From NCBI GenBank assembly GCA_000526575.1, contig JAGI01000002.1, positions 682,001 through 746,000 of the forward strand: DNA of 64,000 nucleotides. The letters are read 5' to 3'. How positions within the stretch are numbered: position 1 is the stretch's first letter; every line of letters begins with the position of its first letter. The notes under the pieces were generated by a model, which did no database searches, was not told the DNA's origin, and saw nothing but the letters and a program-made list of their open reading frames with translations. The translations under genes were made by a program, and so were the position numbers. Below, piece by piece: positions 1 through 64,000 of the stretch. This DNA comes from Clostridium sp. 12(A) (GTDB lineage Bacteria; Bacillota; Clostridia; Lachnospirales; Lachnospiraceae).

Positions 1-281
1 CCTCCGGCTTTGGACTCTCCATACCAGATGGATATCCTGAGGAATGGGGCGTAATTTCTTTAGAGACTCTGTCTGAGCTGGATCCGGATTATATTATTTT
101 TCAGGACTTTATCTCCGATGCCAAAGGCCTTGTAACGTCCCTGGAAGCGTCTGCTGTATGGAATAATTTAACGGCGGTCAGGAACCAGCAAGTCGTTTAT
201 CTGGATGGCTCTTTGAATACCACTAGTCCTCTTGCCATACAGGCAGCAGCAAAGGGACTGACGGAAGCATTGGTAAGGTAA
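1..281 (+). CDS. Iron-complex/cobalamin-type ABC transporter substrate-binding protein, C-terminal end (partial)
   Basis: The reading frame enters from the left edge (first full codon at base 3) and ends with TAA at 279-281, giving about 92 C-terminal residues. The text contains LDPDYIIF, VWNNLTAVRNQQVVYLD and a final alpha helix, which is the usual end of the Peripla_BP_2 fold of siderophore, heme and vitamin B12 binding lipoproteins. Two FecCD-type permeases follow, so it should deliver a metal chelate to that importer at the outer face of the membrane. The ligand cannot be told from this fragment. A hairpin separates it from the permeases, which often allows more binding protein than permease to be made. 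Confidence 0.8.
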   Translation, partial: SGFGLSIPDGYPEEWGVISLETLSELDPDYIIFQDFISDAKGLVTSLEASAVWNNLTAVRNQQVVYLDGSLNTTSPLAIQAAAKGLTEALVR

Positions 282-301
282 CGGATTTATCATAGGATTT
301 G

Positions 302-338
302 CCGGGCGACATTAAGACAGTGAGTTGCCCGGTTTTTT
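302..338 (+). terminator. Intercistronic hairpin with T-run
   Basis: CCGGGCGAC (302-310) can pair with GTTGCCCGG (324-332), including one G-T pair, and is followed by TTTTTT. It lies between the binding-protein gene and the permease genes and could be a partial terminator that lowers downstream expression. Confidence 0.6.
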
Positions 339-362
339 GTATACTTAATTTAGGAGGGTTCA

Positions 363-1403
363 ATGAAACCGAGCATTTTTACAGAACAAACCGGTTACCA
401 AAAAAATCTTCTGAGGAGGACGTGTCTGGCTCTTTTAGGAGGTCTCTTATTACTTCTTTTCGCCATGACAGTTTCCGTGATGGGCGGGGCGTCAGATATA
501 CCTGTTAAAACCTTGTGGGAGGCAGTGACACAGTATGATGCCGGACAGTCCCAGCATTTAATTATTATGGATTTGCGGCTCCCCAGGGTGGTCACTGGGG
601 CAATGGTTGGAGCTTCCCTTGCTGTAGCCGGGGCAATGATGCAGGCAATGACGAAGAATCCTTTGGCAGATTCCGGGCTTATGGGCCTTAATGCCGGGGC
701 AGTCTTCTCTCTTTCGGTCTGCTTTGCCTTCTTTCCCGGTCTGCGTTATCAGGTGATGATGTGGGCGGCATTTGCTGGAGCAGCCCTGGGAGCAGGCTTA
801 GTTATCGGGGCCTCTGGCATGAGAGGAGGAACAAATGAGCCTGGGAGAATTGTACTGGCAGGAGCTGCGGTCAGTGCGCTACTTACTGCATTCAGCCAGG
901 GAATTGCCTTGCATTATAATGTCTCCCAGAAGGTGATGTTCTGGACAACAGGAGGGACAGCAGGCGCAAACTGGCAGCAGATTAAGGGGATATCTCCCTG
1001 GATTGCAGCAGGACTTATTGGTGCTTTTCTTCTGGCCAGGTCAATATCACTGCTCAGTCTTGGTCAGGAAACCGCAAAAGGACTTGGTGTGAATACCGGG
1101 GCAGTAAATGCAATCTGCTCCTGTTTGGTGTTTATACTTGCAGGTGCAGCGGTATCCATGGCTGGCGGAATTGGATTTGTAGGGCTTATGGTCCCTCATA
1201 TCGTCCGTTATTTTGTTGGTGTGGATTATCGAAGCATTCTTCCTGTCTCCGCCATCTTTGGGGCAGCGTTGGTTGTTGCAGCGGATTTCGGCGCCGGGCT
1301 GGTTAATCCACCCTTTGAAACACCCTTAGGTGCTGTGGTTGCTTTGCTTGGAGGCCCGTTTTTTCTGTATCTGGCATGCAGCCAAAGGAGGCGTAACGTA
1401 TGA
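363..1403 (+). CDS. FecCD-family ABC transporter permease (first of two)
   Basis: A 346-residue multi-pass membrane protein of the BtuC/FecC/FhuB family, which imports iron-siderophores, heme or cobalamin. Family marks visible are LRLPRVVTGAMVGASLAVAGAMMQ near residues 52-75, NPLADSGLMGLNAGA, and near the C-terminus GGIGFVGLMVPHIVR, the segment that contacts the ATPase. The start at 363 follows an AGGAGG-like site with good spacing. Its TGA overlaps the ATG of the second permease by 4 bp, so the two are translationally coupled and probably form a heterodimer. No ATPase gene lies between here and the nitrogenase-like genes; it may be upstream of the window. Confidence 0.93.
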   Translation: MKPSIFTEQTGYQKNLLRRTCLALLGGLLLLLFAMTVSVMGGASDIPVKTLWEAVTQYDAGQSQHLIIMDLRLPRVVTGAMVGASLAVAGAMMQAMTKNPLADSGLMGLNAGAVFSLSVCFAFFPGLRYQVMMWAAFAGAALGAGLVIGASGMRGGTNEPGRIVLAGAAVSALLTAFSQGIALHYNVSQKVMFWTTGGTAGANWQQIKGISPWIAAGLIGAFLLARSISLLSLGQETAKGLGVNTGAVNAICSCLVFILAGAAVSMAGGIGFVGLMVPHIVRYFVGVDYRSILPVSAIFGAALVVAADFGAGLVNPPFETPLGAVVALLGGPFFLYLACSQRRRNV

Positions 1404-2440
1404 ATCCCGTGAGAGAGTTAGTTAGGACTGACAGGGGCAGGCGTCTTTCTCGAAACCATGGAGTGGTGGTGATTTTATGTGGAATACTTCTCTTTACTCT
1501 GCTGGTCAGTATGAATACAGGTCAAATAAGGCTATCTCCATTTGATACGCTCCGCACTCTTTTTGGAGGCGGCAGCGGGAAAGAAAATCTGGTTTTATTT
1601 CAGTTTCGTCTTCCTCGCATCGTGATTTCCATATTGGTGGGGGCAGGTCTTTCTATTTCAGGCCGCATTATACAGGCGGTACTGGGAAATTCCCTTGCAG
1701 ATCCGGGGCTTCTGGGTATTCATGCGGGGGCTGGCTTTGCAGTTACTATGTATGTGCTGTTTCTTGGGACACAGTCCTTTTTGACGGTCTTTACCATGCC
1801 CTTTATTGCCATGGCTGGGGGAGGAGTAACGTCCTTTTTCATATATATTCTGGTGTATGCCAGACGAAGGGAAGCCTCCTCGGTTCGTCTGATTTTAGTG
1901 GGGGTGGCTTTACAGGCAGGCTTAACTGCCCTGACGACGGTAACTGTGGTCAGGCTTGACGAAACCCAATACAATTTTGTGGCTGCCTGGCAGGCAGGGA
2001 CCATATGGGGGGCAAATTGGAACTACGTCATGGCTTTGCTGCCATGGATTTTTATACTTGGATTCTATGTTTGGTCAAAGGCACTTGTTCTTGATGTGTT
2101 AAGTCTGGGAGAAGAAGTGGCTGGCGGACTGGGGATTTCGGTTTCGCGTCAGAGAATCTTTCTTCTTTCGTCAGCAGTAGCGCTGGCTGGTTCTTGCGTG
2201 GCTGTTGGCGGTGGCATTGGCTTTGTGGGACTAATTGCACCCCACCTGGCAGCGAAACTGGTAGGATCGCGTCACCAGATCCTTTTGCCCGTATGTGCCC
2301 TGACAGGGTCAGTACTGGTCCTGGCAGCGGATACCGTAGGAAAAACCATTGTTCAGCCCTCTGAGCTGCCGGCCGGTCTGGTAACAGCCGTTATTGGAGC
2401 ACCTTACTTTTTATATCTGTTAAGGAAGCGCAGAAACTGA
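1400..2440 (+). CDS. FecCD-family ABC transporter permease (second of two)
   Basis: A 346-residue paralogue of the preceding gene, of equal length. It carries the same signatures: FRLPRIVISILVGAGLSISG, NSLADPGLLGIHAGAG and GGIGFVGLIAPHLAAKL. About ten membrane segments are expected, and together with the first permease it should form the transmembrane channel of a metal-chelate importer. It begins inside the stop codon of its neighbour (ATGA). The stop at 2438-2440 is followed by about 110 bp before the NifH-like gene, on the same strand and without a terminator, which suggests co-transcription with the nitrogenase-like genes. Confidence 0.93.
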   Translation: MNPVRELVRTDRGRRLSRNHGVVVILCGILLFTLLVSMNTGQIRLSPFDTLRTLFGGGSGKENLVLFQFRLPRIVISILVGAGLSISGRIIQAVLGNSLADPGLLGIHAGAGFAVTMYVLFLGTQSFLTVFTMPFIAMAGGGVTSFFIYILVYARRREASSVRLILVGVALQAGLTALTTVTVVRLDETQYNFVAAWQAGTIWGANWNYVMALLPWIFILGFYVWSKALVLDVLSLGEEVAGGLGISVSRQRIFLLSSAVALAGSCVAVGGGIGFVGLIAPHLAAKLVGSRHQILLPVCALTGSVLVLAADTVGKTIVQPSELPAGLVTAVIGAPYFLYLLRKRRN

Positions 2441-2549
2441 GTGAAATATGAAATAAGAAATATGGACATAGAGTCTACAATCGACAAGATATATTCTGAG
2501 ATGAAAACAGAATTGAAACAAGGCAGAAGCAAAGAAAGGCAGGAAGAAG

Positions 2550-3308
2550 ATGAAAAAGATCGCAATTTACGGAAAAGGCGGAATTGGAAAATCCACCACA
2601 GTTTCAAATATATCGGCTGCAATGGCTGAAATGGGGAAAACCGTGCTGCAAATAGGCTGTGACCCAAAGGCGGATTCTACAAGGAACTTAACTGGCGGAA
2701 AAAATATTCCCACCGTACTGGATATTTTAAGAGACCAGGGAGATGCGGAGCTTGAGGATTTTGTGGTCAAAAGCAGTACTGGAGTGCTTTGCGTGGAAGC
2801 GGGTGGTCCCGTGCCAGGAATCGGCTGTGCTGGCAGAGGAATCATAACTGCGTTTGAAAAATTGGAAGAGTTAGAGGCCTATGATACATACCGGCCGGAT
2901 GTAGTGCTTTATGACGTGCTTGGAGATGTGGTCTGCGGAGGATTTGCCATGCCCATTCGCGGCGGCTATGCGGATGAGGTGTGTATTGTAACCTCTGGGG
3001 AAATGATGTCCCTTTATGCGGCTTCGAATATTGCTCATGCGGTGAAAAGCTTTGGAAGCCGGGGCTACGCAAGTCTTCGGGGGCTTATATTAAATTCCAA
3101 GAATATTGAGCTGGAAGAGGAGCTGGTTAAAAAAGCAGCCTCTGAAATCGATGCCCCAATCCTTTACCGTCTGCCAAGAGATGGCGCCGTACAACAGGCG
3201 GAGGCAGAAGGAAAGACTGTGATTGAGGCCTTGCCGGATTCTGATATGGCAGAGCATTACCGTTCTTTAGCAAGGCTGTTGCTGGAAGGAGGGCTTGAGG
3301 ATGAATGA
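2550..3308 (+). CDS. NifH-like iron protein (nitrogenase-superfamily ATP-dependent reductase component)
   Basis: A 252-residue protein, slightly shorter than NifH (about 275-295). It has the P-loop [10 protein letters not shown] at residues 7-16, the CDPKADST switch segment at 37-44, and the two cysteines that in this family hold the [4Fe-4S] cluster between the two monomers: Cys93 in GCAGRG and Cys129 in [11 protein letters not shown]. The arginine after the first cysteine is also kept. It should hydrolyse ATP and pass single electrons to the complex made by the next two genes. Overlap of 8 bp with the next gene supports coupling. BchL and CfbC share these motifs, so the family assignment is firm but the substrate is unknown. 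Confidence 0.92.
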
Positions 3309-4551
3309 GCTAAAGCATCTAAAGAGGTTGTCTGCCGTTAAATCCAATGCTGGAATTAAATTTCTAACTCCAGCTGCCTTTCCCGGCAATCATTGCCCCA
3401 TGCACACTGCATTGGCGCTGAGTTCCAATATTAAAGGAATGTCAACCCTATTAATCGGAACGGCAGAATGCGGCAATTACAGCCGCAGCATTATTGAGAA
3501 AAATAAGCCGGAGGATCATACCTTCCACTGGATGTATGTGCTGGATTCCAATGAGGTGGTCTTTGGATGCAGAAAGGGAGTCATGCAGGCTGTTAAGGAA
3601 ATGGATGAAGCTGGAGCAAGGGCGATTATGCTGATTTCCACCTGTGTTCCCGAAGTTATAGGAGAGGATATGGAAGGAATCATTCGGGAGCTGCAGCCCC
3701 AAACAAAAGCCAGACTTAACTATGTGCAAATGCCTCATTTTAAATGCAACAGCTATCCTTCCGGTTTCTATAAAACGCTGGAGTCCTTTGGAGAGATGAT
3801 GAAGCCTATTAAAAAACGCCCGGATGTGGTAAACATTCTGGGCAGAAGCAAAGAAGAGGACCATATTCCAATGCCAGAGCTTTTACAGGCACTGGAAACC
3901 AGAGAAATGACCCTTCGTTATCTGGCACCTAAATCTGATATCACAGATTTTGTCTCCGCACCAGACGGAGCGCTGAATCTCGTGCTTTCCCCTTATATGA
4001 ATCCTCTTGCCAAACGGATGGAAAATCGTTTTGGAGTCCCCTTTGTCAGCGTTCATGAAGTCTATGACGTAGATGGTATTGACTATCTATATCATGACAT
4101 TGCTTCAAAGTTAGGCATTCAGTGGGGAGACGGTTTTCTAAAATCAAGAAAGGCAGCTGCCCATTTGGAGGCAGAAGCAAAAGAAATGGTAAAAGGGCTC
4201 CGCTTTGTCTCGACCCATCGTAACACCTTAATGACACTGCCACTGGCTCATTATCTGTTAAGGCTGGGGATGGAGCCATTGCTGCTTCACATGGAAGAAT
4301 ATTATCCGGATGATAAAAAATGGTCTAATCTTCTTCTGGAACAAGGACAGGATCCCTATCTCTGCCATATGGTAAATGAACCCTCCAATGCAAGAATACT
4401 GGAGGTGATAAGCCCAGATGTTTCTTTTGGAGAGATACCTGGCGGAAATGGGATGATTCCTTGTGTCCCCCACTTAGATGAACTATACGGGCAGGCAGGT
4501 TATGAACGGACAGAATTATTATTAAAAAGACTGATAAACGCTTTCAAATAA
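3301..4551 (+). CDS. Nitrogenase component-1-like protein, NifD/BchN-like subunit
   Basis: A 416-residue protein of the oxidoreductase/nitrogenase component 1 family. Using the ATG at 3301 (AAGGAGGG at 3286-3293, 7-nt spacing) instead of the in-frame TTG at 3295, the cysteines are Cys32 in NHCPMH, Cys57 in AECGNYS and Cys115 in [10 protein letters not shown]. These match the three P-cluster cysteines of NifD by context. No equivalent of the NifD cofactor cysteine is evident in the middle of the protein. It is shorter than NifD (about 480-490) and nearer in size to the dark-operative reductase subunits. It should pair with the next gene product and take electrons from the NifH-like protein. 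Confidence 0.88.
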
Positions 4552-4576
4552 ACCAACAGGTAAGGAGATGATTGAA

Positions 4577-5821
4577 ATGGGATTACATAGATTCAGGCCG
4601 CCTCTTTCCGGAAGAATGGGTACTTTGCGCACCCTTGGATCCATTCGGGGTGCAGCTCTGATTGAATATGGCTGTATGGGACATATGCTGTATAGCCGGG
4701 TGTTTTTAAATCAGGCTGGAGTGGCAGATGGGTGCAGGCTGTACTCGACGCACATTGACGAAACAGATATTTCCATGGGCGATACCAAGCGGCTTAACCG
4801 CACAATTGCTGAAATCGTAGAAAAAGATAAGCCGGAAATCATCTTTTTCCTTCCTTCTTCCGTTCCAACCGTCATTGGAACAGATTTAAATGCAATCTGC
4901 AAGGAACTGCAGCCAGAATATCCGGATATTCCTTTACTCCCATTTGGGGCAGGAGGCTTTCATGTCCATGGATACGAAGGGGTGGAAGAAGCCCTTCTTT
5001 TACTGGCGAAGGAGCTTCCAAAAGAAAGGGAAAAAACGACCCGGCCCAGCTTTAATATCATTGGGTCCTGCGCAGATATGTTTCGCTTTCAGTCAGATGC
5101 AGAAGAAATGGTGAGAATTCTTAAAGGAGCCTTTGGAATAGACCCGGTTTGCGTGATGACATCTCATACCTCGGCAAGCCAGGTAATGGATATGGGAGGA
5201 GCTCATATCAATATAGTGGTCAGAAGAGAAGGAGAAAAGGCGGCAAAATATTTAGAAAAGCGATTTGGCACACCCTATGTGATCGGCAGGCCTTATGGAA
5301 TAGAAGGAACTCTTTCGTGGATTGCAAACATATCAAATATCCTGGGGGTGGAGGCAGACCATGACTTTGTGAACCAGGAAGCCAATAGAGCCAGGAATCA
5401 TTTAAGACCTGCAATGCCTGTTTTAAACCATATGATTCGTTCCCACCCGGCTGAAGCTACGATTTCTCTGGGAGGTCACGCGGATATAGTAAAAGGAATT
5501 CTGGAATATGGTCATAAGGAGCTGTCTTTGTACCGGGGAGACTGCTGGTGTGATAGTCTGGACATGGGAGATGAGGATATACCATACTTCTCAGAGGAGG
5601 AATGGTCCAAAGCAGTGAAAAATCGAAAGAAAGGAATCTTCATGGGAAGTGGAGAAGCTTTAAAATGGGCAGGAAAAGGATTGGAACTTCAAATCAGCAA
5701 TCCGGATGTCAGATGGAGACTAAGTCCTTATGATCCTCCTTTCGTTGGATTTCATGGAGCCATTCATTTGGCAGGATTATGGCTCAATGCTCTGTTAGAG
5801 CAGGAAGAGGAAGAAGAGTAA
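4577..5821 (+). CDS. Nitrogenase component-1-like protein, NifK/BchB-like subunit
   Basis: A 414-residue protein of the same family, second subunit. The ATG at 4577 is preferred because GGAG at 4564-4567 is 9 nt away, whereas the in-frame ATG at 4568 abuts it. Cys33 in IEYGCMGHML matches the first NifK P-cluster cysteine by context, and Cys53 (DGCRLYS) lies nearby. At the third position, where NifK has a TTCMAEVIG-like motif, this protein reads PSSVPTVIG, so Ser95 stands where cysteine is expected. A heterodimer with three cysteines from one subunit and one from the other would suit a single [4Fe-4S] cluster, as in dark protochlorophyllide reductase, but this is inference. It ends the operon. 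Confidence 0.85.
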   Translation: MGLHRFRPPLSGRMGTLRTLGSIRGAALIEYGCMGHMLYSRVFLNQAGVADGCRLYSTHIDETDISMGDTKRLNRTIAEIVEKDKPEIIFFLPSSVPTVIGTDLNAICKELQPEYPDIPLLPFGAGGFHVHGYEGVEEALLLLAKELPKEREKTTRPSFNIIGSCADMFRFQSDAEEMVRILKGAFGIDPVCVMTSHTSASQVMDMGGAHINIVVRREGEKAAKYLEKRFGTPYVIGRPYGIEGTLSWIANISNILGVEADHDFVNQEANRARNHLRPAMPVLNHMIRSHPAEATISLGGHADIVKGILEYGHKELSLYRGDCWCDSLDMGDEDIPYFSEEEWSKAVKNRKKGIFMGSGEALKWAGKGLELQISNPDVRWRLSPYDPPFVGFHGAIHLAGLWLNALLEQEEEEE

Positions 5822-5823
5822 TA

Positions 5824-5872
5824 AAAGAGGCGGCACCGGCAGGGTAAAATGGACCCATGGTTCCGCCTCTTT
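5824..5872 (+). terminator. Terminator of the nitrogenase-like operon
   Basis: AAAGAGGCGG (5824-5833) pairs perfectly with CCGCCTCTTT (5863-5872), with weaker pairing further in. The T-run is short, so it may act in both directions. Confidence 0.65.
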
Positions 5873-5901
5873 CATATATATTGACTTATAGAAGAAATAA
5901 A

Positions 5902-5932
5902 AAAAGAAACCGATATAAAACCGATTTCTTTT
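5902..5932 (-). terminator. Terminator of tRNA-Leu
   Basis: Read on the minus strand, AAAAGAAATCG pairs with CGGTTTCTTTT (one G-T pair) and is followed by further T residues, directly downstream of the tRNA. Confidence 0.7.
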
Positions 5933-5945
5933 GCCCATACTAGAA

Positions 5946-6028
5946 TGCCGATGGCCGGATTCGAACCGGCACGGAGAGTGTCCGCTGCATTTTGAGTGCA
6001 GTGCGTCTGCCAGTTCCGCCACATCGGC
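5946..6028 (-). tRNA. tRNA-Leu (anticodon CAA)
   Basis: The minus strand gives an 83-base class II tRNA. The acceptor stem is GCCGATG with its complement CATCGGC and discriminator A. The anticodon stem is CTGCA/TGCAG around loop CTCAAAA, so the anticodon is CAA and reads UUG. A long variable arm typical of leucine tRNA is present, and the T-arm contains GGTTCGAATCC. The 3' CCA is not encoded and would be added after transcription. Confidence 0.95.
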
Positions 6029-6098
6029 TCTCGTCTGCAACGATGATTATTTTATCACAGGAATTTCCATTTGGCAAGTGTTTTTTTGGATTATTAAA

Positions 6099-6127
6099 TT
6101 GAAAATAGGCAAAATATATTGTATGAT
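6099..6127 (+). promoter_or_regulatory. Sigma-A promoter for the polA operon
   Basis: TTGAAA at 6099-6104, a 17-bp spacer, and TATGAT at 6122-6127, about 35 bp before the TTG start of the zinc-finger protein. Confidence 0.7.
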
Positions 6128-6161
6128 AGATGAAAGAAATTGTTAAGGAGGTGTCGGGAAT

Positions 6162-6509
6162 TTGACATGCAAAGAAGCAGAGCGTCTCGTCATGCCATAC
6201 ATCAGAGATGAACTTACGGATGAAGAACTGAAGGAATTTCTGGAACATATGGAATCCTGTCCCGGCTGTCGCGATGAACTGGAGATTTATTTTACCGTTG
6301 AGGTGGGAATCAGACAGCTGGACTCCGAAACTGGGAACTATAATATAAAGGGTGCTCTTGAAGCTGCCATTGAGCAGTCAAGACAAAGGATACAGGCTAT
6401 AAGGCTCATAAAAATAACAAGGTATTCTGTAGCAACCTTAAGTGTTATGGCATTGATAATTACGGTCCTCCTGCAATGCAGAATCTGGATGCAGCAGGGC
6501 TTACTATGA
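6162..6509 (+). CDS. Small zinc-finger (zf-HC2) membrane protein, anti-sigma-factor-like
   Basis: A 115-residue protein. The N-terminus begins TCKEAERLVMPYIRDELT and then has HMESCPGC at about residues 29-36, an H-x3-C-x2-C pattern typical of the cytoplasmic zinc-binding domain of ZAS anti-sigma factors. One membrane segment (about residues 88-106) follows and only a few residues remain after it. The start is a TTG at 6162 placed 9 nt after AAGGAGGTG; no in-frame ATG is available. No sigma-factor gene is adjacent, so a partner cannot be named. Its stop lies 11 bp before the polA start, so the two are probably co-transcribed. Confidence 0.72.
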   Translation: MTCKEAERLVMPYIRDELTDEELKEFLEHMESCPGCRDELEIYFTVEVGIRQLDSETGNYNIKGALEAAIEQSRQRIQAIRLIKITRYSVATLSVMALIITVLLQCRIWMQQGLL

Positions 6510-6520
6510 TAGGAGAACAG

Positions 6521-9064
6521 ATGAGCAGAAAACGAATTGTTTTAATAGATGGAAGCAGTATGGTAAAGGAAGCCTTTTACAGCCTTCCGGCTAATGGCGC
6601 AGGTGGAGTCAAAAGCCTGATGACAGGAATCCTGGAACGAAAGGAAGCTGATTATCTGGCCGTTGCCTTTTCTTTGACCGGTGCCAGCCAGTCCATGATA
6701 GAAAAGGAGATAACGATACAGGAAGAGCTGTTAAAAGGGATAGCACCATCCCTTAAGGCAGAGGTTCTTATAAAAGAAGGATATGAATCTGCGGATATTC
6801 TGGCTTCCCTGGCAAAGAAGTGCAGCAGCGAAGAGCGTGATATTACCATAATTACGAAAGATCAAAGACTTTTGCAGACGGCAGCAGAGCATGTGACAGT
6901 CCAGATTCCGGCTATGGGAGAAGAGGGACTTATTTTAAAGTCTTACCATCCTGAAACCATCCGGGAAGAGTATGGACTTGAGCCAGCGGGCCTGAAGGAA
7001 GTCTTTTCTCTTATAGCCGCTGACGGACTTGGAGAAAAAACCGCCTGTGGGCTGATCAGACAGTATGAAAACATCGCCGGTCTTTATGAACATCTGGAAA
7101 GCATGGAATCCCAGAGAATCAAAGATATTTTAAAGACATTTGAAAACAGGATTCTTGAGGAGGAAAAGCGCATTCTTTTAAAGGAAGACTGCGATATAAC
7201 CCTGGACGATACAAAATCAATATCCGAGGCTGAAATTCAGGAAATCATGGATATGGACTTTGTACCCGCAGAATTTCCGGATGATGAGAATCAATCAGAG
7301 AAGGAATCTTCTCCAACCACTAGCTTTCATGTGATTACTGATTTTTCAGAAGCGGAAGCAGTGTTTGGCAAAGGTATCTCAGCAGACCGTCTTGGCCTTC
7401 AGCTGATCATTGAAGATAAAGCAGTAATTGCGTTGTCTATATGTTATGGAGAGAAAGACTGCTATTGTATCCTTTCGGAAGGCTTATTAAGCGGAGACTA
7501 TCTGGCTGGCAAGGCAGAGGAAATTTGTAAAAAGGCTGGACATGTTACGGTACTTGATTTAAAGAGCCAGCTTCCCTATTTAAAACTGGAGGCAGGAAGT
7601 CCGGTGTTTGATGCTGGAGTAGCGGGATATCTGTTAAACCCATTAAAGGATTCCTACAGCTACAAGGATCTTGCAGAGGCTTACCTTAATATGACCGTTC
7701 CTTCCAGAATAGAGCTGATAGGAAAAGTCTCCATAAGTCGCGCTCTTATTGATAACCGGGAGAATGGTGTCTCCTTTATCTGCTATATGTCCTATATTGC
7801 CTTCCTCTGTGGAGACCGTCTTTTAGAAGCTTTAAGAGAAGCGGAGATGGAGAAGCTCTTCCATGAAATAGAGATGCCTTTGATCTATAGCCTTTACTCC
7901 ATGGAAACAGCCGGAATTCAGGTGGAGAGGGAACGGTTAAAGGAATACGGAGACCGGTTAAAGGTTCAGATCAAAGAGTTGGAACAGAAGATATATGAGG
8001 AGACAGGAGAGACCTTTAATATCAACTCCCCCAAGCAGCTTGGTGAGGTACTCTTTGACCATATGAAAATACCGGGAGGGAAAAAGACTAAAACTGGTTA
8101 TTCCACAGCCGCCGATGTACTGGAAAAGCTTGCCCAGGATTATCCTGTGGTCACACTTATTCTGGACTACCGTCAGCTGACCAAATTAAATTCAACCTAT
8201 GCCGACGGCCTGGCAGCTTATATCGGGCCAGACGGACGGATTCATGGAACATTTAATCAGACCATCACCGCAACGGGAAGAATCAGCAGTACAGAGCCAA
8301 ATCTCCAGAACATACCGGTTCGAATGGAGCTTGGGCGAGAGATTCGTAAGGTCTTTGTTCCAAAAGAAGGCTGTGTGTTTGTGGATGCTGACTATTCCCA
8401 GATTGAGCTTCGGGTGCTTGCACATATGTCAGGAGATACCCGTCTCATCAATGCTTATAAGCAGGCGGAGGATATTCACGCCATCACTGCCTCAGAGGTG
8501 TTCCACATTCCTCTTAACGAAGTGACGTCGCTGCAAAGAAGAAATGCCAAGGCAGTAAATTTCGGAATTGTATACGGTATCAGCTCCTTTGGCTTAAGTG
8601 AAGGCTTAAGCATTACCAGAAAAGAAGCTTCCGAATATATAGAAAAATATTTTGAAACGTATCCAGGAGTGAAATCTTTCCTGGATGGGTTGGTAACAAA
8701 AGCAAAGGAAAGCGGCTATGCCGTCAGCATGTTTGGAAGACGGCGTCCGGTGCCTGAGTTGAAATCATCGAATTTTATGCAGCGGTCCTTTGGAGAACGA
8801 GTAGCTATGAACTCTCCCATACAGGGAACGGCAGCCGATATTATGAAGATAGCTATGATACGGGTAGATCAGGCACTAAAAAAACAGGGTCTTAAATCCC
8901 GAATCGTTCTTCAGGTTCATGATGAACTTCTGATTGAAGCCTATCAGGAAGAGCTGGAGAAAGTAAAGGAACTTTTAACAAATGAGATGATCCATGCGGC
9001 TGACTTAGAGGTATCCCTTGAGGTGGAAGCCAATGTGGGAGAATCCTGGTTTGACGCAAAGTAA
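6521..9064 (+). CDS. polA: DNA polymerase I with a degenerate 5'-nuclease domain
   Basis: An 847-residue family A DNA polymerase. The polymerase domain is complete: motif A DYSQIELRVLAHMSGD (about residues 624-639), motif B RRNAKAVNFGIVYG and motif C QVHDELLIEA (about 797-806). The central region lacks the DxE residues of a proofreading exonuclease. The N-terminal FEN-like domain is recognisable but several metal-binding acids are altered or missing: GYEADD has become GYESAD (87-92), GDxD has become KDQR (113-116), and the GDxSDNIPGV loop is deleted before GLGEKTA (169-175). The start at 6521 follows AGGAGA; the frame stays open further upstream. RNA primer removal may need another nuclease. 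Confidence 0.95.
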   Translation: MSRKRIVLIDGSSMVKEAFYSLPANGAGGVKSLMTGILERKEADYLAVAFSLTGASQSMIEKEITIQEELLKGIAPSLKAEVLIKEGYESADILASLAKKCSSEERDITIITKDQRLLQTAAEHVTVQIPAMGEEGLILKSYHPETIREEYGLEPAGLKEVFSLIAADGLGEKTACGLIRQYENIAGLYEHLESMESQRIKDILKTFENRILEEEKRILLKEDCDITLDDTKSISEAEIQEIMDMDFVPAEFPDDENQSEKESSPTTSFHVITDFSEAEAVFGKGISADRLGLQLIIEDKAVIALSICYGEKDCYCILSEGLLSGDYLAGKAEEICKKAGHVTVLDLKSQLPYLKLEAGSPVFDAGVAGYLLNPLKDSYSYKDLAEAYLNMTVPSRIELIGKVSISRALIDNRENGVSFICYMSYIAFLCGDRLLEALREAEMEKLFHEIEMPLIYSLYSMETAGIQVERERLKEYGDRLKVQIKELEQKIYEETGETFNINSPKQLGEVLFDHMKIPGGKKTKTGYSTAADVLEKLAQDYPVVTLILDYRQLTKLNSTYADGLAAYIGPDGRIHGTFNQTITATGRISSTEPNLQNIPVRMELGREIRKVFVPKEGCVFVDADYSQIELRVLAHMSGDTRLINAYKQAEDIHAITASEVFHIPLNEVTSLQRRNAKAVNFGIVYGISSFGLSEGLSITRKEASEYIEKYFETYPGVKSFLDGLVTKAKESGYAVSMFGRRRPVPELKSSNFMQRSFGERVAMNSPIQGTAADIMKIAMIRVDQALKKQGLKSRIVLQVHDELLIEAYQEELEKVKELLTNEMIHAADLEVSLEVEANVGESWFDAK

Positions 9065-9081
9065 GGAACTGGTGGCAACGC

Positions 9082-9675
9082 ATGAGAGTAATTGGATTAA
9101 CGGGAGGGGTAGGCGCAGGTAAGAGCCTGGTTCTTTCTATATTAGAGAATGAATATGGTGCAGAAGTGATAAAGGCAGATGAAGTGGCCAGGGAATTAAT
9201 GGAACCTGGGAAGGAAGGATATGAACTCATAGTCACGGCTTTGGGAGATAGCATCTTAAAGCCCGATGGCTCCATAGACCGAACGATTCTTTCCCAATGC
9301 ATTTTTCGGGATGAGACAATCAGGAATGCAGTTGATAGAATTATTCATCCTCTTGTATGGAAATTCATAAAGGGTAAAATTTCTTCTTCCCAAGCGAAGC
9401 TTATTGTGGTAGAATTTGCAATTATGGGTGAAAAGGCGGATGTCGGTTATGATGAAATGTGGTATGTTTATGCATCGGAAGAGGTTCGAATCCGTCGGCT
9501 TTTAGAAAACAGGGGTTATGAAGAGGAACATTCAAAGCGAATAATGGCAAGCCAGGCAGCCGAGTCGGAATATCTGGCCCGTTGCGACCGGGTCATCAAA
9601 AATGATGGTTCCATGGAAGAAATCAGGGACCAGCTGGCGCAAATATTGAAAAACAGGGGACAGAAAGAATCATGA
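9082..9675 (+). CDS. coaE: Dephospho-CoA kinase
   Basis: A 197-residue P-loop kinase for the last step of coenzyme A synthesis, phosphorylating the 3'-hydroxyl of dephospho-CoA in the cytoplasm. The Walker A motif GLTGGVGAGKS lies at residues 5-15, followed by the family segments KADEVARELMEPG and IDRTILSQCIF, with IIHPLVW near residue 88. The length is normal for the family. The gene lies 17 bp after polA, a common arrangement in Firmicutes, and its stop overlaps the next gene by 4 bp (ATGA), so the cluster reads as one operon. Confidence 0.95.
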   Translation: MRVIGLTGGVGAGKSLVLSILENEYGAEVIKADEVARELMEPGKEGYELIVTALGDSILKPDGSIDRTILSQCIFRDETIRNAVDRIIHPLVWKFIKGKISSSQAKLIVVEFAIMGEKADVGYDEMWYVYASEEVRIRRLLENRGYEEEHSKRIMASQAAESEYLARCDRVIKNDGSMEEIRDQLAQILKNRGQKES

Positions 9676-10469
9676 GACTGGTAAGCATAGCAAGCGGAAG
9701 CAGTGGTAACTGCATCTACGTAGGCTCTGACACCACCCATATCCTGGTGGATGCAGGCATAAGCAACAAACGGATTGAGCAGGGGTTAAATGAAATCGGT
9801 GTCAAGGGAAATGAGCTGACAGGAATTGTAATTACCCACGAGCATTCCGATCATACCAAGGGTCTGGGAGTACTTGCCAGAAAGTACGGTGTTCCCATTT
9901 ATGGAACAAAGGAAACCCTAGAGGAAATATCAAAGCAGAAGTATCTGGGAGAATATCCAAAGGAATTATTTTGTGCCATACGCCCGGACGTGGATTTCCA
10001 GGTAGGAGATCTTGATGTAAAGCCGTTTTCCATTGATCACGACGCGGCAAATCCAGTGGCTTACCGGGTGCAGCACGGACGCAAATCGGTAGCAGTAGCT
10101 ACGGACATGGGCCATTATGACCAGTATATCATCGAACATCTCCAGGGACTGGACGCTCTTCTTTTAGAATCCAATCATGATGTGAATATGCTGCAGGCAG
10201 GACCTTATCCCTATTATTTAAAACGCAGAATTCTGGGAGATCACGGACATCTGTCCAATGAGAATGCAGGCCGGCTGTTATGCTGTATTCTCCATGACAA
10301 TTTAAAGAAGATTTTGCTGGGTCATTTAAGTAAGGAAAACAATTATGAGGAGCTGGCTTATGAAACAGTAAAGCTGGAAATTACAGAAGGCGATAACCCA
10401 TTTCGGGCATCTGATTTTTCTATCACGGTAGCGAAAAGAGACCAGATGTCGGAAATTATCACTATATAA
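9672..10469 (+). CDS. MBL-fold metallo-hydrolase, YycJ/WalJ-like
   Basis: A 265-residue metallo-beta-lactamase fold protein. The zinc-binding signature THEHSDHTKG is at about residues 54-63, with further ligands in DHDAANP and DHGHLSNENAG. The opening RLVSIASGSSGNCIYVG is typical of the YycJ group, which is related to DNA 5'-3' exonuclease-like enzymes and is linked to mismatch repair in some Firmicutes. It overlaps coaE by 4 bp. A nuclease role would be of interest next to a PolA with a damaged nuclease domain, but that link is inference from position only. Confidence 0.88.
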   Translation: MRLVSIASGSSGNCIYVGSDTTHILVDAGISNKRIEQGLNEIGVKGNELTGIVITHEHSDHTKGLGVLARKYGVPIYGTKETLEEISKQKYLGEYPKELFCAIRPDVDFQVGDLDVKPFSIDHDAANPVAYRVQHGRKSVAVATDMGHYDQYIIEHLQGLDALLLESNHDVNMLQAGPYPYYLKRRILGDHGHLSNENAGRLLCCILHDNLKKILLGHLSKENNYEELAYETVKLEITEGDNPFRASDFSITVAKRDQMSEIITI

Positions 10470-10486
10470 TCAAAGAGGAGATCATT

Positions 10487-10759
10487 ATGAACAAGACGAT
10501 TATTACAGTAGTTGGAAAAGACACCGTTGGGATCATCGCAAAAATCTGTACATACCTGGCAGACAACCGGGTGAATATCCTGGATATTTCTCAGACCATC
10601 GTACAGGGATACTTCAATATGATGATGATTGTCGATATGGATGAATCTGCAAAGCCTTTTGGAGAGCTTGCTGATGAACTGGAGGGAATCGGTGACGAGA
10701 TCGGCGTAAAGGTAAAATGCCAGAGAGAAGAGATATTTACTAAAATGCACCGTATCTAA
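10487..10759 (+). CDS. ACT domain-containing protein (UPF0237 family)
   Basis: A 90-residue protein that is almost entirely one ACT domain: ITVVGKDTVGIIAKICTYLA (residues 5-24) followed by NRVNILDISQTIVQGYFNM. ACT domains bind small ligands such as amino acids. In many Firmicutes and archaea this gene sits just before a UPF0210 gene, as here, so the two products probably act together. The precise function is not known. The ribosome-binding site is AAGAGGAG, upstream of 10487. Confidence 0.88.
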   Translation: MNKTIITVVGKDTVGIIAKICTYLADNRVNILDISQTIVQGYFNMMMIVDMDESAKPFGELADELEGIGDEIGVKVKCQREEIFTKMHRI

Positions 10760-10798
10760 TGATAACTGCAAGGCTTAAGAAAAGGATGGGTTCCCGAT

Positions 10799-12163
10799 AT
10801 GTTAAATATGTTTGAAGTAAACGAGACCAATAAGATGATTGAACAGGAACTGCTTGATGTACGTACCATTACCATGGGTATCAGCCTTCTTGACTGCTGT
10901 GACAGCAATCTGGATGCAGTGAATGAAAAAATCTATCGCAAGATTACAACCGTAGCCAAGGACCTTGTTTCCGTAGGAAAAGAAATCGAGAAAGATTTCG
11001 CCATTCCCATTGTAAATAAGCGGATTTCAGTGACTCCCATTGCATTGGTAGGTGGTTCTGCCTGCAAAAAACCGGAAGATTTCGTAACCATTGCAAAGAC
11101 ATTAGACCGTGCAGCAAAAGAAGTGGGCGTTAATTTCATCGGCGGATATTCTGCACTGGTAAGCAAGGGAATGACAACCGCTGATGAGTACCTGATTCGT
11201 TCCATACCAAAGGCACTTGCCTGTACCGACCGTGTGTGCAGCTCCATTAATGTAGGCTCTACAAAGACAGGTATTAACATGGATGCCGTAGCTCTTATGG
11301 GTAAGATTGTATTGGAAACTGCGGAGGAAACAAAGGAAATCGACTCTCTTGGCTGCGCCAAGCTGGTGGTATTTTGCAATGCGCCGGATGACAATCCATT
11401 TATGGCGGGAGCGTTCCATGGGGTGACAGAAGCAGATGCCATCATCAATGTAGGTGTCAGCGGCCCTGGTGTTGTAAAGACTGCCATTGAGTCAGCCAGA
11501 GGACAGGACTTTGAGGTACTTTGCGAAACCATTAAAAAGACAGCATTTAAGATTACACGTGTTGGACAGCTGGTAGCTCAGGAAGCGTCCAAGCGTCTTA
11601 ATATTCCATTTGGTATCATTGATCTTTCTCTTGCTCCGACTCCTGCCATTGGAGACAGTGTGGCTGAGATACTGGAAGAAATCGGTCTGGAGAGAGTGGG
11701 AGCTCCTGGAACAACAGCAGCTCTTGCACTTTTAAACGATCAGGTAAAAAAAGGCGGCGTTATGGCTTCTTCTTATGTTGGAGGATTAAGCGGCGCATTT
11801 ATTCCGGTCAGCGAGGATCAGGGTATGATCGATGCGGTTGCTATGGGAGCCCTTAACTTAGAAAAGCTGGAAGCAATGACTTGTGTCTGCTCCGTTGGTC
11901 TTGATATGATCGCAATTCCTGGAGATACGCCTGCTTCTACCATTTCCGGAATCATCGCAGATGAATCTGCCATTGGTATGATCAACCAGAAGACAACTGC
12001 AGTCCGTATTATTCCGGTTGTTGGTAAGTCCGTAGGTGAGACGGTAGAATTCGGTGGACTCCTTGGATATGCACCCGTTATGCCGGTAAATAAGTACTCC
12101 TGTGAGAAGTTCGTAAACAGAGGCGGAAGAATCCCGGCTCCTATTCATAGCTTTAAAAATTAA
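10799..12163 (+). CDS. UPF0210/PFL-family protein of unknown function (DUF711)
   Basis: A 454-residue cytoplasmic protein of the conserved UPF0210 family, sometimes named PFL family for a distant similarity to pyruvate formate-lyase. Recognisable segments are [46 protein letters not shown] and the C-terminal [14 protein letters not shown]. It has no signal peptide or membrane segment. It follows the ACT-domain gene by about 40 bp, the usual neighbourhood for this family, and may be allosterically controlled by it. The reaction is not established. GGATGGG lies about 10 nt before the chosen ATG; a second ATG at 10808 is possible. Confidence 0.9.
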
Positions 12164-12224
12164 GTTTCGATTGTATCAGCCAGAAGAAGGCATGAAACTG
12201 TAGAGAAAGGAATTACTTAGTTCA

Positions 12225-13397
12225 ATGGAACAAAAGGAAAGAGAACATTTCATTCAAACTGTCCAGAAATATCTTGACGAGGCCCTGCTTCGCATTATAG
12301 TCAGCAATCCATCAGGAAAAGAGGGAGTTTCAAAGGTAAAGATACGTCCTCTCTTACTCAAAGGGACTTTGGTATTTCAGGCAGAGGAATTGGTGGGAAA
12401 CCAGGCTTTCCACAAAAATCTTTCTGTCATAGAGTGTGCCGCTTATCTGGCTGATTTATTGGAAGACAAGCTTCGGCAAATGGAGCTTGATTCTAATAAA
12501 GGCCAGGTAAGGGTTCTGGTAAGTAAAAAAGGAACCTTAAGTATGAAGGAGAAAAGGCAGCAGCCAAAAATGGAGGCTGCCCCTTTCATACCAGAACATA
12601 ACAGACAGAAAAGCTATATCTTACAAGAAGGAATCCCGGTTCCGTTTCTGGTGGATTTAGGTGTCATGACAGAGGAAGGCAAAATCGTCAGAACCAGATA
12701 TGATAAGTTTCGTCAGATCAACCGTTTTTTAGAATTTATTGAAGATATTCTTCCAAGACTTCATTCAGACAGGGAAAATGTAATCATAGATTTCGGTTGT
12801 GGTAAATCCTATCTCACCTTTGCCATGTATTATTATCTTCATGAGTTAAAAGGATATCCCATTCGTATCATCGGATTGGATTTAAAGCAGACCGTTATAG
12901 ATAAATGCAACCAGCTAAAGGAAGCATACGGATACCATAAGCTGAATTTCTATCATGGAGATATTGCCTCCTATGAAGGAGTCGAGCATGTAGATATGGT
13001 GGTGACTCTTCATGCCTGTGATACCGCTACGGATTATGCTCTTTATAAAGCAGTCCGCTGGGGGGCATCTGTGATTTTATCCGTTCCCTGCTGTCAGCAT
13101 GAGATGAACCGCCAGCTAAAAAACGATCTTATGGCGCCAATTTACCAGTATGGGCTCATTAAAGAACGGACAGCAGCCCTTTATACGGATGCATTGCGTG
13201 CAGAAGTATTAGAAAACCAGGGATACCGGACCCAGATTCTTGAATTTATTGATATGGAACACACTCCTAAAAACATCTTGATCCGCGCCGTAAAGCAGGG
13301 AGGAAAGAAGGACAATCAAAAAGAGATCAAGGAAATTATGGAATCTCTTCACTGTGATTTGACCTTGCCAAGACTATTTGAAGAAAAAGAAGTGTAA
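12225..13397 (+). CDS. Class I SAM-dependent methyltransferase (Methyltransf_32-like)
   Basis: A 390-residue protein. The C-terminal two thirds is a Rossmann methyltransferase: the SAM-binding motif VIIDFGCGKSYLTFA at about residues 187-201, the acidic end of strand 2 in IIGLDLKQ, and VVTLHACDTATDYAL followed by VPCCQHEMN. The CC-Q-H segment is shared by a group of predicted RNA or glutathione-S-transferase C-terminal-like methyltransferases. The N-terminal 140 residues are less conserved and may bind the substrate. No partner is evident in the neighbours; it sits about 60 bp after the UPF0210 gene in the same direction. Confidence 0.85.
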   Translation: MEQKEREHFIQTVQKYLDEALLRIIVSNPSGKEGVSKVKIRPLLLKGTLVFQAEELVGNQAFHKNLSVIECAAYLADLLEDKLRQMELDSNKGQVRVLVSKKGTLSMKEKRQQPKMEAAPFIPEHNRQKSYILQEGIPVPFLVDLGVMTEEGKIVRTRYDKFRQINRFLEFIEDILPRLHSDRENVIIDFGCGKSYLTFAMYYYLHELKGYPIRIIGLDLKQTVIDKCNQLKEAYGYHKLNFYHGDIASYEGVEHVDMVVTLHACDTATDYALYKAVRWGASVILSVPCCQHEMNRQLKNDLMAPIYQYGLIKERTAALYTDALRAEVLENQGYRTQILEFIDMEHTPKNILIRAVKQGGKKDNQKEIKEIMESLHCDLTLPRLFEEKEV

Positions 13398-13475
13398 TGT
13401 TTTGAAAGATAGAAATTTCCTTAATTATATGATATAATCACGGAAAGGAAATTATATAAATGAAGGAGGAATATC

Positions 13476-13820
13476 ATGCCGTTTATTAATTCAAAAGTGA
13501 ATGTTCCCTTAACCGAAGAAGTAAAAGAAGCATTAAAAACGAAACTTGGCCAAGCAATCAGCCTGATTCCGGGAAAATCGGAAAACTGGCTCATGGTAAG
13601 CCTTGAGGATAACTGTTCTCTCTATTTTAAAGGGAAGAACAATACGAAGATGGCTTTTATCGAAGTAAAAATATTCGGACGTGCAGCAGAGCGTGATTAT
13701 GAACGTCTGACAGAGGAAATCAGCAAGATTTACCGTGATACGGTTGGGATTGCTCAGGATAAGATATATATTAAATATGAAGAAGCAGAACATTGGGGCT
13801 GGAATGGAACAAACTTTTAA
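13476..13820 (+). CDS. MIF/tautomerase-superfamily protein
   Basis: A 114-residue protein of the macrophage migration inhibitory factor group. After removal of the initiator Met, Pro1 (PFINSKVNVPLT) would be the catalytic base of a tautomerase, and LMVSLEDNCSLYFKGK followed by MAFIEVKIFG matches the MIF core, with the usual C-terminal WGWNGTNF. The length is typical. Such proteins form trimers and tautomerise phenylpyruvate-like enols in vitro; the bacterial role is unclear. An AAGGAGG site precedes 13476, and a TGATATAAT extended -10 near 13430-13438 suggests its own promoter. Confidence 0.9.
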   Translation: MPFINSKVNVPLTEEVKEALKTKLGQAISLIPGKSENWLMVSLEDNCSLYFKGKNNTKMAFIEVKIFGRAAERDYERLTEEISKIYRDTVGIAQDKIYIKYEEAEHWGWNGTNF

Positions 13821-13857
13821 CCATACTGATTGAGTTTTATGGCAGGAGGAATGGATG

Positions 13858-14364
13858 ATGGAGCTTTGGGACGTTTATGATGAAGGCAGAAAAAAGACAG
13901 GGAAAACCCATGTGAGAGGGGTTCCCATGCCGGAGGGGGATTATCATCTTATATCAGATATCTGGGTTGTCAATGAATCCGGAAGAGTTTTAATCACCAG
14001 AAGGCATCCAAAGAAAACCTACGGCCTGATGTGGGAGTGCAGCGGAGGATCTGTACTGGCAGGAGAAACAAGCCTTCAGGGAGCGGTAAGGGAGCTATTG
14101 GAAGAAACGGGATTACTGGTAGGGGAGGATGAACTAAAACTGATCCATACCATCCAGTTTAAGGACCGGTTTGTAGATACTTATATTACCCGCCAGAAGG
14201 TTGCATGGAAGGATTTGGTCCTTCAGCCAGAGGAAGTGGTTGATGCTAAGTTTGTAACCTTTCAAGAACTTTTAGACATGTGGGAAGAAGGAATTGTAGT
14301 TCCCAAAACCCGGTTTCTTCTATATAAAGATGCCATTCACGCATTCCTTGTTCCGCCGTCATAA
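13858..14364 (+). CDS. Nudix hydrolase
   Basis: A 168-residue protein with a complete Nudix box, GGSVLAGETSLQGAVRELLEETG, at about residues 60-82, where the paired glutamates bind the metal. The N-terminus (ELWDVYDEGRKKTGKTHVRG) resembles the isopentenyl-diphosphate isomerase-like and YfcD-type Nudix proteins, which carry an N-terminal strand before the core. The substrate cannot be told. AGGAGGA at 13844-13850 favours the ATG at 13858 over the one at 13855. The last 6 bp overlap the convergent tmcAL gene. Confidence 0.9.
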   Translation: MELWDVYDEGRKKTGKTHVRGVPMPEGDYHLISDIWVVNESGRVLITRRHPKKTYGLMWECSGGSVLAGETSLQGAVRELLEETGLLVGEDELKLIHTIQFKDRFVDTYITRQKVAWKDLVLQPEEVVDAKFVTFQELLDMWEEGIVVPKTRFLLYKDAIHAFLVPPS

Positions 14365-15621
14365 GATGACGACGGAACGAGTGAATTCATTCTTATTCTG
14401 AATATGATATTTGTTCTGAAGTACGGTCTGATATAAGTGGGAACAGTAAAAATCCTGCCGGAGCATGGAACTGGCTGCTTCTGAGAGTGTGAGTTCTGCG
14501 CCTGCTGTTTTCGTAATGAGAGGGATGCTCCCTCTCATTTTTATGTGCCCTAATAAGTCTTTTGAGTCCTTCCGAAACCCTAAAATTCTGGCATAGGGAG
14601 CGTAACCTAATTCTTTTCCTTCCATTATCTGCTCCGTTGTGATCCCTAATATGATGTGGAGCAGCGCCCGGCTGATTCTTGTATAGGTATACTGCTTGGT
14701 CTTTAAACTGCTTATTTTTTCTTCGAAAGGAAGAAAATCAGGCAGTTGCTTTTTTATTCTGGCAGCCAGCTCCCTGGAGACGTCGGCATACCTTTCCAGA
14801 GATGAGTCATCCATGGAGAGACGAAGGAGAGCTGCATTTAACAGGGGACTGAAATCATCTGGAAATACAGGCTGGCTGTTTTTTACTATCTGTCTTGCTG
14901 ATTCAGGAATTTGCAGATAAAGAGAATTCGTATCCGTAATTCCACCTTCGTTTTCTTTCAGCAGATTTCGGATGCCAGTAGCTGAGCTATATTGGTCCGG
15001 GGTTACCAGAGGATCGTGATAGCCGCTTCCTGCTCTCTTGATGGTAAGAGGAGTCAGGCTGCTGTTTTGACGGTGGATCGCCTTACAGTATTCAATGCCA
15101 AGTATGTTATTGGGAGTCAGGAGAATCGAGGCATCTTCCTCATCTAAGCTTTCGCAGGAGATGATTGCTTTGTTCCTTGCCTGAGGAAAGCTCAGCCCTT
15201 TTTTTAATTCCATGCGGAGTATTTGCTTATATTCCTCTGGTTCTTCGGCCAGAATGGATGCGATGTCTGAAAGCGTTTGAATCTCTCCGCATTCGCTGCC
15301 AAAGCAAACAGAATCCACAACTCCCAGACTACTGAGAAGGGCAATGCTGCAGGCAGCAAAGTCTTCGGCGCTGCTGGTGGCAAAGATAGATGGAAGTTCG
15401 ATTACAAGATCAGCCCCGCAGGAAAGTGCCATGGTAGCGCGGGTATGTTTGTCGAATATGGCCGGGGCGCCTCTTTGAACGAAATCCCCGCTCATAACAA
15501 CAATACAGTAATCTGCTTTTGATAATTCTTTGGCTTTTTTGATATGATATGCATGTCCATTGTGGAATGGATTGTATTCAGCAATGATGCCAACGGCACT
15601 GCAATGAGTATGGTTTGCCAT
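14359..15621 (-). CDS. tmcAL: tRNA(Met) cytidine acetate ligase
   Basis: A 420-residue protein of the TmcAL (YlbM) family, which activates acetate with ATP and acetylates the wobble cytidine of elongator tRNA-Met. The nucleotidyltransferase motif GIIAEYNPFHNGHAYHI is at about residues 11-27, followed by CIVVMSGDFVQRGAPA and IELPSIFATSSAEDFA, all family signatures. It is the only leftward gene among the housekeeping genes here. Acetate use is a fitting neighbour to the acetate-forming pduL-ackA pair transcribed away from it. On the minus strand AAAAGGAC precedes the ATG. Confidence 0.93.
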   Translation of the reverse strand: MANHTHCSAVGIIAEYNPFHNGHAYHIKKAKELSKADYCIVVMSGDFVQRGAPAIFDKHTRATMALSCGADLVIELPSIFATSSAEDFAACSIALLSSLGVVDSVCFGSECGEIQTLSDIASILAEEPEEYKQILRMELKKGLSFPQARNKAIISCESLDEEDASILLTPNNILGIEYCKAIHRQNSSLTPLTIKRAGSGYHDPLVTPDQYSSATGIRNLLKENEGGITDTNSLYLQIPESARQIVKNSQPVFPDDFSPLLNAALLRLSMDDSSLERYADVSRELAARIKKQLPDFLPFEEKISSLKTKQYTYTRISRALLHIILGITTEQIMEGKELGYAPYARILGFRKDSKDLLGHIKMRGSIPLITKTAGAELTLSEAASSMLRQDFYCSHLYQTVLQNKYHIQNKNEFTRSVVIL

Positions 15622-15701
15622 GAAAATAGTCCTTTTTATGATATTTTATACTCTATTATGCTATTGTTTTGCAAAAAATGCAAATAATTTAAAGACAAGA
15701 C

Positions 15702-15730
15702 TTGAAAATTTTGAGGAATGCTCATAGAAT
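15702..15730 (+). promoter_or_regulatory. Sigma-A promoter for pduL-ackA
   Basis: TTGAAA at 15702-15707, a 17-bp spacer, and TAGAAT at 15725-15730, in the divergent gap between tmcAL and pduL. Confidence 0.65.
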
Positions 15731-15784
15731 AGAGTGAGAGTTAATTTAAAAACTTTCAGGAAGAGAACAGGAGAATATCGAAAC

Positions 15785-16354
15785 ATGAAGTTTATTGTTG
15801 AAACATCAGCACGTCATGTACATTTATCTCAAGAAGATCTTGAGATTTTATTTGGTAAGGGATATGAACTCACAAAGAAGAAGGATTTATCCCAGCCAGG
15901 GCAGTTTGCCTGTGAAGAGAGAGTAGCGGTTGTTGGCTCCAAAGGTGAGTTCAAGGGCGTTTCTATCTTAGGACCCGTAAGAAAAGCAACTCAGGTAGAA
16001 CTTTCCCTGACCGACGCTCGTTCCGTTGGAATTGCAGCTCCAGTAAAAGAATCCGGTGATATCGCTGGAAGCGGTGCCTGCAAGATCGTTGGACCAGCAG
16101 GTGAGATTGAACTTGCAGAAGGTGTTATCGCTGCAAAGCGTCACATTCATGCAACACCTGCAGATGCAGAACAGCTTGGCGTAAAGAACGGCGAGATCGT
16201 ATCTGTAAAAATTGACACTGATGGCAGAAGCCTTGTTTTTGGAGATGTAGTTGTTCGTGTAAGCGAATCCTATGCTCTGGCTATGCATATTGACACCGAT
16301 GAATCTAACGCAGCTGGCTGCGGTAGAGAGCAGTACGGCGAAATCGTTAAATAA
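15785..16354 (+). CDS. pduL: PduL-type phosphotransacylase (phosphate acetyl/propanoyltransferase)
   Basis: A 189-residue protein that exchanges CoA for phosphate on acetyl- or propanoyl-CoA. PduL signatures include VETSARHVHLSQEDLEILFG at residues 5-24, with zinc-binding histidines, VSILGPVRKATQVELS near 58-75, and AKRHIHATPADAEQLG near 119-134. There is no N-terminal microcompartment targeting extension and no compartment shell gene nearby, so it probably works free in the cytoplasm. It lies 21 bp before ackA and seems to replace the usual Pta. An in-frame GTG far upstream (15734) is rejected because the alignment begins at 15785. Confidence 0.92.
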   Translation: MKFIVETSARHVHLSQEDLEILFGKGYELTKKKDLSQPGQFACEERVAVVGSKGEFKGVSILGPVRKATQVELSLTDARSVGIAAPVKESGDIAGSGACKIVGPAGEIELAEGVIAAKRHIHATPADAEQLGVKNGEIVSVKIDTDGRSLVFGDVVVRVSESYALAMHIDTDESNAAGCGREQYGEIVK

Positions 16355-16375
16355 TCGAAGGAGAATTATATTTTT

Positions 16376-17569
16376 ATGAAAATTTTAGTTATCAACTGTG
16401 GAAGTTCTTCCTTAAAGTATCAGCTGATCGATATGGAGAATGAGGGAGTTTTAGCAAAAGGTTTATGTGAGAGAATCGGTATCCCTGGTTCAAAGTTAGT
16501 TCATAAGGGTGAAGGAAAAGGCGAGATGGTAATCGAAGAAGATATGCCTAACCATACCTTAGCGATTGAGCACGTTATGAATGCGTTGGTTGATCCTCAA
16601 TACGGCGTAATCAAAGATACAAGTGAAATCTCCGCAGTAGGACACAGAGTTCTCCATGCCGGAACCATCTATAGCGATTCTATCGTTGTAACAGAAGATG
16701 TAAAGAAAGTAGTACGTGACTGTTTCGATTTAGGACCTCTTCACAATCCTGCAAACTTAATGGGTATTGAAGCTTGTGAAGCTGCTATGCCAGGCGTTCC
16801 TAACGTAGCTGTATTTGATACAGCATTTGGTATGGGTATGCCAGAGAAGGCTGCTTTATATGCTATACCTACAGAATACTATGAGAAATACAGCATTCGT
16901 CGTTACGGCTTCCACGGTACAAGCCACAGCTATGTATCTAAGGAAACCTTAAAGTTCTGTGGCCTTGATGAGAACAAGGGCAAAGTAATCGTATGCCATT
17001 TGGGCAACGGTGCAAGCATCTCTGCTTCCATCGGCGGCAAATGTGTAGATACCAGCATGGGTCTTACTCCATTAGAGGGACTTATCATGGGAACCAGAAG
17101 TGGTGATATTGATCCAGCGGTTGTACAGTTTATCTGTGACAAAGAAGGAAAGACTGTTACTGAAGTAATCGATATCTTAAACAAGAAATCCGGTATCCTT
17201 GGTATGTCCGGCGGCATCTCCAGCGATTTCCGTGATGTTCAGAAAGCTCAGGCAGAAGGAAACCACCTTGCTGATACAGCAATCAGTGCTTATGTATACC
17301 GTGTAGCTAAATACATCGGTTCTTATACAGCAGCAATGAACGGTGTTGATGCAATTGCATTTACTGCAGGCGTTGGCGAAAACGACAGAGCAATCAGAGC
17401 AGAAATCTGTTCCTATTTAGGATACCTTGGTGTTGAAATTGACGACGAAGCTAACAGCAAGAGAGGATTTGATAACATGATTTCCACACCGGAATCCAAG
17501 GTTAAGGTATGTGTAATTCCTACCAACGAAGAGCTTGCAATCGCAAGAGAAACAAAAGCTCTGGTATAA
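16376..17569 (+). CDS. ackA: Acetate kinase
   Basis: A 397-residue ASKHA-fold kinase that makes ATP and acetate from acetyl phosphate. Family signatures are the N-terminal VINCGSSSLKYQLID (residues 4-18), the catalytic region VFDTAFGMGMP, RRYGFHGTSHSYVS and CHLGNGASISA, and TPLEGLIMGTRSGDIDP. The length is normal. Paired with pduL it gives the substrate-level phosphorylation route expected of a fermentative anaerobe. Codon choice (AAA, GAA, TTA, CGT) is that of a highly expressed gene. About 110 bp, containing a strong promoter, separate it from yceD. Confidence 0.98.
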   Translation: MKILVINCGSSSLKYQLIDMENEGVLAKGLCERIGIPGSKLVHKGEGKGEMVIEEDMPNHTLAIEHVMNALVDPQYGVIKDTSEISAVGHRVLHAGTIYSDSIVVTEDVKKVVRDCFDLGPLHNPANLMGIEACEAAMPGVPNVAVFDTAFGMGMPEKAALYAIPTEYYEKYSIRRYGFHGTSHSYVSKETLKFCGLDENKGKVIVCHLGNGASISASIGGKCVDTSMGLTPLEGLIMGTRSGDIDPAVVQFICDKEGKTVTEVIDILNKKSGILGMSGGISSDFRDVQKAQAEGNHLADTAISAYVYRVAKYIGSYTAAMNGVDAIAFTAGVGENDRAIRAEICSYLGYLGVEIDDEANSKRGFDNMISTPESKVKVCVIPTNEELAIARETKALV

Positions 17570-17624
17570 TCCTGGACAGGGTGGTACATCCTAGTGATGT
17601 AACATCAAATATGGAAATATTTTG

Positions 17625-17653
17625 TTGACAAATAGTGCGCATCTATGTATAAT
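17625..17653 (+). promoter_or_regulatory. Consensus sigma-A promoter of yceD-rpmF
   Basis: A perfect TTGACA at 17625-17630, a 17-bp spacer, and a perfect TATAAT at 17648-17653, 28 bp before the yceD ATG. Confidence 0.92.
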
Positions 17654-17665
17654 TACATAGGTGCG
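17638..17665 (+). promoter_or_regulatory. 28-bp dyad overlapping the -10 box of the yceD-rpmF promoter
   Basis: CGCATCTATGTA (17638-17649) and TACATAGGTGCG (17654-17665) are inverted repeats with 11 of 12 matches around TAAT. The dyad covers the -10 element and the likely start site, so it could be a repressor operator, or a hairpin at the 5' end of the transcript. Confidence 0.6.
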
Positions 17666-17680
17666 TATTAGGAGACTAAT

Positions 17681-18208
17681 ATGCTTATTAATTTAACCGA
17701 GTTGTTTACCCTGGAAGGGAAAGAGAAAACTTATACGCCAGATATCGAGATGACAGTCTATCATGGGCCAAACGGTGATTATAAAGTAGCGGCTGAGAAA
17801 CCAGTTACGCTGCGGATTATCAATCTGGGAGGCAAAAAGCTGGTAGTGGAAGGGAAAGCAGAGCTTACCCTTGTTATTCCATGTGACCGCTGCCTGGAAC
17901 CTGTTCCAATTGATTTGGATTTTGATATCATCCGTACGATTGACTTAGGTGAATCAGAGGAAGAGCGTGAAGAAGATCTCGATGAACAACCATATGTTAG
18001 TGGTTATAATCTGGATGTAGACCAGTTGGTTTGTGATGAACTCATACTGAACCTGCCTATGAAGGTTCTCTGCAGTGAAGACTGTAAGGGGATTTGTAAT
18101 AGATGTGGAACAAATCTCAATCGTGAGACTTGTGACTGCGATATTAGGCCTACAGACCCTAGAATGGCAGTCATCCAGGATATTTTTAAACAGTTTAAGG
18201 AGGTGTAA
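17681..18208 (+). CDS. yceD: YceD family protein (DUF177)
   Basis: A 175-residue conserved protein almost always encoded just before rpmF. It has a beta-rich N-terminal half, the paired cysteines CDRCLEPVP at about residues 69-77, and the C-terminal cysteine group CSEDCKGICNRCG, which could bind zinc. DUF177 proteins have been tied to 23S rRNA accumulation in bacteria and plastids; this is family knowledge, not visible here. The start ATG at 17681 follows AGGAG closely. Its stop is 2 bp from the rpmF start, so the two are co-expressed from the consensus promoter upstream. Confidence 0.92.
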   Translation: MLINLTELFTLEGKEKTYTPDIEMTVYHGPNGDYKVAAEKPVTLRIINLGGKKLVVEGKAELTLVIPCDRCLEPVPIDLDFDIIRTIDLGESEEEREEDLDEQPYVSGYNLDVDQLVCDELILNLPMKVLCSEDCKGICNRCGTNLNRETCDCDIRPTDPRMAVIQDIFKQFKEV

Positions 18209-18210
18209 CC

Positions 18211-18393
18211 ATGTCTATCTGTCCAAAGAACAAATCTTCTAAAGCTAGAAGAGACAAACGTAGAGCAAACTGGAAGATGAGCGCTCCAAACTTAGTGAAG
18301 TGCAGCAAATGCGGTGAGCTGATGATGCCTCACAGAGTTTGCAAGGCTTGCGGTTCTTACAACAAGAAAGAAATCATCAACGTTGAAGCTTAA
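18211..18393 (+). CDS. rpmF: 50S ribosomal protein L32, zinc-binding form
   Basis: A 60-residue basic ribosomal protein. The N-terminus has ICPKNKSSKARRDKRRANWK, and two CxxC pairs (CSKCGE and CKACGS) mark the zinc-containing form of L32. An ideal AAGGAGGTG site precedes the ATG. In many Firmicutes plsX follows directly, but here a terminator and about 29 kb of unrelated genes intervene before plsX. Confidence 0.97.
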   Translation: MSICPKNKSSKARRDKRRANWKMSAPNLVKCSKCGELMMPHRVCKACGSYNKKEIINVEA

Positions 18394-18409
18394 TTCAAGT
18401 TTTGTGTAA

Positions 18410-18488
18410 CCAGAAACTGCTTCATGTAGTTTCTGGACAAACATGGTGAAAAGAAGGCTGTTACCCGATAGCGGGTGACGGCTTTTTT
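18410..18488 (+). terminator. Tandem hairpins ending the yceD-rpmF operon
   Basis: The first hairpin, CCAGAAACT/AGTTTCTGG (18410-18436), has no T-run. The second, GGCTGTTACCC (18456-18466) pairing with GGGTGACGGCT (18473-18483) partly through G-T pairs, is followed by TTTTTT and is the likely intrinsic terminator. Confidence 0.8.
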
Positions 18489-18567
18489 ATTTTATAAGAA
18501 AGTTCTGCAAACGAGTCAGACTCTTTCTTGTTTGCCTATAATTATAAAAAATGAGCAAGTTTTATGT

Positions 18568-18595
18568 TTTGATAAAAAAATATCTATGCTACAAT
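18568..18595 (+). promoter_or_regulatory. Candidate promoter for the esterase-GH43 genes
   Basis: TTTGAT at 18568-18573, a 16-bp spacer and TACAAT at 18590-18595, about 40 bp before the esterase start. The -35 match is weak. Confidence 0.4.
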
Positions 18596-18636
18596 ATAGA
18601 AAAATAGTTTCATATTTTATACTTAGGGGGAAGTGT

Positions 18637-20148
18637 ATGGCACGAATTGAATTACCTGAAATCTTTCAAGATGGAATGATGCTTCAACGGGATAAGACCA
18701 TTAAAGTATGGGGGACAGTAACAGGGGCAAAACGGCTTCGCATAAGCCTTTGCAATGATATGGCGGAGGCAGAGATCCATGGAGTTACCTTTTACTGCGA
18801 GCTTTCAAAACAGAATGCTGGTGTGGGACTTACTCTGTCCATTTTTGTGGATGAGGAGGAAGCTCCGGAAGTCACCATTTCCAATATAAGCATAGGAGAT
18901 ATCTATATTGCGGCAGGCCAGTCCAACATGGAGTATTTTCTAAGATACGACGCTCACTGGAATGATGTAAAGAAGTGGGAAAGAAATGATGATATACATA
19001 TGTTCAACTGTAAGAGAATTGCATTTGAAGGACAGAAGAGGGAGCTGCCAGATTCCGGGAGCTGGTTTTTAGAGCATGATTTTCAGTGGGAGACCTTTTC
19101 TGCACCGGGATATTCCTTTGCCAGATCTTTGCAGCCGGTCATTGGCGTTCCAGTGGGTGTTATTGGCTGTAACTGGGGCGGGACACCTGCCTGTGCCTGG
19201 ATGGACTGGTCCTGTTTTGATGAAGAACCGTTACATGTTTTTAAAGAAGAGTATCAACAGGCCTTATCTTCTATGCCAGAAGAAGAGATAAAGAATAAGA
19301 GCATGGAGGGCTGGGCATTTGAAGACTCTTATGAGCATCAGATTGACTGGAGAGCCATGATGTATGGCATGAATGAAGAGGATCAGAAAGAATGGATGGA
19401 AAGAAATGCAGGTGATCCCGCAGTTCCTCTTGGACCATACCATCATTATCGCCCATCAGGCCTTTATGAGACCATGCTCAAAAAGCTTGCACCTTTTCCA
19501 GTAAAAGGAGTTCTCTGGTATCAGGGAGAATCCGATGCAGGTCATGCAGACATATACGATAAGACCTTTGAAACAATGATCCGCTGCTGGAGAAAGCTTT
19601 GGAAGGATGAGTTGCCATTTCTTTTTGTTCAGCTGGCTCCATTTGGCTGGTGGCTTGGAAATGATGGCAACGGCTACCCAGCTGTCAGGGAACGGCAGGA
19701 ACTGGTCTCCAAGCTTGTTCAAGGTGCTTACATGATTTCTATCATGGACCTGGGCATGTACGAGGATATCCATCCTAAGGAGAAGATTGAAGTTGGGGAA
19801 AGGCTTGCCCTTCTGGCACGTGGAAAAATATATGGGGAAGACATTCTTTGTGAATCTCCGGAGTTTATAAAGGCTGAGAGAATAGAGAATAAGCTCATTC
19901 TTCATTTCTCAGATACAGGTAAGAGTCTCACCCTCAAAGGAGAAGAAATTAAAAGCCTGAAGATTTGGCAAGGGAAACAGATAAAAGAAATAGAAACTTT
20001 TAGTATTGATACAAGCGTTACACTTACCTTTGAATCCTTATCAGAGGATCCCATAGAGATTCAGTTTGCAAAAGAGGGATATTGCGAGGTGAACCTGTTT
20101 AATGAGGCTTTACTTCCTGTAAAACCGTTTTCTGTGGTGTGCTTATAG
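18637..20148 (+). CDS. SGNH-type carbohydrate acetylesterase (sialate O-acetylesterase family)
   Basis: A 503-residue protein. The nucleophile motif AAGQSNMEY places Ser96, and the second half has GVLWYQGESDA and, near the end of the catalytic domain, MYEDIHPKEKIEVGERLA, where Asp and His complete the triad. It lacks a signal peptide, so it should deacetylate oligosaccharides inside the cell. The next gene is a GH43 enzyme and an ABC sugar importer lies beyond, so the substrate is probably acetylated xylo- or arabino-oligosaccharide rather than sialic acid. The ATG at 18637 has AGGGGGA upstream; the open frame further upstream has no family similarity. Confidence 0.88.
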   Translation: MARIELPEIFQDGMMLQRDKTIKVWGTVTGAKRLRISLCNDMAEAEIHGVTFYCELSKQNAGVGLTLSIFVDEEEAPEVTISNISIGDIYIAAGQSNMEYFLRYDAHWNDVKKWERNDDIHMFNCKRIAFEGQKRELPDSGSWFLEHDFQWETFSAPGYSFARSLQPVIGVPVGVIGCNWGGTPACAWMDWSCFDEEPLHVFKEEYQQALSSMPEEEIKNKSMEGWAFEDSYEHQIDWRAMMYGMNEEDQKEWMERNAGDPAVPLGPYHHYRPSGLYETMLKKLAPFPVKGVLWYQGESDAGHADIYDKTFETMIRCWRKLWKDELPFLFVQLAPFGWWLGNDGNGYPAVRERQELVSKLVQGAYMISIMDLGMYEDIHPKEKIEVGERLALLARGKIYGEDILCESPEFIKAERIENKLILHFSDTGKSLTLKGEEIKSLKIWQGKQIKEIETFSIDTSVTLTFESLSEDPIEIQFAKEGYCEVNLFNEALLPVKPFSVVCL

Positions 20149-20176
20149 GAATGGTATTCAAAGAGAGGTGATAAAG

Positions 20177-21703
20177 ATGATAACGATTACAAATCCCATT
20201 CAAAAGGGGTTTTACCCGGACCCTTCCATATGCCGGGTGGAGGAAGAGTTTTATATGGTTCATTCCACCTTTGCATATGCGCCTGGAATACCGGTTTTTA
20301 AAAGCAATAATTTAAGAGATTGGGAACAGATCGGCCATGTGCTGGAACGGGAGGAGCAGCTTTGCTTGAATGGAGCTAAAGTCTCCCAGGGGATTTATGC
20401 GCCTACCATACGGTATTTTAATGGATTGTTTTATGTGATTACTACCAATGTGTCTGGCGGGGGGAATTTCTATGTCACAGCAGAGACAGCAAATGGGCCG
20501 TGGTCGGATCCTATATACTTGGAAAATGCCCCTGGCATTGACCCCAGTTTGTTTTTTGATGATGAAACCTGCTATTATGTAGGACAGAGAGCAAAAGAGA
20601 ACGAGGCTTATTATGGAGACTGTGAGATATGGATTCAAGAGCTTGATTTAAGGGAAGGAAAGCTCCTGGGGAAACCAGTAAGTGTTTTTGATGGAAGTAT
20701 GAAACACACTATCTGGGCGGAAGGGCCTCATGTATATCGCAAGGATGATTTTTATTATCTGATGCTGGCAGAGGGAGGAACGGCCTTCCATCACAGCGTA
20801 GCAGTTGCCAGAAGCCGGTCTGTCTTTGGTCCTTATGAATCATGTCCTCATAATCCGATTCTCACTCACCGTCATCTGGGCCATGGTTACCCCATACAAA
20901 ATATTGGTCATGGGGATTTGGTGGAGAGCCCAAGCGGGGATTGGTTTATGGTCATGTTGGGAACGAGGCCGAAGAATGGATGTGCGGAGCTTGGCAGGGA
21001 AACATTTTTAGCAAAAGTAGAATGGGAAGAAGATTGGCCCGTTGTAAACCCAATGGTGGGAACGGTCATGGAGCAGCAAAAGATGAAGTTCTTACCTGGT
21101 TGTGACAGAGCAAAGCCGGCTGCAAGGGGGGATATCCTATGGACATCTCCTCTTAATATGAGGTGTCTTGGTTTAAGGGGAAATCCAGACATGCTGCCCC
21201 TTAAGATAGAACAGGGAAAGCTTTATCTTCCTTTTAAGACTGTAACTATTGAGGATCTGTCGGTTCCCTCCTTTATCTGTACAAGACTTCTGTCCCGCAG
21301 CTTTGAAGCCTGGGTGGAGATAGATGCGGATTTGATGGAAGGAGAAGAGGCCGGGCTCATTTATTTCTATGATGAGAATCATTATGTAAAAGCAGTCATA
21401 AAGAACCGGGCTGGAAGCTTAGAAGCAGTTATGATAAAACGAACCGGAGATGAAGTGTCGGAGTGGGGGAACCCTGTTATATCCGGCAGTCTGCATACCA
21501 TATACCTAAAGGGGGAAGACCAGCGGCTCCTCGGGGAAGCAGACCAGACGGTCCTTGTCGATTCCCTGGAGTTAAAAGAGCTTTGCTCGGAGATGGCAGG
21601 AGGTTTTACCGGGTGCACCATTGGAGTCTATGCAGCATCGGAGCGGGGAGAATCGGAGCGTATGGCATCATTTGGCACTCTTTATCTTGACTTTATGGAT
21701 TAG
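20177..21703 (+). CDS. Glycoside hydrolase family 43 (beta-xylosidase/arabinofuranosidase type)
   Basis: A 508-residue cytoplasmic enzyme. The five-blade propeller starts with GFYPDPSICR, where Asp15 would be the general base; GIDPSLFFDDET near residue 120 holds the pKa-modulating Asp, and WAEGPHVY near 181-188 holds the catalytic Glu. The last 200 residues resemble the beta-sandwich (GH43_C2) found in intracellular beta-xylosidases. The ATG at 20177 follows AGAGGTG with 6-nt spacing. It lies 28 bp after the acetylesterase and should trim side chains or xylose units from imported oligosaccharides. Its last 4 bp overlap the convergent regulator gene. Confidence 0.92.
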   Translation: MITITNPIQKGFYPDPSICRVEEEFYMVHSTFAYAPGIPVFKSNNLRDWEQIGHVLEREEQLCLNGAKVSQGIYAPTIRYFNGLFYVITTNVSGGGNFYVTAETANGPWSDPIYLENAPGIDPSLFFDDETCYYVGQRAKENEAYYGDCEIWIQELDLREGKLLGKPVSVFDGSMKHTIWAEGPHVYRKDDFYYLMLAEGGTAFHHSVAVARSRSVFGPYESCPHNPILTHRHLGHGYPIQNIGHGDLVESPSGDWFMVMLGTRPKNGCAELGRETFLAKVEWEEDWPVVNPMVGTVMEQQKMKFLPGCDRAKPAARGDILWTSPLNMRCLGLRGNPDMLPLKIEQGKLYLPFKTVTIEDLSVPSFICTRLLSRSFEAWVEIDADLMEGEEAGLIYFYDENHYVKAVIKNRAGSLEAVMIKRTGDEVSEWGNPVISGSLHTIYLKGEDQRLLGEADQTVLVDSLELKELCSEMAGGFTGCTIGVYAASERGESERMASFGTLYLDFMD

Positions 21704-22560
21704 CTGTCGTTGTACATACGGCGAAATTCCGTAGGAGTACAGGATTTTACGATTTTAAACATACGGATAAAAGCGGATGGACTTGAAAAGCCGGAACGAA
21801 GAGCAACCTCAGTAATGGAAAGCTGGGGATTGATTAGCAGCGTTTCGGCAGTGGCTATCCGCTTTTTATTTACGTATTTGTAAAAGGATATGTTTGCAAA
21901 TTGCTTAAATAAGCGTGCAAAATGGTATTTACTGAATCCAACCAGTGAGGCCACCTCCTCCAGTGACAAATCCTCTGTACAATGGCAGCTGATATAATTG
22001 CAAATAAAAATAAATTTTTCTGTGTATTTCTTCTGTTTGATATTATCTGAATCCAGAAGGCTTACCTGCTCTGTGTGATTTCGTCCGATAAGGGCGAACA
22101 TGTCTAAGAGGGCAGAGTAGATCTTTGTCTCTGTTAATGGGATGTCTTTTTTGTATTCTTCTGTAATCTCCAGCATGTAGTTATAAAGTTTGTCGTGAAT
22201 GGTAGGGAATGCCTGTGGAGTGATGATTAAGGTCGGACTTAGGAGTGTAAGAATGGATTCTAGTTCTTTGATTGCGTTAAACATGGGAAGCTCTGCCTGG
22301 AAGATAATTCTTCGTCCTGTCTTAGGTGCTTTCAGGGAATGGATGACGCCAGGACATATTAAGATGATCTCCCCAGGCCTTATTTCGAAGGTATGAGTGT
22401 CACAGACAACAGAATAGTTGTTCTTAATTGGCATAATGATCTCCAGGGGAGTATGCCAGTGGGCGGGGTAGTTTTCTGCCTCAGTGTTGTCATAGAGGCG
22501 AACATTTGTGTATTCCTTGTAATTAACCGTTTCGTGAATTCCTCTCAGATTTTCTATCAT
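21700..22560 (-). CDS. AraC-family transcriptional regulator (cupin plus HTH)
   Basis: A 286-residue regulator. The N-terminal half is a cupin-like sensor (HWHTPLEIIMPIKNNYSV and IRPGEIILICPGVIHSL), and the C-terminal half has two helix-turn-helix motifs, LSLEEVASLVGFSKYHFARLFKQ and LSITEVALRSGFSSPSAFIRMFK. It is transcribed away from the sugar ABC transporter operon and towards the GH43 gene, so it most likely senses an imported sugar and controls the transporter from the 318-bp divergent gap. The inducer is not known. Confidence 0.93.
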   Translation of the reverse strand: MIENLRGIHETVNYKEYTNVRLYDNTEAENYPAHWHTPLEIIMPIKNNYSVVCDTHTFEIRPGEIILICPGVIHSLKAPKTGRRIIFQAELPMFNAIKELESILTLLSPTLIITPQAFPTIHDKLYNYMLEITEEYKKDIPLTETKIYSALLDMFALIGRNHTEQVSLLDSDNIKQKKYTEKFIFICNYISCHCTEDLSLEEVASLVGFSKYHFARLFKQFANISFYKYVNKKRIATAETLLINPQLSITEVALRSGFSSPSAFIRMFKIVKSCTPTEFRRMYNDS

Positions 22561-22877
22561 TTTCCGGCTCCTTATAAATCAGCAATAAATAATTGCTTGT
22601 TGTAATAAAATTATTATAGGATGCATATGTGAAAATTACAATAATAAAAGGAAAATTGTAACAGCAAATAATCGTTATATTGTGAAAAAGCATAAAAAAA
22701 TCCATTCGTAAGCCTTCATACTGTATATAATATGAAAAAATAAAAAGTGCGAATAATGGATGATAGCAATAATTGATAATCTGGAGGCAATAATTTTAAA
22801 GAAATCACTGATGAATTCTGTTAAAGTTAAAACATCAAGTAAATATGAAAAAAATGTGAGTCATGGAGGAGAAAGGT
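22561..22877. promoter_or_regulatory. Divergent control region between AraC regulator and sugar ABC transporter
   Basis: This AT-rich gap of 317 bp has no credible gene. A TATAAT box at 22726-22731 faces the transporter but has no good -35 box 17 bp before it, which suits an activator-dependent promoter. The ribosome-binding site GGAGGAGAAAGG precedes the binding-protein start. No clear inverted or direct repeats for the regulator were recognised by eye. Confidence 0.5.
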
Positions 22878-24236
22878 ATGATCAAAAGATTCATTTCAGG
22901 TTTCTTAGCTGCAGGATTGGTTATCGGATCACTTTCTGGTTGTGGGGTTTCAACCGATACAGGGGCTACCCAGGCGGCAGGCGGTTCCACAGAAAGCGGA
23001 GCAGAGGCAGTGAAAGCTACCGGTACAGAAGAACAGATCACTTGGATGTTCTGGGATAATCTGGATGCAACAGAAGATCTTATCAGTAAGGGGTACAAGC
23101 AGGTCATTGACCGCTTCAACGAGCAGTATAAGGGGAAATACTACTGTAATGTTGTTACAACCAATCTGGATGATTACTATACCAAGCTGAATGCTTTGGT
23201 TGCAGCAGGGAATACACCTGATGTATTTATCTGTGATCCAGGACCAAACCTTAACCAGTATGTGGATGTAGGAGTAGCAGCAGATTTAACAGATATTCTG
23301 AAAAACAAAGAATCTGAATGGTATAAGACATTTAACGATGGTATTTTCGAGCGTATTACATATGACGGAAAGATTATGGCGGTTCCTACAAACTTTGCCG
23401 CAGCCTGTGTATTTTATAATACAGAGATCTTTGAAAAGGCAGGAGTTGAGGTACCAAAGGACTATACTGATTTAATCGAAGCTTGTAAGAAGATTAAAGA
23501 AGCAGGCTACACACCAATTTCCTGTTCCGCAGGTACTTCCTGGTGTTTATCCATGATTGCTGGATATCTTTGTGATAGAGAAGGCGGTCCGGATAATCTG
23601 ATTGCTGTCAATGAAGGTAAGCTTGATTGGACAAATAAAAGCTTTATCGATGCAGGAACGAAGTTAAAAGAGCTGTCCCAGTATTTCCAGGACTCTGCTG
23701 CTGGAGATTCCAATGATCAGGCAACTGCTAACTTCTACAATGGAGAAGCAGCAATGCTGGTACAGGGATCCTGGGCTATTGCTCAGATCAATGGCAACAA
23801 TCCTGAGTTTGAAAAAAAATGTGGTATCTTCCAGTTCCCAGCTATTGAAGGCGGAGCAAATCCTAACCGTATGATTGTTAAGACGGATAACCTGGTTATG
23901 AGTTCATCTACAAAGCATCAGGAAGCTTCCCTTGCTTTGTTGAAGATGTTTACAGATGATACTGCACAGAGATACACGGCTGAAGTAGCAGGTAAGATTC
24001 CTGTAACTTCTGTAAAGATCGATTTTGATAAAGCACCAAAGCAGTTTGCCTATATCAGTGATATAATGAAGAATGTTACTGGAACCTTAGGCTTTTACAA
24101 TGAATCTTTAGCTAGCGTTGAAGCAGGAGATTTCTTTGATAATGCAATGGTAGATATCTATCTTGGTAATGCAACTCCAGAAGAAGCATTCCAAAAGGTT
24201 CAGGATTTTTATAATAAAAATGTTTGGAAGAAATAA
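22878..24236 (+). CDS. Sugar ABC transporter substrate-binding lipoprotein (family 1)
   Basis: A 452-residue lipoprotein. The signal peptide MIKRFISGFLAAGLVIGSLSGC ends in the lipobox LSGC with the lipidated cysteine at residue 22, followed by a Ser/Thr/Ala-rich linker. The mature part is a family 1 (MalE-like) extracellular binding protein, with NTPDVFICDP, MAVPTNFAAACVFYNTEIF and GEAAMLVQGSWAIAQING. It should bind oligosaccharides outside the membrane and hand them to the two permeases that follow. No ATPase gene is in the locus, which is normal because such importers often share an MsmK-type ATPase. The ATG at 22878 is chosen for spacing. Confidence 0.93.
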   Translation: MIKRFISGFLAAGLVIGSLSGCGVSTDTGATQAAGGSTESGAEAVKATGTEEQITWMFWDNLDATEDLISKGYKQVIDRFNEQYKGKYYCNVVTTNLDDYYTKLNALVAAGNTPDVFICDPGPNLNQYVDVGVAADLTDILKNKESEWYKTFNDGIFERITYDGKIMAVPTNFAAACVFYNTEIFEKAGVEVPKDYTDLIEACKKIKEAGYTPISCSAGTSWCLSMIAGYLCDREGGPDNLIAVNEGKLDWTNKSFIDAGTKLKELSQYFQDSAAGDSNDQATANFYNGEAAMLVQGSWAIAQINGNNPEFEKKCGIFQFPAIEGGANPNRMIVKTDNLVMSSSTKHQEASLALLKMFTDDTAQRYTAEVAGKIPVTSVKIDFDKAPKQFAYISDIMKNVTGTLGFYNESLASVEAGDFFDNAMVDIYLGNATPEEAFQKVQDFYNKNVWKK

Positions 24237-24250
24237 ATCATAGGATATTA

Positions 24251-24287
24251 GAAGGTATACGGTGCAGAAATACATTCGTATACCTTC
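24251..24287 (+). repeat. Perfect 11-bp intercistronic hairpin
   Basis: GAAGGTATACG (24251-24261) and CGTATACCTTC (24277-24287) pair perfectly around a 15-nt loop, with no T-run. A structure like this after a binding-protein gene can protect the upstream message from 3' exonucleases. Confidence 0.75.
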
Positions 24288-24311
24288 GCTTTGAAAGGAA
24301 AGGGATATTAC

Positions 24312-25199
24312 ATGAACAAGTTATTGGAAGATAAAAAAGCAGCAGTTATATTTCTTGCACCGGCATTCCTTTTGTTTACACTGATTTTATTTGTTCCAAT
24401 CATTCAGGTGATCTATTATTCTCTTTGTAATTATACGGGGCTTACGAAACCAGATTTCGTGGGACTAAAGAATTATATAGATCTGTTCACCAGTGATGAA
24501 ACAATGAAAACCGCTTTGAAAAACTCCATATTCTTTATGGTTTTTTCTGGCATCACGCAACAGGTAATAGGGTTATTTCTTGCTGTCATATTAACAAATC
24601 TGAAATGGGGAAGAAACCTTTTTAAAAATATCTATTATCTTCCTTGCGTACTGTCTTCCGCAGCGCTTGGGCTTTTGTGGGCATTTTTATTTAATCCTAA
24701 GATAGGATTAAACCAACTCTTAGGTATGATTGGGGTTCAGGGACCAAACTGGTTGTTTGCTACCAAAGGACTGATTCCACTTCCTATGTGGGTCATTGGG
24801 TTTGTAGCACTCTGGCAGTATGTAGGGCAGACAATGATGCTTTATATGGCGCAGATCAGTGGAATATCAAGAGATATTTACGAAGCTTCCTATATTGACG
24901 GAGCATCGAAATCCCGAGCTTTCATGCATATTACGCTTCCTCTTATCCGGCCTATGTTAGTTACCACCCTTTCTTTAAATTGCATTGGTTCCTTGAAATT
25001 TTTTGACTTGGTTTACAACATGACACAAGGTGGCCCGAACCATACAACAGAGGTTTTGGCATCTCATTTGTATACCCAGGGATTTAAATTTTTTAAATAC
25101 GGATATGCCAGTTCGATTTCCATTGTCTTACTGATCTTATGTATGGTCATGACAGTTGTAATCAGCAAGTGCATAAAAGTTGAAACTTATGAGGCTTAA
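24312..25199 (+). CDS. Sugar ABC transporter permease, MalF type
   Basis: A 295-residue inner-membrane permease with about six membrane segments. The cytoplasmic EAA loop is EASYIDGASKSRAFMHITLPLIRPM at about residues 194-218, the contact for the ATPase. The N-terminus starts AVIFLAPAFLLFTLILFVPI, typical of the CUT1 oligosaccharide family. The ATG at 24312 with GAAAGGAAAGGG upstream is preferred over the in-frame TTG at 24291. It follows the binding-protein gene after the intercistronic hairpin and should pair with the next permease. Confidence 0.93.
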   Translation: MNKLLEDKKAAVIFLAPAFLLFTLILFVPIIQVIYYSLCNYTGLTKPDFVGLKNYIDLFTSDETMKTALKNSIFFMVFSGITQQVIGLFLAVILTNLKWGRNLFKNIYYLPCVLSSAALGLLWAFLFNPKIGLNQLLGMIGVQGPNWLFATKGLIPLPMWVIGFVALWQYVGQTMMLYMAQISGISRDIYEASYIDGASKSRAFMHITLPLIRPMLVTTLSLNCIGSLKFFDLVYNMTQGGPNHTTEVLASHLYTQGFKFFKYGYASSISIVLLILCMVMTVVISKCIKVETYEA

Positions 25200-25212
25200 G
25201 GGAGGTGGCAGA

Positions 25213-26067
25213 ATGAAAACAAATGAATTGGTAAAGAAGAAGAAACAAATTACCATTGTCGATGTTATTATATATATAGGTCTTGTTATTCTTGCACTGA
25301 TTTATATTCTTCCCTTGCTATGGATGCTCAGTGTTTCCTTTAAAACCAACCGGGAAGTACTGACGAATCCATTTTCCATACCCCAGGTATTGCAATTAGG
25401 GAATTATATATTTTCTTGGGTAAATGGTAAGCTGGGAATTGCGACCTTAAATTCCATGATTGTCTGTGCCGCGGCATTGATTATCAGCCTGCTAATTGGT
25501 TCTATGGCAGCATTTGCCATTGCAAGAATGAGATTGAAGATCATGCGTTATCTTATGCAGTATTTTTTAATTGGTATGATGGTACCGGTTCACTGCGTAT
25601 TGATTCCTCTGTTTGTTCGTTTCTCAAGCTGGAATCTGACCAATCATCTAATTGGTCTCATCATTCCTTACATAACCTTTTCCCTTCCAATCACTGTTTT
25701 TCTTATGGTGGGATTTTTTAAGAGTATGCCCAATGAGCTGTTTGAAGCGGCATGTATCGATGGATGTTCTATTTACGGCTGCTTTATAAGAATTGGTCTG
25801 CCTTTAGCCAGGGTTGGCATGTTTGTTGCCGGGCTCATGACCTTTGTAGGGAACTGGAATGAGCTTTTGCTGGCAATGGTATTTATATCCGATCCTTTAA
25901 AAAAGACGCTGCCAGTAACCTTGACCTATTTCGTAGGGCCTTATGCAACGAATTACGTTCAGATGTTTGCTGCCATTATTATAGCCATTGCGCCGACCAT
26001 AGTCGTGTACAGTATCTTTAGCAATCAGATTGTTGATGGTCTGACCACAGGGGCAGTAAAAGGGTAA
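25213..26067 (+). CDS. Sugar ABC transporter permease, MalG type
   Basis: A 284-residue CUT1-family permease with six predicted membrane segments. The EAA loop is FEAACIDGCSIYGCFIRIGLPLARVG near residues 177-202, and the N-terminal half has YILPLLWMLSVSFKTNREVL. GGGAGGTGG lies just before the ATG at 25213. With the preceding MalF-type permease and the lipoprotein it makes a complete importer apart from its ATPase. It ends the operon; a terminator follows. Confidence 0.93.
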   Translation: MKTNELVKKKKQITIVDVIIYIGLVILALIYILPLLWMLSVSFKTNREVLTNPFSIPQVLQLGNYIFSWVNGKLGIATLNSMIVCAAALIISLLIGSMAAFAIARMRLKIMRYLMQYFLIGMMVPVHCVLIPLFVRFSSWNLTNHLIGLIIPYITFSLPITVFLMVGFFKSMPNELFEAACIDGCSIYGCFIRIGLPLARVGMFVAGLMTFVGNWNELLLAMVFISDPLKKTLPVTLTYFVGPYATNYVQMFAAIIIAIAPTIVVYSIFSNQIVDGLTTGAVKG

Positions 26068-26187
26068 CAGGCACCGCCGTATTGACAAATCCTTTGTGGT
26101 ACGATATGATATAAAAAATAAATATGATTGATCCGGTTGGACAGATATTTCTGTATTTTGTATCTGTTTTCAAGAATTGTTGCTTTT

Positions 26188-26224
26188 AGGGTGGAGGCTT
26201 CTTTGGAAGTCCCTGCCCTTTTTT
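26188..26224 (+). terminator. Terminator after the sugar transporter operon
   Basis: AGGGTGGAGGCTTC (26188-26201) pairs with GAAGTCCCTGCCCT (26206-26219) through several G-T pairs and one mismatch, and is followed by TTTTTT. It lies about 45 bp before the OadG start, so it may also act as an attenuator for that gene. Confidence 0.7.
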
Positions 26225-26270
26225 GCGTGTTTCAGACCGGAATCGACAGAAATAAAAGGAGGTATAATGG

Positions 26271-26426
26271 ATGAATTTTATTGAAAGTATGACTGTTTCC
26301 TTGTTTTTGCTGGCGGTTGTGTTTTTTGTATTGTTCTGTCTGTACGTTTCAATCCGATTGTTTTCTTTTGTGATGGAAAAGGTTCAAAGAGGAAGTACGT
26401 CAACGGATAAAAATATAAAAACCTGA
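26271..26426 (+). CDS. OadG-like gamma subunit of a sodium-pumping decarboxylase
   Basis: A 51-residue protein: a short N-terminus, one strongly hydrophobic segment (about residues 8-32), then a short charged tail with Lys and Arg. Size, topology and position directly before an OadB gene fit the small gamma subunit that anchors and stabilises sodium-translocating decarboxylases. AAAGGAGG precedes the ATG at 26271 by about 8 nt. The usual C-terminal metal-binding tail of OadG is not obvious, so it could also be an unrelated small membrane protein. Confidence 0.65.
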
Positions 26427-26446
26427 AAATTAAGAGGAGAAAAACT

Positions 26447-27583
26447 ATGTTTATAAATGCATTAAAAAACTTATGGTTAAGCTCAGGGTTTGCTGCACTT
26501 ACCTGGCAGCAGGCGATAATGATTATGGTGGCCTGTTTTTTGATTTACCTTGCCATTGTCCGCAAATTTGAGCCCCTTTTGCTTTTGCCGATTGCCTTTG
26601 GGATGATGCTCGTTAATCTTCCCCTGACAGGCTTAATGGCGGGCCCTGGTGCTGGCACAGCGCCTGGAGGACTTCTTTATTATCTGTATCAGGGAGTCAA
26701 ATTGGGAATTTATCCTTCGCTGATATTTCTGGGAATTGGAGCTATGACTGATTTTGGCCCATTGATTGCCCGGCCCAGCAGTCTGTTTCTTGGCGCTGGT
26801 GCCCAGTTTGGTATCTGTGTTGCATTTGTTCTTGCAAATGCCTTGGGATTTCAGCCATCAGAAGCTGCCTCCATCGCAATCATAGGAGGAGCTGACGGAC
26901 CGACAGCTATTTTCCTGTCGTCAAGACTTGCTCCGGAATTATTGCCAGCCATTGCAGTAGCGGCTTATTCCTATATGGCTCTGATTCCTCTGATACAGCC
27001 GCCCATCATGAGACTGCTGACGACGAAAAAGGAGCGGGAGACAAGGATGGAACAGCTTCGGGTGGTATCAAAGCTGGAAAAGATATGCTTTCCTGTAATC
27101 GTTACTATTTTATGTGTGCTCTTACTTCCATCTGTGGCTCCTCTCATTGGAATGCTTATGCTTGGAAATTTATTTCGGGAATCCGGAGTTGTGGAACGTT
27201 TGTCAGATACCGCGCAAAATGCCCTGATTAATATTGTGACTATATTTTTAGGTGTTACGGTGGGAGCCACTGCCAATGCGGAAACATTTTTACGTCCTCA
27301 GACTCTTATGATCGTTGGACTGGGACTCCTGGCTTTTGTTTTCAGCACAATAGGGGGATTACTCCTTGGAAAGGTGATGTTTTGGGCTACGAAAGGCAAA
27401 ATTAATCCTTTGATTGGGTCTGCTGGAGTTTCTGCTGTTCCCATGGCGGCCAGAGTATCCCATATAGAGGGGCAGAAGGCCAATCCAGCCAATTTCCTGC
27501 TGATGCATGCCATAGGTCCTAATGTAGCTGGTGTCATTGGCTCTGCAGTAGCCGCTGGTATTCTCCTGTCCCTGTTTGGATAG
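26447..27583 (+). CDS. oadB: Sodium ion-translocating decarboxylase beta subunit (OadB family)
   Basis: A 378-residue membrane protein with about ten hydrophobic segments. [22 protein letters not shown] near residues 148-169 is the family's signature, carrying the aspartate that couples decarboxylation to sodium export. The protein serves oxaloacetate, methylmalonyl-CoA or glutaconyl-CoA decarboxylases, which also need a carboxyltransferase and a biotin carrier. Neither is in this window, so the partner and substrate are unknown. It follows the gamma-like gene by 20 bp with its own AGAGGAG site. A two-way terminator separates it from the convergent suf operon. Confidence 0.92.
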
Positions 27584-27590
27584 AATTTTT

Positions 27591-27646
27591 TCATAAAAAT
27601 AAGCCCTGATCTGGTCCTTGGACCATCAGAGCTTATTTTTTATGAT
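27591..27646. terminator. Bidirectional terminator between oadB and sufU
   Basis: AATAAGCCCTGAT...GGTCC pairs with GGACCATCAGAGCTTATT across a TTGG loop region, with outer A/T tracts on both sides, so it can end both convergent transcripts. Confidence 0.85.
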
Positions 27647-27706
27647 ATAGGAATGTTCTATGAACTCCCCTATACTTGCTATTGCTTAAGAAACATTGGA
27701 ACCGTA

Positions 27707-28168
27707 TTAGGAATGGCCGTCATTACATCCAGTGGATTCGTTTCTTCCGTCCAGGGCCTCTTCCAGGGTGTGCCATGCAAGCACAGCACATTTTACTCTT
27801 CCTGGCATATGGGATACTCCCTTTAAGGCAACGATATCGTCAAGGACTTCCAGTTGATCATCATCGGTAATCTCTCCCTTAATCATTCCATAAAAGGTGG
27901 AAAGAAGTTCTTTTGCTTCTTCTACGGTTTTTCCTGTGACTAAATCAATCATCAAAGAGGCGGAAGCCTGAGAGATGGCACAGCCGGTTCCGGTAAAACC
28001 TGCTTCTTTAATCTTTCCGTCTAAAACCTTTAGTTCCAGTGTAATATCATCGCCGCAGCTTGGATTGATTCCCTCTAAAACGGCTGTTGCATGATCTACC
28101 TTATGGCGGTTATGGGAAGCGCGGCTGTTTTCTACAATAATTTGATTATACAAAGCCTTAAGATCCAT
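27707..28168 (-). CDS. sufU: Iron-sulfur cluster assembly protein SufU
   Basis: A 153-residue SufU/IscU-like protein. The three conserved cysteines are in NPSCGDD, GTGCAISQAS and RVKCAVLAW, and the Asp after the first is present, as needed to bind zinc and accept persulfide sulfur from SufS. In Gram-positive bacteria SufU acts mainly as the sulfur acceptor for the SufBCD scaffold. It is the last gene of the leftward sufCBDSU operon and overlaps sufS by 11 bp. The C-terminal tail after residue 140 is poorly conserved. Confidence 0.94.
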   Translation of the reverse strand: MDLKALYNQIIVENSRASHNRHKVDHATAVLEGINPSCGDDITLELKVLDGKIKEAGFTGTGCAISQASASLMIDLVTGKTVEEAKELLSTFYGMIKGEITDDDQLEVLDDIVALKGVSHMPGRVKCAVLAWHTLEEALDGRNESTGCNDGHS

Positions 28169-29378
28169 AGCCCATCCACCTCCTTACATTCTTTAAGCTG
28201 TTAATTAAGGCATCCACATCTTCTGGCGTATTATAGATTCCAAAGCTGGCACGGACACAGGAGTTAATTTTTAAATACTCCATGAGCGGCTGGGCGCAAT
28301 GATGTCCGGCCCGGATTGTAATGCCGTCAGAATCCAGAAGAGAAGCGGTGTCGTGAGGGTGGACATCCTCTACATTAAAGGCGATAACTCCGTGCCGCTT
28401 ATCCGGGGAGAGGTCTCCATATACGGTTATATGAGGAATTTCAGCCAATCCATTTAATGCACGTATCATAAGATCCCGTTCATGATTCTGAATGTTATCC
28501 CAGCCCAGGGAATTCAAATAACCGATGGCAGCAGCCAGACCGACTTCGCCTCCTACATTTCTAGTGCCTGCCTCAAAGCGGCGGGGCACCTCAGCATAGG
28601 TGGAGCTTTGCTCATGAACGTTACCAATCATGTCACCTCCCGTTAAAAATGGGGGCATCTTATCAAGAATCTCTTTCTTTCCGTACAGAACTCCGATTCC
28701 CATGGGAGCATAAAGCTTGTGGCCGGAGAATGCTGCAAAATCCACATCCAGGGCTTTTACATCCACCGGCATATGAGGGACACTCTGGGCACAATCCAAA
28801 ACAACGACTGCACCAGCTTTACGGGCCCGGCGGACAATGGAGGCAACGGGGATTTCTATGCCAAGAACATTGGATACCTGGGCAACTGCAATCAGCCTGG
28901 TTTTGGAAGTGATTTTTTGATCCAGTTCTTCCTCTGTCAAATGGCCGAAGGCATCGGGATAGAGATAAACCAGCTTAGCCCCAGTTACTTTGGAGACTCT
29001 TTGCCATGGAACCAGATTGCTGTGATGCTCCGCTACGGAGAGGACAATTTCGTCCCCTTCCTTTAAAAATTCCATGCCGTAGCTGTATGCAACAAGATTC
29101 AGGCTTTCTGTGGTATTCTGAGTAAATATAATTTCATCAGTCGAAGCATTTAAAAAGCCGCTAACAATGCTTCTGGAATCCTCATGGGCCTTTGTAGCGC
29201 GGGCACCCAGTTCATAAACGCCGCGATGAGGGTTTGCATTGTCTTGTTTGTTATATGACTCCACCGCATTTAAAACAGCCAGAGGCTTCTGAGTGGTGGC
29301 GGCATTATCCAGATACACCAGCCGTTTTCCGTTCTCTAAAACGGATAGTATGGGGAAATCATCCTGGATTGTTTTCAT
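28158..29378 (-). CDS. sufS: Cysteine desulfurase SufS
   Basis: A 406-residue PLP enzyme that takes sulfur from cysteine for cluster assembly. The PLP lysine lies in FSGHKLYAPMG, the N-terminal YLDNAATTQKP is typical, and the catalytic cysteine is in RAGHHCAQPLM. This is the SufS (group II) type. The ATG at 29378 is preferred, with AAAGGAGG 10 nt before it; the in-frame TTG at 29387 is too close. Overlaps with sufD at the start and sufU at the end indicate tight co-translation. Confidence 0.95.
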   Translation of the reverse strand: MKTIQDDFPILSVLENGKRLVYLDNAATTQKPLAVLNAVESYNKQDNANPHRGVYELGARATKAHEDSRSIVSGFLNASTDEIIFTQNTTESLNLVAYSYGMEFLKEGDEIVLSVAEHHSNLVPWQRVSKVTGAKLVYLYPDAFGHLTEEELDQKITSKTRLIAVAQVSNVLGIEIPVASIVRRARKAGAVVVLDCAQSVPHMPVDVKALDVDFAAFSGHKLYAPMGIGVLYGKKEILDKMPPFLTGGDMIGNVHEQSSTYAEVPRRFEAGTRNVGGEVGLAAAIGYLNSLGWDNIQNHERDLMIRALNGLAEIPHITVYGDLSPDKRHGVIAFNVEDVHPHDTASLLDSDGITIRAGHHCAQPLMEYLKINSCVRASFGIYNTPEDVDALINSLKNVRRWMGYGS

Positions 29379-30447
29379 GGCGGTCAAGCCTCCTTTCGAT
29401 GCCTTCCAGTATTTCGGTGCGTAAGTTTTCCTCTGGAAGCAGATCCAGCACCGGCATGAAACGGGCTTCTACCATAATCCGCTTTGCCTGAGTGGGGGTA
29501 AGTCCTCTGGAGCAGAGATAATAAAGCTGTTTTTCATCAAATTTTCCAAGTGTAGCAGCATGCTGGCCTTCTACCTGTTCTTCTCCGCAGAGTATGAGAG
29601 GAGTGGTACGGTTGCGGGCTGTGGGGCTGAGTAAGAGTACAGTTTCATTTTCATGTCCAACTGCACGGACAGCTCCACTACGAAAATCAATGGTACCACG
29701 TAATATCTTCGTACTGTAATCAGCAAGCACACCTGAGGTGTACATCTCGCAGGAAGATTCCCTTCCCATATGCTCCGCAGTATCGTTAAAGTCAAGATAC
29801 TGTTCCTTGTGACCGAAATAGGCGGAGTTTAAGTCATATCCGCTTTTTGCACCCTCCAGCTTCATAAGAGAGCCGGAGGCAGCCACCTGGCCCCCAAGCA
29901 CGGCCCGGACTAACTCTACCTTGGCACCTTCTCCAATCCGTGCGCCAACGGCCTCCCAGCTTCGGCTAGTATCCCCTAAAAGCTGGAGCTGAATCAGCCG
30001 TACAAAGGAGCCTGCCTTGGCATGAATCTGGGTCAGGGTCATAGCTGCACCATCCATAGCGTCTCCTCTGCTTATCTGTACCACTGTAAGGCGGCTGCCT
30101 TCCTCCGCCACAATGCCCCAATGGGTCCGGCTTGCCGGGTTGGAGGAATCTAGTTGTTCTGTAATTATAAATGGTTCTTTTACGTCATCATTTACCTGTA
30201 AATAACAGGTCTTATCCGCTTGATCCATAACATATTCATCGTAATAGGCGCCCATTCCGCTTTGGATCTGGGTCACCTCAGTGGGGAGTTCTCTTAAGGT
30301 CTGCATTCCGTGGGAAACGGAGCCAGTGTATGGTTCTTTTTTCCCTTTGGGTAACGATGCTTTTGGCAGATCGGCTTTTGCCTCTGCCCAGTTGACTCCC
30401 ATACGGTTCCAGGTGGGAACCGGCAGTATATTTATTCTTTCGTTCAT
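29359..30447 (-). CDS. sufD: SufD, scaffold subunit of the SUF complex
   Basis: A 362-residue beta-helix protein of the SufB/SufD family; it forms the SufBC2D scaffold on which iron-sulfur clusters are built. Near the C-terminus, GQHAATLGKFDEKQLYYLCSRGL holds the conserved cluster-forming segment, and IMVEARFMPVLDLLP follows. The N-terminal half is less conserved, as is usual for SufD. AGAGGAGG precedes the ATG at 30447. It lies between sufB and sufS with a 20-bp overlap into sufS. Confidence 0.92.
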   Translation of the reverse strand: MNERINILPVPTWNRMGVNWAEAKADLPKASLPKGKKEPYTGSVSHGMQTLRELPTEVTQIQSGMGAYYDEYVMDQADKTCYLQVNDDVKEPFIITEQLDSSNPASRTHWGIVAEEGSRLTVVQISRGDAMDGAAMTLTQIHAKAGSFVRLIQLQLLGDTSRSWEAVGARIGEGAKVELVRAVLGGQVAASGSLMKLEGAKSGYDLNSAYFGHKEQYLDFNDTAEHMGRESSCEMYTSGVLADYSTKILRGTIDFRSGAVRAVGHENETVLLLSPTARNRTTPLILCGEEQVEGQHAATLGKFDEKQLYYLCSRGLTPTQAKRIMVEARFMPVLDLLPEENLRTEILEGIERRLDRHENNPG

Positions 30448-30461
30448 ACCAGTTCCTCCTC

Positions 30462-31880
30462 TCATCCTATACTTCCCACCATCTCCAGGTGGATTAAATT
30501 GTTCATTTCAACCGCATATTCCAAAGGAAGCTCCTTTGCAATGGGTTCTGCAAAGCCGCCTACAATCATGGCCCTTGCATCTTCCTCAGATAGCCCCCGG
30601 CTCATGAGATAGAAGATGGCAGATTCACTGATTCGCCCAATCTTGGCTTCGTGTCCGATATCCACTTCATCGCATTGAATATCCATGACAGGAATGGTAT
30701 CGGAGCGTGATATGCTGTCTAACATAAGGGATTCACAGGATACGGCGGATTTACTTCCCTTCGCCTGTGGGGTAACGGTAATGGCACTTCGGAAGGTGGA
30801 TACGCCTCCGTCTCTTGAAATGGACTTGGTCGTAATATGAGAGGTCGTATCAGGTGCGGAATGAAGTACCTTGGCTCCAGTATCTAGGTTCTGACCCTCG
30901 CCTGCAAAGGTAATTCCCGTAAATTCCATTCGGGAATTTTTCCCCTTTAAAATGCTCATGGGATATAAATAAGAGGTGTGGGAGCCAAAGGACCCGGATA
31001 CCCATTCAATGGTTCCTCCTTCTTCCACAACCGCACGTTTTGTGTTTAAGTTATACATATTTTTTGACCAGTTCTCAATGGTAGAGTAGCGGAGTCTGGC
31101 ATTTTTTCCTACATAGAGCTCTACGCATCCGGCATGAAGGTTTGCCACATTATACTTTGGAGCGGAGCAGCCTTCGATAAAATGAAGATAAGCTCCTTCG
31201 TCTACAATGATAAGGGTATGTTCAAACTGTCCGGCGCCAGGTGCATTCAGCCTGAAATAAGACTGCAAAGGAATCTCTACGGAAGCGCCTTTTGGAACGT
31301 ATACAAAAGAACCGCCGGACCAAACGGCTCCATGAAGAGCTGCAAATTTATGATCAGAGGGCGGTACCAGCCGCATAAAGTGCTTTCGTACCATTTCTGC
31401 ATAAGGACCGGTAAGTGCACTTTCCATGTCAGTATAAACCACGCCCTGGGCAGCCACCTCAGCTCTTACGCTGTGGTAGACCACTTCTGAATCATACTGA
31501 GCACCGACGCCTGCCAGAGATTTTCTCTCTGCTTCCGGGATTCCCAGCCGCTCGAAGGTGTTTTTGATGTAGTCGGGGACGTCAGACCAGTCTGTGCGCA
31601 TGTCTGTCTTAGGACGGACATAAGTAACGATGTTTCCAATATCAAGTCCGTCTAAGGGTGGTCCCCAGCCAGGCATGGGAGTTTTGTGATACGTCTCCAA
31701 AGCCTTTAAGCGGAAGATGCGCATCCATTCCGGATCGTTTTTTTCCTCTGATATCTTTGAAACAATGGCAGAAGTCAGGCCGGAATCCACTTCAAAGGAA
31801 GAATCTACTTTGTCCTTGATGTCATAAATGCTTCGGTCTACTTCGCTTATATGGGTCTTTTCCTGGTTAAAGTCTTTCAT
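30462..31880 (-). CDS. sufB: SufB, scaffold subunit of the SUF complex
   Basis: A 472-residue protein, the main scaffold for nascent clusters. Recognisable family regions are VPKGASVEIPLQSYFRLNAP, FIEGCSAPKYNVANLHAG, TKSISRDGGVSTFRS, CDEVDIGHEAKIGRISESA and YLMSRGLSEEDARAMIVGGF. The length matches SufB of other bacteria. AAGGAGGA lies 8 nt before the ATG at 31880, so the longer reading with a TTG start is not used. It is the second gene of the operon, 4 bp after sufC. Confidence 0.96.
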   Translation of the reverse strand: MKDFNQEKTHISEVDRSIYDIKDKVDSSFEVDSGLTSAIVSKISEEKNDPEWMRIFRLKALETYHKTPMPGWGPPLDGLDIGNIVTYVRPKTDMRTDWSDVPDYIKNTFERLGIPEAERKSLAGVGAQYDSEVVYHSVRAEVAAQGVVYTDMESALTGPYAEMVRKHFMRLVPPSDHKFAALHGAVWSGGSFVYVPKGASVEIPLQSYFRLNAPGAGQFEHTLIIVDEGAYLHFIEGCSAPKYNVANLHAGCVELYVGKNARLRYSTIENWSKNMYNLNTKRAVVEEGGTIEWVSGSFGSHTSYLYPMSILKGKNSRMEFTGITFAGEGQNLDTGAKVLHSAPDTTSHITTKSISRDGGVSTFRSAITVTPQAKGSKSAVSCESLMLDSISRSDTIPVMDIQCDEVDIGHEAKIGRISESAIFYLMSRGLSEEDARAMIVGGFAEPIAKELPLEYAVEMNNLIHLEMVGSIG

Positions 31881-31884
31881 CGCC

Positions 31885-32631
31885 TCATTCCTCCTTATCA
31901 AGTATAGTAAAACCGTCGTTTGTAATTAAGGAGATGAGTTCCTTTCCGCCGGTACGTATGATGCGTCCGCCTTCTAGGATATGGACCACATCTACGTCAA
32001 GTCCCTCCAGAATTTTTGCGTTGTGAGTAATGATAAAAAGTCCGTTTTTCTTATTTGAGAAGGTGCGGATTCCTTTTGTTACGGTACGAACGGCATCCAC
32101 ATCAAGGCCGGAATCTGTTTCGTCTAACAGTGCAAGCTTTGGTTTTAACATAAGCATCTGTAAGATCTCTGCCTTTTTCTTTTCGCCGCCGGAAAATCCA
32201 ACGTTTAAGTAACGTTCCGCATAGGAAGAATCCATATCCAGTGCCTTCATCTGCTCCAACAGCTCCTTACGGAAGGAGAGAATCTTAGGCTGTTGCCCTT
32301 CGACGGCTCCTCTGGCTGTACGGAGAAAGTTCTCCAGAGTAATTCCTGGAATCTCTTCCGGAACCTGGAAGGAGAGAAACAGTCCTGCCCTGGCCCTTGC
32401 ATCTGCCTTATCCTCAGTAATGTCTTTTCCCTCAAAAAGAATGCTTCCCCGTCTGATGGTAAATCTTGGATCTCCCATGACGGTGGAAACAAGCGTGGAT
32501 TTTCCAGTTCCGTTTGGCCCCATGAGGACATGTAGTTCACCAGGATTCACCTTTAAATTTACTCCGTCTAAAATTACTTTATCTTCTACTGATACACATA
32601 AATCTACTATTTCAAGCAATGGTCTGCTCAT
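31885..32631 (-). CDS. sufC: SufC, ATPase of the SUF complex
   Basis: A 248-residue ABC-type ATPase. Walker A is GPNGTGKST at about residues 36-44, the signature is FSGGEKKKAEI, and Walker B is LALLDETDSGLDVD, followed by the switch histidine in FIITHNAK. SufC is soluble and drives conformational change in SufBD. AAAGGAGG precedes the ATG at 32631. It is the first gene of the leftward operon, after a leader with two hairpins. Confidence 0.96.
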   Translation of the reverse strand: MSRPLLEIVDLCVSVEDKVILDGVNLKVNPGELHVLMGPNGTGKSTLVSTVMGDPRFTIRRGSILFEGKDITEDKADARARAGLFLSFQVPEEIPGITLENFLRTARGAVEGQQPKILSFRKELLEQMKALDMDSSYAERYLNVGFSGGEKKKAEILQMLMLKPKLALLDETDSGLDVDAVRTVTKGIRTFSNKKNGLFIITHNAKILEGLDVDVVHILEGGRIIRTGGKELISLITNDGFTILDKEE

Positions 32632-32649
32632 ATTTTCAACCTCCTTTTT

Positions 32650-32690
32650 TTGCCTGATCACAGGCAATTACAGGGTTAGCACATGCTAAC
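32650..32690 (-). promoter_or_regulatory. Two perfect palindromes in the suf leader
   Basis: TTGCCTG-ATCA-CAGGCAA (32650-32667) and GTTAGCA-CA-TGCTAAC (32675-32690) are perfect 7-bp-arm palindromes, 7 bp apart, in the untranslated leader just before sufC. They could be operators or leader hairpins. Confidence 0.7.
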
Positions 32691-32707
32691 TTACCTTTCA
32701 TAATAAT

Positions 32708-32736
32708 ACTATACCTTTTTGGTATGAATTACAAGC
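32708..32736 (-). promoter_or_regulatory. suf promoter with a palindrome inside the spacer
   Basis: On the minus strand a TATAGT -10 box (32713-32708) lies 15-17 bp after a weak TTGTAA/GCTTGT -35 region. ATACC-TTTTT-GGTAT (32711-32725) is a perfect palindrome across the spacer and edge of the -10, a usual place for a repressor. An Rrf2/IscR-type or iron regulator is plausible but not shown. Confidence 0.55.
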
Positions 32737-32797
32737 CTTTTTTTGATTTTACACAATCTTTTTCATAAAAATTACCGTTTCGATATGCCTTTTTATA

Positions 32798-32843
32798 TTT
32801 ACCATAAGCGTACATGATATGGTAAACTTTAAGTAACTTAAAG
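32798..32843 (+). promoter_or_regulatory. Two inverted repeats upstream of the fructose-type PTS operon
   Basis: TTTACCATA (32798-32806) and TATGGTAAA (32818-32826) are perfect 9-bp inverted repeats 11 bp apart. Directly next to them, CTTTAAG-TAA-CTTAAAG (32827-32843) is a perfect 7-bp-arm palindrome. They lie just before the PTS IIB ribosome-binding site, so they are candidate sites for the PRD regulator encoded downstream. Confidence 0.65.
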
Positions 32844-32860
32844 AGAAGGAGGTATCAGTT

Positions 32861-33169
32861 ATGAAGATTCTGGCCATTACAGCCTGCACCGCAGGCATCG
32901 CCCATACTTACATTGCAAAGGAGAAAATCGAGAACGCTGCAAGGGAAATGGGAGATTTCATCAAGGTTGAAACTCAGGGGTCCATTGGGGTGGAAAATGA
33001 GCTGACACCGGAAGAAATTAAGGAGGCAGATGTGATTTTAATTGCAGCTGACATAAGGGTAGGAAAGGAGCGTTTTGCCGGAAAGGCAGTGGTTGACGTA
33101 CCAATCAGCATGATCATGAAGTCTCCCAAAAGTGTAATTTCTAAAATTCACGAAAAGCTGGGGAAATAG
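32861..33169 (+). CDS. PTS fructose-type transporter subunit IIB
   Basis: A 102-residue single-domain IIB protein. Cys9 in ITACTAGIAHTYIAKE is the phosphorylated residue, and the rest matches the fructose IIB fold (VETQGSIGVENELT and DVILIAADI). It takes phosphate from a IIA and gives it to the sugar bound by IIC. It is the first gene of a rightward operon: IIB, IIC, aldolase, regulator, IIA. AGAAGGAGGT precedes the start. Confidence 0.93.
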   Translation: MKILAITACTAGIAHTYIAKEKIENAAREMGDFIKVETQGSIGVENELTPEEIKEADVILIAADIRVGKERFAGKAVVDVPISMIMKSPKSVISKIHEKLGK

Positions 33170-33204
33170 CAGGAGACTAGCGAAGTATTCGAGGAGGGAT
33201 ATCA

Positions 33205-34311
33205 ATGGCAAAGCAGAAGTTTGAAATCAAAAAGCATGTTATGACGGGGATTTCTTATATGATACCTATCGTAGTGTGTGGGGGGATCTTATCTGCACTG
33301 GCAAAAGGGTTTGGGGGATATGATATCGGAAGCGCCATAGAGGCTGGAGCCACACCATTTACGAATTTAAATCCATTTACCTGGCTGGGCTTCTGGTGGG
33401 GAGTGAATAAGCTTGGTTCCATCGCAATGGACTTTGCAGTTGCAGTCATGACGGCTGGAGTAGCTTATTCCATTGCAGGGCGGCCGGGAATAGTGCCGGG
33501 TATTGTAATCGGTTATTGTTCGTCCCAATCAAAGGCCGGATTCCTGGGGGGACTGCTTATGGCATTTATCATCGGGGGATTCGTCAACTGGATGAAGAAG
33601 TGGAAGATGCCAAAGTGGTGCGAGGGCTTAAAGCCTGTTATGTTTATCCCGGTTTTATCCACCCTTGTCTGCGGAATGATTTTCTTATGTGTATTCTCCA
33701 TTCCACTTGCCTATGTGATGAATGTGTTCCAGCAGTGGATCATTTCCTTAAATGGAGGGGCAAAGGCAGTCATCGGTGGCGTGATTGGAGCTTGTATGGG
33801 CTTTGACTTAGGGGGACCTGTGAATAAGACGGCTTCCATGGCAGCAAACGCACTTGGCGCCGATGGAATCTACGGTCCTATGGCAGCGAAAATCATTGGC
33901 GGTATGACACCTCCTATCGGTATTTTCATAGCAGCACTGATTAAGAGAAAGAGTTTCTCCAAGGTAGAATTTGATACAGCCAAAACTGCATTCCCCATGG
34001 GCTTATGCTTTATTACGGAAGGTGTGCTTCCATTTGCAGCTGCAGACCCGATAAGAGTCATTCCCAGCTGTATGATAGGATCAGCGGTGGCTGGAGCCAT
34101 AGCCGTAGGTATGGGCTGTGAATCGGCAGCAGGCCATGGAGGTATCTTCGTAGTTCCAATGATGAAAAACCCTATGTGGTTCCTCATTGCTTTACTCATC
34201 GGTTCTCTGGTAACTGGATTTATCTATGCAGCAATTAAAAGACCAAGTCAGGAAGGAAATGATGAGAAGGAAGAGGAGCAGGACTTTGATCTTGATATCC
34301 AGATCCAGTAA
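33205..34311 (+). CDS. PTS fructose-type transporter subunit IIC
   Basis: A 368-residue membrane protein with nine or ten hydrophobic segments, the sugar channel of a fructose-family PTS. Signatures are HVMTGISYMIPIVVCGGIL at the N-terminus, FLGGLLMAFIIGGF, MGFDLGGPVNKTA and FITEGVLPFAAADP. The last 25 residues are acidic (NDEKEEEQDFDLD) and cytoplasmic. It is a separate protein, not fused with IIA or IIB. GAGGAGGG lies 9 nt before the ATG. The exact sugar is uncertain; the aldolase next door suggests a ketose. Confidence 0.94.
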   Translation: MAKQKFEIKKHVMTGISYMIPIVVCGGILSALAKGFGGYDIGSAIEAGATPFTNLNPFTWLGFWWGVNKLGSIAMDFAVAVMTAGVAYSIAGRPGIVPGIVIGYCSSQSKAGFLGGLLMAFIIGGFVNWMKKWKMPKWCEGLKPVMFIPVLSTLVCGMIFLCVFSIPLAYVMNVFQQWIISLNGGAKAVIGGVIGACMGFDLGGPVNKTASMAANALGADGIYGPMAAKIIGGMTPPIGIFIAALIKRKSFSKVEFDTAKTAFPMGLCFITEGVLPFAAADPIRVIPSCMIGSAVAGAIAVGMGCESAAGHGGIFVVPMMKNPMWFLIALLIGSLVTGFIYAAIKRPSQEGNDEKEEEQDFDLDIQIQ

Positions 34312-34343
34312 ATGACCAGATATACGAGAGGAAGGGTGAGATT

Positions 34344-35228
34344 ATGCTGGTATCAATGAAAGCAATTCTTGACGACGCAAATAAGATGAATTACGGCGTT
34401 ATGGCCATGAACAGCATCAATATGGAGATGGCCAGGGCCGGTATTATGGCAGCAGAGGAAGAACATTCTCCTATCATTATTCAGTTTGGTCCCGGCCAGA
34501 TGAAAAACCATGCACATGCAGAAGAGATGCTACCTGTGATTAAGGAGCTCTCTTCCAGAGTGAGAGTTCCTGTTGCCCTTAACTTAGATCACGGTACAGA
34601 CTTTAATGTGATCGCAGACTGTATTAACCGTGGCTTTACCAATGTCATGTTTGATGGTTCTTCCCTACCCTATGAGGAAAATGTGAGCCGAACTGCAATC
34701 ATCACGGCTCTGGCACATGGAATGGGCTGTTCGGTGGAAGGAGAACTGGGACACGTAGGCCAGGCAATCGATTCCGATGATACGGATGTAGACCTTTATA
34801 CAGATCCTGGTCTGGCCCTTGATTTTGTACAGAGAACCGGAGTGGATGCCCTGGCAGTTGCCATTGGTACGGCTCACGGTGCATATCCTAAGGGAAAAAT
34901 ACCAAAACTTGATTTTGAGAGACTTAAAAAGTTAAAGGAAACACTTCGGATGCCTCTGGTCCTTCATGGCGGATCAGGCTCTGGAGAAGAAAATTTAAAG
35001 AAAGCGGTAGCATGCGGGATTAATAAAATCAATGTGTGCACCGATGCATTTGAGGCTGGGAAACGCTCTATGTTAATAGCATTGGAGGAGAAGCCAGATT
35101 TAGATTACATGCACTTATGCATGGCAGCCGAGGCTGGAATGAAAGCTTTTGTAAAGGATTATATGAAAGTGATTGGTTCCAGCGGGCGTTACATTTATGG
35201 GGAGACTAGACATATTGGATATGAATGA
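34344..35228 (+). CDS. Class II ketose-bisphosphate aldolase (FbaA/GatY/KbaY-like)
   Basis: A 294-residue zinc-dependent aldolase that splits a ketose 1,6-bisphosphate (or 1-phosphate) into dihydroxyacetone phosphate and an aldehyde. Zinc-binding histidines are in NLDHGTDF, AIGTAHGAYPKGK and VLHGGSGSGEE, and the start MLVSMKAILDDANKMNYGVMA is typical of the family. Placement between PTS components suggests it handles the sugar phosphate they deliver, but a matching ketose-phosphate kinase is not in this operon. The ribosome-binding site is GAGGAAGGG. Confidence 0.93.
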   Translation: MLVSMKAILDDANKMNYGVMAMNSINMEMARAGIMAAEEEHSPIIIQFGPGQMKNHAHAEEMLPVIKELSSRVRVPVALNLDHGTDFNVIADCINRGFTNVMFDGSSLPYEENVSRTAIITALAHGMGCSVEGELGHVGQAIDSDDTDVDLYTDPGLALDFVQRTGVDALAVAIGTAHGAYPKGKIPKLDFERLKKLKETLRMPLVLHGGSGSGEENLKKAVACGINKINVCTDAFEAGKRSMLIALEEKPDLDYMHLCMAAEAGMKAFVKDYMKVIGSSGRYIYGETRHIGYE

Positions 35229-35241
35229 TTGAGGTGGTCAT

Positions 35242-37209
35242 TTGAAGCAGGACAAAAATACACGATACTACAACCAAATATTATCATATCTTTTTTCAGG
35301 GAAGACGTACACGGTAAAGCAGCTGGCTGATGGTATGGGCTTATCTGAAAAAACAATACGGACAAAGACCGACCAGCTTAACGACTGGATGAAGTCAAAC
35401 GGTCTTGGGAGCATTACAAAAAAGCAGGGGCAGGGTATCTGGCTTGACTGTAACAAGGAACAGCTTTGTGCCTTAAAGGAGACATTTTCTGACCATTCAA
35501 ATGTTGACCTCTCTGCGGATCTTGAAAATCGCAACCGACAGCTTACCGGAAAGCTATTAAAGCTTAAGCCTGGAGAAATCATTACCCTGCAGCAATTGGC
35601 GGACAGTCTTTATTTAAGTCCGCCAACGGTTGCCTCTATGTTAAAAAAGATTTCTCCCTGGTTCGAAACCCGCCATCTCCAGATTACTTCCGTACGGAAC
35701 AAAGGAATCTGTGTGGCTGGGGATGAGTATAACTACCGGGTCGCCATAAAGGACTATATTCTCTATATGATGCCGGATATTATGGAGGCACTTCTTGGAA
35801 CCTATGCACCAGGTATTGATGCCGGCAGAATTCGAAAGATTATTGTAAATGCGGAAAACGCCTGGAGAATTGAGCTGGCGGATGTTTCCTTTAATATGGT
35901 CTGGATCATGATATGCCTTTCTCTTTCCAGAGGCTATTCGGGAGCACTTGGCCATTTCCCACCGGGAGAAGAGGAAGAGGTACAGCATTATAACGAATAT
36001 TCCTTTGCTCAATCCATTTATCAGAGAATCGAGTCGGAATATGGAATTTCCATTCATTCGGATGACGTAAGTCTTTTGTCCATGTTATTACTGTCTGCCA
36101 GGAAAATTGAGGGGTTTTCCGGCATGGAAGACGGGGAGTCTGCAAAAAAATACGATGAGGATTTAAGAGAGTTTGTAAAGCTAGTCATTGAAACCATAGA
36201 TTCGGTGCTGGATGTGGATTTGTCCTTAGATGACATTCTGTTTGACAGTCTTTTAAGCCATATGCGTTCCGCCATTTTCCGCATGAAATATTCCACAACT
36301 AATTCCGACAGCATTAGTAAATACGTGAAGCAGGAATATAAACAGACCTTTCTTGCCACATGGTCTACCAGCAACTTGTTCGAAGAATATTATGGAGTTC
36401 AGGTGACAGAGGATGAACTGGCTGGGATTGCCTTATATATTCAGGCGTCTCTGATCCGGTTAAACAGAGAACGTCCATTTAAAGCTCTTATGGTCAGCAG
36501 GCAGGGGCTGGCTTCCAGTCAGCTCATGATGGAACTGATTAAATACAGTATACCGGAGATTTCTGAAATCCGGGCGGTCAGCCACCATGATTTTAAGCTC
36601 TCCCAGTACGGGACTATGGACCTTATTATCAGTACCGTTCCCCTGTCGGATTCCGATTCCAGAATTGTTAGAATCAGTGATAGGATGTCAGAGGAAAATA
36701 TAGATGTCATTCGCAGGAAGGTAAAGGAAATACGAAAAAGCATTCCAGTTTCTGATTTTCAGTTTCATAGTCTGTGTCATCAGCTATTTGAAATTGATTT
36801 GATATTCTTTCGGCCGTCTGTAAAAGAGAAAGGGGAGCTGCTCCGTCTAATGGTTCGTAAACTGGAGGAAAAAGGAGATGTGACCCGGAAATATTTAGAA
36901 AGTGTGTTTGACCGGGAAAAAGCCACCACTACCAGTATTGGACACGGCATTGCCATTCCCCACGGAAACATGATGGAGGTGAATGAATCCAGAATAGCAG
37001 TGGCCATCTTAGACAGCCCCATTGAGTGGGCAGGGGATCTTGTGGATGTTGTGTTCCTGCTCTCTGTAAAGATGACTTCCCAATATGAAATCAAACGGAC
37101 AAAACAGTTCTACAAAGACTTCTTACTGCTGACAGAAAATGAAAAAAACATGGAAAGTTTAAAGAAATTAAATTCCCCGCTGGAAGTATACCAGTATTTT
37201 ATTCGATAA
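35242..37209 (+). CDS. BglG/MtlR-type PRD transcriptional regulator with EIIB-like and EIIA domains
   Basis: A 655-residue regulator. In order it has an N-terminal helix-turn-helix (YTVKQLADGMGLSEKTIRTK), a second one (ITLQQLADSLYLSPPTVASMLKK), two PRD domains (about residues 190-400), an EIIB-like domain (about 408-490) and a C-terminal EIIA domain with the phospho-histidine in IGHGIAIPHGN. In the EIIB-like loop the usual VCxxG cysteine is replaced (VSRQG), so that site cannot be phosphorylated on cysteine. The start is a TTG at 35242 with GAGGTGG 5 nt upstream. It should activate its own PTS operon according to phosphorylation state. Confidence 0.92.
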   Translation: MKQDKNTRYYNQILSYLFSGKTYTVKQLADGMGLSEKTIRTKTDQLNDWMKSNGLGSITKKQGQGIWLDCNKEQLCALKETFSDHSNVDLSADLENRNRQLTGKLLKLKPGEIITLQQLADSLYLSPPTVASMLKKISPWFETRHLQITSVRNKGICVAGDEYNYRVAIKDYILYMMPDIMEALLGTYAPGIDAGRIRKIIVNAENAWRIELADVSFNMVWIMICLSLSRGYSGALGHFPPGEEEEVQHYNEYSFAQSIYQRIESEYGISIHSDDVSLLSMLLLSARKIEGFSGMEDGESAKKYDEDLREFVKLVIETIDSVLDVDLSLDDILFDSLLSHMRSAIFRMKYSTTNSDSISKYVKQEYKQTFLATWSTSNLFEEYYGVQVTEDELAGIALYIQASLIRLNRERPFKALMVSRQGLASSQLMMELIKYSIPEISEIRAVSHHDFKLSQYGTMDLIISTVPLSDSDSRIVRISDRMSEENIDVIRRKVKEIRKSIPVSDFQFHSLCHQLFEIDLIFFRPSVKEKGELLRLMVRKLEEKGDVTRKYLESVFDREKATTTSIGHGIAIPHGNMMEVNESRIAVAILDSPIEWAGDLVDVVFLLSVKMTSQYEIKRTKQFYKDFLLLTENEKNMESLKKLNSPLEVYQYFIR

Positions 37210-37220
37210 GGAGTGATGTT

Positions 37221-37670
37221 ATGGCTGTAACAGAAATACTAGACAAAAGAGTCATTGATCTTAGCATGGAAGCCAGAAATAAGGATGAGGTTTTAAGACA
37301 TTTATCCGGGCTTTTAAAAAAAGCTGGATATATAGAGGATGAAGAAGCGTATTTAAAAGATGTATATTTAAGAGAATCGGAAGGAGTGACAGGGATTGGC
37401 AGTCACGTTGCCATCCCCCACGGTAAGTCAGATTCCGTAAGCCAGGTAGGCATTGCCGTTGGGCGGACCAAACAAATGGTAGAATGGGAGTCCTACGATG
37501 GGGAACCTTCTGATTTGTTTTTCCTGTTTGCAGTCCCTTCTGACAGTCAGGGGGCATCGGAGCACCTTCGTCTGATTTCTGAGCTGGCCGGAAAGCTTGG
37601 AAACGCCAAAACAATGGAAAAACTTCAGACAGCCAGGAGTTATGAAGAACTTTTAGAAGCGTTCTCTTAA
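37221..37670 (+). CDS. PTS fructose-type transporter subunit IIA
   Basis: A 149-residue IIA protein of the fructose/mannitol class. The active histidine is in GIGSHVAIPHGKSDSV at about residues 57-72. It resembles the EIIA domain at the end of the preceding regulator and lies only 11 bp after it. It supplies phosphate from HPr to the IIB encoded at the front of the operon, completing a three-protein PTS. An AAGGAG site is present just before the start. Confidence 0.94.
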   Translation: MAVTEILDKRVIDLSMEARNKDEVLRHLSGLLKKAGYIEDEEAYLKDVYLRESEGVTGIGSHVAIPHGKSDSVSQVGIAVGRTKQMVEWESYDGEPSDLFFLFAVPSDSQGASEHLRLISELAGKLGNAKTMEKLQTARSYEELLEAFS

Positions 37671-37708
37671 CCCAGAAGAAATGACATAGAAAGCTTACAC
37701 AAAATGAC

Positions 37709-37737
37709 TTTACAGTGCTAGAAAATCATGGTAATGT
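37709..37737 (+). promoter_or_regulatory. Candidate promoter of the LacI-family regulator
   Basis: TTTACA (37709-37714), a 17-bp spacer, and TAATGT (37732-37737). The operator palindrome begins 4 bp after the -10 box, so bound repressor would cover the start site. Confidence 0.5.
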
Positions 37738-37741
37738 TATA

Positions 37742-37759
37742 TATGTAACCGGTTACATA
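37742..37759 (+). promoter_or_regulatory. 18-bp LacI-type operator, copy 1
   Basis: TATGTAACCGGTTACATA is a perfect palindrome with the CG centre typical of LacI-family sites. The inner 14 bp also fit the catabolite-response (cre) consensus TGWAANCGNTNWCA. It lies just before the regulator gene. Confidence 0.88.
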
Positions 37760-37772
37760 AAGGAGAATCTAC

Positions 37773-38786
37773 ATGAATATACGGGATATAGCAAAAAAAG
37801 CAGGAGTATCTTCTGCAACGGTTTCCAGAGTGATCAATGAATCTGGATATGTGAAAGAGGAAACGAAGCAGAAAGTACTGGCGGCCATTGCAGAGACGAA
37901 CTTTGTGCCCAATGCAATCGCCAGAAGCTTAAGTATTAACGATACGTCCAGTATAGGAGTGATTGTCCCGGATATTGCCAATGAGTTTTTTTCTAGTATT
38001 ATCAGCGGTATGGGAGAAATGGCTTCCACTCATCAGTATAACATTGTTCTTTTTGATACTGGACAGATTCAGGAGAGGGAACATCAATGTCTTCAAATAG
38101 CAGAACGTCAGCGACTTTCCGGGCTATTAATTACGCCGGTATCTGAACTTGATACAGAGACTTGTGACAAACTGATGCAATTTGAAAATAAGGGAATTCC
38201 AGTTGTATTAGTTGACCGGAATATAAAAGATTCCAATCTGGATGGAGTTTTTGTAGATAATGTGAAGGCTGCCTACGAGGGAACAGAGGCACTCATAAAG
38301 GCAGGGCACAAAAAGATTGCCATGATCAAAGGACCCAATACTTCCATGCCAGGAAAGGAACGCTATAAAGGCTATCAAGCTGCTTTAAGGGACTATGGAG
38401 TTGAGCTTAAGAGGGAATATGCAGTTTCCGGAGATTTTAAAAGCATGAAAGCCTATGAACAGACAAAGGCATTATTGGAGCTGCCAGATCCGCCCACTGC
38501 AATTTTCGCTTCCAATAACCAGACCAGCCTGGGCGTGTTAAAATATCTGACAGAGAATAAGTTGAAGATCGGAAGGGACCTTTCGATTGTGGGTTTTGAC
38601 CAGATTGAGTCCCTTAAAATCATAGATTACAGGCTTTCTACCATAGAAAGGGATGCAAAAAAACAGGGATATGAGGCAATGGCAATGCTCATTGATAAAC
38701 TGTCCCAAAAAGAAAGCAAAAGTACCGGAAAAAAGATATATGTTCCGTATCAGGTGGTACTGCGCGGCTCCGAAAAGATAAAATAA
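37773..38786 (+). CDS. LacI-family transcriptional regulator
   Basis: A 337-residue repressor. The N-terminal helix-turn-helix is NIRDIAKKAGVSSATVSRVINESGYV, followed by the hinge helix VPNAIARSLS and a periplasmic-binding-protein-like sensor domain from about residue 60 (IGVIVPDIANEFFSSIISG). The two identical palindromes around its gene suggest it represses itself and the kinase downstream. The kinase is ribokinase-like, so ribose or a related pentose may be the inducer; this is inference. Confidence 0.93.
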   Translation: MNIRDIAKKAGVSSATVSRVINESGYVKEETKQKVLAAIAETNFVPNAIARSLSINDTSSIGVIVPDIANEFFSSIISGMGEMASTHQYNIVLFDTGQIQEREHQCLQIAERQRLSGLLITPVSELDTETCDKLMQFENKGIPVVLVDRNIKDSNLDGVFVDNVKAAYEGTEALIKAGHKKIAMIKGPNTSMPGKERYKGYQAALRDYGVELKREYAVSGDFKSMKAYEQTKALLELPDPPTAIFASNNQTSLGVLKYLTENKLKIGRDLSIVGFDQIESLKIIDYRLSTIERDAKKQGYEAMAMLIDKLSQKESKSTGKKIYVPYQVVLRGSEKIK

Positions 38787-38817
38787 GCTGCAGGTAGCAG
38801 TTTATTTTTTGGGCAAG

Positions 38818-38835
38818 TATGTAACCGGTTACATA
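38818..38835 (+). promoter_or_regulatory. 18-bp LacI-type operator, copy 2
   Basis: Identical in all 18 bases to the palindrome at 37742-37759, and placed in the gap before the carbohydrate kinase gene. Confidence 0.88.
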
Positions 38836-38883
38836 TTTGTCCGAAATAATACAAGCACAGAGATAACAAAAGGAGAAAGAATC

Positions 38884-38913
38884 ATGAATCTAGCAGGAAT
38901 GATACTGCTCTAA
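38884..38913 (+). other. Nine-codon mini-ORF before the kinase gene
   Basis: ATG at 38884 with AAAGGAG upstream encodes MNLAGMILL and stops at 38911-38913. Six bases later a second AAGGAG site serves the kinase. It may be a leader peptide or the trace of a deleted gene. Confidence 0.35.
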
Positions 38914-38928
38914 GTAAAGGAGAAAGGT

Positions 38929-39876
38929 ATGGGTAAGAAGGTAACAGTTTTTGGCAGTTTTGTAGTTGATCTTATGAGTCGGTGTCCTCATCTTCCGGCA
39001 CCGGGTGAGACGGTAAAAGGGAGTGTCTTTCGCATGGGGCCTGGAGGAAAGGGCTTTAACCAGGGGGTAGCAGCTTATAAGGCAGGAGCTGACGTCACCA
39101 TGGTAACAAAGCTTGGAAGTGACGCCTTTGCAGACGTCGCCTTAAATACTATGAATAAACTTGGTATGAATACGGAACGAATTTTTCAGACCAGCGAAAC
39201 AGAAACCGGCAGCGCGCTGATTCTGGTAGATGAGAATACAGCACAAAATGAAATTGTTGTGGTCCTTGGTGCCTGTGGTAATATCACCGATAAGGAGGTG
39301 GAATCTCTCTCTGATCTTTTGGATCAGTCAGAGTATCTGCTGACCCAGCTTGAAACCAATGTTACAGCGGTAGAGAAAATCGTAGCCATGGCTTTTGAAA
39401 AGGGAGTAAAGATAATTTTAAACACAGCTCCAGTCCAACCGATCAGTGATGATTTATTAAGCCGGGTGGATTTAATTACGCCCAATGAGGTTGAGGCTGG
39501 AATATTAAGTGGTATCAAAGTAGACAATCAGGAAAGTGCCCAAAAAGTAGCTGATTATTTCTTAAAAAAAGGTGTTAAGAATGTGTTGATTACCATGGGA
39601 AGCAGTGGAGTATTCCTTGCTACACCACAAAAGAGAGGCTTTCTCCCGGCATATAAAGTAAATGCTTTGGATACCACTGGTGCTGGGGATGCCTTTAATG
39701 GAGGGCTGACAGCGGCCTTATCAGAAGGAAAGGATTTGTGGGAAGCTGCCCAATTTGCCAATGCCCTTGCTGCTTTATCGGTACAGAAAATGGGGACCAC
39801 AACGTCTATGCCTGACCGGGAAGAAATTGATACATTTGTGGCAGAGCACGGAAAAGGAGAGTGGGTCTTATCCTGA
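38929..39876 (+). CDS. PfkB-family carbohydrate kinase, ribokinase-like
   Basis: A 315-residue sugar kinase. The N-terminal signature GPGGKGFNQGVAAYKAGADV (about residues 36-55) and the C-terminal DTTGAGDAFNGGLTAAL with the catalytic Asp are those of ribokinase-type PfkB enzymes. LNTAPVQPI and LITPNEVEAGIL are also family segments. It should phosphorylate ribose or a related sugar in the cytoplasm. No dedicated pentose transporter or isomerase is in the window. Control by the LacI regulator upstream is suggested by the shared operator. Confidence 0.92.
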   Translation: MGKKVTVFGSFVVDLMSRCPHLPAPGETVKGSVFRMGPGGKGFNQGVAAYKAGADVTMVTKLGSDAFADVALNTMNKLGMNTERIFQTSETETGSALILVDENTAQNEIVVVLGACGNITDKEVESLSDLLDQSEYLLTQLETNVTAVEKIVAMAFEKGVKIILNTAPVQPISDDLLSRVDLITPNEVEAGILSGIKVDNQESAQKVADYFLKKGVKNVLITMGSSGVFLATPQKRGFLPAYKVNALDTTGAGDAFNGGLTAALSEGKDLWEAAQFANALAALSVQKMGTTTSMPDREEIDTFVAEHGKGEWVLS

Positions 39877-39888
39877 ATAAACAAATAA

Positions 39889-39923
39889 TAAAAAAGCCGG
39901 CAGATACAGCCAGCTTTTTTTTT
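39889..39923. terminator. Terminator between the kinase gene and the convergent AraC gene
   Basis: AAAAAAGCCGGC pairs with GCCAGCTTTTTTTTT around AGATACA, with one G-T pair; the flanking A and T tracts suit both directions. Confidence 0.8.
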
Positions 39924-39930
39924 CGTTCTC

Positions 39931-40800
39931 TTATTTTCCTGAATGATGTTGATAAAACATCTTGTGATATTGATAGGGGGTCATTTCTTCCTTTTCCTTA
40001 AATAAGCGGATAAAGTAATTGATATTATCATAACCGATTTTAGTACAGATTTCATTTACCGTAAGACTGGTGTTTTGTAATAATATTTTTGCCTTATTTA
40101 TCCGGATCAGCTGAATGTATTTTTTAAATCCATAGCCAATGATTTCCTTAAATTGGTGAGAGAGATAATATTTATTGATGTAAAAACTCTGAGCGACCGT
40201 CTCAAGACTTAAGGGCTGGCTGTAATTATGGTCAATGTAATCCTTAATGGCAAAGATAACATTCAGGTCATCGGGGTTTTTCTGGATTGCAAATGTTTCC
40301 GGATTGCTGCGGTAAAGTAATATTAATATGTTAAAAAGGGTGGTTGCACATCGTTCTTTCCATTTTACTTCATGCTTTGCTGTTTCTGAAACAAGGGTTT
40401 TAAAATAGCCCTCCATTTCGTCAGCTATTTCAGGGGGCAGGTCAATAACGCCCAGATGATGATTGCTTCTGACAAAGGCAGAGGCCATGATGGGATCGTG
40501 AATGTAGTCAGAACACAGGTCCATGGAAGATACAAACACGTATCGATGATAAGGCGTGTGCATGGAATGGGTGGAGTGGTTCTCAAGGGCACTGATGAGC
40601 ACAATCTGATTCTTTTTGATGGTATACGCTTCTCCGGAAATGTCAAAGGTACATTGACCTTCCTTTACAAATATAATTTCATTTTGGGTGTGATGGTGTC
40701 TTGTAAGTGCAGCATTATGATTGCTTTCATCATAATAGGCATGAGCGAAATCCTTTGAGTGAAAGTTCCCATTTTGTGCCGTATTTATCTTATCTCCCAT
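39931..40800 (-). CDS. AraC-family transcriptional regulator
   Basis: A 289-residue regulator with an N-terminal cupin (RHHHTQNEIIFVKEGQCTFDI) and C-terminal paired helix-turn-helix motifs (LSLETVAQSFYINKYYLSHQFKE and LTVNEICTKIGYDNINYFIRLFK). It is divergent from the redox cassette starting at 41059 and so is the likely regulator of that operon. The many histidines near residues 27-40 (NAALTRHHHTQ) are in the cupin ligand-binding region. The effector is unknown. Confidence 0.92.
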   Translation of the reverse strand: MGDKINTAQNGNFHSKDFAHAYYDESNHNAALTRHHHTQNEIIFVKEGQCTFDISGEAYTIKKNQIVLISALENHSTHSMHTPYHRYVFVSSMDLCSDYIHDPIMASAFVRSNHHLGVIDLPPEIADEMEGYFKTLVSETAKHEVKWKERCATTLFNILILLYRSNPETFAIQKNPDDLNVIFAIKDYIDHNYSQPLSLETVAQSFYINKYYLSHQFKEIIGYGFKKYIQLIRINKAKILLQNTSLTVNEICTKIGYDNINYFIRLFKEKEEMTPYQYHKMFYQHHSGK

Positions 40801-41058
40801 ACCAAACCTCCTCCTCTTATACAGGGAATGTTATTGCTCTATATAACAGCAATATCATAGACAAATGGAGCAAATAAAAGAAAAACAAGCTGTTTTGTAA
40901 ATTATAACCATTTTTTTATGGAAGTCAACTGTAAATCTGTATTAAGTCAACATGAAAACAAGAAAGGTGTATTTTGCAACAATTTATTGCCTAGCTATTA
41001 TGAATAAAACTTTTTATAATTAAGTCATATTAATAGTTCAACTTTGGAGGTTATAAGC

Positions 41059-42429
41059 ATGACGAAGCACAAAATGTTCCGGTATATGTCATTGGATGAA
41101 TTAAGACAGGAAATCAAGGATCAGGCTGTAAACATTGATTTAACAGAGGATTTATCCCCCCTTAAAAACAAGGTAAACGTAGGACACCTGACAACATCAA
41201 ATGCGATGGCAATTCTTCCAATGGAAGGTTGCGACAGCAATCCAGACGGCTCCATGTCTGAGCTTACGAGGCGCCGCTATATGAGATTTTCAACCGGCGG
41301 TTCCAGTCTGATCTGGTGGGAAGCTAATGCAGTGGTAGAAGAAGGAAAAGCAAATCCTCAGTCTTTGATGCTGACTAAAGAGAATGTTGGTTCTTTTGAG
41401 GAATTCTTAAAAGAGAGTAGAAAAGCAGGAAAGGAAGCAAATGATGTTTCCCTCATTCATATCCTTCAGCTTACCCACTCTGGCCGCTATAGCCGTCCAG
41501 GAGAGGAAAGAGCTCCTATGGTGGCATTCCGTGATCCAATCTTAGATGAGAGAAGCGGCGTATTTCGTGATGATCAGGTGGTTACCGATGAATATCTGGA
41601 TTCCCTGACTGAAAAATATGTGGAATCTGCTCTGCTGGCCAAAGAGGCAGGATTTGACGGAGTTGATATCAAGGCATGCCATAAATATCTTTTAAGTGAA
41701 CTTCTAGGTGGATTTACCAGGGAAGGAAAGTACGGCGGAGAAAGCTTGGAGAACCGCAGTCGTTTTCTGGTTCAGACGGTGGAAGCCATCCGAAAAGCCG
41801 TTGGCGATGATTTTATTATCGGCTGCCGCTTAAATGTGTTCGATGTTCACCCATACCCATATGGATTTGGATGTGATAAAAATGACATTTATCAATTTGA
41901 CAGCACAGAGCCAGTGGCATTAATCAAAATGCTGGTAAAGTCTGGGGTCAATGTATTTGCACTCTCTTCCAGCAACCCATACTTTGTTTACCCTCAGTTT
42001 GGACGTCCCTTCGATATTCCAAGCTTAGGTATCCCGGAGCCGGAAGAATCTCAGCTTTCTATCATTGAGAAGATATTTGAATACACCAGAATTGCACAAG
42101 AGGCAGCAGGTGATGTGCCCATTATTGGAAATGGTTACAGCTGGCTTCGTAAATATATTCCAAATGCAGCCGCAGCTAATATTAAATCCCATTCCTGCAG
42201 CATGGTAGGTCTTGGCCGTTCCAGCTTTGCATATCCGGACGCAGCCCATGACATTTTTACAAATGGTGAAATGGATTCTAAAAAGGTATGTGTTTGCTGC
42301 AGCAAATGTACCCAGATCATGAGAGATCATGGCAGCACAGGCTGTGTAGTCCGGGATTCAGCCGTATACGTTCCTAAATACAAAGAAGCAAGAGCAGCGG
42401 CAGAAGCTTTGGCAGCAGCGAAACGATAA
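41059..42429 (+). CDS. Old Yellow Enzyme-family NADH:flavin oxidoreductase
   Basis: A 456-residue FMN-dependent TIM-barrel enzyme related to enoate, 2,4-dienoyl-CoA and BaiCD-type reductases. Visible are ILQLTHSGRYSRPG (FMN/substrate site), GFDGVDIKACHKYLLSELL and, towards the end, PIIGNGYSW with a phosphate-binding region. The C-terminal cysteine group CVCCSKC followed 11 residues later by C may bind a [4Fe-4S] cluster, but there is no room for the extra FAD/NADPH domains of dienoyl-CoA reductases. TGGAGG lies 8 nt before the ATG at 41059. First gene of the cassette; likely reduces a C=C bond next to a carbonyl. Confidence 0.88.
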   Translation: MTKHKMFRYMSLDELRQEIKDQAVNIDLTEDLSPLKNKVNVGHLTTSNAMAILPMEGCDSNPDGSMSELTRRRYMRFSTGGSSLIWWEANAVVEEGKANPQSLMLTKENVGSFEEFLKESRKAGKEANDVSLIHILQLTHSGRYSRPGEERAPMVAFRDPILDERSGVFRDDQVVTDEYLDSLTEKYVESALLAKEAGFDGVDIKACHKYLLSELLGGFTREGKYGGESLENRSRFLVQTVEAIRKAVGDDFIIGCRLNVFDVHPYPYGFGCDKNDIYQFDSTEPVALIKMLVKSGVNVFALSSSNPYFVYPQFGRPFDIPSLGIPEPEESQLSIIEKIFEYTRIAQEAAGDVPIIGNGYSWLRKYIPNAAAANIKSHSCSMVGLGRSSFAYPDAAHDIFTNGEMDSKKVCVCCSKCTQIMRDHGSTGCVVRDSAVYVPKYKEARAAAEALAAAKR

Positions 42430-42442
42430 CAGGAGGTCTCAA

Positions 42443-43198
42443 ATGGCAAAAACAGCAGTAGTGACCGGAGGAACCCGTGGTATTGGATTAGCCATTGCAA
42501 AGCAGCTTTCAGAAGATGGATTCCAGGTTGTCATTGTCGGAACCCGTAAAAAGGAAGCGTATGCAGATCAATTAAAGTGGTTTGACGATAATAATAAGGA
42601 TTATTTCTATGTAACCGGTGATATTTCAAACCATGAAGACAGAATCCACATTGTAAAGGAAAGCGTGGCACATTACGGGAAAATAAACGTCCTTGTTAAT
42701 AATGCCGGAGTTGCTCCCAAAGTAAGAGCAGATCTCCTTACTATGAGCGAGGAAAGCTTTGATTATGTGCTTTCAATTAATCTTCGGGGAAATATGTTTT
42801 TAACCCAGCTGGTTGCGAACCAGATGATAAAGCAGGAGGAAAAAGGAATCATTATTAATGTTTCGTCCTGTTCCGCGGAAGTAAGCTCTGTAAACCGAGG
42901 AGAATACTGTATTTCAAAGGCCGGAGTCAGCATGTTGACTAAGCTTTATGCGGATCGGTTATCCGCAGAGGGAATTCTGGTCTATGAAGTCAGACCGGGT
43001 GTTATCTTAACGGATATGACCAGTACTGTGCAATCCAAATACGAAAAGATGATTGAAGATGGCGTATTTCCTATTCGCCGCTGGGGACTGCCAGAAGATG
43101 TGGCACTGGCCGTAAGCGCGTTCGCAGGAGGAAAATTCCCATATACCACAGGAAACTTTATTGATGTGGACGGAGGATTTCACATCAAACGACTTTAA
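42443..43198 (+). CDS. Short-chain dehydrogenase/reductase (SDR)
   Basis: A 251-residue classical SDR. The NAD(P)-binding motif VVTGGTRGIGLAIA is at residues 6-19, NNAG is at about 87-90, the catalytic Ser lies in INVSSCSAEVS and the Tyr/Lys pair in EYCISKAG. VRPGVILTDM and TGNFIDVDGG follow, as in FabG-like and 3-hydroxysteroid-type enzymes. Asparagine and histidine at the end of strand 2 do not settle NAD versus NADP. It lies 13 bp after the Old Yellow Enzyme gene, so it probably oxidises or reduces a hydroxyl on the same substrate. Confidence 0.92.
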   Translation: MAKTAVVTGGTRGIGLAIAKQLSEDGFQVVIVGTRKKEAYADQLKWFDDNNKDYFYVTGDISNHEDRIHIVKESVAHYGKINVLVNNAGVAPKVRADLLTMSEESFDYVLSINLRGNMFLTQLVANQMIKQEEKGIIINVSSCSAEVSSVNRGEYCISKAGVSMLTKLYADRLSAEGILVYEVRPGVILTDMTSTVQSKYEKMIEDGVFPIRRWGLPEDVALAVSAFAGGKFPYTTGNFIDVDGGFHIKRL

Positions 43199-43211
43199 GC
43201 AGAGGTACACA

Positions 43212-45116
43212 ATGGAGAAAGTTAGTTATAAGTTCTTACAATATGACACAGTCGTAGTGGGAAGCGGTGCGGCAGCTTATAATGCGGTCGATTGGCTCTA
43301 TGACCTTGGCCGGAGAAATATTGCCTTGCTGACAGAAGGAATCCGTATGGGAACCTCCCGGAATACGGGAAGTGATAAGCAGACCTACTATAAGCTTTCT
43401 GTGGGGTTTCATGAAAACGATTCTGTGTACGAGATGGCTCAGACACTATATGACGGGGAGGGGGTAGACGGCAGCGTTGCCCTGGCAGAGGCAGCCAATT
43501 CCCTGCGCTGTTTTTACAAGCTGGCGAATCTGGGAGTGGATTTTCCCACCGATGAGTTTGGAGTATACACAGGCTATAAGACAGATCATGATCCGCGTCA
43601 GCGAGCAACTTCTGCAGGACCTCTTACATCCCGCTACATGACAGAAGCCCTGGAAAGGTCAGTAAGTAAAAAGAATATACCAATTTTAAATGAGCTGCTG
43701 GCTTTTCAGATTTATGAAGAGGACAATGAAATCCGGGGAATTATCTGCCTAAATAAAGACAAGCTTTCCGATAATCAGCTGGAACTGGTAGTAGTTGCAG
43801 CAAATCATGTGATCTGGTGTACCGGAGGACCAAGCGCCTGTTATAAAAATGTGGTCTATCCGGCAGGTCATACAGGAATGTCAGGGACACTCCTTGATGC
43901 AGGTGTCAGGGGGGTGAATCTTCAGGAATGGCAGTACGGACTGGCTTCCATCAAGTTTCGCTGGAATGTATCAGGTACTTATCAGCAGGTACTGCCACGG
44001 TATGTATCCATTGATAAGGATGGAGTGGAGCGAGAATTCCTTATGGACTATATGAGTAAGGAAGAGGCACTGAATCTGGTGTTCCTAAAAGGTTATCAAT
44101 GGCCCTTTGATGCCAGTAAAAAAGATGCTTCTTCACGGATCGATTTATGTGTCTATGAGGAAACTGCAATAAAAGGGCGCAGAGTGTATCTGGATTTCAT
44201 GAATAATCCAGCTGGTTTAGAGGGCGGGTTTGAATGCCTGTCAAAAGAGGCTCATTCCTATCTTTTAAAATCCAATGCTCTGTTTGGCACTCCCATTGAG
44301 CGGTTAAAGCATATGAATCCTCTTGCCATTGACCTGTATAAGAGCCACAGCATTGATATTGAAAAAGAAATGCTTGAAATCAGTGTTTGTGCCCAGCATC
44401 ACAATGGGGGCATATTGGTGGATGCTAACTGGGAGACTTCGATGAAAGGATTGTTTGCAGCAGGAGAAGCAGCAGGTACCTTTGGAGTCCATCGTCCAGG
44501 GGGTTCCGCTTTAAATTCCACTCAGGTAGGCTCTATGCGGGCCGCTCAGCACATTTCTTACACCAGTGAGGAGGAGACACCAGATGCTTCGTTGTGGAAG
44601 GTATCCCCAGACAAGCTGGCTAAGGAAATAGGAAACAGTCTTTTAAGCATGATAGGAGAAGAAAATAACGCCCTTACGGTAAGAGAGGACCTTCAAAATG
44701 CCATGTCTTGTGTGGCGGCCCAGGTCCGTGATATAAAGGGGTTATCTAAACTGCGTGAGAACGTGGAACACTACCGGATTCATTTTAAGAGCCTGGTCAG
44801 GGTTCCTAATATCAGAACGCTTCCTATCTTATTAAAGACATACGATATGATTGTGACCCAGTGTGCTGTTTTAGAGGCTATGGAGCAGTCGGCAGCTTTA
44901 TTTGGCAGCAGGGGAAGCTGCCTGGTAAAAGAGGAGACGGGTGGGTATCTGCCAACCAAATCTCATGATAAAAATCTGCGCCTGATTACAAGGCAGGAAA
45001 ATGGCCGCTTCACAAGCCTTACGGAAGAAGTGACTCCGGTTCCCCAGAAAAATGACTGGTTTGAAACAATATGGGCAGAGCATCGAACGCTGCGCCAGTC
45101 CAAACAAACGCAATAA
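43212..45116 (+). CDS. FAD-binding flavoprotein (fumarate reductase/succinate dehydrogenase flavoprotein-like)
   Basis: A 634-residue flavoprotein. The dinucleotide-binding motif VVVGSGAAAYNAVDWL is at about residues 13-28. The catalytic part has ISVCAQHHNGGILVDANWE and GLFAAGEAAGTFGVHRPGGSALNSTQVGS, the arrangement of SdhA/FrdA, aspartate oxidase and AprA, and a C-terminal helical domain follows. No iron-sulfur or membrane partner is adjacent, so it is probably a soluble reductase or dehydrogenase fed by the neighbouring flavoenzyme. The ATG at 43212 is chosen by the AGAGG site. Substrate not recognised. Confidence 0.85.
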   Translation: MEKVSYKFLQYDTVVVGSGAAAYNAVDWLYDLGRRNIALLTEGIRMGTSRNTGSDKQTYYKLSVGFHENDSVYEMAQTLYDGEGVDGSVALAEAANSLRCFYKLANLGVDFPTDEFGVYTGYKTDHDPRQRATSAGPLTSRYMTEALERSVSKKNIPILNELLAFQIYEEDNEIRGIICLNKDKLSDNQLELVVVAANHVIWCTGGPSACYKNVVYPAGHTGMSGTLLDAGVRGVNLQEWQYGLASIKFRWNVSGTYQQVLPRYVSIDKDGVEREFLMDYMSKEEALNLVFLKGYQWPFDASKKDASSRIDLCVYEETAIKGRRVYLDFMNNPAGLEGGFECLSKEAHSYLLKSNALFGTPIERLKHMNPLAIDLYKSHSIDIEKEMLEISVCAQHHNGGILVDANWETSMKGLFAAGEAAGTFGVHRPGGSALNSTQVGSMRAAQHISYTSEEETPDASLWKVSPDKLAKEIGNSLLSMIGEENNALTVREDLQNAMSCVAAQVRDIKGLSKLRENVEHYRIHFKSLVRVPNIRTLPILLKTYDMIVTQCAVLEAMEQSAALFGSRGSCLVKEETGGYLPTKSHDKNLRLITRQENGRFTSLTEEVTPVPQKNDWFETIWAEHRTLRQSKQTQ

Positions 45117-45168
45117 AGTAACGGTCTCATTTCATTCTATTTCATACCAACAAAAAAGGGGTATTCAT

Positions 45169-45831
45169 ATGAATTATACTAAAATGGCACAGCGCATCGC
45201 TGTATACGTAATTGGGGTTCTTCTGCTTGCACTGGGAGTCGTACTAAACACAAAATGCTTACTTGGAGTATCCACAACAAATTCCGTTCCGTTTGTTATC
45301 AGCAAAATCAGCTCAATGACACTGGGAACAGCCTGTACCGTAGTATATCTGGCAGATGTATTATTTCAGTGCATCATTTACCGTAAGATAAAAATCAAAG
45401 TACTTCTCCAGTTTCCTTTTTCCTTTGTTTTTGGCTGGATTGTGGATTTTTATAATAAATTTATAATCATATCAAATCCAAGTATCATGATGAAAATCGT
45501 GCTCCTGGTATCAGCGATTCTTTGTATCGCAATTGGTATCAGCATGGTAGTTAATATGGACTTTGTACCAAATCCTCCTGATGGCGGAGTACAAGCCCTT
45601 TCTGCCATTACAAAGCTGCCTTTTGGACGTGCAAAAGTGCTTTATGACGGCATTATGCTTGCAATCACTGTTGTCATCAGCATGATATCCACTGGAACCA
45701 TCATTGGCATTGGGATTGGAACGGTTGTTGCATTCTTTACCATAGGAAATATCATTCATTTTATTAATAAGAAGTTTGGAAGCTGGTTCCGTAATATTTA
45801 TGACAAGGAATTAAAACCTGCAAAAAGCTAA
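45169..45831 (+). CDS. YczE/YitT-like integral membrane protein
   Basis: A 220-residue protein with five or six membrane segments and little outside them. The segments AVYVIGVLLLALGVVLNTKCLLGVSTTNSVPF and DFVPNPPDGGVQALS match the YczE/YyaS/YitT family, whose function is unknown but which is often suspected of transport. It is the last gene of the redox cassette, about 50 bp after the flavoprotein gene, and could move the substrate or product. AAGGGG precedes the ATG at 45169. A clear terminator follows. Confidence 0.8.
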   Translation: MNYTKMAQRIAVYVIGVLLLALGVVLNTKCLLGVSTTNSVPFVISKISSMTLGTACTVVYLADVLFQCIIYRKIKIKVLLQFPFSFVFGWIVDFYNKFIIISNPSIMMKIVLLVSAILCIAIGISMVVNMDFVPNPPDGGVQALSAITKLPFGRAKVLYDGIMLAITVVISMISTGTIIGIGIGTVVAFFTIGNIIHFINKKFGSWFRNIYDKELKPAKS

Positions 45832-45850
45832 ATAATAAGGATTGAAACTA

Positions 45851-45891
45851 CAGTCACAAGGCTTAAGTCATAAGCGATGTGGCTGTTTTTT
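45851..45891 (+). terminator. Terminator of the redox cassette
   Basis: CAGTCACA (45851-45858) pairs with TGTGGCTG (45878-45885), with an inner GCTTA/TAAGC stem, followed by TTTTTT. Confidence 0.85.
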
Positions 45892-45994
45892 CATTATATT
45901 ATAAAATATCGGTGACAAGCCCATTGGAACATGATAGAATACGTTTGCACTGATTAAAAACAGGATACTTATCAGCAAAGAAGGATAAAAAACA

Positions 45995-47341
45995 ATGGAA
46001 ACAGATATGACAAAAGGCAGTCCCCTACCAATTATCTTAAAATTCACACTGCCACTTTTTCTAGGTAATATTTTTCAGCAGCTTTATAATATGGTGGATA
46101 CCATTATTGTGGGCCGTTTTGTAGGGCCAGGTGCACTTGCAGCAGTTGGTTCCACAGGAACTATCATGTTTTTAGTGATAGGTTTTTCTCAGGGAATGAG
46201 CACTGGCTTTACGGTTCTTACCAGCCAGAGGTTTGGAGCCGGCGACCGGGAGGGAACCAAGCATTCCGTGGCAAACGGTACAATATTATCTGTTTTTGTA
46301 ATCGTGTTTATGACCTTGATCAGCCTTTTAGTTATGAGGCCGCTTTTAAGACTTATGAACACTCCGGCTGATATTTTTAATGATGCATTGACATATATAT
46401 CAATCATTTGCATAGGTATTGTTGCAAACGTATTTTATAATCTGTTTTCCTCTTTTTTACGGGCGGTGGGAAACAGCAGAGTTCCTCTTTACTTCCTGGC
46501 ATTTTCCTCGCTGTTAAATCTTTTGTTAAATCTGCTTTTTGTAATTGTTTTTCAGTGGGGTGTTGCAGGTTCGGCCTGGGCGACCAATGTATCACAGGCA
46601 ATTTCCGCCATTCTATGCCTTATTTACATTTTTAAGAAAGTACCAGTGCTTGCACCTTTTGCGCATCACTGGAAGCTAAGTTTTAGCGATACAAGGCATC
46701 AGCTGTCTGTAGGTATCCCAATGGCACTCCAATTTGGAATAACAGCTTCCGGTACCATGATCATGCAGTCTGCAATCAATTTGTTTGGTTCAACGGCAGT
46801 TGCCTCTTTTACGGCTGCCAGCAAGTTTCAAAACATTGCTATGCAGGGAATGATGGCAATGGGCCAGACCATGGCAACTTATACCGGTCAGAATTACGGA
46901 AAGGGGGATATTAAGAGAATCCGGAGAGGAGTCCGCCTGGCACTTTCCACAGAATTTGTCTATGCCATCGTATGCTCCGCCGCGGTATGCCTCGCGCTTC
47001 CACACGCCCTTTCTCTGTTCTTTTCCGGTGATGTGGATATATCAGAAATGCTTCCCTGGGCAAAGACTTATATTTATTTATGCGCTTTATTTTACATTCC
47101 CTTAAGTACAATTTTCATATTCAGAAATACCATGCAGGGCTGTGGGTATGGATTTCTGCCCATGATGGGCGGCGTGGTAGAGCTCATAGCGCGCCTTATC
47201 ATGGCAGTATTTGCAATCCGTCTCTTAAGCTTTCCCTTATCCTGTGCAGGTGATCCGGCGGCCTGGGTCAGCGCAGCAGTATTTACCGGCATTGCTTATA
47301 TTTTTGTTATGAAAAAGGTAGAAAAGAATTTGACATCCTAA
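45995..47341 (+). CDS. MATE-family efflux transporter
   Basis: A 448-residue protein with twelve predicted membrane segments. The N-terminus (TKGSPLPIILKFTLPLFLGNIFQQLYNMVDTIIVGRFVG) and the repeated pattern in the second half (HQLSVGIPMALQFGITASGTMIMQ) are typical of the NorM/DinF-like MATE exporters common in Clostridia. It probably expels cationic compounds or metabolites using a sodium or proton gradient. It stands alone between the redox cassette and plsX. AAGAAGGA lies before the ATG. Confidence 0.93.
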   Translation: METDMTKGSPLPIILKFTLPLFLGNIFQQLYNMVDTIIVGRFVGPGALAAVGSTGTIMFLVIGFSQGMSTGFTVLTSQRFGAGDREGTKHSVANGTILSVFVIVFMTLISLLVMRPLLRLMNTPADIFNDALTYISIICIGIVANVFYNLFSSFLRAVGNSRVPLYFLAFSSLLNLLLNLLFVIVFQWGVAGSAWATNVSQAISAILCLIYIFKKVPVLAPFAHHWKLSFSDTRHQLSVGIPMALQFGITASGTMIMQSAINLFGSTAVASFTAASKFQNIAMQGMMAMGQTMATYTGQNYGKGDIKRIRRGVRLALSTEFVYAIVCSAAVCLALPHALSLFFSGDVDISEMLPWAKTYIYLCALFYIPLSTIFIFRNTMQGCGYGFLPMMGGVVELIARLIMAVFAIRLLSFPLSCAGDPAAWVSAAVFTGIAYIFVMKKVEKNLTS

Positions 47342-47434
47342 AAGATTAAAATCATTTGTAAAAAGCGGGCATACTAGGATTTGGAATCCTGAATTTTGTT
47401 TTTTGGTTCCTCTTTTAAATTTCTCAATTTATTA

Positions 47435-47463
47435 TTGATTTATAGAATAATATTTAGTATATT
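47435..47463 (+). promoter_or_regulatory. Sigma-A promoter of the plsX operon
   Basis: TTGATT at 47435-47440, a 17-bp spacer, and TATATT at 47458-47463, 43 bp before the plsX ATG. Confidence 0.75.
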
Positions 47464-47506
47464 ATGTAATAGATTATCTAAGGAAGTACTTGAAAGGGGA
47501 ATCATG

Positions 47507-48523
47507 ATGATTAAAGTAGCTGTAGATGCCATGGGTGGAGACTATGCGCCAGCAGAGATGGTAGCAGGTGCTGTGGCGGCTGTGAATGCGAATAAAGGGA
47601 TCCAGGTTCTCTTAGTAGGGAAAGAGCAGATTGTATCAGAAGAACTTTCAAAGCATCAGTATCAGAAAGAACAGATACAGATTGTAAACGCATCAGAGGT
47701 AATCGAGACGGAAGAATCTCCGGTTAATGCTATACGAAAGAAGAAAGATTCTTCTATTGTTGTGGGAATGAATCTGGTAAAACAAAAGGAAGCGGATGCA
47801 TTTGTATCGGCAGGCAGCTCAGGCGCCATCTTAGTTGGCGGTCAGGTAATTGTCGGCCGGATTAAGGGCGTGGAAAGACCGCCGTTAGCTCCGTTAATTC
47901 CTACAGAAAAAGGAGTTTCCCTGCTGATTGACTGCGGAGCCAATGTAGATGCCAGATCGTCACATCTGGTACAGTTCGCAAGAATGGGTTCCATTTACAT
48001 GGAGCACGTTATGGGGATTAAAAATCCCAGAGTAGCCATAGTCAATATCGGCGCAGAAGAAGAAAAGGGAAACGTGCTTGTGAAAGAAACCTTTCCACTG
48101 TTAAAAGAATGTGAAGACATCAATTTTACCGGAAGCATTGAAGCAAGGGAGATTCCCCGCGGCCAAGCAGATGTTATAGTCTGTGAAGCATTTGTAGGAA
48201 ATGTAATCCTAAAGCTTTATGAAGGAGTGGGCGCAACCTTGATCGGCAAGGTGAAAAGCGGTATGATGGGAAGCTTAAGGAGCAAGATAGGAGCTTTACT
48301 AGTAAAGCCCGCTTTGAAGGAAACATTAAAATCATTTGACGCATCCCAATACGGCGGAGCACCGCTTTTGGGACTTAATGGTCTGGTTGTAAAAACCCAC
48401 GGAAATTCAAAAGCGGTAGAAGTAAAAAACTCCATACTTCAGTGTGTAACCTTCAAAGAACAGGGAATTAATGATAAGATAAGAGAAAGTCTTAAATCAG
48501 TGAATGAAGGAAGTAAAGAATAG
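47507..48523 (+). CDS. plsX: Phosphate acyltransferase PlsX
   Basis: A 338-residue enzyme that makes acyl phosphate from acyl-ACP for phospholipid synthesis. The start [14 protein letters not shown] is the family signature; [34 protein letters not shown] and [15 protein letters not shown] are further family blocks. AAAGGGGA favours the ATG at 47507 over the adjacent one at 47504. It has its own promoter, since the usual upstream genes yceD-rpmF lie about 29 kb away. acpP, whose product is its substrate carrier, follows directly. Confidence 0.96.
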
Positions 48524-48542
48524 GAGAGAGGAAGGAAAAGAA

Positions 48543-48773
48543 ATGGAATTTGAGAAGTTACAGAATATTATTGCAGAGGTATTAAATATTGAGCCGGATG
48601 AGGTTAACTTGAACTCCACATTTGTGGATGATCTTGGAGCTGACTCCCTTGATGTGTTCCAGATCATTATGGGCATTGAAGAGGAATTTGATATTGAGAT
48701 TCCAACTGAAGTGGCAGAAAACATTGTTAGTGTCAGCGATGCAGTAGATCAGATCAAGAATGCTTTAAATTAA
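48543..48773 (+). CDS. acpP: Acyl carrier protein
   Basis: A 76-residue acidic helical protein. Ser of the DSLD motif ([20 protein letters not shown], about residues 32-51) carries the phosphopantetheine arm. The length and the final [12 protein letters not shown] are typical of fatty-acid synthesis ACP. GAGAGGAAGG lies just upstream of the ATG at 48543. It is encoded 20 bp after plsX and before rnc, the standard Firmicutes order. Confidence 0.96.
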
Positions 48774-48781
48774 TAGATGTG

Positions 48782-48824
48782 GGTGCTGCTGGAACCGTAG
48801 GGTCTTTTAGCAGCACCTTCTTTT
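48782..48824 (+). terminator. Hairpin between acpP and rnc
   Basis: GGTGCTGCT (48782-48790) pairs perfectly with AGCAGCACC (48809-48817) and is followed by TTCTTTT. It may be a partial terminator that lets acpP be made in excess of rnc and smc. Confidence 0.7.
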
Positions 48825-48846
48825 ATAATAGGGAAAGAGGGATTAT

Positions 48847-49542
48847 ATGAGTAGAAATTTAAAAGAACTGGAGGAACGGATCGGCTACCGTTTTTCGGAT
48901 AAGCATCTGATGACGCAGGCAATGACTCACAGTTCCTATGCCAACGAGCATCGCTTAAACAAGCTGGAATGCAACGAACGGCTGGAGTTTTTGGGAGATT
49001 CTGTGCTAGAATTATTTTCAAGCGACTGCCTTTACCACAAATACCCGGACAAGCCGGAGGGTGATTTAACAAAGGTACGGGCCAGTATAGTCTGTGAGCC
49101 TACACTGGCATATTGCGCGGAAGAATTAAAGCTTGGGCAATATCTTCTCTTAGGTAAGGGAGAAGAAGCGACCGGAGGAAGAGGACGGGCTTCCATCGTG
49201 TCTGATGCCATGGAAGCATTGATTGGGGCTATTTATCTGGACGGTGGTTTTGCTAATGCAAAAGAGTTCATTTTGCGTTTTATTATGAATGACCTGGAAC
49301 ACAAACAGCTCTTTTATGATAGCAAGACTATCTTGCAGGAGATTGTACAGAGCCAGACAGAGGAACCGCTGACCTACAAGCTTTTACGGGAAGAAGGACC
49401 AGATCATAACAAATTATTTGAAGCCCAGGTTCTTATAGGAAATCAGGCCATCGGACAGGGAAGCGGCAGAACCAAAAAGGCAGCCGAGCAGGTAGCTGCC
49501 TACCATGGTATTCTTGCACTGAAAAAAGAGAAAGCGCGTTAA
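48847..49542 (+). CDS. rnc: Ribonuclease III
   Basis: A 231-residue endonuclease specific for double-stranded RNA, used for rRNA and mRNA processing. The catalytic signature NERLEFLGDSVLEL is at about residues 40-53, and the second acidic pair is in SDAMEALIGAIYLDGG. The C-terminal double-stranded RNA-binding domain runs from about residue 155 (LQEIVQSQTEEPLTYKLL) to the end. It sits between acpP and smc as in most Firmicutes. The ribosome-binding site is AAAGAGGG. Confidence 0.97.
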   Translation: MSRNLKELEERIGYRFSDKHLMTQAMTHSSYANEHRLNKLECNERLEFLGDSVLELFSSDCLYHKYPDKPEGDLTKVRASIVCEPTLAYCAEELKLGQYLLLGKGEEATGGRGRASIVSDAMEALIGAIYLDGGFANAKEFILRFIMNDLEHKQLFYDSKTILQEIVQSQTEEPLTYKLLREEGPDHNKLFEAQVLIGNQAIGQGSGRTKKAAEQVAAYHGILALKKEKAR

Positions 49543-49606
49543 TGGCGGGTTTTCATGTCCAAAAAACGAAGAAAGGGCAGGCGTTAACAGTCTGTCGGCG
49601 TGAAAT

Positions 49607-52600
49607 ATGTATTTAAAAAGTATTGAGATACAGGGCTTTAAGTCATTTGCCAATAAAATCGTATTTGATTTCCATAATGGAATTACCGGCATTGTGGGGC
49701 CTAATGGGAGCGGAAAAAGCAATGTTGCTGATGCGGTGCGTTGGGTACTTGGAGAGCAGAAGGTAAAGCAGCTTCGAAGCTCCAGCATGCAGGACGTAAT
49801 CTTTTCAGGAACCGAACAGCGTAAGCCTCAGGGGTTTGCTTATGTTGCCATTACCCTGGATAATTCAGACAAGCATCTTGCCATTGATTATGATCAGGTA
49901 ACCGTATCCAGAAGAGTTTATCGTTCTGGTGAAAGCGAGTATATGATCAACGGCAGTGCCTGCCGTTTAAAAGATATCTACGAACTGTTTTATGATACTG
50001 GAATCGGCAAAGAGGGGTATTCCATTATCGGACAGGGTCAGATTGATAAAATCCTAAGCGGAAAACCAGAGGAACGCCGGGAATTGTTCGATGAAGCGGC
50101 TGGTATTGTTAAATTCAAGCGCCGTAAGGCAATCGCCCAGAAAAAGCTGGAAGATGAGAAACAAAACCTGGTCCGTGTCAATGATATTCTGACGGAGCTG
50201 GAAAAGCAGGTTGGTCCACTTGCCAGACAATCCGAAGCAGCAAAAGAATACCTCCGACTGAAAGAGGAATTAAAAAAATATGATGTAAACCAGTTCTTAA
50301 TGGAGACTGAAGGACTCAGACTTCAGATGAAAGAGAGTGAAGATAAGGAAAACATTGTAGCCAAAGATTTGGAAGATGCAAAGACGATTTCCGAGGGAAT
50401 CAAAGAACAATACGATGCCCTTGATACATACTTAACGGAACTGGACGAAGCCATTACTGCCCTGCGGAATGAAAAAAACAGTTCCAATATGGAGATCAGC
50501 GGTCTGGAAGGCCGAATTAACGTATTGAAGGAGCAGATTAATACGGAGCGTATGAATGCAGAACATATTGCAGGCCGTATTAAAACCATCCATACGGAGA
50601 TCGCTTCCAGGCAGGAACAGGAGGTTTCTTACCAGCAGGCGCGTGCAGATATTGCCAGCCAGGTAAACTCAGCTCTGGAGAAACTAAAGGAAGCGGAAGG
50701 GATTCTTACTGCAGAGGATGAAAAGATTCGCACCTTTGAGCAAAAGCTGGAGGAAGGCAAAGGCCGTATGATGGATCTTTTAAATGACAAAGGATCCCTA
50801 ACAGCCAGACAGCAGCGGTATGAAGCCATGCTTGAGCAGGTCAATGTCCGCCGTTCCGAAGTATGTCAGAAGCTTTTAAAATTTAAAAGTGATGAATCCG
50901 AGCAGGATGAGCTGCTTTTAAATCTGAAAAAAGAAGCAGATGAAATCGATGAAGGGATATCACAGCGGGATGAGGCCCAGTCTCTATGCGAAAGCAGAAC
51001 AGAGGAGCTGGAAGCCCAGGTGAAACGGCTGAATAAGAACTTAAACGACAAACAGCAGGAGTATCATACCAGCTATACGAAGCTTGAGTCCTTAAGAAAC
51101 CTTGCAGAACGGTATGAAGGTTATGGCGGAAGCATCCGTAAGGTAATGGAAGTCAGAGACCGGATTAAGGGCATTCATGGCGTTGTAGCAGATTTAATTA
51201 CAGTGCCGAAACAGTATGAAATAGCCGTTGAGACCGCTCTGGGAGGAAGCATCCAAAATATTGTTACAGATTCAGACCAGACTGCCAAGCAGCTGATTGA
51301 ATATTTAAAAAAGAACCGGTTTGGACGGGCTACTTTTTTACCTCTTACAAGCATATCAAATAAGAATTCCTTTTCCCAGGAAAAGGCCCTTTCGGAACCA
51401 GGTGTACTTGGCCTTGCCAATACCCTGGTAGAAGCAGACAAGCAGTACGAAGGCCTGATGAATTATCTTCTGGGCCGCGTCGTTGTGGTAGATACCATTG
51501 ACAATGCCATTGCCCTTGCTAAGAAATTCCAGTACTCCCTTCGGATCGTTACCCTGGAAGGTGAACTTTTAAGTGCAGGCGGTTCCATGACCGGTGGTGC
51601 ATTTAAAAACACAAGTAATCTTCTTGGCCGGAAAAGAGAGATCGAAGAACTGGAAGAACGCTGTACGAAAGCTCTTACCGATGTAGAACAACTGGAAAAA
51701 GAACTGGTGATGAATGAAGGTCTTTTAACGGAAAGCAAGGAAGAGCTTGACCGAATCCGGAGTGAAAAGCAGAGTCTTTATCTAAAGCAGAATACCGTTC
51801 GTATCAATCTTAAGAGAATCGAAGATAAAAAGACGGAAATCCGGGAATCCTACGGAGATCTGGAACGGGAGAATGTTCAGCTGGAGGCACAGATCCGGGA
51901 AATAGGAGGAAGTCAGCAAGAGCTTCTTACCGCAGTGGAAACTCTGGAAAAGCAGAACCGGGATACCGGTGAGGAACTGGAGCTGTTAAATTCCGGTCTG
52001 GAAAAGGCGAAGTCGGACAGAGAGCAGTTTTACAGAAATTTATCTGCCGTACAGCTTGAGACCTCAGGTTTAAAACAAAAGGATGATTTTGAACAGGAGA
52101 ATATAAAGCGTATCAAAGATGAGATACGGCGACTGGAAGAAGAACTTTCAGGACTTACAAACGGTTCCGATGATTCACAGCTCATTGTAGGGGAAAAGGA
52201 AAAAGAAATTGAGCTTTTAAAGGACCAGATCCATAAAGAAAAGTCCCGTGGGGAAGAATTGGAACAGTCGATAGCGGATAAGGCAGGTAAAAAGGAGTTA
52301 AAGTCAAAGGAGCAGAAAGAACTGTTTCGGACCAGGGAAGAGCTCACCGGCCGTATCGGTCTTTTGGATAAAGAATTATTCCGTCTACAAAGCCAGAAAG
52401 AAAAGCTGAATGAACGAATGGAAGGCCACGTAAACTATATGTGGAACGAATATGAACTGACCTTCTCATCCGCTGAGGCATTGAGGAATCATGAGTGGAC
52501 ATCACTTCCCGACATTAAGCGGATGATTGCATCGTTAAAGGATGAGATTCGAAAGCTTGGTAATGTAAATGTCAATGCCATTGAAGATTACAAGGAAGTT

Positions 52601-53167
52601 TCAGAACGATATGAGTTTATGAAGACTCAGCATGATGATCTTGTTTTAGCAGAGGGAACTCTGTTAAAGATCATAGATGAGCTGGATTCTGGAATGAGAA
52701 AGCAGTTTGAGGAAAAATTCCGGGAAATTCGGGCAGAATTTGATAAGGTATTTAAAGAGCTGTTCGGAGGAGGACGCGGAACCTTAGAGCTGGTGGAAGA
52801 TGAAGACATCCTGGAAGCAGGAATCCAGATTATCTCCCAGCCGCCAGGAAAAAAGCTTCAGAATATGATGCAGCTTTCTGGTGGAGAAAAGGCACTGACT
52901 GCCATTGCCTTACTGTTTGCCATTCAGAACTTAAAGCCATCCCCATTCTGCCTTTTGGATGAGATTGAGGCGGCACTGGATGATTCTAACGTAGACCGTT
53001 TTGCAAAATACCTCCATAAGCTGACGAAATATACGCAGTTCATTGTAATTACACATAGACGTGGTACTATGGTATCTGCGGACCGCCTGTTTGGTATTAC
53101 CATGCAGGAGAAAGGCGTTTCAACGCTTGTATCAGTAAATCTGATCGAGGAAGATCTAGAAAGTTAA
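49607..53167 (+). CDS. smc: Chromosome segregation protein SMC
   Basis: A 1186-residue condensin ATPase. Walker A is GPNGSGKSN at residues 32-40; a coiled coil runs from about 170 to 500; the hinge lies near 515-640, with GSIRKVMEVRDRIKGIHGVV before it and GGSMTGGAF after it; a second coiled coil runs to about 1010. The C-terminal head holds the signature LSGGEKALTAIALLFA and Walker B FCLLDEIEAALDD. Length and domain order are normal. With ScpA and ScpB, not in this window, it compacts and separates chromosomes. About 65 bp separate it from rnc and 11 bp from ftsY. Confidence 0.98.
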   Translation: MYLKSIEIQGFKSFANKIVFDFHNGITGIVGPNGSGKSNVADAVRWVLGEQKVKQLRSSSMQDVIFSGTEQRKPQGFAYVAITLDNSDKHLAIDYDQVTVSRRVYRSGESEYMINGSACRLKDIYELFYDTGIGKEGYSIIGQGQIDKILSGKPEERRELFDEAAGIVKFKRRKAIAQKKLEDEKQNLVRVNDILTELEKQVGPLARQSEAAKEYLRLKEELKKYDVNQFLMETEGLRLQMKESEDKENIVAKDLEDAKTISEGIKEQYDALDTYLTELDEAITALRNEKNSSNMEISGLEGRINVLKEQINTERMNAEHIAGRIKTIHTEIASRQEQEVSYQQARADIASQVNSALEKLKEAEGILTAEDEKIRTFEQKLEEGKGRMMDLLNDKGSLTARQQRYEAMLEQVNVRRSEVCQKLLKFKSDESEQDELLLNLKKEADEIDEGISQRDEAQSLCESRTEELEAQVKRLNKNLNDKQQEYHTSYTKLESLRNLAERYEGYGGSIRKVMEVRDRIKGIHGVVADLITVPKQYEIAVETALGGSIQNIVTDSDQTAKQLIEYLKKNRFGRATFLPLTSISNKNSFSQEKALSEPGVLGLANTLVEADKQYEGLMNYLLGRVVVVDTIDNAIALAKKFQYSLRIVTLEGELLSAGGSMTGGAFKNTSNLLGRKREIEELEERCTKALTDVEQLEKELVMNEGLLTESKEELDRIRSEKQSLYLKQNTVRINLKRIEDKKTEIRESYGDLERENVQLEAQIREIGGSQQELLTAVETLEKQNRDTGEELELLNSGLEKAKSDREQFYRNLSAVQLETSGLKQKDDFEQENIKRIKDEIRRLEEELSGLTNGSDDSQLIVGEKEKEIELLKDQIHKEKSRGEELEQSIADKAGKKELKSKEQKELFRTREELTGRIGLLDKELFRLQSQKEKLNERMEGHVNYMWNEYELTFSSAEALRNHEWTSLPDIKRMIASLKDEIRKLGNVNVNAIEDYKEVSERYEFMKTQHDDLVLAEGTLLKIIDELDSGMRKQFEEKFREIRAEFDKVFKELFGGGRGTLELVEDEDILEAGIQIISQPPGKKLQNMMQLSGGEKALTAIALLFAIQNLKPSPFCLLDEIEAALDDSNVDRFAKYLHKLTKYTQFIVITHRRGTMVSADRLFGITMQEKGVSTLVSVNLIEEDLES

Positions 53168-53178
53168 GGAGACCGACT

Positions 53179-54120
53179 ATGAGTGAGAAAAAGGGATTTT
53201 TTGGGAAGCTGGTTGCTGGACTTCAAAAGACAAGGGATAACATTATTGCCGGCGTGGATTCCATTTTCAGCGGCTTCTCGGCGATTGATGATGAGTTTTA
53301 TGAAGAGATTGAAGAAATTCTCATCATGGGAGATCTGGGAATCCAGACCACCATGTCTATTGTTGAAGATTTAAAAAAGAGAGTGAAAGAAAAAGGAATT
53401 AAAGATCCTTCCGAATGCAAAGAGCTTCTAATGGACAGTATCAGAGAGCAGATGGACCTTGGCGAAAATGCATATGAATTTGAGAACCGCAAATCCGTGC
53501 TCCTTGTCATCGGCGTCAATGGTGTAGGTAAAACCACTTCCGTTGGAAAGCTGGCAGGCCAGATGAAGGACGACGGGAAGAAGGTCATAGTTGCAGCTGC
53601 TGATACCTTCCGTGCGGCCGCCATTGAACAGCTTACAGAATGGGCCAGAAGAGCGAATGTCGATATCATCGCCCAGCAGGAAGGCTCAGACCCGGCCGCC
53701 GTTGTATACGACGCAGTGGCAGCTGCAAAGTCCAGACAGGCAGATGTTCTAATCTGTGATACGGCAGGGCGTCTCCATAACAAGAAAAATCTTATGGAGG
53801 AGCTTAAGAAAATCAACCGGATCATTGATAAGGAATATCCGGATGCCTATCGGGAAACACTGGTGGTCTTAGATGGAACCACCGGACAGAATGCACTTGT
53901 TCAGGCCAAACAGTTTATGGAGGTTGCAGATATTACTGGAATCATCCTGACAAAGCTCGACGGTACTGCAAAAGGAGGAATTGCTGTAGCCATTCAGTCT
54001 GAGCTTGGCATTCCTGTAAAATATATTGGTGTTGGGGAGAAAATCGATGACTTACAGAAGTTCAATGCAAACGAGTTTGTGAATGCATTGTTTCACGCAG
54101 ATGAGAAAGTAGAGGCTTAA
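53179..54120 (+). CDS. ftsY: Signal recognition particle receptor FtsY
   Basis: A 313-residue SRP GTPase with only the NG domain; the acidic A domain seen in enterobacteria is absent, as is common in Firmicutes. GTP-binding motifs are GVNGVGKTTSVGKLA (G1, about residues 113-127), DTFRAAAIEQL, DTAGRLHNKKNLMEEL and TKLDGTAKGG. It docks ribosome-SRP complexes at the membrane. It lies 11 bp after smc and 4 bp before the threonine deaminase gene, so it is part of the same transcript. Confidence 0.97.
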   Translation: MSEKKGFFGKLVAGLQKTRDNIIAGVDSIFSGFSAIDDEFYEEIEEILIMGDLGIQTTMSIVEDLKKRVKEKGIKDPSECKELLMDSIREQMDLGENAYEFENRKSVLLVIGVNGVGKTTSVGKLAGQMKDDGKKVIVAAADTFRAAAIEQLTEWARRANVDIIAQQEGSDPAAVVYDAVAAAKSRQADVLICDTAGRLHNKKNLMEELKKINRIIDKEYPDAYRETLVVLDGTTGQNALVQAKQFMEVADITGIILTKLDGTAKGGIAVAIQSELGIPVKYIGVGEKIDDLQKFNANEFVNALFHADEKVEA

Positions 54121-54124
54121 AAAA

Positions 54125-55354
54125 ATGTTGACATTGGAAAAGTTCGAAGAAGCATCAGAAGTCGTAAGTAAGGTAACTCTGGAAACTAAGCTGGTATACA
54201 GTGAGTACTTCTCTGCCCAGACCGGGAACAAGGTGTATTTTAAGCCGGAGAATATGCAGTATACCGGAGCCTACAAGGTTCGCGGGGCGTATTATAAGAT
54301 CAGTACTTTATCGGAGGAAGAAAAATCCAGAGGTCTGATTACCGCATCTGCCGGCAATCATGCCCAGGGTGTCGCCTATGCGGCAAAGTTAGCTGGTATC
54401 CCTGCTACGATTGTTATGCCGACTACCACACCTCTTATGAAGGTAAACAGAACAAAAGGGTACGGTGCTGAAGTAATTCTGGAAGGCGATGTTTTTGATG
54501 AAGCATGTAATCACGCCTACAAGGTGGCAGAAGAGCGGGGGCTGACATTTGTTCACCCATTTAATGATTTAGACATTGCCGCCGGACAGGGAAGCATCGC
54601 CATGGAGATTGTTAAGGAGCTTCCAACCGTTGATTATATTCTGGTTCCTATCGGCGGTGGCGGATTGTGTACAGGAGTATCCACGCTTGCCAAGATGTTA
54701 AATCCAAAGATTAAGATCATAGGGGTAGAGCCGGCAGGAGCTAACTGCATGCAGGAATCCATACGCCAGGGTAAGGTGGTTTCTCTTCCAAGCGTCAACA
54801 CAATTGCAGACGGTACCGCAGTAAAATGTCCGGGAGATAAGCTTTTCTCCTATATTCAGGACAATGTGGATGAAATCATCAGCATAGAAGATTCTGAACT
54901 CATCGTAGCATTCCTTGATATGGTTGAAAATCATAAGATGGTAGTGGAGAACTCCGGACTTCTTACGGTTGCAGCATTAAAGCATATGAAGGTGGATAAC
55001 AAGAAAATTGTCTCTATTTTAAGCGGCGGAAATATGGATGTGATTACCATGGCCTCTATCGTTCAGCTGGGCTTAATTCAGAGAGACCGTATCTTTACTG
55101 TCTCCATTCTTCTTCCGGACAAGCCAGGAGAACTTGCGAAAGTGTCTGCTTTGCTTGCCAAGGAACAGGGCAATGTCATTCGTCTGGAACATAACCAGTT
55201 TATCAGCATCAACAGAAACTCAGCGGTAGAGCTGCGCATTACCCTTGAGGCTTTTGGAACGGATCATAAGAATACAATCATGGCAGCTCTGACTTCCCAG
55301 GGATATCGTCCCAAGCTGGTAAAATCCAAGGGCACATATAGCGATGGCTGCTAA
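54125..55354 (+). CDS. ilvA: Threonine ammonia-lyase (threonine deaminase)
   Basis: A 409-residue PLP enzyme that turns threonine into 2-oxobutanoate and ammonia. The PLP lysine lies in YTGAYKVRGAYYKI (about residues 46-59), SAGNHAQGVAYAA is the substrate loop, and GGGGLCTGVS binds the PLP phosphate. The C-terminal ACT domain (about 330-405, VSILLPDKPGELAKVSALLA) is the allosteric site. The size is that of the shorter ACT-containing group, which can be biosynthetic or catabolic (TdcB-like); no isoleucine genes are nearby to decide. It is read directly after ftsY. Confidence 0.94.
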   Translation: MLTLEKFEEASEVVSKVTLETKLVYSEYFSAQTGNKVYFKPENMQYTGAYKVRGAYYKISTLSEEEKSRGLITASAGNHAQGVAYAAKLAGIPATIVMPTTTPLMKVNRTKGYGAEVILEGDVFDEACNHAYKVAEERGLTFVHPFNDLDIAAGQGSIAMEIVKELPTVDYILVPIGGGGLCTGVSTLAKMLNPKIKIIGVEPAGANCMQESIRQGKVVSLPSVNTIADGTAVKCPGDKLFSYIQDNVDEIISIEDSELIVAFLDMVENHKMVVENSGLLTVAALKHMKVDNKKIVSILSGGNMDVITMASIVQLGLIQRDRIFTVSILLPDKPGELAKVSALLAKEQGNVIRLEHNQFISINRNSAVELRITLEAFGTDHKNTIMAALTSQGYRPKLVKSKGTYSDGC

Positions 55355-55397
55355 AACTACTTTGTATCAATCGTATCTACTGCGAACATAAAAAGAG

Positions 55398-55447
55398 AAG
55401 AGGGGGGCTGCAAAACCGACTTACGTTAGTTTTGCAACTCCCCTCTT
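55398..55447. terminator. Two-way terminator between ilvA and the response regulator
   Basis: AAGAGGGG...CTGCAAAAC pairs with GTTTTGCAACTCCCCTCTT with a small bulge; A-rich and T-rich flanks suit both convergent transcripts. Confidence 0.85.
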
Positions 55448-55456
55448 TCTTACTGT

Positions 55457-56197
55457 CTAAAGCTGTTTTAAAGCCCTTTGAATCTTACCAAGCATTCGGA
55501 TGGAGACAGAATACGTTTCTTTGTTATCCATGGTTAATAGCGCTTCTTCTCTGGAATACTTCACTACGTGCTTCATATTTACTATGGCAGAACGGCTGCA
55601 TTGACAGAATGCAGGATTTAGAACTGCTATCAGTTCTTTTAAGGACCCTGACATCTGTCTTACCCCATGTTTCGTATGAATCATGATTTTATGATAATCT
55701 TCACAGGTAGTAATGGCTACAATATCATCCTGGTCAAGAATCAGGGAGGTCTTGTCTACCTTTACCGAGAGAAGACGGCTGGAAGAGTCCAGCTGAGTTT
55801 TATATTTGACTTCTGCATTTTTAATACAGGCACATATCCGGTCAGGAAGTGTTTCTATTTCATCCTTCACGATAAAATCCATGGCTTCCACCTTATACTG
55901 GAAGGTGAGAACTGCCATTTCACTGTGTGTGGTGACAAATACAATATATCCCCTTGGATCGTATTTTCGTATCTCCTGAGCCAGTTCAATTCCATTTTTC
56001 TCAGACTGCAAATCAATATCTAAAAAGTACAGGCCAGTAACCGTTGATTTTTTTCTGATCTCAAGCAGCTCGTCCGGACTATTAGCAGTACAATAAAGCT
56101 GAGATTCTGTAGAATTCATCAGTAAATATTTTTCCACAACGCTTTTCCAACGTGTCAACTGTCTGTTATTATCTTCACAAAGATATATATGTATCAT
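55457..56197 (-). CDS. LytTR-type response regulator, AgrA-like
   Basis: A 246-residue response regulator. The receiver domain covers residues 1-125, with the phosphorylated Asp in YFLDIDLQSEKNGIELA (about residue 55), and the C-terminal LytTR DNA-binding domain runs from about 145 (LLSVKVDKTSLILDQDDIVAI) to the end. LytTR regulators bind pairs of 9-bp direct repeats; a matching pair is present in the agrB promoter at 57607-57636. It lies 10 bp after the kinase gene on the minus strand and forms the second half of a two-component system for the AgrB/AgrD-like peptide signal. Confidence 0.92.
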   Translation of the reverse strand: MIHIYLCEDNNRQLTRWKSVVEKYLLMNSTESQLYCTANSPDELLEIRKKSTVTGLYFLDIDLQSEKNGIELAQEIRKYDPRGYIVFVTTHSEMAVLTFQYKVEAMDFIVKDEIETLPDRICACIKNAEVKYKTQLDSSSRLLSVKVDKTSLILDQDDIVAITTCEDYHKIMIHTKHGVRQMSGSLKELIAVLNPAFCQCSRSAIVNMKHVVKYSREEALLTMDNKETYSVSIRMLGKIQRALKQL

Positions 56198-56207
56198 TTC
56201 TTACTCC

Positions 56208-57521
56208 TTATAAGTTGTTTTTCCTAAGGATTATTTCCTGTGTAAAATAAGGATTTTCGTATGTAGTATTCCAGATGACATTTTCATAATGATTGAGGAT
56301 CACCTCCACATTATAAAGGCCTACTCCCCGATTCACTCCTTTTGAAGAGATTCCCTGATTGCGCAGCTCCGAGATGGGATGATCCAGTTCAGGAGAGGAG
56401 TTTCTGATGATGATATAAAGATCCTGCTCTTTGTAGAACATACAGAAAGCCAATTGTTTTTCCTTTGTTTCTGTTGCAGCCTCAATGGCATTATCCAGAA
56501 AGATTCCAATAACACGGGAAAGATCCAGGGAATCCATAGGCAGGGATTCAATGGGCTCCAGTAATTCAATTTCTGCTTTAATTCCAATTTCCATGGAATA
56601 GATGAATTTAGAGGAAAGGAGGCTTTTTAAAGCGGTATTTTTCACATTTGACAAGGCTCCCAGTTTCGTATCTGATTCCGCAAAGGCATGACTGATAGGA
56701 AGAACCTGATCCCCGTAATATTTCATCAGGCCATCCATGTTATTTTCTTCCATATAGCCTGACATGGTACTTAAAATATTCATATAATCATGCTTGAATT
56801 TACGCATGATCCCATAAGAATTTTCCAGCCGCTCTGTATAGTGGCGTAGGTTCTCAAATTGGGCCATACGATGCTTATAAGCCTGTTCTCCCATGGTGGC
56901 TTTATAGATGGAATACATGAGATAAACGGTAATGCCAAACAGCAAAAGGAATATAATACCATTTAACGCTATCACCCCATAATTATACCCCAGATACTCC
57001 CCATAGGAGAAGTTAAAGATATAAAAGAATACCAAAATAAAAAGGTCAATAAATATAGCCTTTAATAAATGAGAATTTGTTAAGTATTGGGATATATTCA
57101 GCTTTTTATGGATATACCAACCCAGCAGTTTCGTAGTAATTCCGCAGTATACACTGTAAGTGATAGAAAATATAATATTCAGCCTGTTATGTGTCAGCAA
57201 ATCCTGCATATCCATTTGAAGCAGAAAGCCGGCAATCCACATGAAAAGGTAATTAAAAGCGATGGTATAAAGGTATCCAAATAAATAACACGACATATTA
57301 AAATAAGGTTCCTTTGCAAAAATAAAAATAAGCAATAAGATCCCTACAAAGGTAATGTATGTACTGGCTTGTCCGTAAATTCTGTTAAATAAAAAAAGAC
57401 TGCCAAACGCGTACATAAAGATACAAAGTTTTCTGACGTTCGTCATTTTATTCGGCAACAGATGAATGCTTGAAAAATATATACATATGCCGCCGGTCAA
57501 GGTGTAAATTAAGTAAGTCAT
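56208..57521 (-). CDS. Sensor histidine kinase, AgrC-like (GHKL family)
   Basis: A 437-residue membrane kinase. The N-terminal half has six or seven hydrophobic segments (from TYLIYTLTGGICIYFSSIHLL to about residue 200), the peptide-sensing part in AgrC proteins. The phospho-histidine is in RKFKHDYMNILSTMSG, the N box is IGIFLDNAIEAATE and the glycine box is GVGLYNVEVILNHY. The ATG at 57521, with GAGAGGAAAC upstream, is better than the open frame extending further upstream. It is divergent from agrB and 10 bp before the regulator gene. Confidence 0.92.
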   Translation of the reverse strand: MTYLIYTLTGGICIYFSSIHLLPNKMTNVRKLCIFMYAFGSLFLFNRIYGQASTYITFVGILLLIFIFAKEPYFNMSCYLFGYLYTIAFNYLFMWIAGFLLQMDMQDLLTHNRLNIIFSITYSVYCGITTKLLGWYIHKKLNISQYLTNSHLLKAIFIDLFILVFFYIFNFSYGEYLGYNYGVIALNGIIFLLLFGITVYLMYSIYKATMGEQAYKHRMAQFENLRHYTERLENSYGIMRKFKHDYMNILSTMSGYMEENNMDGLMKYYGDQVLPISHAFAESDTKLGALSNVKNTALKSLLSSKFIYSMEIGIKAEIELLEPIESLPMDSLDLSRVIGIFLDNAIEAATETKEKQLAFCMFYKEQDLYIIIRNSSPELDHPISELRNQGISSKGVNRGVGLYNVEVILNHYENVIWNTTYENPYFTQEIILRKNNL

Positions 57522-57606
57522 GATGTTTCCTCTCGTTGGTAAGTATATCCATTTTACCTTGTTGCATATGGAAAGTAAAGAGAATTGTTTCTTTAAAATA
57601 GACATC

Positions 57607-57674
57607 TAACGTTTAAGAAGAAAAATTCAACGAAAATTGCAAAAACATTCACATGTAAAATTTTGTGCTAATAT
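57607..57674 (+). promoter_or_regulatory. Candidate LytTR-regulated promoter of agrBD
   Basis: TAACGTTTA (57607-57615) and CAACGAAAA (57628-57636) are imperfect 9-bp direct repeats exactly 21 bp apart, the usual spacing of LytTR sites. A TAATAT -10 box lies at 57669-57674, with no good -35 box at the normal distance, as expected for an activated promoter. Confidence 0.5.
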
Positions 57675-57697
57675 AGCAATAAGTGGTGGTGATAATG

Positions 57698-58249
57698 ATG
57701 AGTATATCTGGGATTGCTGTCGGATTTTGTAATTGGATGAACAAGATAAGTCCAAAAAGTCAAGACGAAAACAAAGTGATTCAATATGGAATGGAATTAT
57801 TGCTGGATAATATGATAAAGTTCGCCTTGATTCAATTAATTGGTATTTTTATTGGAAAAGGTTTTGAAACTTTCATTATATTATCATCCTTTTGCGGTCT
57901 AAGGCTTCAGGCTGGAGGCATTCATGCCAAAACCGGTTTGGGCTGTGGAATCAGCATGGTCCTGGTATGGGCAGTTTCTCTGTTGGCAGACAATTGGTTT
58001 AATATACATATTTCCGTACTGCCCCTGATATTTGCTGCATCCACATTGGTGATTCTGCTTTGTGTTCCCCGCACCATCAATATTGAGTATTTCAGTTCTC
58101 AGGACAAATTACAAAAGAAGATATTTTCCTTTGTAGTATTGATTGTTTTGATGGCGTTAGCCTCAATCTTTCCGTCAATCAGAGAGCTGATTATGGTACC
58201 TGTTATTTTGGAAGTATTGACATTACTTCCCCAAAATAAAAAAATATAA
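57698..58249 (+). CDS. agrB: AgrB-like peptide-processing membrane protease
   Basis: A 183-residue membrane protein of the accessory gene regulator B family. The catalytic pair is His76 and Cys83 in GGIHAKTGLGCG, the same spacing as His77 and Cys84 of staphylococcal AgrB, and five or six membrane segments are visible. It should cut the C-terminal tail of the AgrD-like peptide and form a ring. GGTGGTGAT lies before two ATGs; 57698 has the better spacing, and 57695 is possible. The agrD-like gene follows after 17 bp. The sensor and regulator are encoded divergently. Confidence 0.9.
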   Translation: MSISGIAVGFCNWMNKISPKSQDENKVIQYGMELLLDNMIKFALIQLIGIFIGKGFETFIILSSFCGLRLQAGGIHAKTGLGCGISMVLVWAVSLLADNWFNIHISVLPLIFAASTLVILLCVPRTINIEYFSSQDKLQKKIFSFVVLIVLMALASIFPSIRELIMVPVILEVLTLLPQNKKI

Positions 58250-58266
58250 AAAGGAGAGTACAAGGG

Positions 58267-58404
58267 ATGAAGAAAACATTGATTGAAAGAGTTCAGAAGG
58301 CTTTAGTAAAGGTGTCCTTAAATTCGGTGGGGAGAAGTATACCTGCTGGAATTTATGAAAGAAAAATCCCGGTAGAAGTATTAAAAGCTCGCGATGCAAA
58401 ATAA
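58267..58404 (+). CDS. agrD: AgrD-like cyclic autoinducer peptide precursor without cysteine
   Basis: A 45-residue peptide gene directly after agrB, with AAGGAG 10 nt before the ATG. The N-terminal amphipathic helix (MKKTLIERVQKALVKVSLNS) is typical of AgrD precursors, the core is likely within VGRSIPAGIY, and the charged tail ERKIPVEVLKARDAK has the Pro and Leu often seen in AgrD tails. No cysteine is present. Ser24 could form a lactone instead of the usual thiolactone, as known for some staphylococci. The exact ring cannot be set by reading alone. Confidence 0.75.
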   Translation: MKKTLIERVQKALVKVSLNSVGRSIPAGIYERKIPVEVLKARDAK

Positions 58405-58422
58405 TGATTTTAGACAGATTAG

Positions 58423-58557
58423 AAAAGCGGTAAAAGCAACTATAAGCAAGATGTCCGGTATGAGTATGTAAAAAGGCTAAGGCCAGGGATAATGAAAAAG
58501 CTAGATTATTTCAAACAGTTTGAGTAGCTGTTTGATGAATTAATTAAATTGCACTGA
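58423..58557 (+). pseudogene. Possible decayed coding remnant
   Basis: Frame starting at 58423 reads KSGKSNYKQDVRYEYV and continues KRLRPGIMKKLDYFKQFE to a TAG, then LFDELIKLH to a TGA. The amino-acid make-up looks protein-like, but there is no start codon or ribosome-binding site and one in-frame stop. It resembles no family I can name. Confidence 0.25.
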
Positions 58558-58633
58558 ATAACTAAGGGGGAAATAATGATTTGATTGACAAGGCGTCAAT
58601 ACAATCATTGTTTTATAAGTTGTTCAGTGCAAT
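58548..58633 (+). repeat. 16-bp inverted repeat enclosing a ribosome-binding site
   Basis: ATTGCACTGAATAACT (58548-58563) and AGTTGTTCAGTGCAAT (58618-58633) are inverted copies with 15 of 16 matches, 54 bp apart. The loop contains AAGGGGG and the TTG start of the small ORF at 58581, so folding could govern its translation. Confidence 0.7.
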
Positions 58634-58745
58634 AGTAGTTATAGTCCGAGATTTTATAAATGGATATGACAATAGGGTAAATGAGTTAATAAAGAATTGG
58701 ATAAACGGAATAATTGCTTTGTGTACATGTGGTAAAAGGAATTAG
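58581..58745 (+). CDS. Possible small protein downstream of agrD
   Basis: A 54-codon frame from TTG at 58581 (AAGGGGG about 10 nt upstream) to TAG at 58743-58745, reading MIDKASIQSLFYKLFSAIVV, then VIVRDFINGYDNRVNELIK and a tail NWINGIIALCTCGKRN. It is amphipathic with a hydrophobic centre and two cysteines (CTC) near the end. The start codon is weak and no family is recognised; support is the ribosome-binding site, the position directly before another small ORF, and the enclosing inverted repeat. Confidence 0.35.
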   Translation: MIDKASIQSLFYKLFSAIVVIVRDFINGYDNRVNELIKNWINGIIALCTCGKRN

Positions 58746-58757
58746 GAGAACGTATTC

Positions 58758-58937
58758 ATGAGAAGGTCTTTGTTTCAGAAGTTTCTCAATTTGGATGAAA
58801 AAAAGTCAGCTGCCTCTGCGGAGAAAAGGGTACTCTCTAAGCGCAGAAGAAAAATTTTGATTCCAGAGAAATATTATATTGAGGTGATAACCAACGTTCC
58901 CGGGAGAAAGGCTGTAGTAGAGCTTTCTGATAATTAA
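58758..58937 (+). CDS. Small basic protein of unknown function, 59 residues
   Basis: ATG at 58758 with AGGAG 9 nt upstream; stop at 58935-58937, just before a strong terminator. The product begins MRRSLFQKFLNLDEKKSA, then has a very basic stretch (EKRVLSKRRRKIL), and ends KYYIEVITNVPGRKAVVELSDN. No signal peptide or membrane segment. The same strand, the tight spacing after the previous small frame and the shared terminator suggest it is the last gene of an agrBD-led operon. It resembles nothing I can name; it might be a regulator of, or target of, the quorum-sensing system. Confidence 0.55.
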   Translation: MRRSLFQKFLNLDEKKSAASAEKRVLSKRRRKILIPEKYYIEVITNVPGRKAVVELSDN

Positions 58938-58969
58938 AAAGAAAATCTTACAGTGTGGGACGATATATG

Positions 58970-59015
58970 GCAGGTCCAAGAAAGAATGAAATATTCTTTC
59001 TTGGACCTGCTTTTT
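58970..59015 (+). terminator. Strong intrinsic terminator after the agrBD region
   Basis: An 18-bp perfect stem: GCAGGTCCAAGAAAGAAT (58970-58987) with its complement at 58993-59010, a 5-nt loop, then TTTTT. Confidence 0.95.
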
Positions 59016-59311
59016 GTATATTAACAAAAGAATAGTCACACATCATATGGTCTGGAATAACTGACTCTCTTTCTTAAGGGAGGTTATGCTGGTATTTATT
59101 ATGATAACAAGCAATTTATTCCCTGATGTTTAGGGGGCAATATTGGGTCATAACATGATTATTTACAGATATTATATGCTGATGTTAGAATTATTTCAGG
59201 AGATTCCTGAATTTTATTAACAATATCGGAAGGAGGGCTGAACAGATCATGGGGGGATACTCCTGTTTCAATTAACAGTAAGGGGATTATTATGAAGATG
59301 GAGGAGAAGGA
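59016..59311 (+). promoter_or_regulatory. Upstream region of the rhamnogalacturonan lyase gene
   Basis: No full gene lies here. A possible promoter is TTTACA (59162-59167) with TAGAAT (59186-59191) at 18-bp spacing. Three tiny ORFs start with ATG after purine-rich sites: 59086 (15 codons), 59249 (8 codons) and 59293 (9 codons). The last overlaps the start of the lyase gene and may be a chance product of its ribosome-binding site. Confidence 0.4.
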
Positions 59312-61576
59312 ATGTATTTGAAGAGAAGAATAAGAAAAAGCTTTGTTGCATTGACAGGTATTTTAATTATAATCAGCGGATCGCCAGGGATGACTGCCAA
59401 TGCAGAAAATATGTTTTCCAAACAATCTTATGGAGGACTGGAAAATACGTCTGACAGGGCACTGACAGCCGTTACGACCAATCAGGGAGTATTGGTAAGC
59501 TGGCGGTATTATCCGGAAGATGGAAGTGGAACGGAATTTACGCTAAAGCGTAACGGACTGGAAGTGTATCGTGGGAGCAATACTAATTATTTTGACCGGC
59601 AGGGAAGGGCAGGAGACAGATATAGTTTAGAAGATAACTCGGGCAGGAATCGTATTGGTTTAACAACTTCTGCGTGGAAGCAGGAATATTTGGAGCTGAC
59701 TCTTAAAGCACCCGATTCTCAGACCATGCCGGACGGCTCTGTCACAGATTATACGGCCAATGATATGTCTGTGGGAGATTTAAATGGAGACGGACGGTTG
59801 GAGCTTATTGTCAAATGGTATCCTGATAACGCTCAGGACAATTCCATTGACGGGTATACGGGAACCACCTTTTTGGATGCCTATGATATTGATACGGGCA
59901 CAGGCGCCGCTAATCTGATGTGGAGAATTGATTTAGGAGTTAATATTCGTTCTGGAGCTCATTATACCCAGTTCCAGGTTTGGGATTATGACGGCGATGG
60001 TTGTGCAGAGGTGATGGTAAAGACTGCCGATGGTTCAACCACCTACCAGAATGTAAATGGAAGTTTAAAGGAAACCGGGCACGTGGGTGCTGTCAGTGCG
60101 AAAGCGCTTCCAACGAATAAAATCAGCGAAAAATATGATTTTCGCAGCTCCAGCGGAAGAATCGGACGGATTGTAAAGGGCGACGAGTACTTAACTGCAT
60201 TTGACGGAAGGACAGGAAAAATCATTGATACCACAGCTTATCTTCCTTCCAGAGGAATCTACAATGCACAAACAGGAATCTGGGATACCTCCATGTGGGG
60301 GCTGGACAGCAAGGGAAATAAAGAACCTCAGGGATATGCAAACCGGGTGGATCGTTTTCTGGCGGCTACGGCATATCTGGATGGAACGAATCCAAGTGCT
60401 GTATTCTGCCGTGGCTATTATGGAAGAACAGCAATTGCTGCATGGGATCTAAAGAATGGGAAGCTGACGAGAAAATGGCTGTTTGATGTGCCTACAGGTG
60501 ACAAATATGCAGGTCAGGGAAATCACAATCTTTCTATCAATGATGTGGATGGTGATGGAAAGGATGAAATCATCTACGGATCTCTGACGCTTGACCATGA
60601 CGGAAAACCTAAATATACCACTGGCCTCGGTCATGGGGATGCCATGCATGTCAGTGACTGGAATGATGACGGAAGACTGGAAGTGTTCCAGGTACATGAA
60701 GAGAAAAATGCCCAGTATCATGTGGAACTTCACGATGCCCAAACAGGAAAGATACTATGGGGATATCAGTATGGCAAGGATACGGGACGTGGCGTAGCTG
60801 CTGATATAGATCCAAGATATCCTGGTGCGGAAATGTGGGCAGCTGTTAATGCAATTACCTACAATGCCAAAGGAGAACGGATATATGAGGAAGGAATCAA
60901 GCCAAGCCAGAATTTCTCCATATTCTGGGATGGAGATCTGCTTATGGAATTATTTGATTCCAATAATTCCACACAGTTGATTCCTCAGGTTCAAAAGTGG
61001 GATTATGAAAACAAGAAAACAGATGTACTCATCCAGATGAATGGTACTCTTACGAATAATGGAACAAAATCAAACGCTTGTCTTGTAGCAGATATCATAG
61101 GAGACTGGAGAGAAGAAGTGATTGTCCGTGACGCGCAGGACAAGAATAAAATCAGGATTTACAGTACTCCCATTGAAACCTCTTATCGGGTTCCCTGTCT
61201 TTTAACGGACCGGGCTTACAGGGAAGGTGTGGCTTGGCAGAATACGGCGTATAATCAGCCTGCCAATTTAAGCTATTTATTATCCAGCGGAATCAAAGTG
61301 CCGGAGATGACTGCAAAACAACTTAATTCACAATCCTTGGAATTAAACTGGACTGAAGGAAGTGATGGGAAATACGGGCACCAGATCACTGGCTATGCAG
61401 TATTTCGCGCCGAGCCAGGACAGGATTTCAGACAGATTGGTACGGTAGGAGAAGGCACCCGGTCTTACCGGGATTCTGGATTGACACAGGGAGTGGAGTA
61501 CCGCTATCAAGTAGCTGCTATTGTAGATGGCGTTTCCTCCTTCCGATCATTTCCGGTTACAGGAAAAACACAGTAG
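59312..61576 (+). CDS. Secreted rhamnogalacturonan lyase (polysaccharide lyase family 11)
   Basis: A 754-residue exported enzyme that splits the rhamnogalacturonan I backbone of pectin by beta-elimination. A signal peptide (KRRIRKSFVALTGILIIISG, cut near NAEN) leads. The propeller domain has calcium-binding loops such as VGDLNGDGRLELIVKW, VWDYDGDGCAEVMVKT, INDVDGDGKDEIIYG and VSDWNDDGRLEVFQVH. A C-terminal fibronectin-III-like domain occupies about residues 665-754. There is no sorting motif, so it is released or held weakly. GGAGGAGAAGGA precedes the ATG. No transporter or glycosidase for its products is adjacent. Confidence 0.94.
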   Translation: MYLKRRIRKSFVALTGILIIISGSPGMTANAENMFSKQSYGGLENTSDRALTAVTTNQGVLVSWRYYPEDGSGTEFTLKRNGLEVYRGSNTNYFDRQGRAGDRYSLEDNSGRNRIGLTTSAWKQEYLELTLKAPDSQTMPDGSVTDYTANDMSVGDLNGDGRLELIVKWYPDNAQDNSIDGYTGTTFLDAYDIDTGTGAANLMWRIDLGVNIRSGAHYTQFQVWDYDGDGCAEVMVKTADGSTTYQNVNGSLKETGHVGAVSAKALPTNKISEKYDFRSSSGRIGRIVKGDEYLTAFDGRTGKIIDTTAYLPSRGIYNAQTGIWDTSMWGLDSKGNKEPQGYANRVDRFLAATAYLDGTNPSAVFCRGYYGRTAIAAWDLKNGKLTRKWLFDVPTGDKYAGQGNHNLSINDVDGDGKDEIIYGSLTLDHDGKPKYTTGLGHGDAMHVSDWNDDGRLEVFQVHEEKNAQYHVELHDAQTGKILWGYQYGKDTGRGVAADIDPRYPGAEMWAAVNAITYNAKGERIYEEGIKPSQNFSIFWDGDLLMELFDSNNSTQLIPQVQKWDYENKKTDVLIQMNGTLTNNGTKSNACLVADIIGDWREEVIVRDAQDKNKIRIYSTPIETSYRVPCLLTDRAYREGVAWQNTAYNQPANLSYLLSSGIKVPEMTAKQLNSQSLELNWTEGSDGKYGHQITGYAVFRAEPGQDFRQIGTVGEGTRSYRDSGLTQGVEYRYQVAAIVDGVSSFRSFPVTGKTQ

Positions 61577-61634
61577 TATTATTAAATGTAGCAAAGTAGT
61601 TTGCTAGGTAGTTTGCAAAGAGCGTATCGAAAGG

Positions 61635-61687
61635 AAAAGGGTGCCGCTTTCATGGCTATGAAACAACTGTGAGAGCGGTACCCTTTT
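61635..61687. terminator. Terminator between the lyase gene and rqcH
   Basis: AAAAGGGTGCCGCTTTCA (61635-61652) pairs with TGAGAGCGGTACCCTTTT (61670-61687) with one or two wobble pairs, flanked by A-rich and T-rich sequence on the two sides. Confidence 0.8.
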
Positions 61688-61696
61688 CATCTTTCT

Positions 61697-63439
61697 TTAT
61701 TGAATTTCCTCCAAGTAAAGCTTTGGTTCTGCCACCATGGAGTAATTAGTATGGTAAATGACAAAGCCGGGAGCGGCACCAGTCACCTTTTTAATCTGTT
61801 TTTTCTGGATATAATCCACTTCAACTTTGTCGCTGTCCCTGCCTTTAGAATAGTAAGCGGCCAGAGCTCCAGCTTCTTCGTATACCCGGTCCGGCAAATC
61901 CTTACCTTCCGATTTTACAATAACATGGGAGCCTGGGATTCCCTTTGCATGAAACCACCAGTCATTGCCGGTTGCCACCTTGAATGTCAGTTCTTCGTTC
62001 TGATAATTGTTTTTTCCTACATAGATATGGAAGCCGTCGGATGAGATGTAATGAAATGGTTTACTGGTCACCTTCGGCTTTTTATCACCAGCACGGCGAT
62101 GCTTGACATAACCGTACTCCATCAGCTCTTCTTTAATCTGAACCAAATCTTCTTCTTTCAGAGCAATATCCAAAGCTGCGCTCACGGATTCCAGATGATC
62201 AATTTCCTGTCTGGTTTCCTTGATCTGTTCTGTAACAGCCTCAAAGGTACGCTTCAGCTTATTATATTTATCAAAAAACTTTTGTGCATTTTCCTTTGCG
62301 GATAGCTGGTCGTCAAGAGGAATGGTAATCTCTTCGTTGGTATAGTAGTTTAAACAGGTGAATTTTTTCTCCCCGCCGGACAGCTCATATCCATAAGTGT
62401 TTAAAAGCTCTCCATATACCTTGTATTTGTCTTTTTTCTCTGTATCCTTAAGCTGTTTTTCCTGTAGGTCAAACTTTTTATAGTTTCTCTCCAGTGCCGT
62501 CTGAACAATTTTACGAAGGTCCACGGACTTTTGACGAATTCTTGTAATGGTATTTTTAGAAGCATAATAGCTTTCTAACAATGAGCTGATGGATGTAAAA
62601 GAAACTGCCTCGTAGCCGTCACCTTCATAACAGGTCATAGGAAGTGCAGAAAATTCCACAGGCTCATCCTGGCGGTAAATGATATTAGGCGAAAATTTCT
62701 CCTGCCTGATATCTTCCATAAGATGAGAGAAGGTCCGGTATAGATGAATCATCTCCATTTCAGACAGCTCGTTAGCTGAATGGTCACCGTCAATAGACGC
62801 CAGGTGGCAGAGCTCGTGGCCCATAATAGGGCTAAAGCCAGTGAGCTTTAAATACAAGGCTTTTTGTATAGGGGCTGGCGTTGTGCCAATGGTCTTAATA
62901 AACTCCTCCTGGGTGATGGTGAGAGGATCTCTTTTCTCAGTGGTCTGGGGGATAAAGTAGGTTCTGCCAGGAAGTACCTCCCGTACAGAGCTTACCTGGG
63001 CGGATATATGCTTGATGCTGTCTAAGATCATATCTTCCTCATTGCAGAAGATGATATTGCTGTGCTTGCCCATGATTTCAATGATAAGTTTTTTTACACG
63101 CTTGTCCCCTAATTCGTCTAAATGTTCAATCTCCAGACATAGAATACGTTCCAGTCCAGGCTGACTTATCTTTAAAATACGGCCATTTCCGATGTGTTTT
63201 CGCAAAAGCATACAGAAATTAGGCGCGGTCAAGGGACTTTGCTTGTTGGATTCTGTAAAGTAGACCAGTGGAAGACTGGCGCTGGCGGAGATTAAAAGCC
63301 TCCATGTATTTTTCTGATTTTTAATCGTAAACAGCAGTTCGTCTTTTTCGGGCTGGGCGATTTTTGCGATTTTTCCACCTTCCAGCCGGTTTTTCATTTC
63401 TGCTGCGAGATTAGCCATAACAATTCCGTCTAAAGCCAT
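61697..63439 (-). CDS. rqcH: Rqc2-homologue RqcH (NFACT family ribosome rescue protein)
   Basis: A 580-residue NFACT protein, formerly called fibronectin-binding protein. It binds split 50S subunits carrying stalled peptides and adds alanine tails. Visible are the NFACT-N start MALDGIVMANLAAEMKNRLEGG, the central coiled coil (about residues 370-450, LKRTFEAVTEQIKETRQEIDHLE), and the NFACT-R domain with FHIYVGKNNYQNEELTF, NDWWFHAKGIPGSHVIVKS and VIYHTNYSMVAEP. The ATG at 63439 follows GGAGG. It is transcribed away from yicC. Confidence 0.93.
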   Translation of the reverse strand: MALDGIVMANLAAEMKNRLEGGKIAKIAQPEKDELLFTIKNQKNTWRLLISASASLPLVYFTESNKQSPLTAPNFCMLLRKHIGNGRILKISQPGLERILCLEIEHLDELGDKRVKKLIIEIMGKHSNIIFCNEEDMILDSIKHISAQVSSVREVLPGRTYFIPQTTEKRDPLTITQEEFIKTIGTTPAPIQKALYLKLTGFSPIMGHELCHLASIDGDHSANELSEMEMIHLYRTFSHLMEDIRQEKFSPNIIYRQDEPVEFSALPMTCYEGDGYEAVSFTSISSLLESYYASKNTITRIRQKSVDLRKIVQTALERNYKKFDLQEKQLKDTEKKDKYKVYGELLNTYGYELSGGEKKFTCLNYYTNEEITIPLDDQLSAKENAQKFFDKYNKLKRTFEAVTEQIKETRQEIDHLESVSAALDIALKEEDLVQIKEELMEYGYVKHRRAGDKKPKVTSKPFHYISSDGFHIYVGKNNYQNEELTFKVATGNDWWFHAKGIPGSHVIVKSEGKDLPDRVYEEAGALAAYYSKGRDSDKVEVDYIQKKQIKKVTGAAPGFVIYHTNYSMVAEPKLYLEEIQ

Positions 63440-63521
63440 TGTATTATTTCCTCCGGTAAAAGTCTGATTAAAATAAGGATAGTATACCACAAAAACGCGG
63501 TTGTGTAAAATTTAAAACCAA

Positions 63522-63550
63522 TTGACTTGTTTTTTATTATGACTTATAAT
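63522..63550 (+). promoter_or_regulatory. Sigma-A promoter of yicC
   Basis: TTGACT at 63522-63527, a 17-bp spacer, and a perfect TATAAT at 63545-63550, 34 bp before the start codon. Confidence 0.85.
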
Positions 63551-63584
63551 GGTTAATATCTATGGCGAAAGAGAGGCATTTGCA

Positions 63585-64000
63585 ATGATTAAGAGCATGA
63601 CAGGTTTCGGCAGGTACGAGACCGTCACGGATGAATATAAGATTTCCGTCGAGATGAAAGCTGTAAATCACAGGTATTTGGATTTAAGCGTAAAGATGCC
63701 GAAAAAGTTTAATTTCTTTGAAGCAGGAATCAGAAATCTGTTAAAGAATTATATACAGCGGGGTAAGGTTGATGTTTTTATCAGCTACGAGGATTATACA
63801 GAGAATAAGCTGTGTTTAAAGTATAACAGCGCTCTGGCCGCTGAATATATGGATTATTTCGCAAAGATGGAGGCAGAGTTCGGAATCCAGAACGATATTA
63901 AGGTATCTGCCCTGGCAAAATGCCCGGAGGTTCTTACCATGGATGAGGTTCCTGAAGATGAGGACCAGATGTGGAAGCTCCTTTCTGAAACCATTGAAGA
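63585..64000 (+). CDS. yicC: YicC-family endoribonuclease, N-terminal part (runs off the window)
   Basis: The first 138 residues of a YicC-like protein. The opening MIKSMTGFGRYE is the family hallmark, followed by VEMKAVNHRYLDLSVKMPK and IQRGKVDVFISYED. YicC proteins are endoribonucleases that act on structured RNA. In Firmicutes this gene is usually followed by remA, gmk and rpoZ, which would lie to the right of the window. The ribosome-binding site GAGAGGCA lies about 9 nt before the ATG. Confidence 0.93.
   Translation, partial: MIKSMTGFGRYETVTDEYKISVEMKAVNHRYLDLSVKMPKKFNFFEAGIRNLLKNYIQRGKVDVFISYEDYTENKLCLKYNSALAAEYMDYFAKMEAEFGIQNDIKVSALAKCPEVLTMDEVPEDEDQMWKLLSETIE

Follow-up and report, generated by a model that had tools for sequence, protein, structure and literature searches.

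What does a nitrogenase-like reductase do in one operon with a metal-chelate importer? The question is raised by a locus of Clostridium sp. 12(A) at the start of the window, by which the whole analysed stretch of 64,000 nucleotides is meant (contig JAGI01000002.1, positions 682,001 to 746,000), and it touches a wider one, as it is only partly understood by what means strict anaerobes strip iron from tight chelates or, in the absence of oxygen, open the heme ring.

Layout of the operon

The operon comprises six genes on the + strand, which encode a substrate-binding protein, two FecCD permeases, a NifH-like Fe protein, and a D-type and a K-type component-1-like subunit (Table 1). The gene of an AraC regulator belongs to the same operon and starts upstream of the window. 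These six genes with their order, strand and overlaps had been described in a first-pass annotation of the letters alone, and gene calls and Pfam scores bear the description out: the permease genes overlap by 4 bases and the NifH-like and D genes by 8 or 14 bases, according to the start chosen, and the Pfam models give 35.5 bits for the binding-protein tail, 301.5 and 303.6 for FecCD in the permeases, 320.9 for Fer4_NifH, and 229 and 180.5 for Oxidored_nitro in the two component-1-like subunits, each above its Pfam cut-off. Of the binding-protein gene only the 3' tail lies inside the window. A strong terminator after the permeases had been judged absent, and indeed the hairpin in the gap between permease B and the NifH-like gene is not out of the ordinary (z -0.74); the hairpin in front of permease A may lower the expression of the genes downstream of it. 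That nifB, nifE and nifN are not near holds for the locus but not for the genome, in which another contig carries a nif cluster, where a NifH scores 431.5 bits and component-1 is matched four times; its genes were called nifH, nifI-like, nifD, nifK, nifE and nifN-B from order and similarity.

Table 1. Features of the operon; positions refer to the window unless a locus is named.
Feature	Position	Strand	Remarks
Substrate-binding protein gene, 3' end	1..281	+	Peripla_BP_2, ferric-siderophore type
Complete binding-protein gene	L008:9325-10281		start 676 bases upstream of window
Terminator-type hairpin with T run, binding protein/permease A gap	290..345	+	-21.1 kcal/mol, z -4.5
FecCD-family permease A	363..1403	+	
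FecCD-family permease B	1400..2440	+	
Gap; position of a FecE-type ATPase gene in most relatives	2441..2549	+	
NifH-like Fe protein, 252 aa	2550..3308	+	P-loop; two cluster cysteines, Cys93 and Cys129
Component-1-like D-type subunit	3301..4551	+	start ATG 3301 or TTG 3295
Component-1-like K-type subunit	4568..5821	+	closest fold BchB of DPOR; His39 where BchB has Asp
Hairpin, likely operon terminator	5815..5885	+	-27 kcal/mol, z -4.3

A reductase apparently outside the sampled families

No NCBIfam cut-off is reached by the reductase of the window. The NifH-like protein scores 334.5 with the nifH model (cut-off 394.35) and 337.4 with that of CfbC (cut-off 402), which is its highest-scoring model; D and K stay far under the cut-offs of NifD, NifK and the V and Fe forms and score 21.4 and 24.8 with the CfbD model (cut-off 268.4), and the cut-offs of BchL, BchN and BchB are not reached by any of the window proteins either. 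The CfbC score alone decides little, because the CfbC of locus L087, which has a true CfbD as its neighbour, also misses the cut-off (297.4). In trees, the check that had been proposed, the reductase groups with none of the Nif, Vnf and CfbD rows and apparently with no Bch row; Mar, Isr, Nfa and Anf are not represented in these trees. The window rows of the component-1 tree form well-supported clades free of Bch rows, the branches of the latter being long, and in the H tree CfbC is found among the H rows of a sister clade, on a long branch. NifE-containing chains top the solved-structure matches of both the K and the D profile, and the best hit in the fold comparison of the K-type subunit is BchB (TM 0.79).

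Three of the six P-cluster cysteines are left, all on the D-type subunit, while those of K are replaced. The D-type subunit has no Cys at or beside the column of the first FeMoco ligand (Cys275) and no His at that of the second (His442); a His one residue past the latter column occurs in the window protein and in L017, L019, L023 and L048, in a gappy part of the alignment, and is not conserved. With P-cluster cysteines on D only and no FeMoco ligands, one DPOR-like [4Fe-4S] cluster is therefore likely, and the ligand pattern would be compatible with a cluster of the DPOR type that is held between the subunits.

Linkage and the sister clade

A FecCD permease gene lies near the H, D and K genes in 46 of 51 loci (43 times on the same strand, three times on the opposite one), and five loci have H, D and K with the permease absent nearby, so that the linkage seen in the window recurs across genomes. 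This supports the annotated link between a metal-chelate importer and a nitrogenase-like reductase that does not fix nitrogen. Counted were loci that have H, D, K and at least 5.6 kb of upstream sequence, and these include close relatives, such as L017/L018, L027/L028, L055-L057, L060-L063 and L008/L068. The first set contributed 53 distinct loci (L051-L053 are repeat records of L016, L029 and L031) minus 11 with a short contig or with H, D or K missing or unrecognised (L022, L026, L032, L033, L039, L041, L044, L050, L065, L066, L067), the second ten loci minus L099, the arrangement of which is different.

The sister clade has a single permease and IsdE-like binding proteins, and at three of its loci there are NEAT heme proteins, which suggests, from gene content, that this clade sits in heme-uptake operons; the window genome has no NEAT match. 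The clade of the enzyme matches the class of the importer, siderophore type in the window clade and heme type in the sister clade, although a single event long ago could account for this match.

The importer and its missing ATPase

With a binding protein and two FecCD permeases the window has features of a FecBCDE importer, but there is no FecE in the operon. Of the 27 window-clade loci with same-strand permeases, 22 have an importer ATPase gene; none precedes the NifH-like gene in the window, L016, L068, L023 and L029, and its lack in the window had gone unmentioned in the first-pass annotation. No FecE remnant was recognised by eye in the gap of the window operon. Away from the operon, the genome encodes a FecE that is 74% identical to the FecE of L020.

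Ferri-enterobactin and Fe-citrate binders lead the solved-structure matches of the window binding protein, no heme- or B12-binding protein appears by name among the 42 matches, and the best NCBIfam model is of the FepB type (85.8 bits, below its cut-off). No window-clade binding protein is above any NCBIfam cut-off; among the ten scanned, IsdE is the best model in none and is weakly matched by nine (26-53 bits). The nearest solved structure of the Sporomusa binding protein is the iron-uptake system binding protein 2why, which we take to be FeuA. The same protein has a weak match to Lmo2184 (25.5 bits), a heme marker elsewhere in this analysis, and like the weak IsdE matches this counts against a siderophore role. 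At the operon of Sporomusa termitida there are also a protein annotated as a TonB-dependent siderophore receptor and, nearest to an IroE-like hydrolase, an esterase of PF00756, and in Scatolibacter a PF00756 esterase adjoins K on the opposite strand; the esterases are incidental finds at these two loci. Neither a cobalamin riboswitch nor one of another kind was found in the eight loci scanned. Judged by sequence, the importer of the window clade, with its two permeases and FepB/FeuA-like binding proteins, looks like a ferric-siderophore importer.

Fur-box-like sites

In the family, Fur-box-like sites are enriched upstream of operon genes: 15 were counted there in 18,797 positions, against three in the 46,597 positions that precede other genes, the position count being slightly high as L008 was entered twice (40 entries for 39 loci). 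The largest number of sites for any of 139 permuted palindromes is 7. A Fur-type site with at most two mismatches is found in 9 of the 39 distinct loci, and the window operon and L016 have none with up to 4 mismatches allowed; the scan left out 11 near-duplicates as well as L026, L033, L039, L041, L050 and L065-L067.

Proposed function and alternatives

The sequences show the gene order, the class of the importer, the absence of conserved cofactor ligands, the conserved linkage, the agreement of the enzyme's clade with the type of its importer, and Fur-type sites in relatives. We give about even odds (roughly 0.5) to the reading that the operon is an iron-acquisition unit, in which an anaerobic, ATP-driven reductase frees iron from imported ferric siderophores. 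Counting against it are the missing ATPase gene, the five loci that lack a nearby permease, and the lack of a Fur-type site at the window operon and L016 together with the small share of loci that have one. In the mechanism that we infer, in its oligomer, cluster type, substrate, chemistry and ATPase sharing alike, the AraC-type regulator would control the FecBCD importer, which would borrow the transport ATPase of a different FecBCDE system and take a ferric siderophore into the cell, perhaps one made by another organism. The NifH-like protein would hydrolyse ATP and deliver electrons of low potential, one at a time, to a D2K2 heterotetramer, each DK pair of which would hold one [4Fe-4S] cluster on three D-subunit cysteines and a K ligand (His39 or Cys36). 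Without any FeMo-type cofactor, the ferric chelate would occupy the cavity equivalent to the protochlorophyllide site of DPOR and be reduced there, and Fe(II) would leave the siderophore. The potentials of ferric catecholates are a reason offered for ATP-driven reduction, and a reason is needed because the known reductase FhuF works without ATP.

It is also conceivable, if unlikely, that the enzyme reduces not the metal but the organic moiety of what is imported, for instance the backbone of a siderophore or some unknown metallophore, so that the chelator is destroyed and the iron freed. DPOR, COR and CfbCD, relatives without a FeMoco-type cofactor, reduce a bound organic ring, and PF00756, found at two loci, counts siderophore esterases that cleave the ligand among its members, but the sequence gives no preference for a ring or bond over the metal. 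Reduction of an imported tetrapyrrole or corrinoid by the window enzyme, as the first-pass annotation had it, would agree with the DPOR-like K fold, the top score of the NifH-like protein with CfbC, the place of CfbC among sister-clade H rows (on a long branch) and the heme-type importers of the sister clade. Siderophore binders are, however, the best matches of the window-clade binding proteins, cobalamin riboswitches are found in none of the eight scanned loci, and the window genome has no NEAT match; of that annotation the metal chelate thus stands, whereas a tetrapyrrole fits the heme-linked sister clade and is improbable for the window clade with its siderophore-type importer.

A NifEN-like scaffold that couples metal import to the assembly of a metal cofactor, proposed for co-located ABC systems in the consulted part of Dos Santos et al. 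2012 (PMC3464626), would suit the NifE-containing chains that top the structure matches, and we hold it to be rather improbable: no recurrent enzyme-maturation gene was noticed in the gene maps (where flanking frames are mostly unannotated), a partnership with NEAT proteins and importers for heme does not point to it, and the conserved FeMoco ligands are missing, although a scaffold could do without some of them. An alternative nitrogenase, or an enzyme of the Mar/Isr type that reduces sulfur compounds, shares the superfamily and the NifH-like partner but is largely contradicted and very improbable, with a D-type subunit that lacks the FeMoco-type Cys, a K-type subunit without cysteines at the P-cluster positions, and no radical SAM gene among the inspected translated genes of the operon; Mar, according to the portion of the literature consulted, uses Cys270, His429 and a P-cluster.

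Release of iron from ferric siderophores by the window branch may be one side of a general anaerobic iron-release family, the sister branch of which would replace heme oxygenase in Isd-like operons and reduce imported heme, with the iron released without oxygen; this extension is tentative. If either task is done by a machine of the nitrogenase type, the superfamily gains a new reaction class, an orphan group noted long ago finds its purpose, and the question of how nitrogenase arose from enzymes that handle metal chelates is touched.

Comparison with known systems

The first-pass annotation knew of no description of such a role, but ABC-linked NifHEN-like genes in clostridia were reported before: in the consulted part of Dos Santos et al. 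2012 (PMC3464626), Clostridium botulinum and Alkaliphilus have NifEN-like genes that follow those for NifH and an ABC ATPase. As in the window, the genes of this Group IV lineage lie beside ABC transporter genes, two neighbouring component-1-like genes coming after the NifH-like one, and the proteins have three P-cluster cysteines on the E-like and none on the N-like subunit and no FeMoco ligands; the likeness to the light-blue clade of that paper refers to gene order and cysteine pattern, not to a tree. Their ABC ATPase gene, which immediately precedes the NifH-like gene, has no counterpart there in the lineage of the window. No substrate class is named in the part consulted, whereas a siderophore-type importer and a heme-type sister clade are resolved here. 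For this split of the family no earlier report was found as far as searched, and among the top-ranked matches in the open-access literature searched, which covers few subscription papers, no paper dealt with a siderophore- or heme-linked nitrogenase-like enzyme.

Like the window enzyme, DPOR (BchLNB) consists of an Fe protein and two component-1 subunits without FeMoco, and its cluster cysteines come from one subunit, with Asp at the matching site of the other where the window has His; unlike DPOR, the window enzyme is linked to an importer, with no chlorophyll genes in the operon. CfbCD also belongs to Group IV but has one component-1 subunit instead of two different ones, and the window operon is without F430 genes and below both Cfb cut-offs. 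FhuF and SIP, which free iron from imported ferric siderophores and hence do the job proposed here, are unrelated proteins that work without a nitrogenase-type Fe protein and without ATP (PMC8068687, in the part consulted). Mar (MarHDK) and Isr (IsrHDK) are non-fixing and nitrogenase-like as well; Mar has P-cluster cysteines on both subunits and [Fe8S9C] ligands, whereas the window enzyme has such cysteines on D only and no cofactor Cys/His. Mar and Isr have radical SAM partners, IsrB in the case of Isr, and Isr depends on a nearby ABC importer (PMC11423573, in the part consulted), which is of the sulfonate type.

Reductase family and cluster ligands

None of the NifH-like Fe protein (H) and the two component-1-like subunits (D and K) of the window reaches an NCBIfam cut-off. 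H scores 337.4 with the CfbC model (cut-off 402) and 334.5 with the NifH model (cut-off 394.35), and for D and K several component-1 models give weak matches. A component-1 tree of 71 rows, built like all our trees without Mar, Isr, Nfa and Anf sequences, places each of these two subunits in a clade of 15 rows (support 100/100) separate from those of Nif, Vnf, Bch and CfbD; as the branches of Bch, CfbD and some others are long, the deeper placement of these clades is unsure. In the 31-row trees built for each subunit, the window clade has 16 rows (98/98 for D, 99/99 for K), and H joins these relatives in a 20-row group (95/87) of a tree whose deep forks are weak and in which the CfbC row sits on a long branch amid rows of the sister clade, the related branch with heme-type importers.

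An alignment to Nif and Bch rows shows three P-cluster-type cysteines in D, C34, C59 and C117 (numbered from the TTG start), which are kept in all 15 window-clade rows save L024, where the frame begins late and does not cover the first two positions. In K, none of the corresponding positions is a Cys: the first is a gap in the alignment, with no Cys ahead of residue 36 in the window K, the second is His39 in 15/15 window-clade rows (Cys in nitrogenases, Asp in BchB), and the third is Ser, Ala or Thr; Cys36 is found in 12 of these 15 rows. Also the FeMoco ligands of nitrogenase are missing, as no D row has a Cys in or adjoining the Cys275 column or a His in the His442 column, and a His one residue past the latter (window, L017, L019, L023, L048) is not conserved. 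The predicted models show the component-1 fold (mean pLDDT 87.3 for D, 81.0 for K). The K model is nearest to the DPOR chains 8vqi_D and 8vqh_B (TM 0.79, 21% identity), the latter labelled subunit B in the solved-structure search, and for D there is a tie between the top DPOR, AnfK, NifN and Mar chains. We infer a single, DPOR-like [4Fe-4S] cluster and a cavity that would bind the substrate directly.

Linkage to FecBCDE-type importers

Relatives were retrieved by their K protein, without regard to neighbouring genes. They comprise 17 loci from species genomes and, with the window genome included in each count, hits in 6/200 family genomes, 14/398 phylum genomes, 21/25 genus genomes (at a loose cut-off also admitting nif-type rows) and, using a sister-clade profile, 11/391 class genomes; two relatives' loci came from plasmids. 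Fifty-one loci carry H, D and K and have 5.6 kb or more of upstream sequence; of these, 43 encode a FecCD permease on the same strand, 3 encode one on the opposite strand, and 5 have none (L019, L031, L058, L096, L098). The 4.6 Mb genome holding the window (G000:C2:682001-746000) has 16 FecCD matches, and adjacency by chance can thus be roughly estimated at a few per cent.

The usual gene order is AraC, binding protein, permease A, permease B, ATPase, H, D, K. At the window, the AraC-type regulator and the remainder of the binding-protein gene lie upstream on the same strand. A terminator-type hairpin separates the binding-protein gene from permease A and a second one follows the operon's last gene, ahead of an opposite-strand tRNA-Leu; the hairpin scan found none standing out between permease B and H. 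The ATPase gene is kept in 22 of the 27 window-clade loci with same-strand permeases and missing in five (window, L016, L068, L023, L029). Another FecBCDE-type locus of the window genome encodes a FecE that is 74% identical to that of L020 and could serve both importers. At five loci (L034, L054, L060, L061, L063), the binding-protein gene is separated from that of permease A by an ABC exporter-type frame of 574-607 aa; Pfam confirmed its domains at L034 and L060 only.

Loci and features with coordinates
Locus	Position	Strand	Features
Window	first 5.8 kb	+	Peripla_BP_2 binding protein tail, two FecCD permeases, NifH-like, two component-1-like genes
Window	2441-2549		FecE-type ATPase gene absent from operon in the window's lineage; absent too at L023, L029
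L009 (window genome)	C3:555001-575000		nif cluster: nifH, two nifI-position ORFs, nifD, nifK, nifE, nifN-B
L017 (Paenibacillus)	3481-5776		luciferase-like monooxygenase in divergent transporter unit adjoining H, D, K
L018 (Paenibacillus)	3427-5846		as L017
L036	3974-12954		Isd-like heme locus containing nitrogenase-like H, D, K: NEAT proteins, heme-type binding protein, permease, ATPase; sortase
L090	670-9213		as L036, with a frame similar to the sortase
L091	3974-15230		Isd-like heme locus containing H, D, K: NEAT proteins, heme-type binding protein, permease, ATPase
L045	1-10030		distant H/D/K set with two methyltransferases, DUF4198 protein, ABC importer
L085 (Methanoplasma)	4317-6608		763-aa frame fusing NifH-like and component-1-like parts
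L099	81-11682		six consecutive component-1-like frames, one NifH-like gene, ABC importer genes (by similarity)

Two importer classes

The window binding protein has 42 solved-structure matches at E 0.001, with ferri-enterobactin and Fe-citrate binders on top and no heme- or B12-binder among their names, some of which are generic. The best models of ten window-clade binding proteins are of the FepB, Fe-dicitrate or FhuD type, all below cut-offs; IsdE is best in 0/10 and a weak secondary match in 9/10. The operon of Sporomusa termitida is plasmid-borne, and the plasmid also has an annotated TonB-dependent siderophore receptor. The operon's binding protein is nearest to 2why (the binding protein of an iron-uptake system, which we take to be FeuA) and matches Lmo2184 weakly (25.5 bits). 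PF00756 esterases were noted at a minimum of two loci: that of S. termitida is nearest an IroE-like hydrolase, and that of Scatolibacter (L023) adjoins K on the opposite strand.

In the sister clade, the order is H, binding protein, one permease, ATPase, D, K. In the stretches examined, two same-strand permeases are found in 27/27 window-clade loci and one in the other 16/16, which include L045, L081 and L097 at or beyond the sister-clade edge. IsdE is the best model for 8 of 10 non-window-clade binding proteins scanned (68-247 bits, all below the cut-off of 298.65), the exceptions being L045 and L081, and the two searched against solved structures have IsdE and the heme-linked Lmo2184 as best matches. 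At L036, a two-NEAT protein and a sortase adjoin H. Among 30 genomes searched, strong NEAT matches (>60 bits) occur only in G505, G799 and G820, all within ~10 kb of a sister-clade K gene, which gives a linkage in 3/14 sister-clade genomes; 9 of the remaining 11 searched have no match. Weak matches lie away from the locus in G854 and G105 (sister clade) and in G144 and G406 (window clade), and the window genome has none. The importer class thus follows the enzyme clade, a match for which one ancient split could account.

Fur-box-like sites were searched with the 7-1-7 consensus of Fur, allowing at most 2 mismatches. There are 15 in 18,797 positions 5' of operon genes, spread over 9 of the 39 distinct loci, from both clades, versus 3 in 46,597 positions 5' of other genes, and 0/139 permuted palindromes reach 15 (maximum 7); with 3 mismatches the contrast fades (20 versus 11). 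The window operon and L016 have no such site. In Paenibacillus, the site 5' of H is perfect in L017 and has one mismatch in L018.

Proposed function

We propose that H, D and K form an ATP-driven reductase that would release the iron of an imported ferric siderophore. The potentials of ferric catecholates are far lower than those of ordinary ferredoxins, which would justify an ATP-gated electron delivery. The strongest rival to this reading is that the imported ligand itself, rather than the iron, is reduced.

Among the top matches of searches in the open-access literature, no report of a siderophore- or heme-linked nitrogenase-like enzyme was found. Dos Santos et al. 2012 (PMC3464626) describe NifEN-like genes of Clostridium botulinum and Alkaliphilus that follow genes for NifH and an ABC ATPase and share the ABC linkage and the cysteine pattern with the window operon; they suggest that metal transport is coupled to cofactor assembly. 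The present analysis adds the split of the family into a siderophore-linked and a heme-linked clade, the neighbouring genes that support it, the Fur-type sites and the loss of the ATPase gene.

Other nitrogenase-like loci

The nif genes of L009, named by eye from order and similarity, have modABC-like and split homocitrate-synthase-like genes nearby, and the host may therefore fix nitrogen independently of the window operon. The neighbours of L045 hint at another substrate. The fusion frame of L085 lies near FecCD-type and ATPase genes; NifH-like/component-1-like fusions are mentioned by Dos Santos et al. 2012 (PMC3464626).
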